Shown piece after piece: positions 1-64,000 of a stretch of 64,000 bases of DNA (its first letter is position 1; every line of letters begins with the position of its first letter). The stretch spans positions 62,001 through 126,000 of the IMG/VR virus record IMGVR_UViG_3300046810_000338. One strand, 5' to 3'. The stretch comes from a virus. The translations under genes and the position numbers were made by a program. Under the pieces are notes generated by a model. The model was not told the origin of the DNA. It saw only the letters and a list, made by a program, of their open reading frames with translations, and made no database searches.

Positions 1-2
1 TG

Positions 3-1262
3 CACAAGTCCACGCTGGCCGCCTGGAACGCCATGAACCAGAACGTAGTCCTGGACGATACCCCTGCTTACACCCTGGTCGGCCGTAACAGCAACCAGGA
101 ACAACTGATCGGTCGCATCAACACCACCGGCGAGAACTACCTCGACGAAGTGGGCATGCCAATCCGTTCCGACTTCGTCCTGGAAATGGACTCGTCCCGC
201 CATCAAGCGGGCCGTGAATTCCTGACCAGTTCGAGCAACATCGTCAAGGTTGCTGGTTACGTTGAACCGGTTTACACCCAACCGGTCCAAGACCCGAATG
301 CGCCGAACAACCAGCCGTTCCTGGCTCAGATCGTTCTGACTCGTCTGGCTACTGGCTACGACGCCGCCGACACCGAAATGAACATCCTCAGTCTGGTGAC
401 TGCGGCGATGATCCAGGTGCAAAACGGCTGGGCGGACATGTTCCGTCCACGCTACAACAAGAAAGATGGCGATGTTGATTACCGCGACATCGGTGCTCTG
501 GGTTACTGCACCGAGAAAGCTGCCAAGATCGACAGCCGTAGCGACAGCTTCAAGAACAACTTCCCGGCCTTCATGCGCGACTACTTCCGCCTCAATCAAG
601 GCGTGGTCTTCGCTCTGGACATTCCTGAAGTCGGTCCTGACGTACTGAACCTCGACATCTTCCGCGCTGTGGCCAGCGGCAACGCCAACGCAATCGCTGC
701 TTTCATCCGTGCCTGCGACAACCTGACCGGTGGCATCTACAGCAAGAAAGCGTCGATCATCGGCGATTTCTCGATGATCATCGATACCGGCAACCGCATC
801 CACAACGGCTACTACCCAACCGACACCGGCACTGCGGCGATCCGCGATATCCGCGACATCGATCTGCTGGCCGTTGCCAACCTGTACGGCAAAACCAACC
901 CTGCGGCAATGATGCAGTGGGCTGACTCGTTCTCGCCGAACACCGCTCCTGCGGCTGTACGCATGGCGAACCGCCTGGCCATCATCGACGACGCTCTGAA
1001 CGGTCGTCAGGTTATCACTGGTTACTCGGGCCGTTACTTCATCGGTCCAAAATGGTTCGAAGTGATCACCTCGGCGTGCCGTGAAGCTGGTCTGGTGGTT
1101 AACCCTGCCAACATGGTTCACGGTCTGGGCTCCGGTCTGATCATGGGCGGCTACGACTACTCGCAGTTCACTGCCGGCCAAGCTGGTCAGTCGATCTACG
1201 GTGGCGCTACCGCTGCTGGTCCAGGCGCAGCATTCAACGGCCGTCCTGGCGGTCGTTGGTAA
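3..1262 (+). CDS. Probable phage-nucleus shell protein (chimallin-like), C-terminal part
   Basis: The reading frame is open to the left edge, so the start is outside the window; 419 residues are visible. No catalytic motif is seen. The last 40 residues are Gly/Ala/Ser-rich and end in GGRW, like a flexible tail. Codon use is strongly biased (CTG, CGT, AAC, TTC), matching the capsid gene at 53679 and suggesting very high expression. It lies directly upstream of the nvRNAP beta' N-terminal gene; in phiKZ that position (gene 54, before gene 55) is the chimallin that self-assembles into the protein shell around replicating phage DNA. The name is therefore an inference from synteny, expression signature and the flexible tail, not from a recognised domain. 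The alternative is another abundant early or structural protein. Confidence 0.55.
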   Translation, partial: HKSTLAAWNAMNQNVVLDDTPAYTLVGRNSNQEQLIGRINTTGENYLDEVGMPIRSDFVLEMDSSRHQAGREFLTSSSNIVKVAGYVEPVYTQPVQDPNAPNNQPFLAQIVLTRLATGYDAADTEMNILSLVTAAMIQVQNGWADMFRPRYNKKDGDVDYRDIGALGYCTEKAAKIDSRSDSFKNNFPAFMRDYFRLNQGVVFALDIPEVGPDVLNLDIFRAVASGNANAIAAFIRACDNLTGGIYSKKASIIGDFSMIIDTGNRIHNGYYPTDTGTAAIRDIRDIDLLAVANLYGKTNPAAMMQWADSFSPNTAPAAVRMANRLAIIDDALNGRQVITGYSGRYFIGPKWFEVITSACREAGLVVNPANMVHGLGSGLIMGGYDYSQFTAGQAGQSIYGGATAAGPGAAFNGRPGGRW

Positions 1263-1535
1263 GTAATTCGGTAAGGCGCTTCGTTTAGACGCAGCGCCAT
1301 GCTGGATGTGAGCAAAGCCCTTTGGGGCAATAGGGTCATGGGATAGATCCCCTAATTCCCAATTGTGGAAAAGTCCTGCTCACCCCTTGTCGGATGCCCG
1401 AAACAAACTGTGTCGTTACACGGAGCTGACTCTCCATCGGGATAAACATCTGGCGGAAGATAGGGTGACACAAATGCTTCCTGACCGTAGGTTGGGAAAA
1501 GATCATGGGTAGGCTGCCCAGTGTTCACCCGGTAT
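1263..1535 (+). ncRNA. Candidate structured non-coding RNA
   Basis: This 270-base stretch has no credible ORF but many complementary segments: 1275-1280 with 1293-1298; 1308-1314 with 1377-1383 enclosing 1317-1320/1325-1328 and 1331-1335/1350-1354; 1393-1401 with 1437-1450 (bulged) enclosing 1408-1413/1418-1423; and 1463-1471 with 1521-1530 enclosing 1506-1509/1517-1520. It ends at a UUCG terminator. It could be a 3' UTR, a processed small RNA or a degenerate ribozyme. I could not match it to a known RNA family. The helices are read by eye; no folding was run. Confidence 0.45.
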
Positions 1536-1555
1536 AGCCCTCCTTCGGGAGGGCT
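1536..1555 (+). terminator. UUCG-loop hairpin terminator
   Basis: An 8-bp stem (AGCCCTCC / GGAGGGCT) closes a TTCG loop and is followed by TTTA and then TTATG at 1560-1564. It closes the unit containing the first gene and the structured region. Confidence 0.75.
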
Positions 1556-1596
1556 TTACTTATGCCCTCACTTACATTTTTTGTTGGAGGATTATC

Positions 1597-3087
1597 GTGG
1601 GATTAGTTGCGTATATTCTTGACCATAAACAGGTCATGGAAGATTTGCCGACCCCTCCTCTTATTGTCAATGACCTGAATTTGGACTTGGGTACCAAAGA
1701 AGGTCGCGATCAGTTGGCACTGTATTTGTCCTGTTCGTTCGAGGGCGATACGATTCCCACTATTCCAAGTTGTTTGGGTGGGCACATTACTGGCGAGCGT
1801 TACCTCGGCCGGTACTGTAAAAAGTGTAACACCAAAGTTACTAACCTGGTTGACCGGGCGATTGACAGTGGTGTTTGGATTGCTCCGCCAACTGGAGTAA
1901 AAGGGTTCATTCACCCAGAAGTGTGGAACGTTCTGTCCCCACGGCTGACGCCGCTCAAGTCGTTCTCCATGCTCAGTTGGATCTGCGATCCGTTCTATCC
2001 GGAAACGCTGGCATCCTTCCAAGGCATTCTGGAAGACTACAAGAGCAAGCATGAACGCGGTATCAACTATTTCATCGATCACTTCGATGAAATCATCGAG
2101 TTCATCATCACTTCCAAACTGTGCCAGAAGTTACCGGCGCAGGATAAAGAAGACATTCGTGAGTTCATCCGTCAAAACCGGGACAAGGTTGTGCAGAAGC
2201 ATCTGCCACTGCCGAGTCAAATCTTTGTGGTCTCTGAAAAGACTGCAATGGGTAACTACGCGGACGACAAAACGACTGCGCTGCTCGATGCGGTTTACAC
2301 GATCACCAGTACCTACAGCACCCCCATTGCTCTGGATCTGAAGCGCCGTCAATCTCACGCTGCTCGTGCTATTGCCGCGCTGGGTATCTGTTACGCCAAC
2401 ATCTGCACCAAGTTCATCGGTGGCAAGTATGGCCTGGTGCGCAGACAGAACATCGGTTCTCGTCTGCACTTTACTGGCCGTGCGGTTATCACATCGTTGA
2501 GCGACGCGCACCACTATGAAGAGTGTCATCTGCCGTGGGCATTCGCTGTGCAGATCTACGAGCCGCACTTGTGTGGTAAGTTGGCACGACGTGGCTTCTC
2601 GACCAACGATGCTCTGGCATTCTTGGAAGACAACACTCTGCAATGGAACCCATTGCTGCGTGAGCTGTTTGATGAGTTGATCAATGAGTCTCCGTTGATC
2701 GAAGGCTTCCCTAACGGAATCTTCGAAGATATCGATGCAGCCGGCAATCAAATGCGTGGCCTGCCGATCATCCTGCAACGTAACCCATCGTTGACTCGTG
2801 GTTCGGCACAACAGCTTTATGTACCTGTGATCAAAGACGACGTGGAAGATTTCACCATTTCCCTGTCGAACAACATCCTGGTTGCATACAACGCCGACTT
2901 TGACGGCGATGAGCTGAATGTCATGGTCATCCTGGACAGGAAGATGTTGAAGTCCATGTCCCGTTTCCGTGCCCACCTCGGTGCCCGCAGTCTGAGAGAG
3001 CCCCGTACTCTTTCCGACAACATGAAAATCCATGCACCAGTGGCGGCCACTTGGGCTCACTACGTGCATCACTCCGAAAAAGGTTAG
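1597..3087 (+). CDS. Non-virion RNA polymerase beta' N-terminal subunit (phiKZ gp55-like)
   Basis: This 496-residue protein is the N-terminal half of a bacterial-type RNAP beta' subunit. The signature is NADFDGDELNV at residues 432-442, with the Mg-chelating Asp triad D434, D436 and D438. Just before, residues around 289-305 (GSRLHFTGRAVI) match the beta' segment that precedes the active site. C59, C74 and C77 resemble the N-terminal zinc site. The start is GTG at 1597 with TTGGAGGA upstream. The gene ends soon after the active site, as in phiKZ, where beta and beta' are split into separate genes. Partners in this window are at 9481, 14534, 16676 and 57666. The non-virion enzyme transcribes middle and late phage genes. 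Confidence 0.93.
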   Translation: MGLVAYILDHKQVMEDLPTPPLIVNDLNLDLGTKEGRDQLALYLSCSFEGDTIPTIPSCLGGHITGERYLGRYCKKCNTKVTNLVDRAIDSGVWIAPPTGVKGFIHPEVWNVLSPRLTPLKSFSMLSWICDPFYPETLASFQGILEDYKSKHERGINYFIDHFDEIIEFIITSKLCQKLPAQDKEDIREFIRQNRDKVVQKHLPLPSQIFVVSEKTAMGNYADDKTTALLDAVYTITSTYSTPIALDLKRRQSHAARAIAALGICYANICTKFIGGKYGLVRRQNIGSRLHFTGRAVITSLSDAHHYEECHLPWAFAVQIYEPHLCGKLARRGFSTNDALAFLEDNTLQWNPLLRELFDELINESPLIEGFPNGIFEDIDAAGNQMRGLPIILQRNPSLTRGSAQQLYVPVIKDDVEDFTISLSNNILVAYNADFDGDELNVMVILDRKMLKSMSRFRAHLGARSLREPRTLSDNMKIHAPVAATWAHYVHHSEKG

Positions 3088-3090
3088 CGT

Positions 3091-3477
3091 ATGTCACTTG
3101 AGAACTACCCCAATCTGCATCACGCGGTGTTGATCCATCATGAAGAAGCAACTGAAAGTCTGGGAGCTGAACTGGCCGATGTAATTGACCAGGAAACTTC
3201 CACAGACTCGCTGATTGATGGTGCTGCAACAGCAGTGCTTGAACAGTTGGCGATGGTTGCAATGGTCAATGCTACAGAGGCACTGCGTACCGGCCGACCC
3301 GGCCCTGATCAGCTTAAAGTCAGACAGGGCCGTGTTAAGGTTATTGAGGGCATTCTGGAAATGGTTGAAGCCTCTGAAGCTTCCGACTATTTCCAAGACG
3401 ACGGTCAGATCAACCCACTGGATCTGATGCGTGAATTTGTGGCTTACAGCCACGCAAAGGAGAAGCAAGATGTCTAG
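3091..3477 (+). CDS. Small acidic helical protein, diverged member of a tandem trio
   Basis: 128 residues with no recognised domain, predicted mostly helical and acidic. It follows the beta' gene by 3 bases and is likely translated from the same mRNA. The opening (MSLENYPNLHHAV) loosely resembles the openings of the next two genes (MSSLHRYNKLHKL and MSRLSKYVHLHKA), so it may be a diverged third copy. Function unknown. Confidence 0.8.
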   Translation: MSLENYPNLHHAVLIHHEEATESLGAELADVIDQETSTDSLIDGAATAVLEQLAMVAMVNATEALRTGRPGPDQLKVRQGRVKVIEGILEMVEASEASDYFQDDGQINPLDLMREFVAYSHAKEKQDV

Positions 3478-3877
3478 TTTGCATCGCTATAACAAATTGC
3501 ATAAGTTGGCCCAGAACTTCTCTGGCGAGGGCCTCAACCCTAACGAACACGGGCTTTTCCAAGACCGTGTGGTTCTTGAAGCGACGATGGGTGCCTCTAC
3601 TGCACTCATCGAAGCCATGAAGGACGTTAACGCCGCTGCTGGCGAAACTCCTTTTGTAAATCGTACGCTGCTTAAGGCCGCCGCTATTTTGGCACCGGCC
3701 ATCGCCAGTGTGATTGACGTCTTGAAAGAAGACGCTGTCTGTACGGTCGAAGCCAGTTTGTTCAAGGACTTCGCTGCCGTCACCGGGTATGCCGAGGGCC
3801 TGCGTGAAGTGGTTCCATACGTGGCATCTCTTCCCGATCTGCCACCGCCTGCTCGGCCTGATGGGGTGTCAGAATGA
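3470..3877 (+). CDS. Small helical protein, paralog of the next gene
   Basis: 135 residues from ATG 3470, chosen over an upstream in-frame ATG because AAGGAG lies just before it and the opening then aligns with the next gene. It overlaps the previous gene by 8 bases. Residues about 62-82 (LLKAAAILAPAIASVIDVLK) match ALRASAILAPAVADVIELYR in the following protein, followed by a similar spacing to VVPYVASLP versus QVPEYAADNP. The C-terminus is Pro-rich. Function unknown. Confidence 0.82.
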   Translation: MSSLHRYNKLHKLAQNFSGEGLNPNEHGLFQDRVVLEATMGASTALIEAMKDVNAAAGETPFVNRTLLKAAAILAPAIASVIDVLKEDAVCTVEASLFKDFAAVTGYAEGLREVVPYVASLPDLPPPARPDGVSE

Positions 3878-4365
3878 GCCGTCTGTCTAAATACGTTCAC
3901 CTCCACAAAGCCGTTACTTTCGGTGAGGAGTTGCATCTCGAAGAACTGGATGAAAATCCATTGCTCGAACCGATTCTGGTAGTATCGGCTGTCGGTGCCA
4001 TGACTGAAATGGCTGGCGGCATGATGCTCGACCAGTTCGCCCCTCCTGGCTCAACGCCCCCATCCGTTGACTACATGGCCAACTCGCTGGAAATGGCTCT
4101 GCGTGCTTCGGCCATTTTGGCTCCGGCAGTGGCAGATGTTATCGAGCTGTATCGCAACACTGACGCCTTCAACGAATGCTTCACTGAAGCTGACATGAAG
4201 GCCGATACTTGCCTGGCAGCACTGCGTCAGGTTCCTGAGTATGCAGCGGATAACCCAACCGTCGATCCCCAGATGGTTGAGACGTTCCAGCGGGCAGAAG
4301 AGGTCGAGGCTGCAAAGGTCCTGGCCCGCCTCAAAAAGGTAGAACAGATCCACACTCCCGATTAA
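3874..4365 (+). CDS. Small helical protein, paralog of the previous gene
   Basis: 163 residues. The start overlaps the preceding stop as ATGA, indicating translational coupling. It shares with the preceding protein a similar opening and the internal AILAPA-V-VI block, so the pair arose by tandem duplication; this copy has an added charged C-terminal helix (about residues 130-160). No enzyme motif is visible. Function unknown. Confidence 0.82.
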   Translation: MSRLSKYVHLHKAVTFGEELHLEELDENPLLEPILVVSAVGAMTEMAGGMMLDQFAPPGSTPPSVDYMANSLEMALRASAILAPAVADVIELYRNTDAFNECFTEADMKADTCLAALRQVPEYAADNPTVDPQMVETFQRAEEVEAAKVLARLKKVEQIHTPD

Positions 4366-4377
4366 CAAAGGTGCACC

Positions 4378-5004
4378 ATGCAAATTATCTACGGTGGTGA
4401 TGATGTCGTATCGGAACTGATGTACGGTTCTCGATCCGATAACCTGATTCAAGAGTTGCGAAATAATCTCAACTTCAAGAATCCGCTACTCACCGAACAG
4501 GGTAAGGCGTACGCTGCAAGGGCAAATCAGGTATTTGAACAAGTATCTGGTTGGGATGTTGTGCGTGCAGCCCGTAAGGCTGTTAGCGCTATCTCTGGAT
4601 ATATCCGTAACGACCAAATCACCTTCTTTGATACGCTGGAACAGATTCAGACAGCGCCTCCGAAGATGCAGCGGTTCGTCATGGCTAGCTTGGAAATTCG
4701 TAAGAGCTACCAAGCAGGTCTTCTGAACGGATATAGCGAAAGCTATGTTGATATCCAACCCGGCATGATTGGCCATGATCACTACGACTACCGTGTGGCT
4801 TCCCACGGTATCGTTCAGACCACGGTCACTGATGAAGGTACTCCCCAGTACGAAGTTACTCAGTGGAAAATGGAGCTGGCTAAATGGGATGAGAAATTGT
4901 CTCAGAACAACCGGCTCGATCTGGCACGGACTTTCTCTGTTGCACATGCTGCACTCATTGCAATGATGGAAGATCCAACCAGCCGCTACGGTGATAAGTT
5001 GTAA
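4378..5004 (+). CDS. Conserved-looking hypothetical protein
   Basis: 208 residues, start ATG 4378 behind AAAGGTG. No signal peptide or membrane segment. Residues 130-160 contain a His/Asp/Tyr-rich patch (GHDHYDYRV) that could bind metal, but no family was recognised. It is the last gene of the unit that starts at 1597 and is followed immediately by a hairpin terminator. Confidence 0.78.
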   Translation: MQIIYGGDDVVSELMYGSRSDNLIQELRNNLNFKNPLLTEQGKAYAARANQVFEQVSGWDVVRAARKAVSAISGYIRNDQITFFDTLEQIQTAPPKMQRFVMASLEIRKSYQAGLLNGYSESYVDIQPGMIGHDHYDYRVASHGIVQTTVTDEGTPQYEVTQWKMELAKWDEKLSQNNRLDLARTFSVAHAALIAMMEDPTSRYGDKL

Positions 5005-5010
5005 CTGATC

Positions 5011-5034
5011 TGGGGGCGGCTTCGGTCGCCCCCA
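5011..5034 (+). terminator. Hairpin terminator
   Basis: TGGGGGCG pairs with CGCCCCCA around a loop containing TTCG, followed by TTTCTATG. It separates the gene ending at 5004 from the next unit. Confidence 0.75.
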
Positions 5035-5074
5035 TTTCTATGTGCTGCTTATTTTTTTGTCTGAGGGTTTCATC

Positions 5075-5503
5075 ATGGCTACTGGATACCCATCTCTTAC
5101 TGCTGAGGGTTTTATCTTTGCGGTCGATCGCAAGTGTGACCGGATTCTGATGAGCATGTTTGCAAGTGATGCTGGTCAATCGAACATGTTTGCAGGGTCT
5201 GTTACCAGTATTCAAAACATCATTTACCTGAACAGTGATGATGTCAATGCTGCTGGCACTGCTGTGGCCGCTGGCATTGAGCGCGTGCTGTCCCGATACT
5301 TTGATGGAGCCAACGTTCAAGGCGTCGTCACGGACATCGTAGACAAGCCTGGGCGAGTGGACATCAGTATTCAAGGCAGCGTTGTTCAGAACAACCGCCG
5401 CTATGACTTCGGTCGTATGCTGGAATCTGCCAACGGCATGATCCAGTCCATCATGAACAATCAAGGGGAAGTATTGTGGACGAACGTGCTGACGTACTCT
5501 TAG
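5075..5503 (+). CDS. Small hypothetical protein
   Basis: 142 residues from ATG 5075 (MATGYPSL); the in-frame ATG at 5042 is discarded because it overlaps the terminator tail and lacks a ribosome site, whereas TGAGGGTTT precedes 5075. The fold looks like alternating strands and helices with no recognised motif. It overlaps the next gene by 28 bases. Confidence 0.75.
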   Translation: MATGYPSLTAEGFIFAVDRKCDRILMSMFASDAGQSNMFAGSVTSIQNIIYLNSDDVNAAGTAVAAGIERVLSRYFDGANVQGVVTDIVDKPGRVDISIQGSVVQNNRRYDFGRMLESANGMIQSIMNNQGEVLWTNVLTYS

Positions 5504-5937
5504 TAGAAGATGTCCTTTCCAAGGTGGCCAGCGAGTATGGATTGGATGAGGTTATGGTTCGCGCCGTTGCAGCCACCGAGTCTTCTGGCGCTGTCAGTCT
5601 TTTCGATGACATTGTCGAATCAGTCCGAGACGCGGCAATTGAGCATGGGAAAGAGCACGGCCCTGTTCGAACAATCATCATCATAGGCAGCGACAACCAC
5701 TCTGCCCAACTTAAGGCTGCGTTGCAAGTCATTGGCTGTGACGTACTCGTCATGACCGAGGCAGAGGCCGTTACGTCGGAATACGGTAACGCCATGGTTG
5801 TGGCCAGCCGCCCCTCAGGCCCACGACCTGTTCAAGAGTTGTCAGAGCGCTGGTGGTTGCCTCCCCGTAAATCGAAAGGCGAAAAGAAACGTGAGCGCGC
5901 TTTTAATCGCAGGCTCTATGGACGAGGAAACTGGTAA
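5476..5937 (+). CDS. Small protein with basic C-terminus
   Basis: 153 residues. GTG start at 5476 inside the preceding gene, with AAGGGGAA upstream. Residues about 60-100 read like a beta-strand/helix/beta-strand unit (RTIIIIGSDNH, then VLVMTEAEAV). The last 30 residues are rich in Lys/Arg, suggesting nucleic-acid contact. The stop overlaps the next start as TAATG. Function unknown. Confidence 0.75.
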   Translation: MDERADVLLVEDVLSKVASEYGLDEVMVRAVAATESSGAVSLFDDIVESVRDAAIEHGKEHGPVRTIIIIGSDNHSAQLKAALQVIGCDVLVMTEAEAVTSEYGNAMVVASRPSGPRPVQELSERWWLPPRKSKGEKKRERAFNRRLYGRGNW

Positions 5938-6584
5938 TGGCTGAAGAAGAGAAAAAACCCGAACTGTCTGTCGCAGAGCGGGCCGATGCAATGCCTAAGG
6001 GTCTTTCCTACGCTATCCGGGAAAGCATCGCTACCCTGCAAGTGTTGCAGGAAACTGACAAGGCCCGTGTGCACGAAGCTATCTTTGTGCGCGACGTGTT
6101 ACCTGTTCTGTGCGGTGACGAAGGTCAAACGGTTGACATGGCCTGGTGGGGTGGTCGTTTCGATAGCCCGTTCAAAGGCTTCCTCATTGTTAACGACGAC
6201 AATGAAGTGCTCTTTGAAGTACCGCCCTTGCTCGATCGTAACTTCGATCTAGTGCCGGCCAGACATGCACGGGACTCGATCAACGAGGACCGAGCCAACT
6301 ACACCAAGCGGGTTTATAACCGCCCAGGCGATGCTAAGGCCGAATACGCCGAAGCCATGCGTCGTCGTCTGGACTTGACCAAGACAGGTCGTCCACTGCA
6401 ACACATGCACATGCTCGACAAGATCTTCATTCACTACGGTCGTCCTTCTATCTTTGAGCAGGACTCGCGTGAGACGATTAAATTGGCCGTGGAATCTTCC
6501 GGTCTGAAAGTCGCTCCCACTGAGGCACCTGCGACTCAGGTCTTTAGCGAGGAGAATTACAGTGAAGAAGGGCTTCTCGATTGA
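5937..6584 (+). CDS. Hypothetical protein upstream of the SbcD-like nuclease
   Basis: 215 residues with an acidic N-terminal stretch (AEEEKKPEL), a central mixed domain and an acidic C-terminus. The start shares the stop of the previous gene (TAATG), and the end overlaps the nuclease gene by 23 bases, so these are co-translated. The tight coupling with a DNA-repair-type nuclease hints at a role in DNA metabolism, but no motif supports this directly. Confidence 0.78.
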   Translation: MAEEEKKPELSVAERADAMPKGLSYAIRESIATLQVLQETDKARVHEAIFVRDVLPVLCGDEGQTVDMAWWGGRFDSPFKGFLIVNDDNEVLFEVPPLLDRNFDLVPARHARDSINEDRANYTKRVYNRPGDAKAEYAEAMRRRLDLTKTGRPLQHMHMLDKIFIHYGRPSIFEQDSRETIKLAVESSGLKVAPTEAPATQVFSEENYSEEGLLD

Positions 6585-7695
6585 AATCGCTAGCATAAGC
6601 GATGTGCACTTGGGGCATACTCGAACACCTACGCAGTTGATCACAGAGAACTTGGACATTGCCTTTCCAGACAATGCCCAGTTCGCTAAGTTGGACATGA
6701 TCTTCATCGATGGTGATTTTTTTGATCGATTGCTCCAGGTGCCAGAAGACGATGCGTATATCGCTCGTCGTTGGATACATCGCTTTCTGTTGCGCTGCGA
6801 GAAACATGACGTTGCCCTGGCCGTACTTGAAGGCACGCCTCGTCATGACCGTCGTCAATCGAAGATGTTCCAGGAAGTTATTGATTTAACAGGAGTTAAG
6901 GTCGATTTTCGTTACGTGGACAGTTTGTCTATCGAGTACATTGAGCGCTTTGATATCCATGTGCTTTATGTCCCCGATGAATGGCGGCATGACCCTAACG
7001 AAACGTTTGCCGAAGTACAGGCACTGATGGCGGCAAAGATGCTGACTCAGGTCGACTTTGCCAGCATGCACGGTTGCTTTGAATATCAGTTGCCCGACGT
7101 AGGTAACGCCAGGCAAAAGGCGCATCAATCGGCTAACTACCTGCCGCTGGTGAGACACCAGATCTTCATCGGACACCACCATGTGTTTAGCGAGTATGAA
7201 CACATTGTTGCTCAAGGATCTTTCGATCGATTGATCCATGGCGAGGAGGCCCCCAAAGGCCACGTACGCCTCTCAATCAAGGATGGGGCAAAGACCCTTA
7301 CCTTCGTTGAGAACAAAGGTGCTATGGACTACAGGACGCTCTCAGTGTCAGGTATGTCGGTAGAGGAAGTGTTGGTGATGATAGCGGCTCTCAAACTGCG
7401 TCCTGATTCCAGGATTCGTTTGACAGGTGCCGTTTCCGACATGGGCATTCGAATGCTCAGGCACATCCGCCGGGACTTCCCTGAGTACAAGATCATTAGC
7501 GAAGTGGACAAGGTCGTAGGAGGCAAGCTTGAAGCACCTACGGTTGCGCGTCACTACGTCCCGATACAGATCGGCCCAGCCAATGTCATTGGCATGGCCA
7601 GGGACTGGATGGTCAGAGATGGCGCTAACGATCACGAGATCAAGTATTGCGAGGAAATCATACATGAGCAAATCAGTTCGGGCATTGGCCGGTAG
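6562..7695 (+). CDS. SbcD/Mre11-like metallophosphoesterase (recombination nuclease)
   Basis: 377 residues. Metal-binding motifs of the calcineurin-like phosphoesterase family appear in order: SDVHLGH at 13-19 (D14, H16), GDFFD at 51-55, GTPRHD at 91-96 (replacing the usual GNHD), H170 in MHG, and GHHHVF at 204-209. This is the arrangement of SbcD and T4 gp47, the nuclease half of a complex that processes DNA ends. Start is GTG 6562 behind AGGAGAA, overlapping the previous gene. A large SbcC/gp46-like ATPase partner is not visible in this window; the next gene is too small. The Asn-to-Arg change in GNHD is unusual. Confidence 0.85.
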   Translation: MKKGFSIEIASISDVHLGHTRTPTQLITENLDIAFPDNAQFAKLDMIFIDGDFFDRLLQVPEDDAYIARRWIHRFLLRCEKHDVALAVLEGTPRHDRRQSKMFQEVIDLTGVKVDFRYVDSLSIEYIERFDIHVLYVPDEWRHDPNETFAEVQALMAAKMLTQVDFASMHGCFEYQLPDVGNARQKAHQSANYLPLVRHQIFIGHHHVFSEYEHIVAQGSFDRLIHGEEAPKGHVRLSIKDGAKTLTFVENKGAMDYRTLSVSGMSVEEVLVMIAALKLRPDSRIRLTGAVSDMGIRMLRHIRRDFPEYKIISEVDKVVGGKLEAPTVARHYVPIQIGPANVIGMARDWMVRDGANDHEIKYCEEIIHEQISSGIGR

Positions 7696-8527
7696 AGAGC
7701 AGGGACAATTCCCTATCTCCACAGGTACGTCGCGAGCGATTGAATCGTTGGCGAATATGATCCCCGATCAGCCCAAGATAAAGCCTGCTCCGATGGAACA
7801 GATTGACGTGCTGCTGGTGAACGTGCGCACGATCTATCGGAACATGTTGGGTTCGATTAAAGCTGTCGTCAAAGAAGACGTAGTTGCTCAGGACATCGCT
7901 GACTTCATCACGCAGGAGATGACACAGATCCGTACGGCGGTCACCAAGATCAGTAATGGTAAGGTGGACACCTACTTTTATCTGTGTCGGTATCCAAAGC
8001 TTAAAGAAGAGTTTCCGCATGCCCAACTGATTCTGCCTCAAACGCCTAAACAGCAAAGAGCCAAACAGTTGGAAGACCAGACCATGGACATTATCCTGGC
8101 CAATCCGTCTAAGCACGGAGCGCCTAAGATCTTGGACTACTTCCTAGCGGGAGATGGGTTGCAGAATGATCGAGCTGCATGCTTGACTCACCTGCCTCTG
8201 GATCTGGTCAAACGGTACGAGTTCAAAGAACTCTACCTGTTGGAATCGAACACTGGGGCTTTCAAGTCTTACCGCGACTTCTCCAGCAAGTTCAAAGTAA
8301 AACCGGCTGAGGCGTATTTCCCGTTCAGCTTGTTTACGTTACAAATCTTTGGTGATGGGGGCAAGATGTTTGCGCCCCTAGATCCAGAGGTGGTGCAATT
8401 TGTGGCCGGTCTATCCAAGCGGTTTCATTGGACATACATGACCAGCGCAGAGAAGATAAAGTTCAGCCTGAATGAGTCTGGCACCAACAAATTCAAGAGC
8501 TTCTTAAAGACCCTATTGCGCGATTAA
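7664..8527 (+). CDS. Hypothetical protein coupled to the SbcD-like gene
   Basis: 287 residues from ATG 7664, overlapping the nuclease gene by 32 bases. A longer in-frame reading from 7529 is rejected because it lies wholly within the nuclease gene. No Walker motifs, so it is not an SbcC partner. The middle is basic and Gln/Lys-rich (TPKQQRAKQ) and the C-terminus is helical. Its placement between nuclease and SSB-like genes suggests DNA metabolism. Function not identified. Confidence 0.78.
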   Translation: MSKSVRALAGREQGQFPISTGTSRAIESLANMIPDQPKIKPAPMEQIDVLLVNVRTIYRNMLGSIKAVVKEDVVAQDIADFITQEMTQIRTAVTKISNGKVDTYFYLCRYPKLKEEFPHAQLILPQTPKQQRAKQLEDQTMDIILANPSKHGAPKILDYFLAGDGLQNDRAACLTHLPLDLVKRYEFKELYLLESNTGAFKSYRDFSSKFKVKPAEAYFPFSLFTLQIFGDGGKMFAPLDPEVVQFVAGLSKRFHWTYMTSAEKIKFSLNESGTNKFKSFLKTLLRD

Positions 8528-8596
8528 AACAGAACTGACTCGCCGTATTGTCTGAAGAGAAATGCCCCCACATTTACTGTTAGGAAGGAGTCCAGC

Positions 8597-9319
8597 ATGG
8601 CTGGCGATTACCAGAACAATGCTCCACAGAAACCAGCCAATGCGCTGCTCGAATACCGTCTGCGTCTGGTTGGCGACCGCCTGCCTGATGGCCGTAAAGA
8701 TCCGAACTTCCAAGTCAACGTCAACGGCAAGAACGAAGTTGTTCTGACCTGTAACACTGGCCTGTTCGGCGCTGACCAAAAGCAAGTCAACATCCAGGGC
8801 AAGATCTCGGCGATCACCTTCGGCGCAGTCGTTACTGCTGCTGAGCAGATCAACAGCAAAGAGCCTGGCTTCCGCTTCCCTCTGATCCACGTCATGTCGC
8901 CGCGCAAGCGCACTCCGCAAGACGGTCCTGGTACTCCGCAGGCTTTGGCCGGCGTAGTTGTAGTAGGTAAAGATGCCGATGGCGTTTGCTACATCTCCCT
9001 GATGCGTAAAGATCCTCCGCACATCAAGTTCCCGTTCCGTCCTGATCAGTGGGCGAAACTGCGCGATCCGGTCAGCAACCAACCTGCTACTCCTGCCGAC
9101 ATCTCCAACCTGTACTCGCAAGCCTGGGCCAAAGTTCTGGCGCCGTTGGCGCTGCATGTTCTGTCCAACGACGTCTACGACTTCCGTAACGATCCGGCGA
9201 ACAACAACAACAACTACCAGCAGGGCAACAGCCAGGGCTATCAGCCGAACAACGGCCAGCAGCCGCAGAACCATGCGCCTGCCAGCACCAACGGATTCGA
9301 CGACGATATCCCGATGTAA
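8597..9319 (+). CDS. SSB-like protein with acidic protein-docking tip
   Basis: 240 residues, start ATG 8597 behind GGAAGGAG. A beta-rich N-terminal domain (about 1-190) is followed by an Asn/Gln/Gly-rich linker (about 195-230) and ends GFDDDIPM. This architecture, and the terminal DDDIP motif, copies bacterial SSB (DDDIPF), whose tip docks replication and repair partners. Primary sequence of the folded domain does not clearly show an SSB OB fold, so the call rests on layout and tip. Codon bias indicates high expression. The final Met instead of Phe is a small departure. It is followed by a strong terminator. Confidence 0.68.
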   Translation: MAGDYQNNAPQKPANALLEYRLRLVGDRLPDGRKDPNFQVNVNGKNEVVLTCNTGLFGADQKQVNIQGKISAITFGAVVTAAEQINSKEPGFRFPLIHVMSPRKRTPQDGPGTPQALAGVVVVGKDADGVCYISLMRKDPPHIKFPFRPDQWAKLRDPVSNQPATPADISNLYSQAWAKVLAPLALHVLSNDVYDFRNDPANNNNNYQQGNSQGYQPNNGQQPQNHAPASTNGFDDDIPM

Positions 9320-9353
9320 GCTACAAAAAAAAAAGCATGTAAACATAAAAAGA

Positions 9354-9377
9354 CGGGCCCATCAGGGCCCGGCTTTT
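9354..9377. terminator. Hairpin terminator flanked by TATG on both sides
   Basis: CGGGCCC (9354-9360) pairs with GGGCCCG (9365-9371), followed by GCTTTTATG. The left flank reads CATAA at 9344-9348, giving TTATG on the minus strand. Confidence 0.8.
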
Positions 9378-9410
9378 ATGACCTAGGTACTTGTAATAAG
9401 GAAATTTGAA

Positions 9411-9429
9411 ACCTAAATTATCTACGTGA
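9411..9429 (+). promoter_or_regulatory. Candidate phage promoter, motif copy 1
   Basis: ACCTAAATTATCTACGTGA differs at one position from the copy at 56353 and resembles others at 50269, 14431 and, more weakly, 28712. It lies 51 bases before the nvRNAP gp68-like gene, after a terminator. No host -35/-10 pair is obvious. Confidence 0.6.
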
Positions 9430-9480
9430 GCGCATCGAAAGATTCGTTCTGCTTACTACGCTTCAGGGAGTTGTAACGAC

Positions 9481-11004
9481 ATGCAAATAATCATCGATGG
9501 CTTTTCACCTACAGGCGCCTTTCAAAGCGTTCTGACGGTGCATGGCGATAAGTCGATCAAGTGGAATACCCAAACCCACTCCAAGCTGAAGTTCAACAAC
9601 GCCTCTCTGATCTTCAAGGAGGTTAACGAGTTCTGGGCTCGCAAGCCAGAAGCCGTGCAGTTGGAGGTCTTCGAGGCGTATGAGGCAATCTCGGAGTGCT
9701 TGACGACTCCTGAGGACAGCGAGAACCAAGTGGCTACATTGATGCGCTTGGTGGCAGTCATCTATAAGCACTTCACTATTCGTGATGCTGAAGAGATTGT
9801 CAATGGGCTCAACCTCACGTATCCAAGTACCATGACTGAGGAGTATGGAACCGAGGGCGACAACGGTCGTACTCACCGGCGCTCCGATTATCATCGACTG
9901 GTACAACTGGCTATTCGCCTGCGTCCTATGTTGCCGATCTTCGGGCACTACATCCGCACCTTCCTCGATCAGCCAGGTACTCAGCTGCGCGAAACCTCGG
10001 CCGTGCGTCTGCTCAATGGCACCGATGTACTGACTGTGCCTGCGGTAGAGAAACTGGTCAGCTTCATGGAAGTGACACTCAAAAACTTCCAGCATCAAAA
10101 CTCGACCATTCTCGGTCATCTCGGTTCTGCCGAGACGCCGTACTGGTTGGTGGCAAAAGCATTGTTCCGTCGGGTAGCCCCTGGCGAGATTCATTGCAGT
10201 GACGATGTGTCCAGCATCATCACCAACGTGTACAACTTTGTGGTTAAGTCCACATTGGATTCGGTGCCCCGTAACTTTGGTGGCGCCAAACTCAAAACGC
10301 GTACAACAGAAGGAGCCTCCAAGACTGATGAGAACATCAGTCTGCTCGAAGCTATCCGTATCCGCGAGGAAGTCCCTGGTGGCCGGAAGCGATTTGTTAA
10401 TGTGTACTCTCGCAGCATTCTGTCGATTGCTCAGCGAGTGGACGTAACAGTTCCCCCAGAACTGGTGCTCAGCTGTACTCACCTCACAGGTGAGAAGATC
10501 TTGCGTGACATCCATCCAGCTCAGGAATGCCTGACCCGCTGGACACTGTCTCGTGGTTGTCCTCCAACACATTGGGATCTGCTGCAATGTGAAGGGGCGT
10601 TCCGGTATATGGGCGCAGCGCAGGCGTTGCTCACGCACTGGGGCAATTTGGAGTTTGCAGCGTTGTTGGATGCTGTGCCTTCCAAGGACATCAACCGCAG
10701 TCCAATGGCGTCTCTCTGGTCGCGTAGTCAGTTGGGTAAAGAGCAGTTGGAGAAACTGCGAGCGCGGTATCCGCACTCTACCCCACTGGGTCGCAAAGAT
10801 CCAAACCCAGACGAGGCAAACCAAGGGGTTGCCGATCTTAATGCACTGGCTAGACTTATCTTCAGTGAAGAGTGGATATTGTCTAAGGATTCTGCGTACT
10901 ACGATCGTGTCACCCACAACGATCAAGGCTACATTATCCTTTCTCCAGGTTTCCGTAACAACATGGCTGACTTGTTGCTCGATGTTTCCTCGGGCACATG
11001 GTAA
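9481..11004 (+). CDS. Non-virion RNA polymerase accessory subunit (phiKZ gp68-like)
   Basis: 507 residues, close to the size of phiKZ gp68, the fifth nvRNAP subunit, which has no bacterial homolog and helps promoter use. No catalytic motif is seen, as expected. The call rests on synteny: beta' N-terminal gene upstream, then this gene, two genes, and then the beta and beta' C-terminal genes, the same order as phiKZ 55, 68, 69, 70, 71-73, 74. A candidate promoter motif lies 51 bases upstream. Start ATG 9481 follows AGGGAGTTG. Confidence 0.7.
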   Translation: MQIIIDGFSPTGAFQSVLTVHGDKSIKWNTQTHSKLKFNNASLIFKEVNEFWARKPEAVQLEVFEAYEAISECLTTPEDSENQVATLMRLVAVIYKHFTIRDAEEIVNGLNLTYPSTMTEEYGTEGDNGRTHRRSDYHRLVQLAIRLRPMLPIFGHYIRTFLDQPGTQLRETSAVRLLNGTDVLTVPAVEKLVSFMEVTLKNFQHQNSTILGHLGSAETPYWLVAKALFRRVAPGEIHCSDDVSSIITNVYNFVVKSTLDSVPRNFGGAKLKTRTTEGASKTDENISLLEAIRIREEVPGGRKRFVNVYSRSILSIAQRVDVTVPPELVLSCTHLTGEKILRDIHPAQECLTRWTLSRGCPPTHWDLLQCEGAFRYMGAAQALLTHWGNLEFAALLDAVPSKDINRSPMASLWSRSQLGKEQLEKLRARYPHSTPLGRKDPNPDEANQGVADLNALARLIFSEEWILSKDSAYYDRVTHNDQGYIILSPGFRNNMADLLLDVSSGTW

Positions 11005-11029
11005 GCAATCAATTTAAGGAGTGCTACAA

Positions 11030-12598
11030 ATGGGTATGAAAATTATCGGTGTGCTGATGGCAGAGACTCCTGGTTCAAGCCAGATGTACCTGCGTCCGTA
11101 CAAGCTGGAATGGAAAGACTCCTACGGCGATGCATTGCAGGAATCCACCAACGGTGGTGTCAACCTGTCCGTCGGCGCTATCGCTGGCACGGCGATGCAG
11201 ATGCTCAAGCCAAGCGAGCAGCCCATCGGCATGGCTCAGATTGCCAACGGCATGGGTAGCACTCGTCTGACCTGTACCTTCGTGGTTGAGTTGGACAACG
11301 AAGGTGGTCAGGTACGTCAGGAAGTTCTGACTGCCTACACTGACCATGACGGCATGTCTGACAATCTGGGCAAGATGGCGCTCGATGCAGACATGCGCTT
11401 CTTCTTCAATCAGGTCGGTAACCTGACCATCAACGCAGGCTACGGCGCTGAAGGCTACGGTAGCTATCAGTTCACCAACGCTACGCAGATCATGACCCCG
11501 ATGCAGGGTTGGGATAACTCCAACGATATCCCGATCGTCAACCGCAGCATGGCTGCATGTCGGCCGAAAGATGTCCTGAGTCGTCTGGGTGAAGGTGCGC
11601 TGCCTGCTGCTGGCGATAACCTTTCGACTGTGCTGGCTAACACTGGCTATAACTTTGCCGCTACTGCAAAGCGTTCCAGCCGTAGCAACAACGTGGCTCC
11701 GGAATTCCTGAGCCGTGTGTTGACAGGTTATCGTGACAGCATGGTCAGTGCTGATACCGATGACCGCTCTGCTCCCAATCAGTTGCAAGCGGCCGCCGAG
11801 AGCGCCTACATCAATGAACCGCTGACTGCCAGCAGCGCATTGTTGACCGCTCTGGGTCGTCGTTCCAACTTCAAGAGCGAGTGGTCGGTAACCTGGAAAG
11901 AGCTGTTGGCTCTCGATCCAACCCTGGTTAATCGGGTTACTCCGATCAAGATGAACGCGGCGTACCGCGATCATTCGGCTGCGATCTTGCATGGCGCTGC
12001 TGGTTGGGATAGCACAAGCTTCGAAGCACAGGTTGCCCAACAGTGCACCATGGTGATTCCTGCCAGCATGGTCAAGTTTGCAGCGGGCGCGATTCACTTC
12101 ATCGCTCACTCCGAAACCATGGACGGCTCAACCGTCGTTCGCCTTTTGAATGCCCGAGGCATTCAGCAAGGCGTGGTGTTGGATGGTCTCACCGCAATGA
12201 TTGAACAACACCTTGCTTTCGAGGTGTATCCGCAATTAAATCAGTACGGCCGGTGGAAACTGTATATCGAAGCAGACATTCGTCTGAACGGTATCTCGAC
12301 GATTACCGTCGGTCTCAATAGCGGTCCGAAGGTGCCTTTCATGGCAGCTACGTATTGCGATGCGGTGTACACGTCATGCCTGAGCCCAAGTCAACAAGCG
12401 TTGGACACTCTGAGTCAAAGCCTGGGCAACCTGGCCGCTAACCTCACTGCCAACGCGCTGTCGTCGGGTCCTGGTGTTATCCATAGTGGCACAGGTCCTG
12501 TTCGGTCCTACAACTACGGTAACCAGGCTGCCAGCATGTCACTCTCTAATATTCAAACAGCTGTTCCGGGTATGCCTGGCGGTGGTTTGGGTTTCTGA
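11030..12598 (+). CDS. Hypothetical protein between nvRNAP genes (gp69 position)
   Basis: 522 residues from ATG 11030, behind TTAAGGAG; a GTG at 11021 is less likely. The protein is rich in Ala, Ser, Asn and Gly, and ends in a Gly/Pro-rich flexible tail (VPGMPGGGLGF). Codon bias suggests good expression. No motif identifies a function. In the phiKZ order this is the gene 69 position. It could be structural or a DNA-metabolism protein made with the nvRNAP. Confidence 0.8.
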   Translation: MGMKIIGVLMAETPGSSQMYLRPYKLEWKDSYGDALQESTNGGVNLSVGAIAGTAMQMLKPSEQPIGMAQIANGMGSTRLTCTFVVELDNEGGQVRQEVLTAYTDHDGMSDNLGKMALDADMRFFFNQVGNLTINAGYGAEGYGSYQFTNATQIMTPMQGWDNSNDIPIVNRSMAACRPKDVLSRLGEGALPAAGDNLSTVLANTGYNFAATAKRSSRSNNVAPEFLSRVLTGYRDSMVSADTDDRSAPNQLQAAAESAYINEPLTASSALLTALGRRSNFKSEWSVTWKELLALDPTLVNRVTPIKMNAAYRDHSAAILHGAAGWDSTSFEAQVAQQCTMVIPASMVKFAAGAIHFIAHSETMDGSTVVRLLNARGIQQGVVLDGLTAMIEQHLAFEVYPQLNQYGRWKLYIEADIRLNGISTITVGLNSGPKVPFMAATYCDAVYTSCLSPSQQALDTLSQSLGNLAANLTANALSSGPGVIHSGTGPVRSYNYGNQAASMSLSNIQTAVPGMPGGGLGF

Positions 12599-12601
12599 TC
12601 C

Positions 12602-13993
12602 ATGGGGGATCAAATGGAACAAGCAGTTGAGTTTCTGAAGCAAATCGTTGTCTCTCTGGGCTTCGATGTTGCTGGCTATCGCATCTTCAACACGGATGCA
12701 GACGGCGATAAGGCAATCACCGTGGGCGGCAAGGATCTGATCCTGCCGAATCGTGAGGGTTTGGATAACCTCTACAAGGAAGGCGCGGTCGCTTTCAACC
12801 CGCTGTGTGAAAACACGCTCAAGGGGCCTTCTGAAGTCCAGGAAGAGTTGAACGATATGGTTCACTCGGCTCTGAACATTCGCATGATGGCCCTGATCTA
12901 CAACCTGGCCAAAGTCGCAGGCTCCGATAAAGCCAACGACAACAAGCTCAACACGCTGCAAGCTGAGTTCCTGCCGTGCCTCACCGGCTACGACAAGGAA
13001 ATGGTCAAACGCTTCGCCTCGGTTATCCGGGCCTGTACAGCCGACGACTACAAGACCAGCCTGATCTACCTGACGCTCAAACGTCAGGGTAAGCTGGGCA
13101 ACACGGCCTACTCTCGAATCTGTACCGTTCGTTTCCCGTTTGCGGAAATGGAGCGCAAAGACAAGCCTTACGGCGTGGCCTTGCGCATTGCCGACTACGA
13201 CAGTCTGCGTAACCTGCTGGAATACATCCTGCCTGGTTGGGCTGAAGACAACACGTACAGTCGTGGTACCGACTCCAAGACAGCACCGTACTTCACCGCA
13301 CTGATCACTTCGTACTACGCGATCAACTCGCGTATCACGGCGATCGCCAAGTTGTTCCAGGTCGACTTCCCTGAATTCGGCACACTGGTCAACGAAGATC
13401 CATGGATCGCCAGTATGGGTAACCTGGCTCAGATGCGCGATAGCCTGCCTTCTCTGGAAGGTAACGAAGGCAAGAACGCAAAAGGTACAGGTTCGACGAC
13501 TGAAGTTCCAGTGATTGCCGATCCTCAGCCGGCTCGTTCGATTGGCGTTCCGACGCTCTCGGTTGACTCGCCTGAACTGCCTTGGAATGGTCAGGGTGCG
13601 GCACCTCCAGCGGCTGCTCCTGCTCCTACCCGCGTAGCAGATGACGATGTGGTCGAGTACGTTCCTCGCGCTGCAACAGTCCCTGCCATGCACGGCGCAA
13701 TCCCTGGGGTGCAAACTGGTCAGATCCCAACCGGCTATGCACCCGTGGCTAACAACGCTGCTCCAACCTTCGCTCAGATGGCACAGCAGCGCGTGCAGTC
13801 GCAACCCAGCTACTACGGCACACAGGGTCCAAGTCTGCCACCGGTCGGCGGTTCGCCCTTCGCAGCCACAGCGGGTACCAATACCGGACATGTGCCGCAT
13901 AATCCCAATGCACACATCCCGTACATTGCTACCACCCCTCAACCTCAAGCACCACATGTGATCATTGGCCAACCCCAAGGTCGTGGTTTCTAA
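12602..13993 (+). CDS. Hypothetical protein with long Pro/Ala/Gln-rich tail (gp70 position)
   Basis: 463 residues. ATG 12602 is 3 bases after the previous stop; ATG 12614, behind GGGGATCAA, is an equally good start. A helical domain fills about residues 1-290; from about 300 to the end the protein is low-complexity and rich in Pro, Ala, Gln and Gly, ending GQPQGRGF. Such tails are typical of scaffolding or condensate-forming proteins, but nothing specific is shown. It is followed by a 10-bp hairpin. Confidence 0.8.
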   Translation: MGDQMEQAVEFLKQIVVSLGFDVAGYRIFNTDADGDKAITVGGKDLILPNREGLDNLYKEGAVAFNPLCENTLKGPSEVQEELNDMVHSALNIRMMALIYNLAKVAGSDKANDNKLNTLQAEFLPCLTGYDKEMVKRFASVIRACTADDYKTSLIYLTLKRQGKLGNTAYSRICTVRFPFAEMERKDKPYGVALRIADYDSLRNLLEYILPGWAEDNTYSRGTDSKTAPYFTALITSYYAINSRITAIAKLFQVDFPEFGTLVNEDPWIASMGNLAQMRDSLPSLEGNEGKNAKGTGSTTEVPVIADPQPARSIGVPTLSVDSPELPWNGQGAAPPAAAPAPTRVADDDVVEYVPRAATVPAMHGAIPGVQTGQIPTGYAPVANNAAPTFAQMAQQRVQSQPSYYGTQGPSLPPVGGSPFAATAGTNTGHVPHNPNAHIPYIATTPQPQAPHVIIGQPQGRGF

Positions 13994-14005
13994 CACCGGC
14001 ATAAA

Positions 14006-14029
14006 CCCTCTCCCCTTTGGGGGAGAGGG
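14006..14029. terminator. Bidirectional hairpin terminator between convergent genes
   Basis: CCCTCTCCCC pairs with GGGGAGAGGG around TTTG, followed on the + side by GCTTTTATAC. The left flank reads CATAA at 14000-14004 (TTATG on the minus strand). It serves the + gene ending at 13993 and the - gene ending at 14048. Confidence 0.8.
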
Positions 14030-14047
14030 GCTTTTATACGTCGGTTA

Positions 14048-14419
14048 TTATTTTCCAACTTTTCCGAGTGATGTAGAGTAAAGTCCCTTAATCTTCTTGT
14101 AAGCTTCGGAGTTAGGGATGAGCAGATAATCCACGGTGTTGTCAAAAACCGTGGGAGATTCAATGTCGCTCAACCGCATCGTGAGCCAATGCAGTTCTGG
14201 GTTAATGCTTTTGGCCGTCAGATACCCGTAGAGATCATACTGGTAAACGTAGGCCAAATGCTGATCCACTGCATGGTAATCGTAATTACCGCCTGCTCGG
14301 AAATACGCTCGATGGGTTTCCAACGTCAAGCGAAAACCATCTTTGTTGGTAATGGCCGAAGGTATTGGAACGGCCAATGAAAGGACTGGCATAACCATGA
14401 GAGTACCCGCTAAATACAA
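14048..14419 (-). CDS. Small exported protein, lone minus-strand gene
   Basis: 123 residues if TTG 14419 is used; ATG 14398 gives 116. The first 22 residues form a hydrophobic stretch ending PIPSA, like a signal peptide but without the usual positive charge at the N-terminus. The mature part is polar and Tyr-rich. It is a single gene inserted in opposite orientation between nvRNAP genes, with codon use less biased than its neighbours, which fits a mobile accessory gene. Start, export and function are uncertain. Confidence 0.6.
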   Translation of the reverse strand: MYLAGTLMVMPVLSLAVPIPSAITNKDGFRLTLETHRAYFRAGGNYDYHAVDQHLAYVYQYDLYGYLTAKSINPELHWLTMRLSDIESPTVFDNTVDYLLIPNSEAYKKIKGLYSTSLGKVGK

Positions 14420-14430
14420 ATAGAATAAAG

Positions 14431-14449
14431 ACCTATATCATCTTAATGA
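14431..14449 (+). promoter_or_regulatory. Candidate phage promoter, motif copy 2
   Basis: ACCTATATCATCTTAATGA matches the copy at 56353 at 15 of 19 positions. It lies 84 bases before the start of the nvRNAP beta C-terminal gene. Confidence 0.45.
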
Positions 14450-14533
14450 GATGGTGAAAACTGTTTCTATCAAGGGTATTGATTCCTCCAGCAATGTCTG
14501 TTGGATGGGTCAAGTAAGAACAGGAAAAGCAAC

Positions 14534-16666
14534 ATGCCAAGAAGCACAGCTAACCAGCTGCATCCTGAGTTCCTGTCCACACAGAACCTCAACTCGTTCT
14601 CCGGCAATGACTCAGCTTCTCGTAAGCAGATGATGGCCGGCAACATGCCACAGGTTCTCTCGCTCATTACGCCCACACGACGTATTTTGATGACGGGAAC
14701 GGAGCCTGAGTACGCAAAATACGTATTCAAGGTCGAAATGCCTGTCGATGCTTACATCATCGACATTATTGACCGGGTTACCAGTAGCAACGTTAAGGGT
14801 GCTTTGAAGAAGAACCCTGAGCGTCTGGTGATCTACGAATCCATTGACACGGGCGAGATTGGTATCCTCAGGATTCCAAAGTACATGTCCTTTCACAAGC
14901 GCTTTGGGTTTGAACAAATCCCAGTGCCTGAGAACATGGCTCTGCTCGACAATGCATTGACTAGCCGATCCCCAACGGTTATTCGTGCAGGCACGGTGTT
15001 TGCCCGTCCAGCCACTGTAACGCCGGAAGGCGAGTACATGTTCGGGCGTGAAGCACGTTGTGCATGGGTTACATTGCCTGCGGTAATTGAAGACGGTGCG
15101 ATCATTAGCGAAAGCTTTGCACGTTCTCTGTCTTCTTGGATCTACGAGGACCGTACAGTCTCGTATGGTCGCGACTGGTATCCGCTGAACCTGCATGGTG
15201 ACGATGAAGTTTATCGCGCTCACCTGGACGTAGGTGAAGTGGTTGGGGATGATGGTATCCTCATGGCACTGCGTCGCAAGCGTCCACTGCTCGGCGCTGT
15301 AGAGATGACGCCAGAACGACTGCGTAAGGTCGACCGGATCTTCGACAAACTGATCAAAGTACCGCCAGGATCAGAAGTGGTGAACGTCATCGTTCAACAC
15401 GACGCCGAAGCCCGTGTCAATAATACTCCGATGGGTATGGAGTATTCCCCTCAACGTTACGACGATGCCCAACGTCGTTATTACAACAAGATCATTGCCC
15501 GGTATCGTGAGCTTGAAGATACCCGCAAGACCGATCTGACTATGACCCGCGATTTCCATCGACTGATCGTCGAAGCGCTGGTTTATGTCAACCCGTATCA
15601 CAAGGGTGGTCGTAAGCTCTGTTACCGCAAGTTGGACTTGGACGACTGGCGTGTAACGATCACTATCCGTAAGCGCATCTGTGCTGGAATGGGGATCAAG
15701 CTCACCGACATGCACGGCGGTAAAGGTGTTGTCTGTAAAGTAACCCGCGATGAAGACATGCCGCGTGATAAGCACGGCAAGATTCTGGATCTGGTCATGG
15801 ACCCAATGTCCCTGACCAAGCGGATGAACAACGGACGGATCATCGAGCCCCGTATTTCGTCTACATGTATCGAGTATACTCGACTGCTGCGTGAAGAGCT
15901 GGGGCTACACGATGAAGAGATCCAGTGGGGCGTCTCAGGGCGCGCTGTAGCCACGTTAAGCGAAGAGCGGTGCGCTGCACTGTTCAAGCAGTACATGGGC
16001 TTCTATGAGCTTATCAGCCCGTGGATGCATCAGGGTATTAAAGAGTGCGAAGACTTCGATGTTCGAGGTCATCTGCAAACCATTGTTTCCCACACCATGC
16101 AGCTTTGGTTGCCAACCGATAACCCAGTGGTTTATTCGGACTTGCATCCTCGCCTCAAAGCAGAACACCCGGCTAACTACAGCCAGCTCACCTTCAAAGT
16201 GGGTCATGGTGAAAATGCTAAGTGGGAAACGACTGTCAAATCCTGTATGGTTGGCAGTATCTACACGGTCATGTTGGAGAAGATTGCTCGGGATATGTCC
16301 GCAGTGGCTTCTGCTCGTCTGCAAATCAACGGCGTACCTTCCAGGATCGCCAACGCAGATCGTTACAGCAGTCATGTTCGTCAGCAACCAATGCGTATCG
16401 CTGGCGAAACAGAAGTGCGGTTGATGTTGATGGCAATTGGTGGTATGGCGACACGGGATCTGTTGGAGCAAACCAACAACCCAGACTCGCATGCCATTAT
16501 CATCGAGAACATCATCCTCGACGAGCGTCCAACGGATATGGAAAGTGTCATTGACCGGGAACTGTTCCCAGCCAACGGACACAGGATTCGTAAACAGATC
16601 GAACACTTGCACATGTGTGCCGGTATCGGCCTGCGCCTCGAACCCGATTTCATTCCCAACGAATAA
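14534..16666 (+). CDS. Non-virion RNA polymerase beta C-terminal subunit (phiKZ gp71-73-like)
   Basis: 710 residues from ATG 14534 (MPRSTANQ) behind AGGAAAAG; a TTG at 14501 is discarded. The beta signature is at about 388-430: KLTDMHGGKGVV (H394-G398), then DEDMP, then LDLVMDPMSLTKRMNNGRIIEP, matching bacterial beta GRHGNKGV, EDMP and NPLGVPSRMNIGQI. The N-terminal part has DGAIISESF at about residue 185, also a beta feature. In phiKZ this gene is interrupted by an intron and endonuclease (71-72-73); here it is continuous. It is followed 9 bases later by the beta' C-terminal gene. Confidence 0.93.
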   Translation: MPRSTANQLHPEFLSTQNLNSFSGNDSASRKQMMAGNMPQVLSLITPTRRILMTGTEPEYAKYVFKVEMPVDAYIIDIIDRVTSSNVKGALKKNPERLVIYESIDTGEIGILRIPKYMSFHKRFGFEQIPVPENMALLDNALTSRSPTVIRAGTVFARPATVTPEGEYMFGREARCAWVTLPAVIEDGAIISESFARSLSSWIYEDRTVSYGRDWYPLNLHGDDEVYRAHLDVGEVVGDDGILMALRRKRPLLGAVEMTPERLRKVDRIFDKLIKVPPGSEVVNVIVQHDAEARVNNTPMGMEYSPQRYDDAQRRYYNKIIARYRELEDTRKTDLTMTRDFHRLIVEALVYVNPYHKGGRKLCYRKLDLDDWRVTITIRKRICAGMGIKLTDMHGGKGVVCKVTRDEDMPRDKHGKILDLVMDPMSLTKRMNNGRIIEPRISSTCIEYTRLLREELGLHDEEIQWGVSGRAVATLSEERCAALFKQYMGFYELISPWMHQGIKECEDFDVRGHLQTIVSHTMQLWLPTDNPVVYSDLHPRLKAEHPANYSQLTFKVGHGENAKWETTVKSCMVGSIYTVMLEKIARDMSAVASARLQINGVPSRIANADRYSSHVRQQPMRIAGETEVRLMLMAIGGMATRDLLEQTNNPDSHAIIIENIILDERPTDMESVIDRELFPANGHRIRKQIEHLHMCAGIGLRLEPDFIPNE

Positions 16667-16675
16667 GGACTGGAC

Positions 16676-18661
16676 ATGGCACTCACAATGAAGCCGTTAG
16701 TGCGTGGGCGAGACGCACTGCTGCACCGTCCAGAACAGATTGAAGCATGGCTGGTAGGTTTGGGCTTTGGTCGATTCGATGAGATCGACCTGGAGCTGGA
16801 TGATGGGATTCATCAATCCACTGTTCAGCGATTGGTGTATTCGACGTTCTGTTGGAACTTCCAACGGCTATACGTCAATGCCCCATTGGCCAAACGCCAT
16901 CTGCTGACTGGGCGAGTAACTTCCAACAGCCACATCCGGCTGATGGATCACAGTTACTGGGATACGTTTGACGTCTATGACTGCGAGCTGGATCTGGAGT
17001 TCTTGGATCTGGTTGCGTACAAGTCGTCGAATGCCATTTACAACTACGGCGTAACTCACCTGCAAGCGTTTGTAGAAACGCTCTCGATGGACGACTATGT
17101 TGATCTGGTAGAGTCCCCTGGGATTAAAGCAGCGTTGGCAGCGGTTGAACCTAACCGCAAATCAATCGCTGAGTGTCACCGCACGATCAGTAACCTGCTG
17201 ATGACGGCACCCGATCTGGCCAAGAACACCCTGGCCGAGTTCTGCCGTTCGAAGTTTATCTCGATGGGCCAGGTGCTTCAGTGCATTGGGCCGAAAGGCT
17301 ATCCAACCGAGATCGATTCTACGTACTACGACTTCCCAATCCTGAACTCGTTCTTGACTGGGTTGAATACGTTGCCTGAATCTGCGGCCGAGTCCCGCTC
17401 TGCTACTAAAGCGATGTACTACTCAAAGGACCACGTAGAGAAAGGCGAGTATTTCCAGCGTAAGATGCAGTTGGGTACCTTCCCTGTCGCCAGACTGTTC
17501 AAAGGCGATTGTGGCACGACCAAGCATCTGATCGTCACCATTCGTGAAGATCTGTTGTACGCGCTGGCCGGTAAGTACATGCTACAACCAGACGGCAGTT
17601 ACAAGGCTATCTGGAAGCACGACACTCACCTGATTGGACAAACGGTTCAGCTGCGTTCCTCGATGCATTGTCAGCGTTGGCACGAGCATGGCGTTTGTCA
17701 TACCTGCTTCGGTTATCTTGGCCACTCCGTAGTGGCTGGCTCCAACCTGGGTCATGTGTGCTCTTCTGAGCTGTGTAAGGATGCGAGTCAGGCTCTCCTG
17801 GCGGTTAAGCACTCTGACAGCACCAGCGAGATTGCAGACATCACCCTGGGCGACTTGGAGGCACTGTACTTGGCGCCAGCGCCGGGTACGGAGGCAGACC
17901 TGCGCTTACTCGAACTGGGTAACCTCAAGAACCTCCGTTTGGCCATCGAAGAGCGTTATGTTCGTAACATCAACGACATCAACGTAATCGACGACCTTAG
18001 CAAACTGACCATCAGCAACACCTCCTCCATTTACAGCATGCAGCTGTGGTTCGAGGATGAAGATGGTTTCGAACAGGCGGTTCGTCTGGTCGTTGCTAAC
18101 GGTTCGCGACTGGCATCGTTAACGATCCAGGCGCTGGCCTACATCCGTAAGAAAGGTTGGACCATCTCTGAGGATGGCACGTATGTGGTGAACATGGCTG
18201 ATTGGGACTACGATGATTCTATCCTGGCCCTCCCAGTGCAACACGCCAACATGCTGGAGTACATCTCCGAGGTGGAAGTCTTCATTCGCTCCAGTGGTTC
18301 GGGCGAAGGCGAAGGCTCGCGTGATCGCTTGATCAACTACGAAAACATTGCTGATGGTTTGATGCTCTTCAATGACCTGGTCTCCTCCAAGCTCGCGATG
18401 AACTTGGCGCACCAGGAAATTGTAGTAGGGTGCATGACAGCCCGTAGTGCCACAGATGCTCGTTTCCCCACCAGCCCAGCTGAAGGGGTAATCATGCCAT
18501 ACGAAGACCTTATGCGTAAGCGTAGTCTTTCGGGTGCGCTTGCTTACGAACATTTGGAACGCATCTATGGGGTACCTGACACGTATCTAAACCAACACCG
18601 GTGCTATCACCCGATGGATGCTCTGATCGCAGACATCCCTGAAGGAATGACGGTGCTGTAA
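16676..18661 (+). CDS. Non-virion RNA polymerase beta' C-terminal subunit (phiKZ gp74-like)
   Basis: 661 residues. C332, C341 and C344 (CQRWHEHGVCHTC, then FGYLGHSVVAGSNLGHVCS) match the second zinc site of beta', which precedes the GxxVGIIAAQSIGEP block in bacteria; here that block is diverged. Upstream, FKGDCGTTKHL matches the beta' segment containing D-C-G-T that follows the trigger loop region. Together with the N-terminal gene at 1597 it rebuilds beta'. Start ATG 16676 behind AAGGACTGG. Confidence 0.92.
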   Translation: MALTMKPLVRGRDALLHRPEQIEAWLVGLGFGRFDEIDLELDDGIHQSTVQRLVYSTFCWNFQRLYVNAPLAKRHLLTGRVTSNSHIRLMDHSYWDTFDVYDCELDLEFLDLVAYKSSNAIYNYGVTHLQAFVETLSMDDYVDLVESPGIKAALAAVEPNRKSIAECHRTISNLLMTAPDLAKNTLAEFCRSKFISMGQVLQCIGPKGYPTEIDSTYYDFPILNSFLTGLNTLPESAAESRSATKAMYYSKDHVEKGEYFQRKMQLGTFPVARLFKGDCGTTKHLIVTIREDLLYALAGKYMLQPDGSYKAIWKHDTHLIGQTVQLRSSMHCQRWHEHGVCHTCFGYLGHSVVAGSNLGHVCSSELCKDASQALLAVKHSDSTSEIADITLGDLEALYLAPAPGTEADLRLLELGNLKNLRLAIEERYVRNINDINVIDDLSKLTISNTSSIYSMQLWFEDEDGFEQAVRLVVANGSRLASLTIQALAYIRKKGWTISEDGTYVVNMADWDYDDSILALPVQHANMLEYISEVEVFIRSSGSGEGEGSRDRLINYENIADGLMLFNDLVSSKLAMNLAHQEIVVGCMTARSATDARFPTSPAEGVIMPYEDLMRKRSLSGALAYEHLERIYGVPDTYLNQHRCYHPMDALIADIPEGMTVL

Positions 18662-18719
18662 CAGGTGAGGTGCCTCCTGGCGGGGGCACGCTCCCTGGAT
18701 CTTCGTAGGGGGAGAGCGA

Positions 18720-20264
18720 ATGCTCATTGACGTTTACTCTCATGGTTTCACCGTAAGTCGTCTGACGAATAACTCTCGGATAGCCTGCGGTAAGCTGTGT
18801 CGCTTTCTCGGCCACTTTGAGCTGCAACCGAATGAGGCTGGTAGATACGAGCAGAAGATGACTGCCGTGTATGCTGGTGCTTTCGGTAACAGGGAGCAGT
18901 TTGTCTTTCACCGGTCTGTCCTGGATAAATTCCTGTCAATTGTCAGGGACACTTGTCCAGGATTAGCTCCCGAGGTTAGACATCACGCCCTCTATGAGCC
19001 GGCAGCCATTGACATTGAGATGCGAGATCTCAGGGCTCCTCGTTGGGCTCAACCCGACGCCATCGCTTATGCGGTGGCAGACGGCGTAACCAAGATGATC
19101 AATCTTGGGCCTGGCCGTGGCAAGACGTTTGTGTTTAACTCTGTTGCTTTCAAGATCCAGCGACGCGTTGCTATGATCCTGCGAGCGCAGTATGTAAAGA
19201 AATGGATTGCTGATATCAAGTCTGCGCACATGGCCACTGACGAGGACATGTTTGTTGTGGCGGGTAATAAGGATGACAAAGAAGGGGCTATGGAGAAGTT
19301 GTCAAGGCTCATGAAAGAGGCGAAAGACGGTACGTTAACCGCCAAGTACATCCTGATCAGCAATGCAACCTATCGGAACTACCTCAAGTTGTACGAGGAT
19401 TCCAATGGGAGCATAAAGAACAGTGGATTCCCCTACAGTCCCCATGAGTTAATGGAGGCGTTAGGGGTGGGATTGCTGGGCATCGATGAGGTGCATCAGG
19501 ACTTCCACTTTAACCACCGTGCAATCATCTACAACCACGTTCCGAAGCTTGTCTGTCTGTCTGGTACGCTAGACCCGGATAACGTCTTCAAAGACGAGGT
19601 GGTTCGTTTGACGTTCCCTGTCAGGGAGCGCTTCACTGAACCTACTCCTGAACCTTACTTGCGTGTAAAGGCGTTGCAGTATTCATTTGCAAACCCGCAC
19701 ATGATCAAGTTCAAGAACAGGGGGCGTCCAGAATACTCACAGACGGCACTCGAAAAGAGCATCCTGTCTGTTGCGAGTATAAGTAAAAACTACATTGCCA
19801 TGCTGGTGGACATTGTAGGCATAAGCTTCATCCCCATTTATAAGCCAGGACGCAAGTGTCTGGTGTTCTGTGCAACCAAGCTGATGTGTACCGCCGTCGC
19901 GAAAGAGATGGCGAGGGCTTACCCTCATATCACGGTTAGGCGCTACATTGGGGAAGACCCAATGGAGCACATTGCTGAAGGAGAGATTCTCGTCAGCACT
20001 ACCAAATCGTGCGGGACTGCCATTGATATCCCAGGTCTGGCCATCAGTGTTATGGCCGAGGCTATCAACGACACGCAGACTAACCAGCAGAACATCAAAC
20101 GGCTTCGTGATCCTGAGCCTGGTCCAGATTACTTTACGCCGGAGTTCTTATACACGCTGTGTGTGCAAATCTCACAGCACATGAACTACCACAAGCGTCG
20201 GGTCGAAATCTTCAAGTTGATGGTGAAGTCGCATGAACTGCTCATCACCGATTATCGATTGTAG
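18720..20264 (+). CDS. SF2 DNA helicase, UvsW-like
   Basis: 514 residues. Helicase motifs in order: Walker A GPGRGKT (130-136), DEVH (256-259), LSGTL motif III (about 284), CATKLMC motif IV, VSTTKSCGTAIDIPG motif V and QNIKRLR motif VI. An N-terminal domain of about 100 residues precedes the ATPase, as in T4 UvsW, which unwinds recombination and replication intermediates. Start ATG 18720 lies behind GGGGGAGAG, 58 bases after the nvRNAP gene, so it is probably on the same mRNA. Confidence 0.88.
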   Translation: MLIDVYSHGFTVSRLTNNSRIACGKLCRFLGHFELQPNEAGRYEQKMTAVYAGAFGNREQFVFHRSVLDKFLSIVRDTCPGLAPEVRHHALYEPAAIDIEMRDLRAPRWAQPDAIAYAVADGVTKMINLGPGRGKTFVFNSVAFKIQRRVAMILRAQYVKKWIADIKSAHMATDEDMFVVAGNKDDKEGAMEKLSRLMKEAKDGTLTAKYILISNATYRNYLKLYEDSNGSIKNSGFPYSPHELMEALGVGLLGIDEVHQDFHFNHRAIIYNHVPKLVCLSGTLDPDNVFKDEVVRLTFPVRERFTEPTPEPYLRVKALQYSFANPHMIKFKNRGRPEYSQTALEKSILSVASISKNYIAMLVDIVGISFIPIYKPGRKCLVFCATKLMCTAVAKEMARAYPHITVRRYIGEDPMEHIAEGEILVSTTKSCGTAIDIPGLAISVMAEAINDTQTNQQNIKRLRDPEPGPDYFTPEFLYTLCVQISQHMNYHKRRVEIFKLMVKSHELLITDYRL

Positions 20265-20275
20265 GGAGTTTCACA

Positions 20276-20524
20276 ATGCCACGAGTTGACTTCAAGACCG
20301 TCGGTTGTAAGGCCGTCGATCTGATGAAACTGCTTCCCCTCACGCAATACGATCCGTCTGCCCATATCAACCACGTTAGCGTGTTGACAATGGGTGTTGA
20401 AGATGGGTCGGTGAGCTACACCATCGACAAACAAAAATGTACTGTCGAGATCGTGCCTGACAGCAAGTATCTCGATAAAGAACTCAGCCACACGGCGACG
20501 TTCAGCATTCGTAACAACAACTAA
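20276..20524 (+). CDS. Small hypothetical protein
   Basis: 82 residues, start ATG 20276 behind GGGAGTTT, 11 bases after the helicase gene and 11 before the next. Beta-strand-rich in its second half, no Cys pairs or membrane segment. Probably co-transcribed with the helicase. Function unknown. Confidence 0.72.
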   Translation: MPRVDFKTVGCKAVDLMKLLPLTQYDPSAHINHVSVLTMGVEDGSVSYTIDKQKCTVEIVPDSKYLDKELSHTATFSIRNNN

Positions 20525-20535
20525 GGAACTGGCTC

Positions 20536-21324
20536 GTGAATAAGCCCTATCAATCTGCACCCCTCAGCGACTGGCACATGAAGGTTGGCCTGTTGGTATC
20601 GTTTACCAATGCGGTCAACGATGGCCTGGCCAAGAAAGCCCATAACCCAATGGGCAGTCTGTATGTGTTCGATGCACATACCGAGATCATTGCGCCAGGC
20701 GATTGTCCACCCAACTGGCCGTCGGGTTTGATCCGCATCTATCGTAACGAGCGTCGTGCTGGTTCCGATCCTGAATTCACCCTGCATCACTTTGACCCTG
20801 CGGTAAACGCTGCCGGTTGGGATGATCGTTGGCATGGTTCGATGGATCAGACGGGTCTGCGTCGTGCACAGGCTGAAGGCTATTACCAGCTGGAAGCGCA
20901 CTACCTGGTCGTGTCCGAGTTCGGTCAGCTGTCCTTCATCCCGCTGCAAGGCGATCACAAGGATGACCCTGCCGAACTGTTGGCCGCTGTCAAGAACCTG
21001 ACAGCTTACGACAAGAAAGAAATCCTGCGAGTCTTCGATGAGGCCAAGGTCAAACAACCTTACAACGAAGATGACCTGGAATCCACCAAAGGCGTGCCTC
21101 ACACCTACGCCAACTGGTTGCTGCTCAATGCCCTGCTGGCGGCTCGTCTGGTAGCACTGCGTCAAGTGGCTCTGTCTGAACTGGGTGACCAGGTTCTGTC
21201 TGACCAACTGGCGCGGGACAGCAAGACACAGGAAGTTCTGGCCATCGACGTCGGTGAAGACGAAGAGCCTGATCCAGAACAGGTAGCTGAAATGGAACGT
21301 CTGAACCGCGATCTGAACAGCTAA
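20536..21324 (+). CDS. Hypothetical protein, helicase operon end
   Basis: 262 residues, GTG start 20536 behind TAAGGAACTGG. A mixed N-terminal domain is followed by a helical, acidic C-terminus (VGEDEEPDPEQVAEMERL). Codon bias suggests high expression. It ends the unit before a 12-bp terminator stem. No family recognised. Confidence 0.8.
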   Translation: MNKPYQSAPLSDWHMKVGLLVSFTNAVNDGLAKKAHNPMGSLYVFDAHTEIIAPGDCPPNWPSGLIRIYRNERRAGSDPEFTLHHFDPAVNAAGWDDRWHGSMDQTGLRRAQAEGYYQLEAHYLVVSEFGQLSFIPLQGDHKDDPAELLAAVKNLTAYDKKEILRVFDEAKVKQPYNEDDLESTKGVPHTYANWLLLNALLAARLVALRQVALSELGDQVLSDQLARDSKTQEVLAIDVGEDEEPDPEQVAEMERLNRDLNS

Positions 21325-21330
21325 TGCATA

Positions 21331-21360
21331 CAGCCTCCCTCGCCTAAGCGAGGGAGGCTG
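21331..21360. terminator. Bidirectional terminator with 12-bp perfect stem
   Basis: CAGCCTCCCTCG pairs with CGAGGGAGGCTG around CCTAAG. The right flank is GGCTTATG (TTATG 21364-21368); the left flank is CATA at 21327-21330. It lies between convergent genes. Confidence 0.85.
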
Positions 21361-21390
21361 GGCTTATGCCGAGTGTTTCTTTTTTTTTGT

Positions 21391-21933
21391 TTAACTGTGC
21401 AGGTAGAAGCCTTCGATCTTGGAAGCCACGTCGTCCTGCTCGTACAGCTTGTGGATACGGCCGTAGTCGTAGCGAGTCAGGAACAGAACGCGTGCCGCTG
21501 GATCGGCAGTGGAGCACAGCAGGTGCAGCAGGGCATTGAAGCGCTTGCGGTCGCTGGAAGGCATGCGGGTAGCCAGGTCCATTTTACGACCACGATAGCG
21601 AACGCCCATGATGTCGCCCAGGTGACTCTTGACCCAGGTCAGCAGCAGTTGCCAGCCAGTGTTGAAGTCCTCACCTTCCAGACGCAGTACCATCTTGATA
21701 GCGCGCATCAATGCCATCTGTTGGGTAACGCCGGTCTCGTCGGTCAGTTCCTTGTTGACAGCCATCTCGGTCTCGTAGGTGGTCAACAGACCGCGTACGG
21801 TTTCCAGGGTGACTTCGATCTTGGTAGGAGCAGTGCTGCGCATGGGCACAGCACCAGAAGCTTCCTTGGCCAGACGAGTAGCGTCGGTGACAGTAACGGT
21901 AGTAGCAGTGGTATCAGCGGGGGTGGCAGTCAT
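21391..21933 (-). CDS. Hypothetical protein in the virion RNAP beta' unit
   Basis: 180 residues, ATG with TAAGGAGTCATC upstream. The first 40 residues are Thr/Ala-rich and probably disordered; the rest is helical and basic, with an Arg/Lys cluster (VRYRGRKMDL). Codon bias is stronger than in the upstream RNAP gene, suggesting high expression. It is the last gene of a three-gene minus-strand unit. Function unknown. Confidence 0.8.
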   Translation of the reverse strand: MTATPADTTATTVTVTDATRLAKEASGAVPMRSTAPTKIEVTLETVRGLLTTYETEMAVNKELTDETGVTQQMALMRAIKMVLRLEGEDFNTGWQLLLTWVKSHLGDIMGVRYRGRKMDLATRMPSSDRKRFNALLHLLCSTADPAARVLFLTRYDYGRIHKLYEQDDVASKIEGFYLHS

Positions 21934-21942
21934 GATGACTCC

Positions 21943-23244
21943 TTAGGTAAGGTCAGAGAATGGATCAAAACGAGTCGTGCGCAAAGCAGTGCCATGTGCC
22001 TTACCCATGAAGATCAGTAGCAAGGTGGAGCCTACATCGGATGCCTGAGTGCCCAGAGAGGTTGGGTGCTTGGCATTGACATCCCCCATGCAGCGCTCAC
22101 AGTAGCCAGCGCCTGGGGTATGACAGAACTGAGGACTGCGGATAACGACTTGCTTACCCGCATACTTGGAGATGTTGTCTGGCTGCAAATGAATCGGTCT
22201 GCCCCCATCAAAGATGTGGTAACCGATAAACTTGGATGCCATGTCCACAGGAATGGTGCGAACCAGTCCAAGGATAGAGCCACAGTCAGGTTCAACGATG
22301 GCGTGGTTCTGAAACACGCGAATCAGATACTGAACCGCTTCACCACCGAGTGCTGTTTGTGCGCCCCGGTTAAAGGAGCCTTCACGCAGCGAGTTGACGT
22401 AGTCTTCCAGGTGATTTAGGTCCAGCCCTTCATCCAGAGAAGTTGGAATCAGCGTGACGTTAGTACCGTCGCCGAATGCAGCTTCCTCACCGTGCATACA
22501 GAGCGTCTTCATCCGAACGATGGAGAAGTTCTTCTTGCCGATCAGGTAGTCTTCTGCATCATCGCCTTTGACCCATTCTCGGTCAATGGCTTCCAACTTA
22601 CTCTTCATCATAGAAATTGTAGCAGGGTCGTGCAGACGATCCTTGTTATCTTTGAGCAGTTGTTCCCGTGTGGTTCTGACTTTAGGGTCCGTTACCAGAG
22701 AGCGACGGGTAGTGCCTGGCGTGAACACCTGAGTAAGGCCGCTGAGAATGCCCCCAACGGCCTCTGTGTAACGCAAATACTCCCAGACGTAGATCTTGCT
22801 AGGATCGTTAACAGAACGGTCTGGCGGGTTTGAGGTGAGCCGCTCGGCGATGATGTTCTCAACGTCTACAATGCGAGTGCGGTCTGGTTTGAAAGCAATC
22901 TTGTTGCCCATCCCATACACAATCACAATGTGGTGCCAGAGCACCCAAGCATACGGTGCATCGCAGTCGGCTTCACAGCCAATGAAGTCGCCTTTCTTGA
23001 AGTCGGCTACTTCACGCTTGGCAAACACTGGCTTGGTGGGTTCGGTGCCAGAGATAGCCAGAATGGCGTCTTCTTCATCCCCAGGCTTTACCCGAACCAC
23101 CCATTGGTTATCCAACAGGTAAGGTTCAAACAACCCGCCTTCACCGCGTGTAATGGTAAAGGCCCGTAGGCACCACGCCATGCGTTTGTATAACCCATCT
23201 TTGAGACAGGTCAGGAAGAACTCACGTTTATCGATAGCGTTCAT
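21943..23244 (-). CDS. RNA polymerase beta' C-terminal subunit, probably virion RNAP (phiKZ gp80-like)
   Basis: 433 residues. A second, distinct beta' C-terminal region: SLREGSFNRGAQTALGG followed by EPDCGS matches the bridge-helix/trigger-loop segment and the D-C-G-T motif, and C374, C382 and C385 (FCHTPGAGYCERCMG) match the C-terminal zinc site. Because the non-virion set is already complete in this window, this copy best fits the virion RNAP that is injected and reads early genes; its partners (phiKZ 149, 178, 180 equivalents) would be outside the window. The start overlaps the upstream stop as ATGA. Confidence 0.85.
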   Translation of the reverse strand: MNAIDKREFFLTCLKDGLYKRMAWCLRAFTITRGEGGLFEPYLLDNQWVVRVKPGDEEDAILAISGTEPTKPVFAKREVADFKKGDFIGCEADCDAPYAWVLWHHIVIVYGMGNKIAFKPDRTRIVDVENIIAERLTSNPPDRSVNDPSKIYVWEYLRYTEAVGGILSGLTQVFTPGTTRRSLVTDPKVRTTREQLLKDNKDRLHDPATISMMKSKLEAIDREWVKGDDAEDYLIGKKNFSIVRMKTLCMHGEEAAFGDGTNVTLIPTSLDEGLDLNHLEDYVNSLREGSFNRGAQTALGGEAVQYLIRVFQNHAIVEPDCGSILGLVRTIPVDMASKFIGYHIFDGGRPIHLQPDNISKYAGKQVVIRSPQFCHTPGAGYCERCMGDVNAKHPTSLGTQASDVGSTLLLIFMGKAHGTALRTTRFDPFSDLT

Positions 23245-24071
23245 TTGCCAAGAACCTTCTCAAAAACGGTGGTGACTTCACGGATCACATTCTGACCCGC
23301 CAAGGTCGAGCCGATAACCGGTTCGATCATGGCTAGCATGGAAGCCTTGAGATTCTCACGAGGAAGATCAGACATCAGGGCGAGTCCAACCAATTCGATA
23401 GCAGTGGTTTTGTAGTTGCCGACCTGGAACCAATCATCGTTGGCCAGTAGAAGGGTGTTAAGGGAGAGTCCGATCGCACCGCCGCCCTTGATATACTCGA
23501 CTGCACGAGAGTCAGGGAAGTGGACAGCGAATAGACGAAAATCATTAAGAGAAGAAACAGCAATACACGACGGTTCATCAGACAGCACCGGTTTGGCTTT
23601 GAAGCTCTCGTCCAAGCGATTAATGAGGCTAGGACTTACGGTGACGATCCAATCGATCAGGCGATCGCCGTGGTTGTTACCGCTGCGTTCAAACAGCTCA
23701 ATGAGGATGTCCTCATTGCTATCGGACAGTTCACGGATATTTTCAAGCTCCCCGAAGGATGCAGGAGAGCTGCCGTCACTGGTGTCCCAGAAGGCTAGAA
23801 ACTGAAGCATGTCAGTAATGACAGCAATCTCGCCAGGGTCGTAATTGATAGTAACCCCATACTGAGTGAGGCCAGCCAACAACCCATCCACCATTGAGGC
23901 TTCGATATTGCCCGCCATGACTTCAGGCTCAGTACCTGTTTCGGCCAGCATGATCTCTTCAATCTTGTCCACGTAGCTTGTCAAGCCAATGCGGTACAAG
24001 AGCTGAATTGTGTTCATCAATTCGACCACTCGGTTAGGGTGGTAGACGTGACTTAAAAATTGCTCAAGCAT
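23241..24071 (-). CDS. Hypothetical protein coupled to the virion RNAP beta' gene
   Basis: 276 residues, ATG with GGGTGAGCT upstream; its stop overlaps the RNAP start (ATGA). Mostly helical, no Cys sites or catalytic motif. The coupling suggests it could be a further piece or partner of the virion RNAP, but it shows no beta' motif of its own. Confidence 0.75.
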   Translation of the reverse strand: MLEQFLSHVYHPNRVVELMNTIQLLYRIGLTSYVDKIEEIMLAETGTEPEVMAGNIEASMVDGLLAGLTQYGVTINYDPGEIAVITDMLQFLAFWDTSDGSSPASFGELENIRELSDSNEDILIELFERSGNNHGDRLIDWIVTVSPSLINRLDESFKAKPVLSDEPSCIAVSSLNDFRLFAVHFPDSRAVEYIKGGGAIGLSLNTLLLANDDWFQVGNYKTTAIELVGLALMSDLPRENLKASMLAMIEPVIGSTLAGQNVIREVTTVFEKVLGK

Positions 24072-24118
24072 AGCTCACCCACGAGAAGTGCGTTATATAG
24101 AAAGAGAGTTCAATAGCA

Positions 24119-24132
24119 TATAGCGGGCTATA
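24119..24132. promoter_or_regulatory. Inverted repeat in a divergent intergenic region
   Basis: TATAGC and GCTATA flank GG, in the 125-base AT-rich gap between divergent genes starting at 24071 (-) and 24197 (+). It could be an operator or part of a promoter. No copy of the 19-bp promoter motif is present here. Confidence 0.35.
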
Positions 24133-24196
24133 GACTTAAAAACCACGCCCCAGCGGCCTCCAAGCTAGCCACAATTTTTTGATAAGGAATTAGGAA

Positions 24197-24778
24197 ATGA
24201 GTAAACATAATGCAGGTGCGTTTGGTAGCCGCAAGCGTGCTCCAGCTTCCACAGTAGCCGTTCAAGGTAACACCCTGACGTTCGACCCAGATCCACGTCC
24301 GTACTTCGCCGACTACGCTTCCATGGCGTTGGACTGCGAGGCACTGATCACCAGCGCTGGCATGGTACTGCCGTTCGTGCAATCGGAACTCGTCGGCCAG
24401 GTTAACGCCGGTGCGTTGAACCAGGACATCCTGATCCTGAATACCCACACTGCTGCGTTCAAGGGTCGTTTGGCGATCCTGCGTGCTGATACCGAAGAAC
24501 TGCGTGCCCGCATCACCTACGCCGGGCAAGACCAGGTGTTGGAGCTGATGAACCACGCTGAGTTGTTCGAGATCTTCATGAACGACTACACCCGCGTGGC
24601 GATGTTGTCCATCGACAACGTGCTCGAACACTTCCGTAAACTGGGTCAGGACATTCCGTATGTCTGCCCATTCAGCCCAGGCTTCCGTCAGGCAGTCGGC
24701 AAGTTCCAAATGAGTTCCGAGCAGTTCGCCAAGGCGACTGCTCCGATCACCCTCGGCGAAGTTCTTCAAGGCGAGTAA
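24197..24778 (+). CDS. Hypothetical virion or assembly protein
   Basis: 193 residues, ATG behind AAGGAATTAGG. Strong codon bias indicates high expression. Basic N-terminus, then a helical body with no motif. It is 3 bases before the frameshift gene, so the two are co-transcribed; this pairing recalls tail-assembly chaperone cassettes but no direct homology is visible. Confidence 0.8.
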   Translation: MSKHNAGAFGSRKRAPASTVAVQGNTLTFDPDPRPYFADYASMALDCEALITSAGMVLPFVQSELVGQVNAGALNQDILILNTHTAAFKGRLAILRADTEELRARITYAGQDQVLELMNHAELFEIFMNDYTRVAMLSIDNVLEHFRKLGQDIPYVCPFSPGFRQAVGKFQMSSEQFAKATAPITLGEVLQGE

Positions 24779-24781
24779 GAC

Positions 24782-26398
24782 ATGAACGAAGAAAATGAAA
24801 TCTCTGGCAGCCCTTTGCCAGAGAGCGATTTGGATGTCGAGACCCCGGTACCCCAAGAGGTACTGGCAGCCGACGCTGCGGTAGCCCCAATTCCTACCCC
24901 TGTCGATCCATCGTTTGATAACGACTCGGACTTCGATCAGGAACCGGTCTCGGCTAATCCAGGCTCCAGCAGTGTCTTCTCTGACGATCACTGGACCCAG
25001 GACAACGTGCAGGGTAAAGACCCTATCACCAAGCCTCTGGCACCGGGTGTGGTTCCTCCAGCGGTGATTCGCATGCCGTCGATGTCGATGGCCGATACCC
25101 AACTGGTTATCACTGCGCTGGAACCTGTGGCTGCTCAGTTGTCGCCAGCCGGTCGTGAATGGGCACAGGTTGTTCAGGACTCCATCTCTTTCCTGCATGA
25201 AGACGGCCAGTTCTCCGACAGCTTGAAACGTGAAGGTTCTAAGTGGACCCAGGTCATCGAGCACGAAGGCGTGAAGATGACGGCATCCGTGCCGGTATCT
25301 GATAAGCCTGCTCCTGGCACCAAGCTGGTTGGTACCGACGCAGACATTCAGCTGTCTCGCGTGCTCGGCACTTATGCCCGCATGATGTTCCCGCTGTGGC
25401 ACAGTGGTCTGTGGTTGAACGTAGCCGTGCCGTCGGGTAACGAGCTGCACGATCTGGAAACTCAGATGGCCACAGCCAAGTACGACCTCGGCTGGATCTC
25501 CAAGGGCCTGGCGTATTCCAACACCATGGTCTTGCAGAACATCACGTTCCTGAACTTCATTCTGGACCGTGTCGTGGGCACCAACGTCGATGATTCGACG
25601 GTGGCAGGGCTCAAGCGATATATGCGCATCACTGACCTCAACCCACTGGCTGGTTGGATGTCGGCATCGGTCTACCCGTCTGGCTTCCCGCTGGAACGTC
25701 CTTGCTCGGCCAACCCGCTCAAGTGCCACGAAGTCACTCGCGATACCCTGCGCTTGACCAAGATCGTCTGGAACGACTCGGCGTCACTCTCGCCTGAACA
25801 ACTCAAACATATGCAGCCTCGCCTGGCCGGTCGTAAGAAAACCGCCGACGATATGCAGAAGTATCAAGACGGGTTCTCCCGCATTGGTGCACGGGTTGTG
25901 GAACTCAAGCCTGGCCTGAGCGTTCGTTTCCTGCCTCCGACCATCGAGCAGTATGAACAGTCTGGTTTCTCCTGGATCGATCAGATCGAGAAGAACGCCA
26001 ACTCCATGCTGGCGACTATGTCGGAAGCTGAGCTGAACAAGTACATGACCGACCAGTATCAGCTGACGGCTATGCGCCAATACGCTCACTGGGTTGAAGC
26101 CATTGTCTACCCAGACGACGTCGAAGTCGTTGACCGTGAATCCATCAACAACTCGCTCAAGTCGCTGTCTACCGAAGACGCGGTCGTCGAAGTGTTTATG
26201 GCGGCGGTACGTAAGTACATCGACGACTGCACCATCACTGTCGTTGCCATCAACAACTACACCTGTCCCAAGTGCAACAAGTCCCAAGCGGTGGAGAAGA
26301 AGAACCCTCGGCTTATTCCGATCGATGCGGTCCACACTTTTTTCACCCTCAGCGGCCTGAAGACACAAATTACTCTATCGAGAAATATGGCGTTCTAG
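24782..26398 (+). CDS. Large acidic-tailed protein, zero-frame product of a frameshift gene
   Basis: 538 residues in the zero frame. The first 110 residues are acidic, Pro/Ser-rich and probably disordered; the rest is folded. A CPKC knuckle (YTCPKCNKSQ) lies near residue 499, suggesting a zinc site of which only one pair is visible. At codons 519-521 (ACT TTT TTC) the sequence contains a T TTT TTC heptamer; zero-frame translation then adds only 17 more residues before TAG. A -1 shift would fuse 179 further residues for a 700-residue product. The function is not recognised. A missing T in the assembly would give the same picture. Confidence 0.85.
   Translation: MNEENEISGSPLPESDLDVETPVPQEVLAADAAVAPIPTPVDPSFDNDSDFDQEPVSANPGSSSVFSDDHWTQDNVQGKDPITKPLAPGVVPPAVIRMPSMSMADTQLVITALEPVAAQLSPAGREWAQVVQDSISFLHEDGQFSDSLKREGSKWTQVIEHEGVKMTASVPVSDKPAPGTKLVGTDADIQLSRVLGTYARMMFPLWHSGLWLNVAVPSGNELHDLETQMATAKYDLGWISKGLAYSNTMVLQNITFLNFILDRVVGTNVDDSTVAGLKRYMRITDLNPLAGWMSASVYPSGFPLERPCSANPLKCHEVTRDTLRLTKIVWNDSASLSPEQLKHMQPRLAGRKKTADDMQKYQDGFSRIGARVVELKPGLSVRFLPPTIEQYEQSGFSWIDQIEKNANSMLATMSEAELNKYMTDQYQLTAMRQYAHWVEAIVYPDDVEVVDRESINNSLKSLSTEDAVVEVFMAAVRKYIDDCTITVVAINNYTCPKCNKSQAVEKKNPRLIPIDAVHTFFTLSGLKTQITLSRNMAF
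26338..26344 (+). promoter_or_regulatory. Slippery heptamer for -1 ribosomal frameshifting
   Basis: T TTT TTC is in the correct phase for tandem P- and A-site slippage (codons Phe520 and Phe521). A small TCAG/CTGA stem lies at about 26352-26363, 7 bases downstream; it is weak, and any stronger stimulator was not identified by eye. Confidence 0.65.
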
Positions 26399-26883
26399 AG
26401 CACCCAGCCAAAGACAAGGTCATTAATACCTATCGTCACGTTAATGACCCCAACTTTGGTTTGGAGACAGATAGATTCGATGCCGAACTGGACCGCGTTA
26501 AATCAGTAATCAAAGATTCTGGTGAAAAGCTGGACTGGGTTGACAACGAGCTTATGATGCGGGCTATCTACGAGTCTGCATTCGGTATACGGAATCACTA
26601 CGGTCCGAAGGTCTCTCCGTTGGCTCCGGTCGCGGCCAACCCCAAGGAAGACTATCTGCCGTATTCTTCCAAGTACCGGGACCACGCTGTGTTCATCGAA
26701 GAGAAGGTGTTTGAGGCTACGGGCATGTCCATGCAGACATTCTTCGACAGACCTCGGGCAGACATCGAGATGGACTTTGCGCTGGTCAAGCAAAAGAACA
26801 AACGGCATGCTGCGGCGCTCAACGCTGCAACTAACCCTGGCGGTAAGCTTCCTCCGATACCTCCACTGCCACGCGGTAGATAA
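26344..26883 (+). CDS. -1 frame extension of the preceding gene
   Basis: 179 codons open in the -1 frame from the slip site to TAA. The reading from 26344 (HPQRPEDTNYSIEKYGVLEHP) is protein-like with normal phage codon use. Upstream in this frame the translation is a shadow of the zero-frame gene, there is no ATG or GTG near the junction, and the first internal ATG (in ELMMRAIYE) lacks a ribosome site. The extension is charged, helical, and ends in a Pro-rich basic tail. It is best read as the C-terminal part of a 700-residue fusion. Confidence 0.7.
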   Translation, partial: HPQRPEDTNYSIEKYGVLEHPAKDKVINTYRHVNDPNFGLETDRFDAELDRVKSVIKDSGEKLDWVDNELMMRAIYESAFGIRNHYGPKVSPLAPVAANPKEDYLPYSSKYRDHAVFIEEKVFEATGMSMQTFFDRPRADIEMDFALVKQKNKRHAAALNAATNPGGKLPPIPPLPRGR

Positions 26884-26891
26884 TGGGCATA

Positions 26892-26923
26892 CTCTCCCTC
26901 TTCCCCTAAAGGAAGAGGGAGAG
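26892..26923. terminator. Bidirectional terminator with 13-bp perfect stem
   Basis: CTCTCCCTCTTCC pairs with GGAAGAGGGAGAG around CCTAAA. The right flank has TTATG at 26927-26931, overlapping the stop codon of the minus-strand polymerase gene; the left flank has CATA at 26888-26891. Confidence 0.85.
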
Positions 26924-26926
26924 GGC

Positions 26927-28690
26927 TTATGCCTCAGGTTCTTCTTTGTAACCGTCTGGGTAGTCCTTGTCGAACAACTCAAGCACTTGCCGAGTGTTAG
27001 GCAGTTGCAGCAGTTGCTGACAAATCATCGTGTGGTTCACGTATCCCCCGGTTAGGTCAATCCCAATGAACCTCCATTGTTCCTGTTCCATGCCATCTAC
27101 AGAGGACAGCTCGGTGACAGTTGTTGCCTTGTCAATGTTGAGCATGTCTTGCAGTTTAGGGTAGGTCGATACCACGTCGATGTCGGATACATGGGTGTGT
27201 AGCAGGGGCTGATGCCCTTCCATGTCCGAGACAAGGTCTACGTCGGCTTCTGGACCCATGTAGGCTGGCAGTGTAACAATCCAGTCTCTTAGGCCAGGGC
27301 TGAAGTCGTCGATCTCTGTCAACATCTGATCAGAGGTAGTACCGATGATGTTGCCACGCTTGAGACCAAAGAAGTGCAAGTCGTCTGCGATCATCTTAGG
27401 CTGAGAATCGTAGTTACGATACTCACTGGACTTAAGCAATGCGCCCAATGACATGGAGATGTCTTTGGTTGCCTCATCCAACTCCTCTACGCCGATATCA
27501 TCGTACAAGTTGTAGATGCAGTATTCCACTGGGAAATACTTCTGCATGAACGCATGCCACTCTTTCTTGATGAACCCATCGGCTTCCATGAACTTAAGCT
27601 TAGGTTGCAGCTTATGTTTACGCAGCAGATAGTCAAGACTGTACTCGGGCTCGTTAGGCAGCGCCGTACGAATCCGTTTGTACAACAACATCGAGTCACA
27701 GATGACAAAGCTTGCCTGGGTCTTACAGGTGTGCCATTGGTCAATTGGGTTGATAGGGTAAACTGTGTTCTTGCCCCCATCCTTCTTAACCTTGGTTGCA
27801 TCGCCCTGGTCCCATACAAAGTTGCGAAACTCACGAGGCACGCGTGGATCGCAGAACACGTCGGACGGATCGTAGCCAGAGTCCTTCAGCGCCTGCACAG
27901 ACTTTGGAATATCGAACACCATGTTAAAGATGGTGACGTAGTCTGGCTGCCATTCGTGAGCTGCTTTAAAGCAACCCTGTACAACCTGTGCCGGTAGCTC
28001 GTGTCGTTCAATGTGCATCGTCATGGGGTCGATGCCACGACGCTTGAGCACATCCCCGAGCAGCTCTTCAGCTTTCAGTCGAACCAAATGAATGAAGTTG
28101 GCTTTGTCTTCATCCGACAGAACAGAGTTGTGAATAAAGTCTTCGGTGATGTGCATCGAAGCTTTTTCTTTACAGGTAATAGAGGCAACGATAATCGCCT
28201 CTTCCTCACTGTTCATATCGGTTTCAATATCGTAAACCGCCACCTTAGCTGGGGTGGGGGTTTTAGGCCAGCGGTCCTTGTAGCCCCGCTTGACCAATAC
28301 CGGTGTTGTAATGTCAGCACCGTACAAATAAGGAGAGCGTGCAAGCTGTCTCAGACTGCCCCGCATACCGGGATTGCCCAGTGCCCTCGCGACCTTATTA
28401 TGTAGTTCATGCTGGGCACAGGTAAACTTTCTTACCTGGCTCAACGGGGCCCATGGCCGTTTGTCTTTATGCGTGCGGTACTTGTCCAACGTGACGTAAA
28501 AGTCGCGCTGATAGTTCTTGATCAACCGTAACCAAGGCAGTGGTGGACGTCCGTCTTTGAAGTGAATTAACTCTTTGACGACAACAACATCGTTCGCGCT
28601 TCCGTTGTTTGCTTTTGAGTAGGATGCGGACATGCACTCGTAGTAGTCGATCTCTTCTCGGTCCGGCATCTCAGGGTACATGAAAGCCAT
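26927..28690 (-). CDS. Family B DNA polymerase, N-terminal part (exonuclease plus motif A)
   Basis: 587 residues from ATG 28690 behind CTGGAGA; TTG at 28717 is discarded. Proofreading exonuclease motifs: Exo I YDIETD (D154, E156), Exo II NMVFD (N256-D260), D332 in VICDSM, and Exo III YNLYD (393-397). Polymerase motif A is DVVSTYP at 505-511 (D505 catalytic), followed by NIDKATT, the position of NISPET in other family B enzymes. The protein stops 77 residues after motif A, without motif B (KxxxNSxYG) or motif C (DTD). The rest of the palm must be encoded elsewhere, or the gene is truncated. No continuation exists downstream, where the convergent + gene lies. Confidence 0.88.
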   Translation of the reverse strand: MAFMYPEMPDREEIDYYECMSASYSKANNGSANDVVVVKELIHFKDGRPPLPWLRLIKNYQRDFYVTLDKYRTHKDKRPWAPLSQVRKFTCAQHELHNKVARALGNPGMRGSLRQLARSPYLYGADITTPVLVKRGYKDRWPKTPTPAKVAVYDIETDMNSEEEAIIVASITCKEKASMHITEDFIHNSVLSDEDKANFIHLVRLKAEELLGDVLKRRGIDPMTMHIERHELPAQVVQGCFKAAHEWQPDYVTIFNMVFDIPKSVQALKDSGYDPSDVFCDPRVPREFRNFVWDQGDATKVKKDGGKNTVYPINPIDQWHTCKTQASFVICDSMLLYKRIRTALPNEPEYSLDYLLRKHKLQPKLKFMEADGFIKKEWHAFMQKYFPVEYCIYNLYDDIGVEELDEATKDISMSLGALLKSSEYRNYDSQPKMIADDLHFFGLKRGNIIGTTSDQMLTEIDDFSPGLRDWIVTLPAYMGPEADVDLVSDMEGHQPLLHTHVSDIDVVSTYPKLQDMLNIDKATTVTELSSVDGMEQEQWRFIGIDLTGGYVNHTMICQQLLQLPNTRQVLELFDKDYPDGYKEEPEA

Positions 28691-28711
28691 GAAAAATCTC
28701 CAGCGTGAATT

Positions 28712-28730
28712 CCCCAAATCATCTAAAACG
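28712..28730 (+). promoter_or_regulatory. Possible phage promoter, weak motif copy
   Basis: CCCCAAATCATCTAAAACG shares the AAAT-ATCTAA core with the copies at 9411 and 56353 but differs at the ends. It sits in the divergent gap 25 bases before the gene at 28756. Confidence 0.35.
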
Positions 28731-28755
28731 TATCTCTCATCGGTAGGAACCCAAG

Positions 28756-30057
28756 ATGAAATTCAGGCCGAGTCCTAATGCACAAATGATTCAAGAGGCG
28801 ATTGCCCACCAGGGGCGGTCTGCTTTGTTCCGCGACATCTGCCTGATCTTTCGTGAAATCGAAGGGCTGCCTAGCAATGCCCTGGGTCCTGACCTACTGA
28901 CGAAGAAAGGTTTGGACAAAGTGATCGAGAAGTGGACAGGGCTTAAGATCCCTGTCAAGATTGATCAGGCGCTGTATGTCAATGCCTGGGTCTACCCACC
29001 TTACATCGACGCCAACCACGCGGTGCTCGCTGGCAGCAAAGCTGAGCGCGATGATTGGTGGTTGCTTGACTACATCAGTGAGCAATCCAACAAGGCCTTT
29101 GGCAAGTCCGAGTCCATCTTCGGTACGGTTGATCGTGAGAAGTCTCGTGTCTCCGGCGACTTCTGCAAGATTGAATGTCCGATGTTTGTGACACGCGGTC
29201 TGCTCCAGCACAAAGACGTTACGCCTGAGATGGCGACCACCACGATCCTCCATGAGATCGGTCACGTCTTTACCTACTTCGAGTTCATGGGCCGTGTGAC
29301 CACCTTCAACGGTGCTCTACAGGCAGCCTCCGAGGCGTTCTTCAAGTGCGAGAAACGCGAAGACCGTCTGAAGATTGTCCGCGATGTGGGCGACAAATTC
29401 GGCGTGGATAACGACGACCGTGAAGTGCTGACTAATGCCAAGAGCAAAGACGCGTTCATCACCGTTCTGGCTCGGGGCTACGTTATTGACCGCAAGTCTG
29501 GCCTGGGTTCCAGCATCTACGACATCACGTTGTGGGAATCGCTGTCCGACCAGTTCAGCATGCGTCATGGTTCCGGCGTAGATGGCGTCAAGATGATGGA
29601 CATTCTTTACCGTGACGGCATGCATGCCAGTTACATGTCCAACCTCAGCCACATCATCTTCACCCTGTTCAAGGTCCTGCTGTTCATCGCCAGCACGTTC
29701 TTCCTGTTCGGGCTGCCACTGCTGCTCTTGTTCGTTAACCCGGCTGCAAAGATCTATGACGAACCTCATGCTCGCATGCAACGTATGCGTAATGACTTCG
29801 TCGCTGGCCTCAAGTCCCCCACTATCAGTGCGGCGGAGAAGGCTCGGATCGCAGAAGACGTCAAAGACATCGACGTCATCATGAAAGATCTCGACGACAA
29901 GCGCGGACTCATTGAGTTGTTCTACACGGCTTGCACCCCAGGTGGTCGCCGTGAGTACAGCCAGCTGCGTTTCCAGCAGGAGATCGAATCGTTGGTAGCC
30001 AACGACCTGCTGGTTGCATCCACCCGTTTGTCCAACCTGGCTAATCGCCTCTCTTAA
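28756..30057 (+). CDS. Membrane-anchored M48-like zinc metallopeptidase
   Basis: 433 residues, start behind GTAGGAACC. HEIGH at 166-170 is the HExxH zinc site, and ESLSDQF at 261-267 supplies the downstream ExxxD seen in M48-type peptidases (third ligand E261). A strong hydrophobic segment spans about 300-327, followed by a charged helical C-terminus. This topology resembles HtpX/Ste24-like enzymes, but with a single clear membrane segment. It leads the operon of inner-body-like virion proteins. It could act on the host envelope at injection, or on virion proteins; this is inference. It is not the serine-type prohead protease of phiKZ (gp175). Confidence 0.72.
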   Translation: MKFRPSPNAQMIQEAIAHQGRSALFRDICLIFREIEGLPSNALGPDLLTKKGLDKVIEKWTGLKIPVKIDQALYVNAWVYPPYIDANHAVLAGSKAERDDWWLLDYISEQSNKAFGKSESIFGTVDREKSRVSGDFCKIECPMFVTRGLLQHKDVTPEMATTTILHEIGHVFTYFEFMGRVTTFNGALQAASEAFFKCEKREDRLKIVRDVGDKFGVDNDDREVLTNAKSKDAFITVLARGYVIDRKSGLGSSIYDITLWESLSDQFSMRHGSGVDGVKMMDILYRDGMHASYMSNLSHIIFTLFKVLLFIASTFFLFGLPLLLLFVNPAAKIYDEPHARMQRMRNDFVAGLKSPTISAAEKARIAEDVKDIDVIMKDLDDKRGLIELFYTACTPGGRREYSQLRFQQEIESLVANDLLVASTRLSNLANRLS

Positions 30058-30067
30058 GGAGCGCCTC

Positions 30068-30529
30068 ATGGCTACGCTTAAACTCTCCCGTGCTAAATCG
30101 GCCGAACTGATCTCGGCTGTTAACTACCTGTTCTCGACCAACGGTGTCTCCAACGCTGACCGCACCCCAGCGGCTGAGTTGGTATTCGCTGAACTGATCG
30201 CCGTCACTCTGCCGTTGGCCAGTGAAGGTCAGAAGGCTGAAGACTTCTACCGTTCGACTCTGCTGGCGGGTGTCCGTGCGTTTCTGGATCAGCTGTGTGA
30301 AGTGGTCCAGATCAACCACGAACAATGCATGCTGGCAGTCTGGGGCGCTTACTCCTACCGTCAGTCGATCGTCGTGGTGAAGAATCTGTTCGACATTCGC
30401 CCTGACATTGGCCGCTACATCGGTAAGATGCCTCAGCGTCATGCTGACATCATCAAACGCTACCCAGTGCTGTCTGACAGCTACTGGGGCATCTCGGCAC
30501 TGATCTATGCCGATGGTGGCACCCTATGA
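30068..30529 (+). CDS. Hypothetical protein in the inner-body operon
   Basis: 153 residues from ATG 30068, behind AAGGAGCGCC; a longer reading from 30014 lies inside the previous gene. Helical throughout, no membrane segment, high-expression codon use. The stop overlaps the next start (ATGA). Probably a virion or assembly protein by context. Confidence 0.8.
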   Translation: MATLKLSRAKSAELISAVNYLFSTNGVSNADRTPAAELVFAELIAVTLPLASEGQKAEDFYRSTLLAGVRAFLDQLCEVVQINHEQCMLAVWGAYSYRQSIVVVKNLFDIRPDIGRYIGKMPQRHADIIKRYPVLSDSYWGISALIYADGGTL

Positions 30530-31854
30530 AAATGATGGCCCTGGAAGGGCTGGAAGCCGATCCAGCCATCATCTCATCGTCCATTGAGCGCATGCAGAAC
30601 GATCGTCTGGTGTGCCAATCCGATGTGGCTCCTTTCATCCAGCATTTCCCCATGAACATCTCCCTGGATAACTTCAGCGAAGAGCCTTCCGAGAAAGGCT
30701 TGGACATTGCCCTCGAAGGCATGTCCATGTTGTTCAAGGTCGCAGCCGGTGTTGCACTGGTAGGCGTTCTGGGTATCTGCATCTACAACTTCATCCGTAG
30801 CCGTCGTGCTGCCGAAACCATCGCAGAAGGTTCGGCGGTCACTGCTCGTTTGGGTAAGCTTACGCTGGAACTGGAACAAGACATCCATACCGCGCCTGGT
30901 TTCATTAACACCCGGACTCCTCTGTTGGGCAGCAATGAAATCCCTCACGGTCTGGGCCTGCACTTCAGTGGCGAAGTCAGCTACGCAGAATTCGCTGACA
31001 AGTTCTTCAGTGCTAAAGGCGTGGGTGCTATTGCCGGTATCAGTTCTGACCTGGCTATCAAGATCAACTATGGCGAGGTTCCAAGCGCCACCGATCAACT
31101 GATGGCTCCGATGAGCGACTACCTGGGCGATTTGGCTAAGCGGGTAACCGAACTGCGCAAGATCATTGCCGACATGCCTGGCGCGTTGAATGCCGGCCAC
31201 ATCGACAAGATCACCCAGCGGATCGTTGCAATCGATCTGAAGGTGCCTCGCGGTACAGTCCTGGGGTTGATCGAGCGTAACTTCGACAACCGCCTGCCGC
31301 CACCTCGTGGTAGCTTCCAGGCAGGCTCTGCTGCCATGTTTGAGGACCGGGTAGAAGCCTTGGCCAATTTGTATACCGAATTGTCCGAAGGTTCTCACCC
31401 CAACCAGAAAGGCGGCAACGCAGAAGAGAAAGCGACTACCGACTGGGTGTCTACCAACCTGTCTGGTCTGATTGGCCCGCTGGTGGATATCTCCACCCGC
31501 TGTGCCAAAGTTGGACTGTCTCCTTCTCTGTCCACCGGCCGCAGCATTGTGGCCGAATGTGAAGAGTTGAAGAAGAAGGTTGCAACCAGCGATTTCCCTG
31601 ATGCAGTGGATGCCGCGCTCAAGGTTGTACTGGAAGATGTCCGCATGGATTCTCTGGCTGCCATGAAACTGTTCGATGTGATCAACACCGAACAGCGACT
31701 GACGGCTAAGTGGGTTTCCTTTGTATTGCGCTGGACAGCAGAGCACGCCCGTGTGGTTGCACTGTTTACTCGCTCGGTATCTCCACCTGCTGCTGCCTCG
31801 TTGACCAAGAAGGCCGCTAACGCCCTCAAAGAAGCACAGAAACAGAAATTCTAA
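30526..31854 (+). CDS. Inner-body-like virion protein with one membrane-type segment
   Basis: 442 residues. A propeptide-like N-terminus contains E-rich motifs fitting the phiKZ prohead protease rule [S/A/G]-x-E (ALE6, ALE64). A hydrophobic segment at 68-91 is followed by RSRR, then a helical body. Two nearby proteins (31911, 35613) have the same layout: short N-terminus, LE/ME motif, hydrophobic helix, basic cap, helical body. phiKZ packs an inner body of such cleaved proteins within the capsid. The hydrophobic helix in an internal head protein is notable. Confidence 0.75.
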   Translation: MKMMALEGLEADPAIISSSIERMQNDRLVCQSDVAPFIQHFPMNISLDNFSEEPSEKGLDIALEGMSMLFKVAAGVALVGVLGICIYNFIRSRRAAETIAEGSAVTARLGKLTLELEQDIHTAPGFINTRTPLLGSNEIPHGLGLHFSGEVSYAEFADKFFSAKGVGAIAGISSDLAIKINYGEVPSATDQLMAPMSDYLGDLAKRVTELRKIIADMPGALNAGHIDKITQRIVAIDLKVPRGTVLGLIERNFDNRLPPPRGSFQAGSAAMFEDRVEALANLYTELSEGSHPNQKGGNAEEKATTDWVSTNLSGLIGPLVDISTRCAKVGLSPSLSTGRSIVAECEELKKKVATSDFPDAVDAALKVVLEDVRMDSLAAMKLFDVINTEQRLTAKWVSFVLRWTAEHARVVALFTRSVSPPAAASLTKKAANALKEAQKQKF

Positions 31855-31863
31855 ACCCCACTG

Positions 31864-31894
31864 CCCCCTACAGGAGAACGCTCCTTGTAGGGGG
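31864..31894 (+). terminator. Hairpin between virion genes
   Basis: CCCCCTACA plus GGAG pairs with CTCC plus TGTAGGGGG with a single bulged T, followed by TTATAAGGAG. It may attenuate rather than stop transcription, since the next ribosome site begins right after it. Confidence 0.65.
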
Positions 31895-31910
31895 TTATAA
31901 GGAGCTGGTA

Positions 31911-34900
31911 ATGGGCGACACAATTAACATTGATTCTCTGGCCAATGCCAGTGGGGCAGACTTGGCAAAATTCTTGGCTCAGAACAATCAAGTTCTGGCT
32001 GAAGTAACCCAACACGCCATCGACGTAAACATGCTGGGCGGTACCTCTCAGGCTCACGCACTGGGCTTTCAGGAATACCTTCCAGCCGACTTCTCTCTTG
32101 AATCGTTGTCTACCCATCTGTCCAAGAAGGGTTACACGATGGTTCAGGAATCTCTGGCTGCTGTTCTGCTGGTGGCCGGCGCAGCTGCAATCGTAGCAGG
32201 CGTAGGCATTCTGGCTTACAAGTTGATTCGTATGTCGATGGGTAAAGAGCCCAAGGCTTCCGAAGCACTCAAGCACGCCGAGGCTGCCAAGAAACTGGCA
32301 GCAATCATGACCAACCTGGACATGTCTCGCCTGCCGCCAGAGTTCCAAAAGCTGTTCACTGAATACGTTCAGGCCGAAACAGTTGCAGAACTGCGTAAGG
32401 GCTGGCCGGACAGTGACACTAACACCCGTGCTCTGGATGCGTTTATTCGTACCCGCCTGCAACAATCGAGCGCATCTGTTTATGCTGTTCGTATCCTGAC
32501 CCAATCGGACGCCCAGTTCTTGATGAACTCGGCTGGCAAACTGATCGACGCCATGGCCGATGGCCTGGCTCAGTTGGACAGTCGGTTCCTGCGTGTGGTT
32601 ATCGACAATCCGAAGATGTCTGGTCTGGAAGCATCGAAGCTTGCTGAATCCATCAGTGCATCGATGGGTACCAGTAACTTCGACAACGCTCAGAACTCGA
32701 TCATCGGCTGGGCTGCACACTACGGCGTTCAGACGGGCAATAGTGAGTTGCAAGACGCACTGCTGGCTTTCGAACAAGCCATGTTTACCCCAGCCTCTGC
32801 CGACCTCATCAATACGGTGGATCTGACCAAGAGCATGACCTTCTCTCCTCCGGCTAAACCCGTGGTTGAGAAACTGTACGCCAAGATCAAAGATCTGAAG
32901 AAACTGGGCGATCACCTGAAGCGTTCCGGCGATAACTTCAAACAGATCTCCAAGGACGCCTCCAACGACTTGACCACCCAGGTCAAGGCGGTGATTGATC
33001 AGGCTATGGCGGCGGTTGAACTGTCCGAACTGGTTACCCGGCTGGTGGACAAAGAAGTGGGTGCCATCCATCAAACCATTGGCGCTGTGGTTAACGGCGG
33101 CAAAGACATGCATGCAGGTATCATTGCAGTCATTGGCAAGATGGAAGACAAGGAAGAAGCGGCCCGTGTCAAACGCGAACTGTCTGCCTTGTTGGCCTCC
33201 GGCAAAGTGCCTACCATGCGCACTGAGGCGTTGGAAGACAATCGCCTTAGCCTGAATCAGGTTATGGTGTTGGAAGGTCGTAGCGGCATCCTGGACTTCC
33301 TCAAGCAGCTTGGCATCGTGCTGATGATCGGCATGGCTGTTGGCGTTCTGTATTCTGCCATCATGGCCATGTTCGGTGTAGCTTCCTTCTCGGCAGCGTG
33401 GGCAGGTGGTATTAACTACATCCTGGCCAACGGCAAGCGTGTAACGACCAAAGAAGCTTCTGATGCGTTGGCAGCGACGCTGAAGAACAACAGCGTTGGC
33501 CAGTACGGCGTTAACTCGATTACTCGCGGTAGCAACAACAACCTACCGTTTGTCGTCGACACCCGCATGATCGACAGTGGTTTCACCGTTGTGTCTGACG
33601 GCATCAAGAAAGCCATCGCTGCGTTCTCTGCCGGTGACTTCACAGGTAACCCTGAGCATGTCAATGCGGCAGTGATCCGAGCTTCCAACAACGGCAACCA
33701 TGTGTTGGACAATGCGATCAATACCCTCAAAGGTAAACTGATCGACTTGGGCCTGCCGATCAGCCGTAGCTCTGGCTCGGATGATCCAATCGCTGAGCTG
33801 CGAGCCAAAGAACACGAGTTCTCCAATCGCTGGTTCAATGGCAGCAACTGCGACTACTCGAAGTTCAACAACAACTTCACCACCAGTTGGATCGAGCGTT
33901 TCGATCCTAAGGCGCCTGAGAAGATCGAGAATTATGCCGAGCACATTGTGACCGACATGAAACGCTTTGCTAGCACCACTTCCGGTGTTAACAAAGAGAC
34001 CTTCAAAGAACTCAGCGACGAGGCTCTGGATGCCCACCACGACTTCACGCTGAAGATGGCCTACCTGGCTGCACTGTCCGGTGTTTACACCAAGATCACC
34101 AAGGCGGCTGTTAAAGACGTCCTGGGCGCCATCGGTGCACTGAAGTCGACCTTCCGTCATGGCAGTTCGTACAAGATGGTCGGCGAATCCCGTGATACGG
34201 ACTTCGACGAAGATGACGGCATGGATGCGTTGGATTACGACGACACCCACATTGACGGCATCATGGATCAGTCTGAAGTCATGGCCGATCTGAACGTCGA
34301 CGAGCAAGCTACTCTGGTTATGGAAAGCTGGGGCAAGCATGTTCAAACCGGGCTGATGGTGCTGGGTGCTTTGGCATTGGTTGGGGTGGGTGCTTTGATT
34401 CTGAAGTCCATCACCTCTGGCAAGTCCAAGCCGCATGCTGAGAAGGAACACTTCAAGGCTACGGCAGCAGGCATCGCTACCGGCAATGCGTTGGACCAAC
34501 TGGCCGACAAACTGGTTGAGAGCACCAACAACCTCAAAGCTGCGGTTCAGGACGAATCCAGCATTGTGGCCACCCAGGCGCAGGCTAAGGGTACACAAGA
34601 GTTCATCGGACGGGACGACGGGGCCAGCAACACTGCCGACAAACCTAACCCAGAAGGCCGTGCTGGTAATGACCATGCCGACATCATTTCCGATATCGAT
34701 GAACTGGGTGCTCTGGTTGAGAAGTGGGCCAACCTCAATTACGTAGGCCGCCTTAAACTCATCGGTCAGTCCACGGTGGTTTCCTATGGGGCCGTTGGTG
34801 CGTTGACCGCTGGTATGAACCCAGAGTTCAAGGACTTCCAGCAGAAAGGGTTGGAGGAAGTGGTCAAGTTTTTCACGTTCTGTGAGGACAAGATCTTTGG

Positions 34901-35567
34901 TCCAGTGAACGAAGCCCTGGCTTCTCACTTCCCACAAGACCGTTTGGCCGACATCCACGACGACGTTGTCGCAGCGATTGCTGACGCAATTGGACTTGGG
35001 GCAGTGCCTTCTGGTCTCACTGACGCTATGGCCGAAGAGATTGCCACGGTTACCAAACCTGCCGATGAGGCGGATTGGGCAGAGCTTGAGCGGGACATCA
35101 ATCCAAACGGCTACGGTTCTGGTGCAGATGACTACATGAAGCTGGTTAACGGTATCCAGAAAGGTATCGCCGAGACCACCGAGTTCGTCAACAAGGCCGA
35201 AGGGTCCCATGGTGATTTGGTTACTCGGGCAGCGGCTGAAGTCAAAGGTAGTCGTACCAAGGGGTCTTCGCTGCTCCTGCGTATCGATGAGTTCCGCCCT
35301 ACCTTCACCGAGGCGACTCGTTTCTTCCGGACCAGCATTCGAATGATGGAGGCACTCTGCACCTGTGTTGAGGAATCCATTCGTTTGCACCGCCGTGCTC
35401 AGCGTCAGGATGCTGCTGGCATCCAGGAGCAAGGTGAGAAGCTGGGTCGCATCAAAGGCAAGCTTCGTGCTAACAGCAACGACAAGTCCAAGTCTGGTGA
35501 CATCTTGGATAAGCTTGAAGAGATGCAAAAGGAATTGGAAGCCAGTCTGAAGAAGTCAGGTCTCTAA
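31911..35567 (+). CDS. Large inner-body-like protein with three membrane-type segments
   Basis: 1218 residues. Hydrophobic segments lie at about 82-106, 465-490 and 811-830. The region before the first, LPADFSLESL at about 58-67, matches LPGDFAMESF in the protein at 35613. The second and third are preceded by other Glu-containing motifs (for example VMESWG before the third). The spacing of three similar hydrophobic helices suggests a fusion of three paralogous modules. A highly acidic stretch (DTDFDEDDGMDALDYDD) lies near residue 765. Likely an abundant head-internal or injected protein. The C-terminal 100 residues are charged coiled-coil-like. Confidence 0.75.
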   Translation: MGDTINIDSLANASGADLAKFLAQNNQVLAEVTQHAIDVNMLGGTSQAHALGFQEYLPADFSLESLSTHLSKKGYTMVQESLAAVLLVAGAAAIVAGVGILAYKLIRMSMGKEPKASEALKHAEAAKKLAAIMTNLDMSRLPPEFQKLFTEYVQAETVAELRKGWPDSDTNTRALDAFIRTRLQQSSASVYAVRILTQSDAQFLMNSAGKLIDAMADGLAQLDSRFLRVVIDNPKMSGLEASKLAESISASMGTSNFDNAQNSIIGWAAHYGVQTGNSELQDALLAFEQAMFTPASADLINTVDLTKSMTFSPPAKPVVEKLYAKIKDLKKLGDHLKRSGDNFKQISKDASNDLTTQVKAVIDQAMAAVELSELVTRLVDKEVGAIHQTIGAVVNGGKDMHAGIIAVIGKMEDKEEAARVKRELSALLASGKVPTMRTEALEDNRLSLNQVMVLEGRSGILDFLKQLGIVLMIGMAVGVLYSAIMAMFGVASFSAAWAGGINYILANGKRVTTKEASDALAATLKNNSVGQYGVNSITRGSNNNLPFVVDTRMIDSGFTVVSDGIKKAIAAFSAGDFTGNPEHVNAAVIRASNNGNHVLDNAINTLKGKLIDLGLPISRSSGSDDPIAELRAKEHEFSNRWFNGSNCDYSKFNNNFTTSWIERFDPKAPEKIENYAEHIVTDMKRFASTTSGVNKETFKELSDEALDAHHDFTLKMAYLAALSGVYTKITKAAVKDVLGAIGALKSTFRHGSSYKMVGESRDTDFDEDDGMDALDYDDTHIDGIMDQSEVMADLNVDEQATLVMESWGKHVQTGLMVLGALALVGVGALILKSITSGKSKPHAEKEHFKATAAGIATGNALDQLADKLVESTNNLKAAVQDESSIVATQAQAKGTQEFIGRDDGASNTADKPNPEGRAGNDHADIISDIDELGALVEKWANLNYVGRLKLIGQSTVVSYGAVGALTAGMNPEFKDFQQKGLEEVVKFFTFCEDKIFGPVNEALASHFPQDRLADIHDDVVAAIADAIGLGAVPSGLTDAMAEEIATVTKPADEADWAELERDINPNGYGSGADDYMKLVNGIQKGIAETTEFVNKAEGSHGDLVTRAAAEVKGSRTKGSSLLLRIDEFRPTFTEATRFFRTSIRMMEALCTCVEESIRLHRRAQRQDAAGIQEQGEKLGRIKGKLRANSNDKSKSGDILDKLEEMQKELEASLKKSGL

Positions 35568-35576
35568 CCCATAACC

Positions 35577-35596
35577 GCCCCTCCTTCGGGAGGGGC
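35577..35596. terminator. UUCG-loop hairpin
   Basis: GCCCCTCC pairs with GGAGGGGC around TTCG. No T tract follows on the + strand; the left flank has CATAA at 35570-35574. The next gene starts 17 bases later, so it may protect or divide the mRNA. Confidence 0.6.
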
Positions 35597-35612
35597 AACG
35601 GAGATAAGTGTT

Positions 35613-36935
35613 ATGATTGGTGAATACTTTTGTTTGGAAAGTATCGTCGATGAACTCTACGGGCAGGGTGACCTGTCGGTAGAAGACGAACAAGCCGGTT
35701 TGTTGGAAGAACCCGATATCAAGTCATTGGAAGACGATCTGTTCAAAGCGCAGGAACGCGAACAGGAACTCATCAACATTCAGGAAATGCTGGTAGAGCA
35801 GAGCGGGGTGTCCCGCGCTATGGCGGAGAACTTTCGCGACGTGCTGCCTGGTGATTTCGCAATGGAGTCCTTTACGGATCAGGTCACTAATACCAACCAT
35901 GTGATGTCCCTGGAGTTCATCGGCACGGCTATCAAGCTGGTGGCGGCTGCTGGGGTTGTTGCGGTACTGGGTGGTGTGGGTTACATCGTGTTCAAGATCA
36001 TGCGCTTCAAGAAGCGCTTGCCTGACATGCGAATGGACAAGGTGGTCACTGGTATGGTGAATACGGTGGAAGACAAACTCCGTACTGCCATCACCGAGTT
36101 GTCTCACCAGTTTCCTGAACTGGATCACCAAGAACTCAAGTGGACGCGTGAGGAAGGCATTGTTAATGCCGCTGTGCGTCAAGGCATGCTTGAGATCGAC
36201 ATGGACATGTTGTCTGGCAAGTACCATTCGTTGTCAGCCATTGCTGGCACCGATGCAATGACCCAGGCGGCTATCACCGAGAAGTTCTTCAAGTCCACGA
36301 TCTTCCCAGAACTGGACAAGATGATCAAGGCGGGCACAGGCAAGGATCTGGATAATGTATCCGGTAAACTTGCTGATGTCAAAATTGAAGATCGGATCAG
36401 TGCGCACCTGGAGCGGTTTGCGAGCGATAAGAAAATCTCGTTCAACAACCACTCTGACATTGCTCAGAAGTTTCGTGATCAGTTCTCCAAGCCTGTCTCT
36501 GCGTCTGAGTTGCCGGGTCGTCTGAAAGGCATTACGATCAACTCCACGGCGATGCCTGAGGAAGCGATCACCACCATGTTCAAAGCCCAGGGCGTGATGA
36601 CGTACTTGGCAGGCCAGATCCAAACCTACGAGAAGAAACTCAAGGGTAACAAGGATCTGCCTGGCGACTACGCGGCACAGGTCAAAGAGTTGTTGGAGAA
36701 GTGCAAACCTATCCTTAACGCTCTGGCCGATGTGTTCTCCATTGTTGAAACCGAAGTAGAATCGCACAAGCGCTGCTCCAAGGTTAAAGCGATGGCGGTC
36801 TCCAATGGCTTTAAAGCAGTTTCTGAGTTCTACCAAGAGCGCGCCAAGTCTGACCCGGATAACTCCGGCGAATACCGCAAGTGCGTTGGGTACCTCAAGA
36901 AGATGTTTGATCCAATCGCTGCTGCGTTGAAATAA
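35613..36935 (+). CDS. Inner-body-like virion protein, paralog of neighbours
   Basis: 440 residues, ATG within TTATG, behind ACGGAGATA. An acidic N-terminus (1-80) leads to LPGDFAMESF, where AME85 and then SLE101 fit the phiKZ head-protease rule, followed by a hydrophobic helix at 104-130 and a basic cap (FKKR). The body is helical and lysine-rich. The match of the pre-helix motif to the 1218-residue protein supports common origin. It ends the operon before a terminator. Confidence 0.75.
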   Translation: MIGEYFCLESIVDELYGQGDLSVEDEQAGLLEEPDIKSLEDDLFKAQEREQELINIQEMLVEQSGVSRAMAENFRDVLPGDFAMESFTDQVTNTNHVMSLEFIGTAIKLVAAAGVVAVLGGVGYIVFKIMRFKKRLPDMRMDKVVTGMVNTVEDKLRTAITELSHQFPELDHQELKWTREEGIVNAAVRQGMLEIDMDMLSGKYHSLSAIAGTDAMTQAAITEKFFKSTIFPELDKMIKAGTGKDLDNVSGKLADVKIEDRISAHLERFASDKKISFNNHSDIAQKFRDQFSKPVSASELPGRLKGITINSTAMPEEAITTMFKAQGVMTYLAGQIQTYEKKLKGNKDLPGDYAAQVKELLEKCKPILNALADVFSIVETEVESHKRCSKVKAMAVSNGFKAVSEFYQERAKSDPDNSGEYRKCVGYLKKMFDPIAAALK

Positions 36936-36942
36936 CGGCATA

Positions 36943-36974
36943 CTCCCACTCCTTCTTTAGGGAAGGAGTGGGAG
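36943..36974. terminator. Bidirectional terminator with 13-bp stem
   Basis: CTCCCACTCCTTC pairs with GAAGGAGTGGGAG. TTATG at 36977-36981 on the right and CATA at 36939-36942 on the left. It lies between convergent genes. Confidence 0.85.
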
Positions 36975-36982
36975 GCTTATGC

Positions 36983-39919
36983 TTACTTCTGACTGCGTGC
37001 TGGCAAGTGCGGAGTGAAAACGATGTCGATGTCTTCTTCCACGGTGTACGTGTTGTCTGGTAGAGAGGTCAGTTTCTTACGGATAGAGAGGCGACCGTTA
37101 CCATCTGTCAGGGTTACCAACGGATAGTTGTAGATGCCACCCAGACCCGTAATCTCCAGACCCAATACATCGGCACCAGATTGTTCACGGACAGCCGTGG
37201 AGATATCCACGATGGCTACGCTGCTGCTTGCAAACTTGTCTGCGATGATACTGATGATGGTTTTACGAATGTTGGTTTTAAGGTCATCATTCTTGAACCC
37301 TACCTCTGTCATCAATACCAACACTTTGAGGGACTGCTCGGCGTAGATAGTAACATCAGCGCCTTCACCCACTACTGCATCCAGCTGACCGGTTGTGGCC
37401 AGTGGTTTGAAGTAGATGCTGGATTTCTCCAGAGCCTTCTCGTTGGTAGCCCCCATGTCCGTAGTTGCCCACGTAACCATGTTGGTGCAGATTTGTTGCA
37501 TGTAGTTGATAGACGATGCGTCGTTGGCAAAGTAGTACCGGCCATCAAACAACGTAAGGTCAATCTGGCGAGCCAACTGTCGAGGGTTCTTGAGAACCTT
37601 CTCACCGTTAACCAACACCAAGTCGCCTTTACGGTACTTGTACTGCGGGGAACCATCTGCCAAGAAGATCTGATCGCCTGCATTGTGCAACACGGTGTTG
37701 TGCAGCTCACCGTCGTCACCCAACGTAATCAACATGCCACCTGTCACCGGGTCTTCCACGTAGGTCGTTTCGGTGTAGTAGTCAAACTGGTCATCGGCGT
37801 ACAACTCGTAGTCGGCTGGCGTACCGACGGTACGACTGCCTGCCCACAGATACTTCAGTGGGCTGCCCAGAGAGATCGTAACCCGCTCGTGCAGTACCCC
37901 AATGGAATCGTAGGGCAGCATGTTGCGGTTTTTGAGCTCGTCAATTGGACCAGGCTTCATGTTCGGTGCGGTATACGCGGACACCAAGTAGATGATGTCA
38001 AACGTCGGTGCCAAACCGATCGGGTGATTCAGCGGGCCATCCCCAAACATCGAGAAGTTCAACAGCGTCAACGAGTCGTTAGAATCGATGTCGTAGTTGG
38101 TGACCAGGTTGAATTCCCAAACACGCTCACCCGACTCCTTAGTCAGGATAATGCCGTTCAGGTAAGCCATGTCCGACTCGCCCGGAGGCGTGTAGGCCAA
38201 TTGCACTTCTACCTGATCATCTTCCAAGCCTTGATACAGCGTTTGACTGCTGGTCTTGACGTGGATCAGATAACCGTTAGCTACCCGAGACACCACGATG
38301 GCAGAGGCGGCCTGCAAGTCCAACTGCACGCTAGGGTTAGCCTGCACAAATTGGCGAGCCGTTACCTGAGGGGCATCCAGGTAATAGATCCGCATAGCGA
38401 ATCCATCATTGGTTGCATCGAGTACGTTGTGGAAAGGAGAGAAGCGATAATCTGCCTCACTGATAGCCCGAGCAGTGGCCTCAGGTTTAAGCAGGAACAG
38501 ATCGGACTTCTCAGCTTCCGACACGATCTCAACGCCGCCATCCAAGTCACGGTACAGAATCGATGGATGCAGGGTAACGCGGTCGCCGTTGTGGCTGGTG
38601 CCTGCCAACCCATTCAGATCAGCCAGACGCAAGGACATGCTCTCTGTCGCCGTGGAGATTGGCGTCAGGGTGTACTTGTCCAAAGGCACTGGCATAACAC
38701 GGGTTGCGTTGAACACACGCTTGGTGATCGCATCCACGTCCACCACAGAGTCATAGCCGTCATCAGCCAGAGCCTGTTCACGGTTAACGTTGGTGATCGG
38801 CAGATTGATCGGACCCAAGTTGAAGTTGGTCACACGCTCGCGCACTTGTTCCAACGTCAGTGCTGCACGGCCCCCGCTGGTGTAGCCATCGGAGTACGCG
38901 CGGTACGTGGAGATCTTCATGAAAGGAGCGGTGTACAACCCATTGTCATCATTGTCCAGATCTTCCCACACCACACTCCATGCTTTGGAGTCAAAGTCAG
39001 TCAAGATCTTGTCATTGACGGCTTTGGTGGTGTAGATGTCAATGCGCAGCTCACCACTGATCAGGCCCAGCGTTTGATAGACTATCGGTACACGGACCGA
39101 CATCACACCAGAACCCACTTGCAGAAGCACCGTAGCCACCGATGGATTGAAGACCTGATCAGTGTGCGTGGTTGCCACTTCTTTCCAAGACGTCACAGCA
39201 CCATTCGTTACCCGCACATAGGCTCGGGCATAATGGAACTGGTCGGTGAAACTCAGCGTGGTGTTGAACACCCCCGCCGCGTTAGTCTGGAAGATTTGAC
39301 TGGTGATCGTCATCTGCGGAACAGTGGTCTGCAAACGAATGAAGCTGGTGCCACCGTAGTCGATCACATCGTAGTTAATGATGTTGCTCGCAATGGTGTG
39401 CAGTGCGCCATTGGGTGAAGTGCCGTACACCACAGACAACCCGCCGTTTACCGCAAAGGTAAACTCGATTGGGTATTCGAAGGTGAAAGTGGTGTTGTCC
39501 ACTGTGAACGAAGAGTTCTTAGGCATTACCAACTTACGCACGCCACCTGGTGTCACTTCTACGGCATAGCTGCGCACTTCCTCCAACGCCACCATCAAAC
39601 CGATAGGCGCCATAGAAGGCTCTGCAAAGATCCCCAGGTACGCTCTGTCGGCCATGTGCAGGTAGAGGTCTTCCATGGTCAGCGCAAGGCTTGCATAGCG
39701 CTTACGGGTCAGGACCTCCATGCCGATCATGTTGCCAGCGCCCACAGCGATCATGGCTTCGAACAGAAACATCGCAGGGTTGGTAGGGTCACAGTAACGA
39801 ATGTCCCCATCCATCACCTCTTCCATCTTGTTGAGGATGTCGCGCTGCTGGCCCATCGGGTCAAAGCGTGCCCAGTCCATTGCCTCAATGATCTCATCGC
39901 TGGTCAGTAGCGAACTCAT
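36983..39919 (-). CDS. Large tail or baseplate structural protein
   Basis: 978 residues. Beta-rich throughout with a helical N-terminus. The C-terminal 200 residues (INYMQQICTNMV to the end, with repeated strands and DGNGRLSI) look like a phage baseplate wedge protein of the gp6/gpJ kind, but no motif is decisive. The start overlaps the upstream stop as ATGA, so the two minus-strand genes are coupled. Long antisense ORFs on the + strand are shadows. Confidence 0.7.
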   Translation of the reverse strand: MSSLLTSDEIIEAMDWARFDPMGQQRDILNKMEEVMDGDIRYCDPTNPAMFLFEAMIAVGAGNMIGMEVLTRKRYASLALTMEDLYLHMADRAYLGIFAEPSMAPIGLMVALEEVRSYAVEVTPGGVRKLVMPKNSSFTVDNTTFTFEYPIEFTFAVNGGLSVVYGTSPNGALHTIASNIINYDVIDYGGTSFIRLQTTVPQMTITSQIFQTNAAGVFNTTLSFTDQFHYARAYVRVTNGAVTSWKEVATTHTDQVFNPSVATVLLQVGSGVMSVRVPIVYQTLGLISGELRIDIYTTKAVNDKILTDFDSKAWSVVWEDLDNDDNGLYTAPFMKISTYRAYSDGYTSGGRAALTLEQVRERVTNFNLGPINLPITNVNREQALADDGYDSVVDVDAITKRVFNATRVMPVPLDKYTLTPISTATESMSLRLADLNGLAGTSHNGDRVTLHPSILYRDLDGGVEIVSEAEKSDLFLLKPEATARAISEADYRFSPFHNVLDATNDGFAMRIYYLDAPQVTARQFVQANPSVQLDLQAASAIVVSRVANGYLIHVKTSSQTLYQGLEDDQVEVQLAYTPPGESDMAYLNGIILTKESGERVWEFNLVTNYDIDSNDSLTLLNFSMFGDGPLNHPIGLAPTFDIIYLVSAYTAPNMKPGPIDELKNRNMLPYDSIGVLHERVTISLGSPLKYLWAGSRTVGTPADYELYADDQFDYYTETTYVEDPVTGGMLITLGDDGELHNTVLHNAGDQIFLADGSPQYKYRKGDLVLVNGEKVLKNPRQLARQIDLTLFDGRYYFANDASSINYMQQICTNMVTWATTDMGATNEKALEKSSIYFKPLATTGQLDAVVGEGADVTIYAEQSLKVLVLMTEVGFKNDDLKTNIRKTIISIIADKFASSSVAIVDISTAVREQSGADVLGLEITGLGGIYNYPLVTLTDGNGRLSIRKKLTSLPDNTYTVEEDIDIVFTPHLPARSQK

Positions 39920-41058
39920 GTCGTTGTCCCCGTGGTAGGCGTTGCGGTAGAGGCAACGGCGGTAGTAGTACCATCCAGGTGTCCCCCGTAACTAACTGGG
40001 ATCGTGCTGGAGGTAAAGCGCTGGCCCATCGTCAGCGATTTGTTGGTGGTCCAATCTGCGTAGATGTCTTTGTCTACCCAGCGGTGCATGGTCTGCTCCT
40101 CAGTATCAATACTGAAGAACGTCTTGTAGTTGAAGACCCCCCACTCATCCTCCTTGATCTCCACCATGTACTTGTCCCGGATCGATGGATGCATCTTGGG
40201 ATTGAAGTAAGCCACGGTGTTGTTGAACTCAGAGAGCACGATCGGGTGGAACGTGTCGCACCCGTGACACTTCCAGTTAACCGACAACTGCTGGCCTTCC
40301 TGGTTGAACGGGGAGTCCATGGAGAAGTTGGCCCCAGTCGCAGTAGGTGCCACGTAAGGATAGGCGATGGTTGACCACCAGCTACTGATCCTGCGTTTGT
40401 TGGCGTCCATAGAGAAGCGAAAGATCCGAGTATGGCTGTCGATTCGAGTCTGGATAATGGCGTCAATGAAGGGCGTCATGTCCCCCTCATAGATCAAACT
40501 CGGATAGCAAACCCAGACATAGAGCAACATTAATATGGAGTTACCCGCACCGTTACGAAGGGTAGTATTAAGATCCCATACACGATAGTTTTTAATGGTG
40601 TCATCAATCTGACTCCGGGCTTCGTGGTGGTTACCTTCGTTGGAGGTCCAAGTTCCTGGCGAAATGTCGGGCCAGCCAGATTGGCTAACCAGCATATTTG
40701 ATAGCCACGGAATAAACGCTTGCTCATTGTCGATCAGTAGCGATCCTTTGCTGGATCGCCAAACACCGACGGGATCAAGCAGGGCACGAACAGCGCGTGG
40801 AATGTTAATCGACCCCTCGCCGCCAATCATTGCATAGAAAGGCTCCCACGCCCGCAGATTGGCATCGTTCAAGTTCATTCTTGGACGGGTGAAAAACGTC
40901 ATGCCAAACTGCTCTCGATTGGCCGGCATCGATGGGTGCGTGCCAATGCTATTGATGCCTCGCAGCTGCTCATAGATAGACTGCACCGCACTGCCTTTGC
41001 CGCCTATCGTTTGAATGAAATCGTAAACCTTTTCAAATTCCTCGCGGCTTAAACTCAT
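39916..41058 (-). CDS. Tail or baseplate structural protein
   Basis: 380 residues, ATG with TGGAGGGTT upstream. Mixed fold with a CHGC pair (WKCHGCDTF) near residue 265 and a Thr/Ala/Ser-rich C-terminal tail. Its coupling to the 978-residue baseplate-like gene suggests both are in the same tail substructure. It starts only 32 bases from the divergent + gene at 41091. Confidence 0.75.
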   Translation of the reverse strand: MSLSREEFEKVYDFIQTIGGKGSAVQSIYEQLRGINSIGTHPSMPANREQFGMTFFTRPRMNLNDANLRAWEPFYAMIGGEGSINIPRAVRALLDPVGVWRSSKGSLLIDNEQAFIPWLSNMLVSQSGWPDISPGTWTSNEGNHHEARSQIDDTIKNYRVWDLNTTLRNGAGNSILMLLYVWVCYPSLIYEGDMTPFIDAIIQTRIDSHTRIFRFSMDANKRRISSWWSTIAYPYVAPTATGANFSMDSPFNQEGQQLSVNWKCHGCDTFHPIVLSEFNNTVAYFNPKMHPSIRDKYMVEIKEDEWGVFNYKTFFSIDTEEQTMHRWVDKDIYADWTTNKSLTMGQRFTSSTIPVSYGGHLDGTTTAVASTATPTTGTTT

Positions 41059-41090
41059 AAAACCCTCCAGTAATGGTCAGGAGCACCTCA

Positions 41091-42422
41091 ATGAACATTA
41101 ACATCTTGCCGGACCTCAGTCTGGTAGCCGCACCGTTTACTACGGTACTTGGTAATGCACTGCGTGTGGCGTCGACCCAAAATAGTGACAGCATCATACA
41201 GTATTCCGCCCCTGCCCGTATCGAGCCTACCTGCTTGATCGACGCGGCTCTGGCGCAGTACGAGTTCCTGTACCCTTGCCTGGGCACCACCAACAACCTG
41301 ATCTCTGCCTATTACATGCAGGGTCTCAACTCCCAGATCAGCATCTCATCGATGCGCCTGCTGCGTGAGGTCGATAACCTCAAGCCAGACCGCAACATGA
41401 ACGCCGCGATCTACGACTTCGTGGAAGCCTCGGCTGACCGTGCTTACGGCAACAAGACGCCGCTGGATCAGCGCGTTGAAGGCAAGATTCTGTCGGTCAT
41501 TGCAGAGTCCCTGTCTCTGCCGGTGCCAGGCTCTAACCAACACGAGCATCACTGCGTCGTGCTGGAGGCCGTTGAGGGCAAACCTGTGTTCCGGGTAGCT
41601 ACCCCGGAAGAAAAGAAAGCATCTGAAGAGTTCCAGAAGGAAGCTGCTGAAGTCTTCAAGAAAACTGGCGAGAAGATTGCCCGTGCTGAATACGACAAAA
41701 AGCTCAAAGAACTCCAAGCCGCTGGTAAAACCGCAGCTGCGAGCAAACAGTCTTTCGAGACTGGCTTGGTCGGCGATATCCTGGATGCCCCCAATCTTGC
41801 CGTTGGTCGCATTTTTGAAGTTACAGCCGACTACGGTAACGGCAGCGTCACTATTCAGGTTCTGGTTTCCCTGAAGACCAAACTGTCCACTTCCGCTAAC
41901 CTGGTTGACATCTATGCAACCGGTGGCGAGCTGCGCACTTTCAAAGAGCGCTGGCACGGTTGGAAGTCGGGTGAGCTGCGTTTTGTGGAAGACATCCTGA
42001 TGTGCTCTGACATCATCGACAACCACAAGCGCACTGGCGTCAAGGACAACACCGGTACCTATCTGGAAAATCGCCAACGCGATACCCAGAACCGTGTGGC
42101 CTCCCTGCTGACCGGTAAGGCCTCGATCGGCACTGCTTCGGCTATCGCTGTGTTTGCGGGCGCCACCGTCAAGAAACTGGAAGCAGCTATCGGCGGCAAG
42201 ATGGCCGACTTCGGCACGCGTGAGAAAGTGTTCCGTCGTACCAGCCTCATGATCTTCATGGTCATCGACACCGACTTCGACCAGATCACTGTTTATCACC
42301 GCGGTATCAGCAAGCCTACCAGTATGCCCGTGGCCGAGTACACTCGTTCCAAGAGCAAAGGCGGCTCCGATGTTGCCGACATCGTTAAGCTGTTCCTGGC
42401 CGGCACCGCTCCTACCCTCTGA
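41091..42422 (+). CDS. Hypothetical virion-type protein with charged helical insert
   Basis: 443 residues from ATG 41091 behind CAGGAGCACC; ATG 41073 is less likely. A Lys/Glu/Ala-rich helix (about 165-215) interrupts a mixed domain. The second half contains strands and an Ala-rich helix. High-expression codon use. Probably structural by context. Confidence 0.8.
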   Translation: MNINILPDLSLVAAPFTTVLGNALRVASTQNSDSIIQYSAPARIEPTCLIDAALAQYEFLYPCLGTTNNLISAYYMQGLNSQISISSMRLLREVDNLKPDRNMNAAIYDFVEASADRAYGNKTPLDQRVEGKILSVIAESLSLPVPGSNQHEHHCVVLEAVEGKPVFRVATPEEKKASEEFQKEAAEVFKKTGEKIARAEYDKKLKELQAAGKTAAASKQSFETGLVGDILDAPNLAVGRIFEVTADYGNGSVTIQVLVSLKTKLSTSANLVDIYATGGELRTFKERWHGWKSGELRFVEDILMCSDIIDNHKRTGVKDNTGTYLENRQRDTQNRVASLLTGKASIGTASAIAVFAGATVKKLEAAIGGKMADFGTREKVFRRTSLMIFMVIDTDFDQITVYHRGISKPTSMPVAEYTRSKSKGGSDVADIVKLFLAGTAPTL

Positions 42423-42441
42423 CCTTAAGGAATTGTGACTC

Positions 42442-43332
42442 ATGAAGATCACTGCATTCGTTGATCGGATCACCAGTGGCTTTAGCCGCAACGGTACCGT
42501 GACCATCTACACCTCGGTTATGAAAGAGATGAAGGATACCACTATCCCGTCTCTGACTAACTTCATCGCCTTCATCGAAGGCAACAGTAAGGCTGAGAAG
42601 GTCCTGGATCGCTTTGGCAAGGACTTCGTCGGTCGTCTGGGCGCTGGCAAGGGTAAGTTCCTGGATCGTATCCTGGCTGCCCTCAACGCCAACGTGGCCC
42701 AAGAGGGCGACGTTGAGGACCTGATCGGCAAGCTGATTCCTAAGGACGCCGATGCATTGTCCCTGGATGGCCGGGCTGCCAACCTGGTTCAGTACGTTGA
42801 AGTCCTGGGCTTTGTCAACAGCTACATCCGCCAACTGCTCCTGACTTTTACTGCCGACATCACCAAGGCAGTTAATGGTCCGAAGTTCGACAGCGGTCTG
42901 GCGCCTTCTCAGGTCAAGCTGTTGCAGTCGAACCTGCCAGCCTTTGTGGCTGCCATGCAGGCGCTGGAAGTGGGCGCAGCTGGCGTTGAACGCAAGTTGG
43001 CCACCATGCCTGAGTTCAACGTAGCAGGCAGTGATGTGGATTCGATGGTAGCGGCCCATGGTGCTGCCAAGATGGACCCACTGCGTACCCAGGGCTTCTT
43101 CTCGGCTAACTGGAACCCGATCTGTGCAATCCGCATGCTGATCGCTGATCGGCTGTTGGCTCGTTACAATGCGGCCAAGGAAGAGCGCCAGGCGCTGGAA
43201 TACCGTATCCAGTCGTTGATCGACTCACAGGACGGTACCCAGAACCCGAAACTTGAGAACGCCATTGCTTACCACAATGGCCAACTCAAGCGCCTCAACA
43301 AAGAGATCGCCGATATCGAGGAGTCGGTCTAA
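42442..43332 (+). CDS. Hypothetical helical virion-type protein
   Basis: 296 residues, ATG behind TTAAGGAATTG. Helical; the C-terminal 60 residues (from RYNAAKEERQALEYR onward) form a likely coiled coil. The stop overlaps the next start (TAATG). Function unknown. Confidence 0.8.
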   Translation: MKITAFVDRITSGFSRNGTVTIYTSVMKEMKDTTIPSLTNFIAFIEGNSKAEKVLDRFGKDFVGRLGAGKGKFLDRILAALNANVAQEGDVEDLIGKLIPKDADALSLDGRAANLVQYVEVLGFVNSYIRQLLLTFTADITKAVNGPKFDSGLAPSQVKLLQSNLPAFVAAMQALEVGAAGVERKLATMPEFNVAGSDVDSMVAAHGAAKMDPLRTQGFFSANWNPICAIRMLIADRLLARYNAAKEERQALEYRIQSLIDSQDGTQNPKLENAIAYHNGQLKRLNKEIADIEESV

Positions 43333-43883
43333 TGAATCCCAATCGTGGGTTCGATGTTTACTCAACAGGGTTTGCAAGGCTGAACCCCTTGCAAGTCGGT
43401 ACCGGTTACAAAGAGCCTGATAGTATGGCTTGTGCCCATTACAAGGGCTTGTTGAACGGTACTGTGACGACTGTTGACGCCAAGCACTTCGAAAGCATTC
43501 TGCGTAATGCTCTGGCTCTGCTTGGCACTGGTCCTGATTGGATCATCCTGCAAACCATGAATCCTAACCTGGATAAGTGGAAAGTGGGCTTCATGGTTGA
43601 TACGGTTAATTATATAGCCACCGGCAAACGCCGTCAGTATCAGGCTACGTGGAGAGAACTTTGTGGTGAGCGTAACGACGGTGCGGTTAAGCCTATTGTA
43701 TTAGGTGATCGTATCGTCAACACGGACATCAAGGTGCCGGCCGAATGGCTGAAGGCACATCCAACCGAAATCATCTCCCGCTGGATCGCCTACGATGGTG
43801 GACTGGTGGACTTGATCGAGTCCATTCACCTGATGTACGGTGGAACCATCTTCACAGGTGAAGTGGGCTCACTCGTTAGCTAG
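43332..43883 (+). CDS. Hypothetical protein
   Basis: 183 residues, start shared with the previous stop (TAATG). Mixed alpha/beta with no motif, and weaker codon bias than its neighbours. Likely a less abundant tail or assembly protein. No family recognised. Confidence 0.78.
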   Translation: MNPNRGFDVYSTGFARLNPLQVGTGYKEPDSMACAHYKGLLNGTVTTVDAKHFESILRNALALLGTGPDWIILQTMNPNLDKWKVGFMVDTVNYIATGKRRQYQATWRELCGERNDGAVKPIVLGDRIVNTDIKVPAEWLKAHPTEIISRWIAYDGGLVDLIESIHLMYGGTIFTGEVGSLVS

Positions 43884-43922
43884 CGAGATAAACCGCAATT
43901 CATACTCCGGAGAAACACAATC

Positions 43923-45176
43923 ATGGCACGTAAGTTCCGTACTACCCCAGGCTTCATGGCCCTCGAAAACCTTGACGGTCTGGACAACGACGACAACGCA
44001 CTGGACATCGATAACGATGAGCAGCATGGCGACGGCGCCGACGCTGCCCTGCTGGACATGCAAGACACCGCGACCGACGCTTCTGCCAACGACGTAGCCG
44101 TCGACGAGCTGGAAAACACCGTTGCCGCTCTGGAAAGCCTGCTGGAAACTGCCGAAGCCTCGCAAGAAGCCGGCGGCCTGGACCCAGTTGCAGCCGAACT
44201 GCTGCAAAAGGCAGTCGAAAACGAAACCGCTCCGCTGGGCACCCCAGCTGAAGAAATCGTTCCGGCTCTGGAAAACTTCACCTCGCCGTCCTCGCGCCGC
44301 CAGTCCACCGTGATGGCCTGTGAAGGCATCAAAGAGTGGATCGACAAGGCCTGGGCCAAAATCAAAGAGCTGATCCAGAAAGGCCGTGACCTGGCCAAGA
44401 AACTGTTCATCCAGGTCAAGCAGGCCATCCAGGGTCTGGAACGCCGCGTCAAAGGCCTGAAAGCCGATGCTGCCAACCGCAACGGCTCCATGCCGAAATC
44501 GGGCAACGTTGAACTGGGTAGCGATGCATTCACCGGTGAAGGCGATGCTGCGAAGCTGAACCAGCTGCTGAAAGCAATCCTGACCGACTACGCCGGCGCT
44601 GCCATTGGCCACGCCAAAGCTGTAGCTTCCGCTCTGTCGGCCGGCGATGCTGCCAAGGTCAACAAAGAAGCCGGTGCCGAAGGTGGCGCTGAAGGCGAAA
44701 GCAAAGAGGAGTTCACCATTCCTCCTGCGATGAAAGCGCCTATCCAGAAACTGGATGGCTTCAAAATGCTGCCTGGCGGCCGTTCGATCCGCAACGCTGG
44801 CGATACCCTCGCCATCCACGCTGACAAGTCCGGCAGCAAGAAGTACATCGGCAAAGCTCTGGGCCTGGACAAGATCAATGAGATCTTGACTCAGCTGGAA
44901 GAAGCTGCGAAGACCGTCACCGGCTTCGAGAAGAACTTCCAGGAAAAAGACCGCGCCGAAGAAGCTGTTATCAAGGCGGGCGACGAGTTCGCCAAGAAAG
45001 CCAAGTCCAACGACAAAGCATCCGATCCAGAAGCGCGCGCTGCTATCAACGCCGCCAAAGACGCTGCTCGTCTGCTGAACCAGCCGATCAAAGACGTTCT
45101 GTCCTACTCGGCCACCGCAATCAACGGCATCGCTGCCTTCGTTGCGGCCAACCTGAAACAATACGACAAGAAGTAA
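43923..45176 (+). CDS. Abundant inner-body-like protein with acidic propeptide
   Basis: 417 residues, ATG behind CCGGAGAAAC. Residues 1-115 are strongly acidic; ALE117 and ACE134 fit the [S/A/G]-x-E prohead-protease rule, after which the protein becomes a basic amphipathic helix bundle (GIKEWIDKAWAKIKELIQKG). Cleavage would remove an acidic propeptide and leave a Lys/Ala-rich DNA-compatible core, as for phiKZ inner-body proteins and T4 internal proteins. Codon bias is among the strongest in the window. A terminator follows. Confidence 0.72.
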   Translation: MARKFRTTPGFMALENLDGLDNDDNALDIDNDEQHGDGADAALLDMQDTATDASANDVAVDELENTVAALESLLETAEASQEAGGLDPVAAELLQKAVENETAPLGTPAEEIVPALENFTSPSSRRQSTVMACEGIKEWIDKAWAKIKELIQKGRDLAKKLFIQVKQAIQGLERRVKGLKADAANRNGSMPKSGNVELGSDAFTGEGDAAKLNQLLKAILTDYAGAAIGHAKAVASALSAGDAAKVNKEAGAEGGAEGESKEEFTIPPAMKAPIQKLDGFKMLPGGRSIRNAGDTLAIHADKSGSKKYIGKALGLDKINEILTQLEEAAKTVTGFEKNFQEKDRAEEAVIKAGDEFAKKAKSNDKASDPEARAAINAAKDAARLLNQPIKDVLSYSATAINGIAAFVAANLKQYDKK

Positions 45177-45206
45177 TTCTTGCCGGCCTGAGCCAGGTGC
45201 ATAAAT

Positions 45207-45233
45207 AAAAGCCGGGGCATTGCCCCGGCTTTT
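45207..45233. terminator. Bidirectional terminator with 12-bp stem
   Basis: AAAAGCCGGGGC pairs with GCCCCGGCTTTT around ATT. TTATG at 45232-45236 on the right, CATAA at 45200-45204 on the left. It has A/T tails on both sides, although both flanking genes run on the + strand. Confidence 0.88.
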
Positions 45234-45283
45234 ATGCCGTGTCATGGTATGACCAGTTAGATTTGTATCCCAAGGACATCATC

Positions 45284-46849
45284 ATGCCCAATACCAATTT
45301 TGCGTTGGGGAATACCTACGAGACCATCACCCGGCCTGTAGCATTCTCTATTGCTAAAGACTGCTTGGCCCGTATGGGCTTTCCTGAAGACGCCTACATT
45401 GACTTCTTGGGGCAGAACGAATCATCGCTTAACCAGGACAGTGCGCTGACGCCTACGGCTAACCGCAACTACTTCGGTACCAACAATGAGACAACCCTCG
45501 TTGTTGAAGAAGACTTTATCATCAACCGCATCTACGAAGCCAGTACGATGCGGCCTGACATCAATCCCATCTTTCGGGAGAACACCTGCCAGACCTACAT
45601 TCGTCCCATCTATGCCCCCACTGAAGGCAAGATCAACTTCAAGGTGCAGTTCGTAGATGAGGTAACGGCTAACCGTTACCGAGACGATTGTTGGACACGG
45701 GCCAACCTGCTGCGTCATGACGGTTTGCATACGGTCACATACCACTACCCTATCCCCGATGTAATGATTGTTACCTTGGGTGAGATCTTCAAACGTAAGG
45801 AAGCCGTGGATAAGTCCGGCCAAACGTTTGGGGAATGGGTGGTGGCAAACTCAGATCCTCGTGCGACTAACTTGACCAACCAGTCGGGTAAGGAAGTGAA
45901 CTGGGTCGTAGCAGAAGATCAGGTGCGGGTCTTTGGTTACTTTGACTTTGCTGGGGTGACTGATAAGCCCACTTTTGACAAAGAGAAGAACGTCTGGACC
46001 ATCGAGTGGACTTACGTTTACACATACGACAAAGCGGTCGAGTGTGCGATGACCTATCCACTGGTGATCCGTCAGCAGATGCTGCCGTATCCCTTTCGGC
46101 CAGAAGAGGGGATGTACCGCCTGGATCAGCAGGATATCAACCCCAACAACTTCAACCGACTGACAGAACCTTACGGTAAGGCCTTTGAAGCTCCTGTGGG
46201 CTTCCTAGACGCCCGTTATCCTGATTTCGATACATGGGCCCCAGAAGGAGGAGTGCGTGGCTGTAAGATCGCCTGGCTAGGTCTTACGACTATATCTCCT
46301 GAAGATCAATCTTACATGTTGGATCTGAACAACCTGGGTAACCACCAGCTGGCAGATGCAGCCCTGGCCTTCATTGAGTCAGAACGCCAATACGTGGTTG
46401 ATCCTCTGCGCAGTCTGATTGACATTGGGGTGTACTCCAATAACAACCGAGCACTGCCGGGTCAGATCGAGTTGGCTGCCGATTTGCATGTGAATGCAAT
46501 CGGCGGTGTGTCACTGGAGCCTGTTTACCACACAGTGATTTCCTATCTGGTGGACCTGTCACTGCTGTCTCCAGAAGACGCTATTCGCATTCGCTACAAC
46601 GCCTGTCTGGCTTACGGGGTAATGGTGACTATCTGGCCGACTGCTGCCGAGCTTGGACTATTGCCCAAGCCCAACAAGCGATGTGTGTGGACAGCGGATC
46701 AATGGTCACAGATCGTTAAGACGCTAAGTCCTACTCGTCCAGGCATTGGCTACCCTAACCCCAGTGACCCTAACGGTCTGACCAACGCGGTGCGTCGCCG
46801 GATCATGCAGACAGTGGGCACCTATCATCTTGTTACACGGAGAACCTAG
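45284..46849 (+). CDS. Virion structural protein, tail or neck type
   Basis: 521 residues from ATG 45284 (MPNTNFAL) behind CAAGGACATC; the in-frame codon at 45239 lies in the terminator tail. Mixed fold, rich in aromatic and acidic residues, no signal peptide. It starts a four-gene unit (45284-50202) with tight spacing, typical of a tail-assembly block. Function not identified. Confidence 0.78.
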   Translation: MPNTNFALGNTYETITRPVAFSIAKDCLARMGFPEDAYIDFLGQNESSLNQDSALTPTANRNYFGTNNETTLVVEEDFIINRIYEASTMRPDINPIFRENTCQTYIRPIYAPTEGKINFKVQFVDEVTANRYRDDCWTRANLLRHDGLHTVTYHYPIPDVMIVTLGEIFKRKEAVDKSGQTFGEWVVANSDPRATNLTNQSGKEVNWVVAEDQVRVFGYFDFAGVTDKPTFDKEKNVWTIEWTYVYTYDKAVECAMTYPLVIRQQMLPYPFRPEEGMYRLDQQDINPNNFNRLTEPYGKAFEAPVGFLDARYPDFDTWAPEGGVRGCKIAWLGLTTISPEDQSYMLDLNNLGNHQLADAALAFIESERQYVVDPLRSLIDIGVYSNNNRALPGQIELAADLHVNAIGGVSLEPVYHTVISYLVDLSLLSPEDAIRIRYNACLAYGVMVTIWPTAAELGLLPKPNKRCVWTADQWSQIVKTLSPTRPGIGYPNPSDPNGLTNAVRRRIMQTVGTYHLVTRRT

Positions 46850-46851
46850 TC

Positions 46852-48240
46852 ATGCCAATTGTTGAAGTAGGACCGGGTAAAGAGCCCAAGGCTAAAGCTA
46901 CAGGGCAAGCGGTGCCAGTCGCTCTGGCAACCGCTGTAGTGCAAACCCGTAACACGCCTCGCCAGTCATTGATTACGCAAATTTCTGGGTCAGTGTATGT
47001 AATTGATTACTTTCGCCAGAACCGTGCAGCGAATGATCAGGTGCGTGCACTGGCGTTGGACCTTGACCCGGTCTATCAAAGCTACGACCGTATCAGTCAG
47101 ATGGAAACGCGTCGTCAGGGCGATCTGAGCTTCAGTGTCAATGATACCGACAAGAAGCGTACGGTCACTGGTGAGCTGACTATGTACCCAGGCTGTCCTG
47201 TGCCTAACGAAGGGGACATGTTCCTCGCTGACGCAGGGCAGGGTCGTCGGGGCATCTTCCAGGTCACCAACGCCATTCCGCTCAGCTACTACATGCAGAC
47301 CTGCTACAGTATCCAGTTCTCTTTGATGGACATTGAGAACGCCGATTTGCTGGCTAACCTTGATCTGAAGACCGACCAGCGTTACCAGTTCATTAAAGAC
47401 TTTGCACGGTCCGGCAAAAACCCAATCATTATCGATGAGCTTTACAACGATTACCGGAACCTGTCGCGCGTTCAGGGCACGATGATTTCCGAGTACATGC
47501 GTTTGTTCTTCGATGAAACCAGTCAAACCTTAATGATCCCTGGACAGGAGCGCGCTTGTTATGATCCTTTTTTGGTTACTGCTATGCTCGGGCTACTCGA
47601 AACTTCCCAGCATGGGTTCGTTCGAAAGCTCACCGCCCACAACCTGGACATCCAATACGCTTTCAGAACCACCACGGTCTGGGACGCGTTGCTCCAAGTT
47701 GAACCCAGCCACATCCACCTCGCCTGCCAGCGACTTGGCCTGACCGATAAAACGGTTGTCCAAACGCGAGCGCCATTCGGTGGAGCGTACTGGAACCACA
47801 TCGATGAAATCATGTACCCCATGGAACCCCGTGAAGATGCCATGATCCATCGGGTGGGTAACATCGACGCTATCACCGAGCGCCTGGACCATGGTCCTGC
47901 TCCGGTACGTGACTTCTTCCGTCTGATCAGCACCAAAGATACCTCGCTGGTTGAGATTGTAGAAGAGCGTGCTCCGACAGACATGGTACCCAACATCCAC
48001 AATGTGGCGGACGACGATTACTACGTCTTCAGCAAAGCGTTCTACCAACAAGACCATGCCAATCAATCTCTGCTGGAGAAAACGGTGTGGAGCGTGTTGG
48101 AGCAGAATGACGTGGATGTTCCGACGCTTTCCTCGTTGGTAAACCAATCCAAGTATTGGGACAAGCTTGAGCGTTTCTACTTTGTCCCTGTTCTGATCCT
48201 GCTGTGCACGCTTGCACTGCGAGGACCTTCTTCCATTTAA
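46852..48240 (+). CDS. Virion structural protein, tail type
   Basis: 462 residues, starting 3 bases after the previous stop. Mostly beta in the first half and helical later. No catalytic motif. Part of the tail block by position. The codon bias is moderate. Confidence 0.78.
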   Translation: MPIVEVGPGKEPKAKATGQAVPVALATAVVQTRNTPRQSLITQISGSVYVIDYFRQNRAANDQVRALALDLDPVYQSYDRISQMETRRQGDLSFSVNDTDKKRTVTGELTMYPGCPVPNEGDMFLADAGQGRRGIFQVTNAIPLSYYMQTCYSIQFSLMDIENADLLANLDLKTDQRYQFIKDFARSGKNPIIIDELYNDYRNLSRVQGTMISEYMRLFFDETSQTLMIPGQERACYDPFLVTAMLGLLETSQHGFVRKLTAHNLDIQYAFRTTTVWDALLQVEPSHIHLACQRLGLTDKTVVQTRAPFGGAYWNHIDEIMYPMEPREDAMIHRVGNIDAITERLDHGPAPVRDFFRLISTKDTSLVEIVEERAPTDMVPNIHNVADDDYYVFSKAFYQQDHANQSLLEKTVWSVLEQNDVDVPTLSSLVNQSKYWDKLERFYFVPVLILLCTLALRGPSSI

Positions 48241-48250
48241 GGACACGGCT

Positions 48251-48832
48251 ATGGCAGACTCCATGTCACCGGCACAAAAAATTACCTTTACGCTGTATGC
48301 CGTATCGGTACCCAGGGTCTACATGCAGTCTGCCGAGTCTGCAAACTTTTACGGGACCATTGCTCATGACAATCCTAAAGCTCAGAAAGAGCAGGAGATT
48401 GGCGACATTCGTTGCAACCTCTCGATCACGCGTATGGCAGAGTTATTCAACCGCGGTTGCAGACCTTGGTTCCTTACTCCTGCATGTACAAGTCGGATGT
48501 ATCTTGACTTGTTCGAATACCTGCGCAGTGTGGAAACGGCTTTCCAGGAAAATACCACGTCCTCTCGGTTCACTGATGAGCTGATGGAAAACCTGTTGAT
48601 GCTGGAGAACTTTGCTCAGTGGTTGTTTGGCGTGGCTAAGCCTTACCTGCCATTGGACGAAGACAAGCCTCTGGGTACATTGGCAGGCTATCGTAAGCGC
48701 GTGCCTATTGGGCGCGTGTCGCATGACCAGCAGAAAGCTGTGGCAGAACAAATCGATACCCGTGAACACGTTCGGGTGGTCGATCAGATTATCGAGCGTA
48801 AGGTGGCTCGTGGCCGGTCGGGGTGGATGTAA
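48251..48832 (+). CDS. Hypothetical tail-block protein
   Basis: 193 residues from ATG 48251 behind TAAGGACACG; ATG 48212 lies inside the previous gene. Helical middle, basic C-terminus (RKVARGRSGWM). Its stop overlaps the next start (TAATG). Function unknown. Confidence 0.78.
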   Translation: MADSMSPAQKITFTLYAVSVPRVYMQSAESANFYGTIAHDNPKAQKEQEIGDIRCNLSITRMAELFNRGCRPWFLTPACTSRMYLDLFEYLRSVETAFQENTTSSRFTDELMENLLMLENFAQWLFGVAKPYLPLDEDKPLGTLAGYRKRVPIGRVSHDQQKAVAEQIDTREHVRVVDQIIERKVARGRSGWM

Positions 48833-50202
48833 TGGATATTCGTTCTTCAACGGTAATGAACGAAGTCAAGAAGATCTTCAATGACTCCGAAAAACCTGTG
48901 CACTTTGTTTGGAAAGCCGAGTTCTTAGTGTTGGGGACTCGGTACGAACCCATGCGTACCCACAACATCGAAATCATGCGTGACTACACCCAGGATTTCG
49001 CTGAGGACATTGAGGTTGAGTTGATGGTAGCTCCATCGCAGTATGTGGACTTCATCTACCCCAACCGAGATAACCTCACGGTTACCCTGCAACAAATCCC
49101 GCTGTATGAAGATGGCACCATCAACTGGGACCTGGATCGTGTCTCTGAGGTTTACCGCGGCTACATCGTCGGTGCCAAAGACCTTAAGATGAACCCGTCC
49201 AGAGAGCAGGGTACCAGCGAGGACATGGACATGCATGGGGCAATCCCTCTGCGCATCCAGCTCGCGTCTAAGGCGTTGGAGCAGCTTAAGATACTGGGAG
49301 TGGGGATTCCAGTGTTTCGTGGCTGTACGCCCGCTCAGGCCCTGCGGATGGCCTTCGATGAGGCTAGCAAGCGTATCAAGGTAGACAATGCCCAGATTAT
49401 CGATGGTGTCGACATGGTGCCTGCCGATAACCAGAACAAACGAGAGCAGATCGTTATCCCCAACGGCATGCTGTTGATTGAACTGGCTCGCTACTTGCAG
49501 AACAAGGCAGGTGGCATTTACAACGCAGGTATTCAGTTCTTCTTGCAGGGCAGTCACTGGTACATCTGGCCCACGCACGATTGTCGTCGTCAGGAAAAGA
49601 CCAAGAAGGTTTTGACCATCTTTGACATTCCTGCCAACCAGTTCCCAGGGGCTGAGCGAACCTATCGCGAAACGCCGGGTCAGGTCATCATGTTGTCTAC
49701 GGGCAAGTCCGCCAACCAAGATCAGTCCGAGGCTTTGGACTTGAACATGGGTAACGGTATTCGCTTCAGTGATGCCAACGCTATCTTGAAAGGGTTTGTG
49801 GCTACAGACGGTAACAACGCGGTGGCTCGTCGTGGCGCTGCTGTCTCTGAGTTCGTGGATTCCAATCGCCGTTCTGGGATTGACTTTGCTCCCATGGCCA
49901 AAGACAGGATCACTGCCAACCCGTTTAAGATGGCATCGCTTCTGGCACCGCGTAAAGGGATGACCATGCAGTTCACTTGGGAGAACGCTAACCCGTTCAT
50001 TCTTTACCCAGGTATGCCGGTCAAGGTTTATACCCTGCGAGACGACACGTTGGAAGAAAGGACAGGGGTATTGATCCATAGTCAGTATCTAGTCAGCCCA
50101 AAAGGCAAAACACTGCGGGACAGCCAACAGGTATGCGTCGCTCACCTCGCTGTGTTCGTTACAGCAGAAACGGTGGAAGACTCCTTACCCGACATGGTTT
50201 AA
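48832..50202 (+). CDS. Virion protein, possibly baseplate hub
   Basis: 456 residues from ATG 48832, overlapping the previous stop. Beta-rich with segments resembling tail hub proteins: an N-terminal strand-rich domain, an ARYLQNKAGG helix, and a C-terminal barrel-like region ending in PGMPVKVYTLRDD. The hub guess is weak. It ends the tail block before a 14-bp terminator stem. Confidence 0.72.
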   Translation: MDIRSSTVMNEVKKIFNDSEKPVHFVWKAEFLVLGTRYEPMRTHNIEIMRDYTQDFAEDIEVELMVAPSQYVDFIYPNRDNLTVTLQQIPLYEDGTINWDLDRVSEVYRGYIVGAKDLKMNPSREQGTSEDMDMHGAIPLRIQLASKALEQLKILGVGIPVFRGCTPAQALRMAFDEASKRIKVDNAQIIDGVDMVPADNQNKREQIVIPNGMLLIELARYLQNKAGGIYNAGIQFFLQGSHWYIWPTHDCRRQEKTKKVLTIFDIPANQFPGAERTYRETPGQVIMLSTGKSANQDQSEALDLNMGNGIRFSDANAILKGFVATDGNNAVARRGAAVSEFVDSNRRSGIDFAPMAKDRITANPFKMASLLAPRKGMTMQFTWENANPFILYPGMPVKVYTLRDDTLEERTGVLIHSQYLVSPKGKTLRDSQQVCVAHLAVFVTAETVEDSLPDMV

Positions 50203-50211
50203 TCCATAGCC

Positions 50212-50245
50212 GCTCTCTAGAGGCCCTTAGAGGCCTCTAGAGAGC
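50212..50245. terminator. Terminator with 14-bp perfect stem
   Basis: GCTCTCTAGAGGCC pairs with GGCCTCTAGAGAGC around CTTAGA. TTATG at 50246-50250 on the right and CATA at 50205-50208 on the left. Confidence 0.85.
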
Positions 50246-50268
50246 TTATGGGAATAAGTTATTTACAG

Positions 50269-50287
50269 ACCTGAATTATTTAACTGA
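50269..50287 (+). promoter_or_regulatory. Candidate phage promoter, motif copy 3
   Basis: ACCTGAATTATTTAACTGA closely resembles the copies at 9411 and 56353. It follows a terminator and lies 54 bases before the gene at 50342, a spacing like that at 9481. Confidence 0.55.
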
Positions 50288-50341
50288 TAGACATTGGAGT
50301 ATTAATCCAATGACTTTTCAATCAACCGATAAGGACTTATC

Positions 50342-50794
50342 ATGAGCGTTACTTACATCATTGTTAAGAAGCCTGGACAGCTTGGCGTTATCAATCCAAC
50401 CTACGTAGTTTACCCGTGCAAGGCTGAAGGTTTCAAAGTCGGACCTGGCGAACTATTGCGCGAATACCCTGTATATTGGCTGACCCCCAATCACAATGCG
50501 TTCTTCGAAGCCCATCTGGTGTCGTTGAACTCTGAGACCTTCCACACTGACAAGGTATACGTCATCCTGGATGTGGGTTACGCCGATCAAGATGCACTCG
50601 TAGCCGACGTTAACGCCGATCCTTGTTCCGATCTGTGGCTGTGGCTGCGCGATTGGATGGCAGACCTTGCTATCGAATTCAAGGTTGAAACCTTTTCCAC
50701 TATGGGTTTCAGAGGCGGCATTCAAGCGCTGGTCTTTGACGCCGGCGCCGAGACCTTGCGCAAACGCTTCACTCCGTCTCTCAAGGCGGTGTGA
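50342..50794 (+). CDS. Hypothetical protein
   Basis: 150 residues, ATG behind TAAGGACTTATC. Mixed alpha/beta with a Trp-rich helix (LWLWLRDWM). First gene of a three-gene unit that has its own candidate promoter. Function unknown. Confidence 0.78.
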   Translation: MSVTYIIVKKPGQLGVINPTYVVYPCKAEGFKVGPGELLREYPVYWLTPNHNAFFEAHLVSLNSETFHTDKVYVILDVGYADQDALVADVNADPCSDLWLWLRDWMADLAIEFKVETFSTMGFRGGIQALVFDAGAETLRKRFTPSLKAV

Positions 50795-50797
50795 CGC

Positions 50798-51013
50798 ATG
50801 GCCAGGAGAAATCGTTTAGGAGAACAAATCTTAGAAGGTGGGAATGACACTCCCATTACCTTCAACGACTACTTCACCCGACCAGGCCTTGCATTAGAAG
50901 AACGGGTTACGGTCGGTCCTTCGATTATGAGTCGGTTAAAGAGAATCGATCCAGTCTATGCTTTGACTGTTCTCTTCATCGTCTGCACTGGGGTAACCTA
51001 CTATGTCCTCTAA
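50798..51013 (+). CDS. Small C-terminally anchored membrane protein
   Basis: 71 residues with a basic N-terminus (ARRNRLGEQ) and one hydrophobic helix at about 53-71 running to the C-terminus, so it would be tail-anchored with the N-terminus in the cytoplasm. It overlaps the next gene by 11 bases. Function unknown; a membrane-targeted effector is possible. Confidence 0.72.
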   Translation: MARRNRLGEQILEGGNDTPITFNDYFTRPGLALEERVTVGPSIMSRLKRIDPVYALTVLFIVCTGVTYYVL

Positions 51014-51320
51014 AGAAAAAGATAACCAAGAACCCATCGAGTGGTCTGCGCTGGATATGGCCCTGGTGCTGGAATTGGCCCTGCATAAAGAAGGTGACAC
51101 CAACGTCAATGTGATAACCAGCATTGAACGCTTGGCCGCTCAGCGTTTCCGTGAGAAAGACAGCACTCTACCTGCCGGACTGCAAGCCATTGCCGCAATG
51201 GCCGATCCTGTCAGCGTCTGTCGCACGGTCACTTCAAGTTTCATTGCTGCTCTCAACGAGCAGTCGGGTGACTTTGTAGAGAAGAAGCCCCGTACCCGTA
51301 AAGCACCCCCAGCTGAATGA
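51003..51320 (+). CDS. Small hypothetical protein
   Basis: 105 residues, soluble, helical, with a basic C-terminal tail (EKKPRTRKAPPAE). It overlaps the preceding membrane-protein gene, suggesting the two act together. It is followed by a UUCG terminator. Confidence 0.75.
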   Translation: MSSKEKDNQEPIEWSALDMALVLELALHKEGDTNVNVITSIERLAAQRFREKDSTLPAGLQAIAAMADPVSVCRTVTSSFIAALNEQSGDFVEKKPRTRKAPPAE

Positions 51321-51325
51321 TACGC

Positions 51326-51353
51326 CCCTCGTCCCTCTTCGGAGGGGCGAGGG
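51326..51353 (+). terminator. UUCG-loop terminator
   Basis: CCCTCGTCCCTC pairs with GAGGGGCGAGGG (one T-G pair) around TTCG, followed by TTTTATG with TTATG at 51356-51360. Confidence 0.85.
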
Positions 51354-51394
51354 TTTTATGCCTACCCTTTATTTTTTTGTTTGACGGCATAAGT

Positions 51395-51438
51395 AAAGCT
51401 CACTCTCCGGTCATGTAGACACAAGGAGAGTGAGCTTT
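51395..51438 (-). terminator. Terminator of the minus-strand helicase gene
   Basis: AAAGCTCACTCTCC pairs perfectly with GGAGAGTGAGCTTT (14 bp) around a 16-base loop. On the minus strand the stem is followed by ACTTATG (CATAA at 51388-51392 on the + strand), the same tail seen at + strand terminators. Confidence 0.8.
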
Positions 51439-51449
51439 GTGGGGTCGAC

Positions 51450-52997
51450 TTAGTATTCGAAGTCGTAGTGGTTCTCTGCTTTGTCGTCGCCAGGTTTTCG
51501 CATGGACATGTCGGGTCCATTAACGTCATCGGGGAAGCCAGGTGCCAGGTTGTCTGCCATCTTGTAAACGTAGTATTGATCTTTCATCGACGTGATCGAA
51601 CTGATCCGATGTTTGCCACGACGACAGCACAGGTAAGACGAGCCATCCTTCTCGACGATGTGGATGTACAATTCCATATCGAGTTCCTGGTGCAGCGTCC
51701 TACAGCCATCGTAGTAGCCCCGTCCGGCTACCTCGTTAACCAGGTTGTCAGTGACACCCATCTTGGTCAACGCCAACGCCTCACCAGACATTTGGTGAGC
51801 CGTAATCAGAGCAATGCACTTCTTGTTGAAGAAGTTCCTTACCCTGGAGTACATGTTCTTGATATCGGCACCCAACGCACCTTGAGTACAACCTTCGCGG
51901 TTGAGCTTACCCAGGTAGTCGATGACGCACAGCTGAATCTCATACCCGAGCTTCTCGTAGTATTCAATCAGCGCAAACAGTTTACGGAAGTTTGAGTTGT
52001 CCGGGTCGATCCGTAGGAACTCAACTTTCCAACCGTTCTTCTCCAACCGGTCCTTAACGACAGCAGAGACTTCTTCGATGTTGGCGTTAACTTCTTTAGG
52101 GTTAACTCGAATGCCTTGCTCGTTGAGGATGATCTGAGAATAGATGTTCTTGTAGGTATCCTCAACCGACTGCTCGTAAGAGATGTGCAGTAGTAGAGGA
52201 ATCTTACCTGGCTGGATGATCGGTACGTTGTACTGAGCAGCCTGCCTGAACATGTTGGAGGTCTTACCAGACTTAAAGTTGTGAGACAGTGCAGAGACTG
52301 CCAACACGTCGCACCGCCTGAGACCACCCACGTCGCCAAAGGCTCGGTTGAGCCCTTGCCAGCCAAATCGAAAGATCTGACTACCAATAGGATCGTTCTC
52401 ACCCTCGTCGGATTTGAACTGATCTTTGATGTTATCAACTTCGCCAACGTTGATGCGTTCCATCACCCCCAGATCTTCCAACCCCCCAACGCCACCTACA
52501 CGTTGATAAGGTTCCAGTTCCTGAGTGAGATCACGCACAAAAGTAGACCAATCAATCTTGGCCCCTTCAAACACGATCCGGCGCCGATAGAGCGTTAGGA
52601 TCTGTTCTACAGCGATCTTGGCATTGTAGGACTGAATGTCGTGAATGGTTTGATCGCGGTACTGAGCCATCTTCACAGGGTCGTCTGTGATGGTCATGAA
52701 GGTCATCAACGCTTCTACAATGAAACTCTCACCTTGGGAGTTCATCGTTATTCTCTGAAGCAGGTCCTCGCGGCCTACGGCTGTGCCTTCTGCCACTGCG
52801 GCGAGTAACCAGCCAGCAGTGTTAAGCAATCCTTCAATAACCTCTCGGCCATAATCGTTCTCAGCACCAGCGTTAGGTAACTCGGTGGTGTTGATGACTT
52901 CTCGGGCCGTACTAAGGATGTCGTCGCTGCGAGTCCCTAACAACCCCTCAACGTGCAGCAACGAAATTACCTTAATCAGTAGGAGTTTGTTATCCAT
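51450..52997 (-). CDS. DnaB-like replicative helicase
   Basis: 515 residues. RecA-type core in the C-terminal half: Walker A FKSGKTS at 241-247 (the usual leading Gly is replaced), HISYEQS at 271-277 as the catalytic Glu region, Walker B LCVIDYLGK with D360, and ITAHQMSG as the sensor. The N-terminal 190 residues are helical, as in DnaB. This would be the phage replication-fork helicase. Its ATG at 52997 overlaps, on the other strand, the start codon of the next gene (shared CATG). Confidence 0.8.
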   Translation of the reverse strand: MDNKLLLIKVISLLHVEGLLGTRSDDILSTAREVINTTELPNAGAENDYGREVIEGLLNTAGWLLAAVAEGTAVGREDLLQRITMNSQGESFIVEALMTFMTITDDPVKMAQYRDQTIHDIQSYNAKIAVEQILTLYRRRIVFEGAKIDWSTFVRDLTQELEPYQRVGGVGGLEDLGVMERINVGEVDNIKDQFKSDEGENDPIGSQIFRFGWQGLNRAFGDVGGLRRCDVLAVSALSHNFKSGKTSNMFRQAAQYNVPIIQPGKIPLLLHISYEQSVEDTYKNIYSQIILNEQGIRVNPKEVNANIEEVSAVVKDRLEKNGWKVEFLRIDPDNSNFRKLFALIEYYEKLGYEIQLCVIDYLGKLNREGCTQGALGADIKNMYSRVRNFFNKKCIALITAHQMSGEALALTKMGVTDNLVNEVAGRGYYDGCRTLHQELDMELYIHIVEKDGSSYLCCRRGKHRISSITSMKDQYYVYKMADNLAPGFPDDVNGPDMSMRKPGDDKAENHYDFEY

Positions 52998-53550
52998 GTC
53001 TCGGTCCTATATCTACAATTCTTCATCGAAGGCGGTTGCGGGCACGCTGAACTTGATCGCAGTGCCCCGCTGGCTTGAGCTTTCGCTCAAGTCTAAAAAT
53101 ACTACGCTGGAGCAAGCCTTGGGCGGCGATCCTAACGGTGGGTTCTGCTGCTATGCTTTGGATGGTCTCACTCCAGGCATAGTGTCTCGCGACGAAGTTA
53201 CACTTCACGACAGAGTGAGCTACTCGTTGTCGTCTTGGCTGTTCCCTGATAATAAGGAACGTCCTAAGCGAGACCAACTGTATGCAGAGCTTATCAACGA
53301 CTGGCATGCGGTCCCGATGGTCAAGGACCTTAAATTGAATCTCCACCCTATTATTCTGGGGGAGAATCTGATTGGCCTCTACAACGTCGAAGAAAAGCCT
53401 GGCGTTACTGATACAGATTTATATGGGCGTATTCTGCGGTGTGCGCATACCTTGGTATACAACAAGCTTGGCTTGGGTGCCTTGGGGTGTGACTTGATCA
53501 AGGATGTGCTGAACGAAATTTCGATCGGCCAGACGATGGCTGCTCAATAG
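52996..53550 (+). CDS. Hypothetical protein, head-to-head with the helicase
   Basis: 184 residues from ATG 52996, with TAGGAG 10 bases upstream, inside the helicase gene. Longer readings to 52885 lie entirely antisense to the helicase. The protein is alpha/beta with no recognised motif. A small stem (53564-53577) follows. Confidence 0.72.
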   Translation: MSRSYIYNSSSKAVAGTLNLIAVPRWLELSLKSKNTTLEQALGGDPNGGFCCYALDGLTPGIVSRDEVTLHDRVSYSLSSWLFPDNKERPKRDQLYAELINDWHAVPMVKDLKLNLHPIILGENLIGLYNVEEKPGVTDTDLYGRILRCAHTLVYNKLGLGALGCDLIKDVLNEISIGQTMAAQ

Positions 53551-53563
53551 CTCTGTTCTCCTG

Positions 53564-53577
53564 CGCCCCACGGGGCG
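53564..53577 (+). terminator. Short GC hairpin after the gene ending at 53550
   Basis: CGCCCC and GGGGCG separated by AC form a 5-6 bp stem, followed by TAAGGTTATAC. Weak as a terminator because there is no T tract. Confidence 0.4.
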
Positions 53578-53624
53578 TAAGGTTATACAGGTATCTTATA
53601 GCGAAAGTATCTTGCCGGTACAAT

Positions 53625-53650
53625 CGTTTGTTAGTCGACTAACACAAACG
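53625..53650 (+). promoter_or_regulatory. Long inverted repeat in the capsid gene leader
   Basis: CGTTTG, then the palindrome TTAGTCGACTAA, then CA and CAAACG: a 12-bp-armed dyad with a 2-base bulge, 28 bases before the capsid start. As RNA it would form a stable hairpin; as DNA it resembles an operator. A second stem, CCAG-TAA-CTGG, lies at about 53657-53667 just before the ribosome site. Confidence 0.5.
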
Positions 53651-53678
53651 TAACGTCCAGTAACTGGAGAACCACAGA

Positions 53679-55988
53679 ATGAACGTGTTTAATTTGAGCG
53701 GAAGCGCATCGACGCCTCTGGATACTCTCGTCGCTGGTCTGAACCAGAACTTCGAGAAGCGCCGTAGCGAGCTGAACAACCCTGCTTTCCACCGTGGTCT
53801 GACCATGGCTGTTGAAAACCTGACCGAAACCGATCAGGCGAACCTGAGCAACAGCGTTAACTCGCTGACTGCCATGGTCATGGAATCCTTCGGCGAAGTT
53901 GCTGGCAAGGTCAACCTGACCGGCATGGGCGAAACCCCTGAGCAAACCGCTCTGAGCGCTGGCACCCACGGTCTGAACCAAAACCAGATCAACGCTGCTA
54001 CCGCCGTTGCAATGGCTTTCTCCAACCCAGTGGCTTACGCAACAGCTGCGCTGAACACCGCTACCGCTTCTGGCGCTAACGGCGTTGTGATGGCGTCCGA
54101 AGGTGTTTCGGGTAACCTGAACCACTACGACCGTACCGTCATGGCCCAGGAAGCGTTCTCCGAACAGCCTCTGCGCCAAATGATGGGTTGGTCCGTTACC
54201 CTGGCCGCTGCTGCCGCTCGTCAAGACGCCTTCGCTGAAGCCTGGTTCCCGACCATCGTGCTGACCCCAGCTGATGCCGGACTGACTCTGACCGTTGCAC
54301 GTTCGATGATCGTGAATGCTCCTATTCAGAACACTGACGGCGTGCCGAACAACCTCGACCGCGTCAACCTGATCGACGCCGCTCGTAACCCCGAGCTGCT
54401 GGAAGATGACTCGCTGCGCGTTCAGCCAGTTGTTCCTCAGGACCCGAACGCTGCCTCGCGCAAGTATTTCGTGCAGGGTTACGCGCCGACCAACGTCAAG
54501 ATCGAAGGCTTCGACGTCGCCGTCGCTCCTTTGGCTTTCGGCGAAGTGGGTCTGATCAACATCTCCACCCCAAGCCACATGATCCAACAAGGCGTCATGG
54601 AACTGACCGACGGTCTGGGCCAGGGCTCCCGTCTGGATTGGCTGGTTCTGAAACTGGGCCAAGACTTCGTCAAGGTCAACGTTCGCAACCTGGCTACCTC
54701 CGGCTTCCTGGCGGCTCAAGAAGGCGAAGCACCACGTCAAGTTCTGAGCTTCGAAGCTCGTGACCTGTCGCTGCATGGTGGCACCAAAACGACTTCCGGT
54801 GCGGCTATCGCCATTCCTGAAATCGCCGAGAACAAGCTGACCGTGCGTTACGCTGTTTCGGTTACCGGCTCCCTCGACTTGCAGAACACCGTCTGCCGCG
54901 TCAATGGCGAGATCATCGGTATCACTGCCATCCTCAACGAGGAAGGTGAAGAAATCAGCCAAACTGACGGCGTCGGCCTGGCAGTTGCTACCAAGTTCGC
55001 AGATCTGGCGAAACTGGTTGGTTGGTTCCCGTTCGCAAACCGTACGAACGAAAACAAACGTCAGCTCGGCAAACTGCTGGACGTGCTGGAACAGCGCTAC
55101 TGCTACGGCATCCCGCTGACTGCTCCAATCTCCGTATTGGCTCCAGTCGGTTCGGCCAAGCCTGCGCAAAACCTCGAAGCACTGATCAGCGCACAGCGCC
55201 GCCGTTGCTCGAACGCTGCCATCACCACCCTGCTGAACCACTCCGGCGAGCTGGCTGACTACATGGCCGGTACCCGTCGCAAGTCGGCGATGCCACAACT
55301 CGGTTCGGTTGGCCGTCTGGTTATCCACCCGTTCTACGAGAAGCGTGTTATTGACGCTGCTGAGTCCGTAATGACTCTGCGCGACAACGACAAGGCGATC
55401 GACATCGCTGCGTTGCTGACCAACACCATCAAAGACCTGGCGACCAACATGCTCATCCAATCCGCATACCCTGCGGCGCTGGAAGCATCGATCTCCGGTT
55501 CCAAGGCGGTGAAACTGCTGGTGGGTACCGACATCAAAATCGGTCAGCACTTGCAGGTTCAGGGTGATCTGCGGACCTTCGGTCCAATGTTCCAAAACCC
55601 AACCATCGTTACCACGCTGAACAAGAAGATGGACAACAAGATTCTGCTCACGCTGACCCGTGAGTCGGAAGCTAACGTTCCGGACATCCTCCAGTTCGGC
55701 TGGCACGCATTCATGCCGGAGCTCGTCTCCGTCGTGCAAGTGAGCCGTAACGGTAACACCCGTCAGGAAGCTACTGTGCAGTCGCGTTACCTGCACATCT
55801 GCAACCTGCCGATCCTGGCCGAAATCGAGGTCACCAACCTGTCCGCTGCTCTGCAAAACAAAGCATCGTGGACTGTTGATCTGACCGAGCCTGAGGATGG
55901 CGCCCCTGGCGTTACACCCAGCGCCCCTGTCGACGGTTCTGGCTCGCAAGGCGATAGCTCTGGTACCAACGTCGGTACTGGCGCTTAA
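53679..55988 (+). CDS. Major capsid protein (phiKZ gp120-like)
   Basis: 769 residues, close to the 747 of phiKZ gp120. The first 158 residues are Ala/Asn/Thr-rich and helical, like the phiKZ propeptide; VMAQE158 followed by AFSEQP fits the [S/A/G]-x-E prohead-protease site and its known location near residue 163 in phiKZ. The mature part is an HK97-like mixed fold, and the last 35 residues are Gly/Ser/Pro-rich and probably flexible. Codon bias is the strongest in the window. Position between the DnaB-like gene and the nvRNAP beta N-terminal gene matches phiKZ 120 before 123. The leader carries a large inverted repeat. Confidence 0.88.
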   Translation: MNVFNLSGSASTPLDTLVAGLNQNFEKRRSELNNPAFHRGLTMAVENLTETDQANLSNSVNSLTAMVMESFGEVAGKVNLTGMGETPEQTALSAGTHGLNQNQINAATAVAMAFSNPVAYATAALNTATASGANGVVMASEGVSGNLNHYDRTVMAQEAFSEQPLRQMMGWSVTLAAAAARQDAFAEAWFPTIVLTPADAGLTLTVARSMIVNAPIQNTDGVPNNLDRVNLIDAARNPELLEDDSLRVQPVVPQDPNAASRKYFVQGYAPTNVKIEGFDVAVAPLAFGEVGLINISTPSHMIQQGVMELTDGLGQGSRLDWLVLKLGQDFVKVNVRNLATSGFLAAQEGEAPRQVLSFEARDLSLHGGTKTTSGAAIAIPEIAENKLTVRYAVSVTGSLDLQNTVCRVNGEIIGITAILNEEGEEISQTDGVGLAVATKFADLAKLVGWFPFANRTNENKRQLGKLLDVLEQRYCYGIPLTAPISVLAPVGSAKPAQNLEALISAQRRRCSNAAITTLLNHSGELADYMAGTRRKSAMPQLGSVGRLVIHPFYEKRVIDAAESVMTLRDNDKAIDIAALLTNTIKDLATNMLIQSAYPAALEASISGSKAVKLLVGTDIKIGQHLQVQGDLRTFGPMFQNPTIVTTLNKKMDNKILLTLTRESEANVPDILQFGWHAFMPELVSVVQVSRNGNTRQEATVQSRYLHICNLPILAEIEVTNLSAALQNKASWTVDLTEPEDGAPGVTPSAPVDGSGSQGDSSGTNVGTGA

Positions 55989-56012
55989 TCCTTAAGGGTT
56001 GGCGTTACAAAT

Positions 56013-56038
56013 AAGCCCGGAGCTTCGGCTCCGGGCTT
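56013..56038 (+). terminator. UUCG-loop terminator after the capsid gene
   Basis: AAGCCCGGAGC pairs with GCTCCGGGCTT around TTCG. TTATG follows at 56037-56041 and again at 56045-56049, the second overlapping the stop codon of the convergent minus-strand gene. Confidence 0.88.
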
Positions 56039-56044
56039 ATGCCC

Positions 56045-56320
56045 TTATGCCGTCTTATTGAAAAGGCGGTCATGGAAAACGATGGCCAGTACCATTCCAA
56101 TAGCGGCCCCTGTGCCAGAGCTGAGGGTCATCCACCAGCCGCCCTTATAGATCACCATTACCGCAGCTACATCGAACACAGCCATCGCATAGGACGTCAC
56201 AGCGATGAGTTTCAAATGACCCCCGATCACGTTCTTGTGTTGAAAGCCTTTAAGGAAGACAGAGCAGAATGTTACCAAAGTGCTGATAGCGTACAACTCT
56301 AAACCTGGTTGTTCCAACAT
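56045..56320 (-). CDS. Small three-helix membrane protein
   Basis: 91 residues, ATG with CAGGAGACTTAC upstream. Hydrophobic helices at about 8-25, 37-58 and 63-82 separated by polar loops (KGFQHKNVIGGH and YKGGW). Similar small membrane proteins occur widely in tailed phages; some are listed as holin-like, but the role here is not shown. It is alone on the minus strand between the capsid gene and the next unit. Confidence 0.75.
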   Translation of the reverse strand: MLEQPGLELYAISTLVTFCSVFLKGFQHKNVIGGHLKLIAVTSYAMAVFDVAAVMVIYKGGWWMTLSSGTGAAIGMVLAIVFHDRLFNKTA

Positions 56321-56352
56321 GTAAGTCTCCTGCTGGTTTAAAAGAATTACAC

Positions 56353-56371
56353 ACCTAAATTATCTAAGTGA
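56353..56371 (+). promoter_or_regulatory. Candidate phage promoter, motif copy 4
   Basis: ACCTAAATTATCTAAGTGA is nearly identical to 9411-9429. It lies 126 bases before the gene at 56498 and upstream of the nvRNAP beta N-terminal gene. Confidence 0.6.
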
Positions 56372-56497
56372 TCTGAATCCAGTGATGGCTTCGATCTTTG
56401 AGTTCGGTCCTTGCCTAGCAGCTAACCCTGCATTCCCCTAGTTGAGGATTTAGGACTTGTTAATATAAATCGATACGGCGATACATGGAGCGTTGTA

Positions 56498-57643
56498 ATG
56501 GCGCATTATGAAGAGGAGTCTCAAGTCGAATCCCCCCTGCCTTCATTCCAAATGGAAGTCAGTGGGAAGACGGATTTGTTTCTTGGGGCCCCATGCAGTT
56601 CTGAAACCAGGGAGATGTACAACAACACAGGCAAAGAAGTCTGGGTATGTGGTCGCGACGGCATCGCTCAGCGTATGCGCGTCTCCACCCGATCTATGAA
56701 CGCCTTCTTTGGGATGCGAATCACCCGAGTCATCACTGATAGTGTTGACGTGGTGTTTCCGCCTGATCAGGATCGTATCGTAAAAGGGGATGTGATTGAA
56801 CGCCCGACTTCCGATCGAGCGACAATCATAGAAACGTATCGTTCAGCTCGTATTCGTGTGCCGGTTGGAGCACCGCACCCGCGAGAAGTCGTAGCCCGAC
56901 AAAATGCAATACACTCAGCGATGTCTAACGCAGGCTATGGCGAGTTCGCTGCAAGCTATGAATACCTTCTGGAGCGCGGAGGGGCATTTCATTGTAAAGA
57001 ACTCGATGTTGTATTTGCCACGACGGAGAATGGCTGTCGCTTTTACTGGAATGATTCTGAGGCCAGGAAAAGATTAGAAAACAGCATCTCCGTACTACTT
57101 AATCGAGAGCAGTTGCCTATTACTGACTTCAGCATCCTGCTGGTCAGCAATACGCGAGATCGCCCAGACCAGTACGTACTGATCCACGGCGTTGTGCAAT
57201 TGGTTAAGTCTCTCGTGATCAGCGACTTACCTGACGGGGTATACATCTTCGCCGGTAAGGAGCTAGGGAAAGATGGTGTTACGTTAAGTAGAACCAGCAA
57301 GCATTATTCTTTCGAGAGCTGTAGAGAAGCAGGATTATTCCTCTTCGATACTCCCGCCGCAGCCAGAGCTCACGGGAACGTGGAGCGTCAGGCTGAAACA
57401 AAAGCAACAGAAACCAAGATCGCCTTAGTAGAAGCCAAGCTGACCGCGGAGCAAGAAACAATCGAGGTCAAGCAAAAAGCGACTGTTGCCGACATCGACA
57501 ACGCTGCTAGGATGAAAACAATGGCCGACTATTACGATGCTAAAAGCTATCATCGTAAAGACAATTCTGAAGAGATGAAATACTTCTTTGCAGGGTTGCT
57601 AGCCATGCTGGGTCTTCTGACGGCATTTCTTAAGAGTAAGTAG
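56498..57643 (+). CDS. Tail-anchored coiled-coil protein
   Basis: 381 residues, ATG behind TGGAGCG. A folded N-terminal domain of about 290 residues is followed by a Lys/Glu/Ala coiled coil (about 295-350) and a C-terminal hydrophobic helix at 362-379, capped by LKSK. Codon use is less biased than in structural genes, which suggests a host-interaction protein made in small amounts. It shares a candidate promoter with the nvRNAP gene that follows. Function unknown. Confidence 0.78.
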   Translation: MAHYEEESQVESPLPSFQMEVSGKTDLFLGAPCSSETREMYNNTGKEVWVCGRDGIAQRMRVSTRSMNAFFGMRITRVITDSVDVVFPPDQDRIVKGDVIERPTSDRATIIETYRSARIRVPVGAPHPREVVARQNAIHSAMSNAGYGEFAASYEYLLERGGAFHCKELDVVFATTENGCRFYWNDSEARKRLENSISVLLNREQLPITDFSILLVSNTRDRPDQYVLIHGVVQLVKSLVISDLPDGVYIFAGKELGKDGVTLSRTSKHYSFESCREAGLFLFDTPAAARAHGNVERQAETKATETKIALVEAKLTAEQETIEVKQKATVADIDNAARMKTMADYYDAKSYHRKDNSEEMKYFFAGLLAMLGLLTAFLKSK

Positions 57644-57665
57644 TTTACATGGGAGAGCGTGGTAG

Positions 57666-59282
57666 ATGAACAGCCAAATGTTAGGTATCATTGCCAAGCG
57701 CATCGAACCTTTCAATCCGGATATCGCCAACGGCATTGCGCTCAAGCAGGTACCTACTGCTGAGAACTATGTTGACCGTGACTTCCGCGCTTCGTCAGAT
57801 CAGTTCCCACCCGACGTCAAGTACCTCGGGCTGCGTCGCTGCACTGCAATGGAAGAGTACAAACTGCTGCATCAAAAGAAGGAGAAGAACTATGTAGAAC
57901 TGAGTCGTACAGACATGACACTGTACGAGGCGCAATTCACGTATCAAGATCGGCCGATGGAGTCTCGTTACTTCTACCTGCCGTTCGCCATCGAAGCGGG
58001 CATGATGCACGTTCGTGGCACCGAGTACATGCTGTCGCCTGTCATCGGTGACGTTGCTGTAAGTGTGACTCGTGGTGGTCTGTTCGCATGGTTGGGCCTG
58101 ACTAAGGTGCAGTTCTATCGGATGAACTATCAGATGTACGTTGACGGTACCAGTTATAGTGGCTCTGTAGCGCACTCTAACCTCTATCACCGCTCAAGTA
58201 AGTCCAAGGCTGCAAAGGTGGGCAAGAACAGTTTGCGCTCAACCTTGGTACACTACATGCTTTGTCGCATGGGGTTGACCGAAATGATGACCAAGCACTT
58301 CGGTTGTTCGAGTGTCCTGATTGGGGACGCGAGTACAATCAATCATGATGTACTGGATCTGGACGAATGGACCATTTGTTCAAGTTCGGGGATGGGTGGT
58401 AAACCCGTACGCGGTGAATACTTTCGCAGCGGTCTACGGGTAGCTATTCCAAGTGCAGCGATTACAGCAGATATGCTGGACGCGCTCACAGGTGTGTTCT
58501 ATGTCATCGATACCTATCCAGATCAGGTTCAGTTGGAGTATCTGGAAAATCCTCAGATGTGGCAGCGTCTGATGGGTCGGGTTATCTTTGGCGATACAAT
58601 GAACGAGGGCGAGCGCATGATTCTTCTGCGTGAGCACCTTATCTCGATTGATGGTTACGTCAATTACCAATCGAGGCGTACGTTGCATCAAGGCAAGATT
58701 ATGGTAGAAACCATCCACGAGTTCTTTGCGTGGGTGATTCGTGAAATGCCTTTCTTGATTTCCACTGCCCCTACTGAAGTCGCTAGCCTGTATGGCAAGC
58801 GCCTGATGATTGTGCGATACCTGCTTAAAGACATCAGTCGGTCAATCTACTTGCTGATGTTCAGACTGCGGGCCCAGTACAACAAGAAGGGTCGGTTGAG
58901 CGAGAAGGAAGTTCGCGATGCCATGCGTAAAGGTCTGCTGCGCGACCGTATTACTGTGGTCAACGTTAACCATGCCGAGGTAAGCACTGTCAGTTCCCCA
59001 GGGGACAACAAGATCTTCAAGATCACCTCGACAGCTGTACTGCAAGAAAACACCGACAGCCCACGCGGCAAAGGTGGTGGCGGTTCTCTGAATGATCCGT
59101 CCAAGTTCCTGCACAGTTCGGTTATCGAATTCTGTAGCTACTGCGCCATGGGTAAGAACGAGCCCACTGGACGTGGTAAGCTCGGGACCAATGTTCGTAC
59201 GAACGCAAGGGGAGACTTGCTTCGTAACGAGAAACATCACAATCTACTTGAATACACGCAGCAGCTTCTAACACGCAAGTGA
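57666..59282 (+). CDS. Non-virion RNA polymerase beta N-terminal subunit (phiKZ gp123-like)
   Basis: 538 residues, ATG behind GGGAGAGCG. The order of features (PFAIEAGMMHVRGTEYMLSPVIGD near residue 100, then a lobe-like middle, then SVSSPGDNKIFKITSTAVLQENTDSP near 440) fits the N-terminal half of a beta subunit, with the match stronger by synteny than by motif. It follows the capsid gene as phiKZ 123 follows 120. It completes the five-gene nvRNAP set with 1597, 9481, 14534 and 16676. Confidence 0.8.
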   Translation: MNSQMLGIIAKRIEPFNPDIANGIALKQVPTAENYVDRDFRASSDQFPPDVKYLGLRRCTAMEEYKLLHQKKEKNYVELSRTDMTLYEAQFTYQDRPMESRYFYLPFAIEAGMMHVRGTEYMLSPVIGDVAVSVTRGGLFAWLGLTKVQFYRMNYQMYVDGTSYSGSVAHSNLYHRSSKSKAAKVGKNSLRSTLVHYMLCRMGLTEMMTKHFGCSSVLIGDASTINHDVLDLDEWTICSSSGMGGKPVRGEYFRSGLRVAIPSAAITADMLDALTGVFYVIDTYPDQVQLEYLENPQMWQRLMGRVIFGDTMNEGERMILLREHLISIDGYVNYQSRRTLHQGKIMVETIHEFFAWVIREMPFLISTAPTEVASLYGKRLMIVRYLLKDISRSIYLLMFRLRAQYNKKGRLSEKEVRDAMRKGLLRDRITVVNVNHAEVSTVSSPGDNKIFKITSTAVLQENTDSPRGKGGGGSLNDPSKFLHSSVIEFCSYCAMGKNEPTGRGKLGTNVRTNARGDLLRNEKHHNLLEYTQQLLTRK

Positions 59283-59311
59283 TTAGATTTGCTATTTGAA
59301 AGGACAGAATC

Positions 59312-61543
59312 ATGCATCAACAAGCGCTGCCGTTTCCCGTCGAGGGTCCGGTAAACGGCCACTGGATTGAAAACCCGTTCAATGTGCAACTGCCTATCCC
59401 GGCGGTGCCATTTGCACAGACCAACCCTCAGCTGCTTTGGGTGGTCGCTACAACTGCTGCGATTCTGGTCAACCAGTTGCAAGACAACTGCCGCGGTGGT
59501 CCGGTCTCGATCTTTGCGTACAACCTGTTCAGCCACAACTTCTACAACAACCAATACTTCGCAGCCATCGTTACCGACGGCTCCGAGTTCGCTTTGCAGC
59601 AACTGCAAATCATGCAGCAAGGCAGTGATCCTCAAGCGGTCGTTGGCAAGGCTGTGCAGTTCTATTGCGGTTATGCAGTTGCTGCCTGTGCCACCAAGTT
59701 TGATCTGAGCCCGTATCTGACTCAGGACATGGTGAACCGCATCAACCACACGCTTCAACAGTGGAAGAACATTCAGGCACCGCAGCAACAGCAACAAGCC
59801 TACGGCGTCCCAACTGGTCAGATTCCAGGGGCAGCCCGCGGTGCTTACGGTGCAGCAGACCCGGCGCAGTACGCTTCAGCCAATGTTGGTATCTCTACCA
59901 CAGCAGGGATTGGCGCACTCGCCTACAACCCTGCCTCGGTGCAGGACAACAGTAAGTTCGGAGCAGCCGCAATGCAAGATACCCGCCCCCGTCCGGATAG
60001 CGCAAATACCCCTGAGCCAGAATTGCAGGCTCTGGGTGTCGTTGAATCTTCCGGCATCGGTCAACCTCGTGCCATTCCTCAAGCCCGCGTTACTGTTGAA
60101 CGTGATGTCTCGGGCGTCATTCCGCAGTCTCAGCCAGTGGGCGTAACTGTCAGCTCCTCTATTCCTGAAGTGTCGGTGCTGGGCAACGACGACTTCAACG
60201 AGGAGTGGATGAGCAAGGTCAAGTTCGACAACGATGTCGATCGCAAGCCTGATTCCGAGTACCACATCCCTGACACTGTCACGGGTCGTTTCCTGTTCCG
60301 TCCGATGCATGTCGAGGTTAATCTGCCGACTACATTGGAAGAAGCAGAACTGGAAGAGCCTGAAGACCTCGTTACGCTCGATATCGAGTCGTTGGTTAAC
60401 GGCGATGACGACTGGTCGATCCTCAAGCTCAAGAACGGCTCTACGGCGGCGATGACGACCAGCAAAGATACTGGCCGTACCTGGACCATGGAACAACCCC
60501 ACGACCATCCTTACAACCCGCAGAGCCACTTCCGCTATTTGGTCAGCGAGGAAGACTCTGCCGACCACTGCTATGAAGCGTTCATGGCTCGGGAAAAAGA
60601 AGTGGACTACCTCGATCTGGAGTTTAATGAATCCAAACGGGCAGCGGCGCGTCAGGTAATGTTGGCCGGGCAAAACATCATGCCCGATCTCAGCGTCCTG
60701 CACTCCATTGTTCCACGCGGTGTTCCTTACACCATCATCAATGCCCTCGCTGATCTGGACAAGGCAGAATCTTCCGCTAACGCAGAAGACCATCTCGCTG
60801 AGCTGGAAAAGTTCCAGGGCAAGCTGAACTTCTTCGAGCGCCATAAAGGCCCTCAAGAGATGCACGCGGTTATCACCAAGATCGAGCAGTTCCAGCAACG
60901 TGTCCGAGCCCGCAACGCTGTAGCCGCAACCTGTGGCTACTTCATCCGCAGCTTTGTGGCGGAAGAAATGGTCAAGCGGGTTAACGCAATTAACTCAGCC
61001 TCCATCGACAAGCGTGTTGCAATCGTTCTGTTGATGGGCGATGAACTGCTCAAATGCAATCCACGAGCTTATCTGTACCTCAGCACCGAACTGACCAAAG
61101 TGGTCAACCAGGCGCTGTCGGCAATGCTCGGTATCACCACCTTCGAGATCACTGATTTCTTCGTTGATTACTTTGATCTCTGTAACGAAGTTAGCACGAG
61201 CTTCTCTGACGAGGTGTTCAAGCAATTTGGCCTGGCCATGTCGGCCGCGCTGGACTCGTTCAGCTTCGGCATGGACGGTAGCATGTTGACGGTGCGCCAG
61301 TCGTATCGTCTGATTGGTTTGCCGATGGCCCTGGCCAGCTTTGACCTGCCAAGTACGAATGGGGATTCGTACAAGGTATTGAGCAGTCTTGCTCCTGAGC
61401 TGTACACGATCATCCGGGCGTTGATTCAAGACCCCGAGACCACCAAAGGTGCTCGCACCTACATGCACACCGTCTCCGGCGAGACGTTTGAAGTCGTTGA
61501 GTCCATTTGGGATGAAGGCTATCTGACTCTGCTGCGTAGCTGA
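59312..61543 (+). CDS. Large hypothetical protein with disordered middle
   Basis: 743 residues, ATG behind AAAGGACAG. A helical N-terminal domain (about 1-150) is followed by a Gln/Pro/Ala-rich linker (about 155-290), an acidic segment with LEEAELEEPEDL, and a C-terminal helical domain (about 400-743). No motif points to a function. It lies between the nvRNAP beta gene and the portal gene; it could be a scaffold or an RNAP partner. Good codon bias. Confidence 0.8.
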   Translation: MHQQALPFPVEGPVNGHWIENPFNVQLPIPAVPFAQTNPQLLWVVATTAAILVNQLQDNCRGGPVSIFAYNLFSHNFYNNQYFAAIVTDGSEFALQQLQIMQQGSDPQAVVGKAVQFYCGYAVAACATKFDLSPYLTQDMVNRINHTLQQWKNIQAPQQQQQAYGVPTGQIPGAARGAYGAADPAQYASANVGISTTAGIGALAYNPASVQDNSKFGAAAMQDTRPRPDSANTPEPELQALGVVESSGIGQPRAIPQARVTVERDVSGVIPQSQPVGVTVSSSIPEVSVLGNDDFNEEWMSKVKFDNDVDRKPDSEYHIPDTVTGRFLFRPMHVEVNLPTTLEEAELEEPEDLVTLDIESLVNGDDDWSILKLKNGSTAAMTTSKDTGRTWTMEQPHDHPYNPQSHFRYLVSEEDSADHCYEAFMAREKEVDYLDLEFNESKRAAARQVMLAGQNIMPDLSVLHSIVPRGVPYTIINALADLDKAESSANAEDHLAELEKFQGKLNFFERHKGPQEMHAVITKIEQFQQRVRARNAVAATCGYFIRSFVAEEMVKRVNAINSASIDKRVAIVLLMGDELLKCNPRAYLYLSTELTKVVNQALSAMLGITTFEITDFFVDYFDLCNEVSTSFSDEVFKQFGLAMSAALDSFSFGMDGSMLTVRQSYRLIGLPMALASFDLPSTNGDSYKVLSSLAPELYTIIRALIQDPETTKGARTYMHTVSGETFEVVESIWDEGYLTLLRS

Positions 61544-61626
61544 ACGATTCACTAACCAACTCTGCACCCGCAGGTAAATCCACTAGACAACCCCGGCTGA
61601 TTACAAAGAGTGCTGAATAAGCGCAT

Positions 61627-61657
61627 AGACTCCAGGCCCACCGGGGGCCTGGAGTCT
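61627..61657. terminator. Terminator with 13-bp stem
   Basis: AGACTCCAGGCCC pairs with GGGCCTGGAGTCT around ACCGG, followed by GCTTTCACTTATG (TTATG 61666-61670). CATA at 61624-61627 on the left. It lies between convergent genes. Confidence 0.85.
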
Positions 61658-61684
61658 GCTTTCACTTATGTTTATTTTTTTGTA

Positions 61685-64000
61685 TCAGATGACCGGTTCA
61701 TCGTTCCCAGAGTCATCGTTCCCGCCATCGCTATTGCCGCTCCCAGAATCACCATTCCCAGAATCGGAATTGTCACCGCTGCTATCGCTGTCAGAACTGT
61801 CGCTATCTGAGTCGAAGTCGAAATCACCGCCATCGCCATCATCATCGTCATCGCCAAAGTCGAACCCGTCATCGTCATCACTTCCGTAGTCGTCGTTATA
61901 GTCATCACCGCCGCCGGTGCTACTGCCTTCGCCTTCTTCAGCCCCTTCAACACGGGCTGTGTCCATGCGCTCTTTGAGAGTCACCCACTCATTCTCGCTA
62001 ATGAGGGCAGAAGAGTAGAGCTTAAGGCCAACCACTTTAATGACCTTGTTCATGTCGTTGATGTTTTCCATCCCCTCATTGAACAAGATATTGCCGTAGT
62101 CTTCTGCTGTGCCGACTTTGAACATGTCGGTCAGTTGCGGCATGATGTTGTTTTCACGGCAGTAACGCAGCACCAGAGTGGACTTAACGCTGGCTTTAAC
62201 CAGAGTGACCCATTCATTACTGCTTGTGCCAACTGCTTGTGCGCCCAACACGTCGTCTGGCAGAATCAGGTCCAGCAGTTTCTCCAACGCATCGGAGTAT
62301 TCACCCAGTTCAGTCATGCGATTGCTCAGGCCAGTATCTGGCCGTGGCAGAGTGCAGGTGTAGATACTGAAGAAGATCTCGACGTATTTGTCGATACCCA
62401 CTGTAGCAACCTTCTCTTTACCACCCAGATCTTCAACGTACTGACCCACCACTTCACGCAACTGATCCATGATACCCTGGTGGTTGATCACGATCTTGAT
62501 GATCGTTTCACGGGTCAGGATATTGGTACGGTCCTGGATAATGATTGCGCGTTTGAGAGACAGTTCGTTACTGGTCGCAATCTTGGAGGAGAACTCAATC
62601 TGGTTAGACAGATCGACAATCTCTGGCGCCAAGCCATAGCCCATGGTTTGACGTTTGGCCAGGGATTCATCCATGGACAAATCGATCTCACGATACTGGA
62701 TATCACGAGGAACGATCTCAACTTTGGTCCCTGGGTAGTTATCACCCCCTTCCACGCTTACCGACAGGCCAGAGTCCTGAGCCATTTCGATCATGCGTTT
62801 AGGGTTGGAGGTAGCCCAAGGAATAGAGTTGCTACGACGACGTGCATACTCGTGGACGATCATCTCTTTGGTGCGAGACTTGTTAGGATCGTCTTCATCG
62901 ATCGTGATCTTCATGTCACGGTGATCGATCGAGTTACGGATCATGGTCTCAACGTTCATGAACAGCGTCAGCGCGCGGATAGAGGAAAGGATCTTGTTAT
63001 CCTCCATCAGAGAGCGACCGGTGCCGTTGTCGTTGAAGCGATACGCCCAGTAGACCACCATGTCGGCTGGGATGTAAACCAGACGAGTTTGCTTACCCGA
63101 CAGAGCCCGCTCAAACATCAGGTCGTATGCCATCTGCTGACGACTGACGGTGACATTACCCACACTGCCTGCCATGAAGCGGCTTTCAATGTCCCGTGCT
63201 GCCATGTCGCGAAATGCCATGGACGCCTGTTGAGACATCTGTTGAGTGGCGTAGCCGTCTTCATCGCGCAGCTGACTGGCAGCAGCGCTCAACATACCAG
63301 ACAGTGCAGAGCGGTTGTTAAACACGCCGGCATTGATGGTGTTGAAGTAGTCGGTACGCGCCGTCCTGGAGATCATGCTACCGAATTCATCCAGGATAGC
63401 AATGAACCCGATGGGCTTGTCTGGCTTACCCGGTGGGTGAATCGCCATCAGTGCTTCGGTGGAACCTGGCTTGATCAGAGGACCACCAATCGTTTCACGA
63501 CTGGCTTCTTCTTGACGGTTCAACATGAAGATCTCTTCGGCGCGTAGGTTGCCGTTGTGATAAATGTCTTCAATGTTACGGTAGGAGTTACCACCCAGAC
63601 CTTCCAGCACCATGTTCTGCTTGGCAGTCATGGCAGACTGGGTGATGTCTTCTAACTTCATCATCATCGGGTTGTCGTAAATCTCTGGAGACACCCAACC
63701 CTTGCATTTAGTAAAGACACCACACTGCATAACCGGCAGTGGCTGGGTTGGAATAACCAGTTCCGAATTGACGTCATTGAGCATGGACTCAAGTGTCATC
63801 TTGCGGGCAGTAGGTGTGGCGCTTGGAGCGCCCATGTAGCCAACTGGCTTGCCGATGTTCTTGAGGTCGGTAGATTTACGGTACTCTTCCAGAGCAACCT
63901 TCTTACCAGTACGGCCGTTGATCAGGTCGTCCAGCGAGTTTTCTGGGATGATAAGCGTAACGTCGGCGCCTTCCACGAAAAGAGCTTTACGCAATTTATC
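61685..64000 (-). CDS. Portal protein (phiKZ gp129-like), 5' end outside the window
   Basis: 771 residues are visible and the frame is open at the right edge (an in-frame TTG at 63994 is not the start). The body is helical with typical portal features: a long central region with conserved-looking aromatic and basic segments (LVYIPADMVVYWAYRFN, then SLMEDNKILSSIRAL). The last 90 residues are an extreme Asp/Ser/Gly tail (blocks of DDDD and SDSDSSDSDSSG). Gene order (capsid, nvRNAP beta N-terminal, portal) matches phiKZ 120, 123 and 129. The portal forms the dodecameric DNA channel at one capsid vertex. Confidence 0.8.
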   Translation of the reverse strand, partial: DKLRKALFVEGADVTLIIPENSLDDLINGRTGKKVALEEYRKSTDLKNIGKPVGYMGAPSATPTARKMTLESMLNDVNSELVIPTQPLPVMQCGVFTKCKGWVSPEIYDNPMMMKLEDITQSAMTAKQNMVLEGLGGNSYRNIEDIYHNGNLRAEEIFMLNRQEEASRETIGGPLIKPGSTEALMAIHPPGKPDKPIGFIAILDEFGSMISRTARTDYFNTINAGVFNNRSALSGMLSAAASQLRDEDGYATQQMSQQASMAFRDMAARDIESRFMAGSVGNVTVSRQQMAYDLMFERALSGKQTRLVYIPADMVVYWAYRFNDNGTGRSLMEDNKILSSIRALTLFMNVETMIRNSIDHRDMKITIDEDDPNKSRTKEMIVHEYARRRSNSIPWATSNPKRMIEMAQDSGLSVSVEGGDNYPGTKVEIVPRDIQYREIDLSMDESLAKRQTMGYGLAPEIVDLSNQIEFSSKIATSNELSLKRAIIIQDRTNILTRETIIKIVINHQGIMDQLREVVGQYVEDLGGKEKVATVGIDKYVEIFFSIYTCTLPRPDTGLSNRMTELGEYSDALEKLLDLILPDDVLGAQAVGTSSNEWVTLVKASVKSTLVLRYCRENNIMPQLTDMFKVGTAEDYGNILFNEGMENINDMNKVIKVVGLKLYSSALISENEWVTLKERMDTARVEGAEEGEGSSTGGGDDYNDDYGSDDDDGFDFGDDDDDGDGGDFDFDSDSDSSDSDSSGDNSDSGNGDSGSGNSDGGNDDSGNDEPVI

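Follow-up and report, generated by a model that had tools for sequence, protein, structure and literature searches.

Tail assembly chaperones made in a short and a long form through a frameshift (TAC-N/TAC-NC) are known from phage lambda, as gpG/gpGT, and from other phages (Xu et al. 2004, as cited in PMC2147016 and PMC10885494). In phage T4, gp26 and gp51 are described as hub assembly chaperones (PMC3004832). The two T4 proteins are paralogs of the PF12322 family, which they match with Pfam scores of 216 and 178 bits, respectively. A 2025 paper citing Vladimirov et al. 2022 refers to poly-T frameshift signals in T4-like chaperone genes (PMC12846349). The same paper treats the chaperone of phage Adele (Vandenendeviridae/Andersonviridae), in which a -1 shift occurs on the poly-T sequence GTTTTT at the end of TAC-N. 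Finally, cyanophage gp51 has been reported at only about 20% of its usual length (PMC3037559).

The cyanophage-type gp26 gene ends with the heptamer T TTT TTC, one further codon and the stop in 80/80 loci (L101-L180, L092, L088). The -1 frame corresponds to the short 'gp51' at full length in 79 of the 80, that of L122 being short. Annotation treats this gp51 as a truncated gene of its own; it looks truncated because gp26 supplies the missing part via the frameshift. To judge from the citation of Vladimirov et al. 2022 in the 2025 paper, the cyanophage gp26/gp51 frameshift is probably already covered by that work and not new. Desulfovibrio phage 7757 has the same gp26/gp51 arrangement, and a scan of viral contigs with its gp26 returned no relatives. 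Pseudomonas phage Cygsa01 (L089, 2072-2982) carries a TAATG stop/start between gp26 and gp51 and no slippery site, suggesting a different solution within the same family.

The window analysed here is a stretch of 64,000 nucleotides taken from a virus record of 228,499 bases. The gene under study occupies positions 24782..26398, and its features given below are all on the + strand. Its 538-aa product is a homolog of phiKZ gp077, phiPA3 gp074, 201phi2-1 gp136 and EL gp047 (PHROG_4585), with 23-52% identity to its relatives; 208 records of the phage collection contain a match. A slippery heptamer, T TTT TTC, is located at 26338..26344 in phase with the 0 frame, its codons TTT and TTC encoding Phe520 and Phe521 within the sequence ...GTC CAC ACT TTT TTC ACC CTC.... 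It is followed by 17 sense codons and the 0-frame TAG at 26396-26398. The -1 frame (26344..26883) runs through 179 open codons, counted from CAC at 26344, and ends with the TAA at 26881-26883; a shift at the heptamer would give a fusion of 521+179 = 700 residues, in which alone the 179-aa extension is present. The heptamer, the open -1 frame and the 700-residue fusion had been noted in a preliminary description, which also held that the -1 frame reads as normal protein; the observation was confirmed. The extension is homologous to the small 'hypothetical' ORF annotated separately just 3' of gp077, namely phiKZ076.4 and phiPA3 gp073 (PHROG_12109).

The arrangement was then followed through 94 loci, comprising the window, 12 phages and 73 viral contigs (86 loci), plus eight very distant phages, among them SPFM17, PDCC-1, PCH45 and FBKp24. 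A phased N-TTT-TTN is found just before the gp077 stop in 93 of the 94 (85/86 and 8/8 distant), and in none of the 94 is the whole protein encoded in one frame. In these 93 loci the site falls at FF(T)L in the 0 frame, and the typical -1 reading is FF(Y/H)PxxPE..., which leads into the second protein. Across the relatives this frame is open and homologous. The first Phe codon of the site is TTT in all 77 distinct loci, against 321 TTT and 803 TTC elsewhere in the same genes (log10P -22.8 over 39 lineages, with one representative per lineage at <50% identity). No other phased TTTTT occurs in 37,985 codons of these genes. The phased site is thus found far more often than expected by chance. The base preceding the two codons is T in 60 of the distinct loci, G in nine and A in eight. 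The -1 frameshift reading of the preliminary description therefore stands the comparison with homologs.

A few loci depart from the common pattern. L043 (about 5400-5452) alone among the relatives has a run of just five T's, C GTT TTT A, and its -1 frame is open with a domain of normal length; it may represent a weaker site, another slip or a sequence error. In L011 (4197-4379) and L057 the -1 frame stops about 50-60 codons past the site, possibly owing to sequencing errors. In RVTF4 the interruption looks like a small indel when set against its near relatives.

The region between the heptamer and the 0-frame stop codes in two frames (overlap at 26345..26398). When the window is compared with L013, its closest relative (51% identical in protein), heptamer and overlap together show 86% nucleotide identity, whereas identity is 55% upstream and 58% downstream; no other 58-nt stretch of the locus is as conserved in that comparison. 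Within close groups, whose substitution pairs are not independent, changes before the site accumulate at position 3 of the 0 frame (565:309:1498 for positions 1:2:3) and past the stop at position 3 of the -1 frame (49:182:91). In the overlap itself substitutions are suppressed and mixed. These patterns show dual-coding selection on the overlap.

Three readings of the locus that do without a ribosomal slip were weighed. Homopolymers are error-prone, and a single metagenomic virus record is the source of the window, so that one T could have been lost from the run of a single-frame gene, as the preliminary description had offered as its other explanation. This idea can be discarded, its probability being negligible: the same arrangement is present in 93 of the 94 loci, which stem from many independently sequenced phages and contigs, phiKZ, phiPA3 and Goslar among them, with run lengths that vary, and such independent conservation excludes a missing T. 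The records annotate two separate proteins, and the TAATG junction of the T4-like phage Cygsa01 lends some support to a downstream ORF that has its own start and is translated by reinitiation or coupling. However, conservation of the -1 reading (FF[YH]PxxPE) begins at the heptamer itself, before any start codon. Candidate starts also shift position from one relative to the next, usually lying inside the conserved HxxxFG region of the second ORF, and no start codon or RBS for its separate translation is conserved across the relatives. In the window, the nearest upstream start in the -1 frame is a GTG at 26272 and the nearest downstream one a TTG inside HxxxFG, both at positions not kept in relatives. 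Separate translation is accordingly very improbable.

Transcriptional slippage, in which the phage RNA polymerase would insert an extra U at the T run so that the longer mRNA is read in one frame, would yield the identical fusion. The run is 6-9 T's long in 85 loci, many having 8-9, which leaves room for such slippage, and the polymerases of phiKZ-type phages are unusual. However, eighteen loci, the window among them, have only six T's, fewer than the run lengths known to slip with bacterial polymerase. Moreover, the phase of the run always places TTT TTN at the P and A sites, a constraint that transcriptional slippage would not need, and the A/G TTT TTT group keeps exactly the two codons. Six T's and the strict phase make transcriptional slippage unlikely, and a ribosomal slip is strongly favoured. 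A +1 shift was also considered and rejected, since most loci have the +1 frame closed in the vicinity of the junction.

The T run almost certainly makes some ribosomes slip back by one base, so that one gene would give a short and a long protein. In the proposed mechanism, most ribosomes would complete the protein of 538 aa. Some, positioned on TTT TTC with tRNA-Phe in the P site as well as the A site, would move back by one base along the T run and read on in the -1 frame, producing the 700-aa protein with its extra C-terminal domain. The two products would have their first 521 residues in common, and the efficiency of the slip would set their ratio. Some observations speak against this reading. 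In 17 of the 77 distinct loci the P-site codon would re-pair imperfectly because the preceding base is A or G, and L043 has its run of five T's. Imperfect P-site re-pairing at such A/G TTT TTT variants is tolerated, as work on frameshift sites suggests. Folding of the window gave no sign of a stimulatory RNA structure (z 0.46 and -0.35). Compensatory change was almost absent from the consensus folds of two clades, and internal Shine-Dalgarno sequences were not enriched (observed mean -2.3 versus -2.8 kcal/mol in shuffled sequences). Simple T-run sites may need no stimulator. The locus has the features of a frameshift site, a phased X XXY YYZ heptamer at a conserved position followed by a selected -1 coding frame, and recoding is supported as far as sequence alone allows. 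We infer the ribosomal nature of the slip, its efficiency and the assembly function of the products.

The identity of the 0-frame protein was addressed by structure prediction and profile comparison. The AlphaFold2 model built from 48 homologs is confident (pLDDT 82.9, pTM 0.81). The acidic N-terminus, residues 1-78 (24782..25015), is predicted to be disordered, with pLDDT <50 over 1-48 and 52-78, in line with what had been proposed from the sequence. A Foldseek search with this model retrieved proteins of the same group first, followed by 'baseplate hub assembly' proteins of the T4-like kind (E 1.2e-4 and 7.4e-4, prob 1.00), the top one being labelled 'Baseplate hub assembly protein, T4-like' (E 1.2e-4). 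Residues 370-524 were aligned by hhalign with the T4 gp26 family at 80.8-89.6% probability (E 1.3e-5 to 1.9e-6), compared to 0.14% for the reversed control; a smaller gp26 alignment had given only 21.6%, and the fuller set raised the probability. This alignment takes in the CPxC and pairs the FF of both slip sites. None of the 48 members scored above the Pfam cut-off for PF12322, the only Pfam matches being chance ones, and a PDB fold and sequence search gave no match to a solved structure. Taken together, profile and predicted fold suggest that the 0-frame protein is a remote T4 gp26-type assembly chaperone, which gives substance to the tail-chaperone resemblance that the preliminary description had drawn as an analogy. 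Churi gp256, which is homologous to phiKZ gp077, is counted among the non-structural proteins (PMC11849849), where a chaperone would be expected.

The CPKC motif recorded earlier as a knuckle is indeed present, at C495-P-K-C498 (26264..26275), inside the stretch aligned with the gp26 family. It does not stand alone: it covaries with a CX6C pair, C308 and C315 (25703..25726), both pairs being present in 83 loci and neither in 11 of the 94 (a lone Cys scored in L005 lies outside the motif). This is a sign that C308, C315, C495 and C498 form one four-Cys metal site, putatively for zinc, of which CPKC would be half. The -1 domain is predicted to be a small helical domain. Its comparison with the gp51 C-terminus aligned the same motif but was weak, at 1.4-5.2% probability, and the resemblance is only suggestive; a fold search with this domain gave good E-values with relatives of its own group only.

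The phiKZ-type pair shares with T4 gp26/gp51 the C-terminal part of about 150 residues that aligns by profile, the two Cys pairs, an FF before the end that is the slip site, and a long form with an extra C-terminal domain. The T4 system, however, consists of two paralogous genes instead of one frameshifting gene, and in gp077, which falls below the Pfam threshold, about 370 residues precede the aligned part. The heptamer of cyanophage (Kyanoviridae) gp26 is identical, T TTT TTC, and there too the -1 frame encodes a C-terminus, that of gp51; only one codon separates slip and stop, however, and the -1 domain is about 60 aa long, compared to about 170 in the phiKZ-type. As in lambda gpG/gpGT, an adjacent second ORF is open in -1 and lacks its own start, but the phiKZ-type first ORF is 500-700 aa instead of small and is not beside the tape-measure gene. 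The poly-T site of the Adele chaperone was found by the same conservation argument; that chaperone belongs to other phage families, and its gene adjoins the tape measure (PMC12846349). At the level of sequence, the phiKZ-type locus shows the TAC-N/TAC-NC pattern of a common N-terminal part with short and long products from a frameshift at the 3' end. Our call is that the pair works like TAC-N/TAC-NC and is a relative, not a certified member, because it failed the tests of the Pfam cut-off and of adjacency to the tape measure.

The surroundings of the locus invite another reading. Its neighbours are an RNA polymerase beta subunit gene, a DNA polymerase gene and unknown genes, and no tape-measure or tail gene adjoins it. 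The frameshift could thus be real and the pair no tail chaperone, serving instead the adjacent virion RNA polymerase or the head. The absence of an adjacent tail gene speaks for such a role, as does the position beside RNA polymerase beta subunit genes, which is conserved through the group; phiKZ gp079/080 are also labelled as structural head proteins in the record. On the other hand, the C-terminal profile and the fold match T4 gp26, and the slip sites coincide to the residue. Phages of the phiKZ type generally have a scattered gene order. A non-tail role is a possibility that we regard as rather unlikely. The most likely role is that of a tail/hub assembly chaperone of the gp26 type, made in a short and a long form, bearing an extra N-terminal part and encoded beside RNA polymerase subunit genes, far from the tail genes and the tape measure. 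The two products would correspond to TAC-N (short) and TAC-NC (long) of a chaperone for tail/baseplate-hub assembly that is related to T4 gp26/gp51. That a -1 programmed ribosomal frameshift makes these two forms is, in our assessment, highly probable.

In every phiKZ-type phage examined, the models phiKZ and phiPA3 among them, the frameshift joins two 'hypothetical' genes into one fusion (700 residues in the window), a protein that standard annotation misses. The -1 ORF is listed separately as 'hypothetical' in many relatives, usually with a wrong internal start, and the frameshift is annotated in none of the records examined. The annotated starts of the downstream ORF vary between phages (4398 in L003, 4257 in L007, 4254 in L010, and others) and clip the N-terminal part of the -1 domain; these differing starts are an annotation error that hides the frameshift. 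We found no published report of the phiKZ-type frameshift among the open-access papers searched, whereas frameshifted chaperones were already known. Little is understood of tail assembly in these phages, and the assignment provides a functional lead for gp077, as a chaperone of tail/hub assembly. In evolutionary terms, it connects the two-gene system of T4 with frameshifted chaperones. Tentatively, and with somewhat less than even confidence, we propose that phiKZ-type giant phages and T4-like phages, before they split, had a single ancient hub chaperone gene of the gp26 type that carried a poly-T frameshift. T4 26/51 would then be a derived duplication replacing the frameshift, and the phiKZ-type gene would have acquired its large N-terminal part and been relocated to the RNA polymerase locus.

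Several other elements of the window were noted. A gene for 193 aa lies upstream on the + strand (24197..24778), in the position that phiKZ gp078 has in relatives. It precedes gp077 in all annotated relatives viewed, gave no Pfam or PHROG match at threshold, and possibly belongs to the same assembly unit. Two genes at 30526-35567 (442 and 1218 aa) contain hydrophobic segments and have no PHROG match. Directly past the -1 stop, a perfect 13-base inverted repeat of terminator-like appearance, CTCTCCCTCTTCC...GGAAGAGGGAGAG (26892..26923), was read from the sequence by eye. It lies between convergent genes, separating the -1 stop from the DNA polymerase gene, and is consistent with the -1 frame forming the end of the transcription unit.
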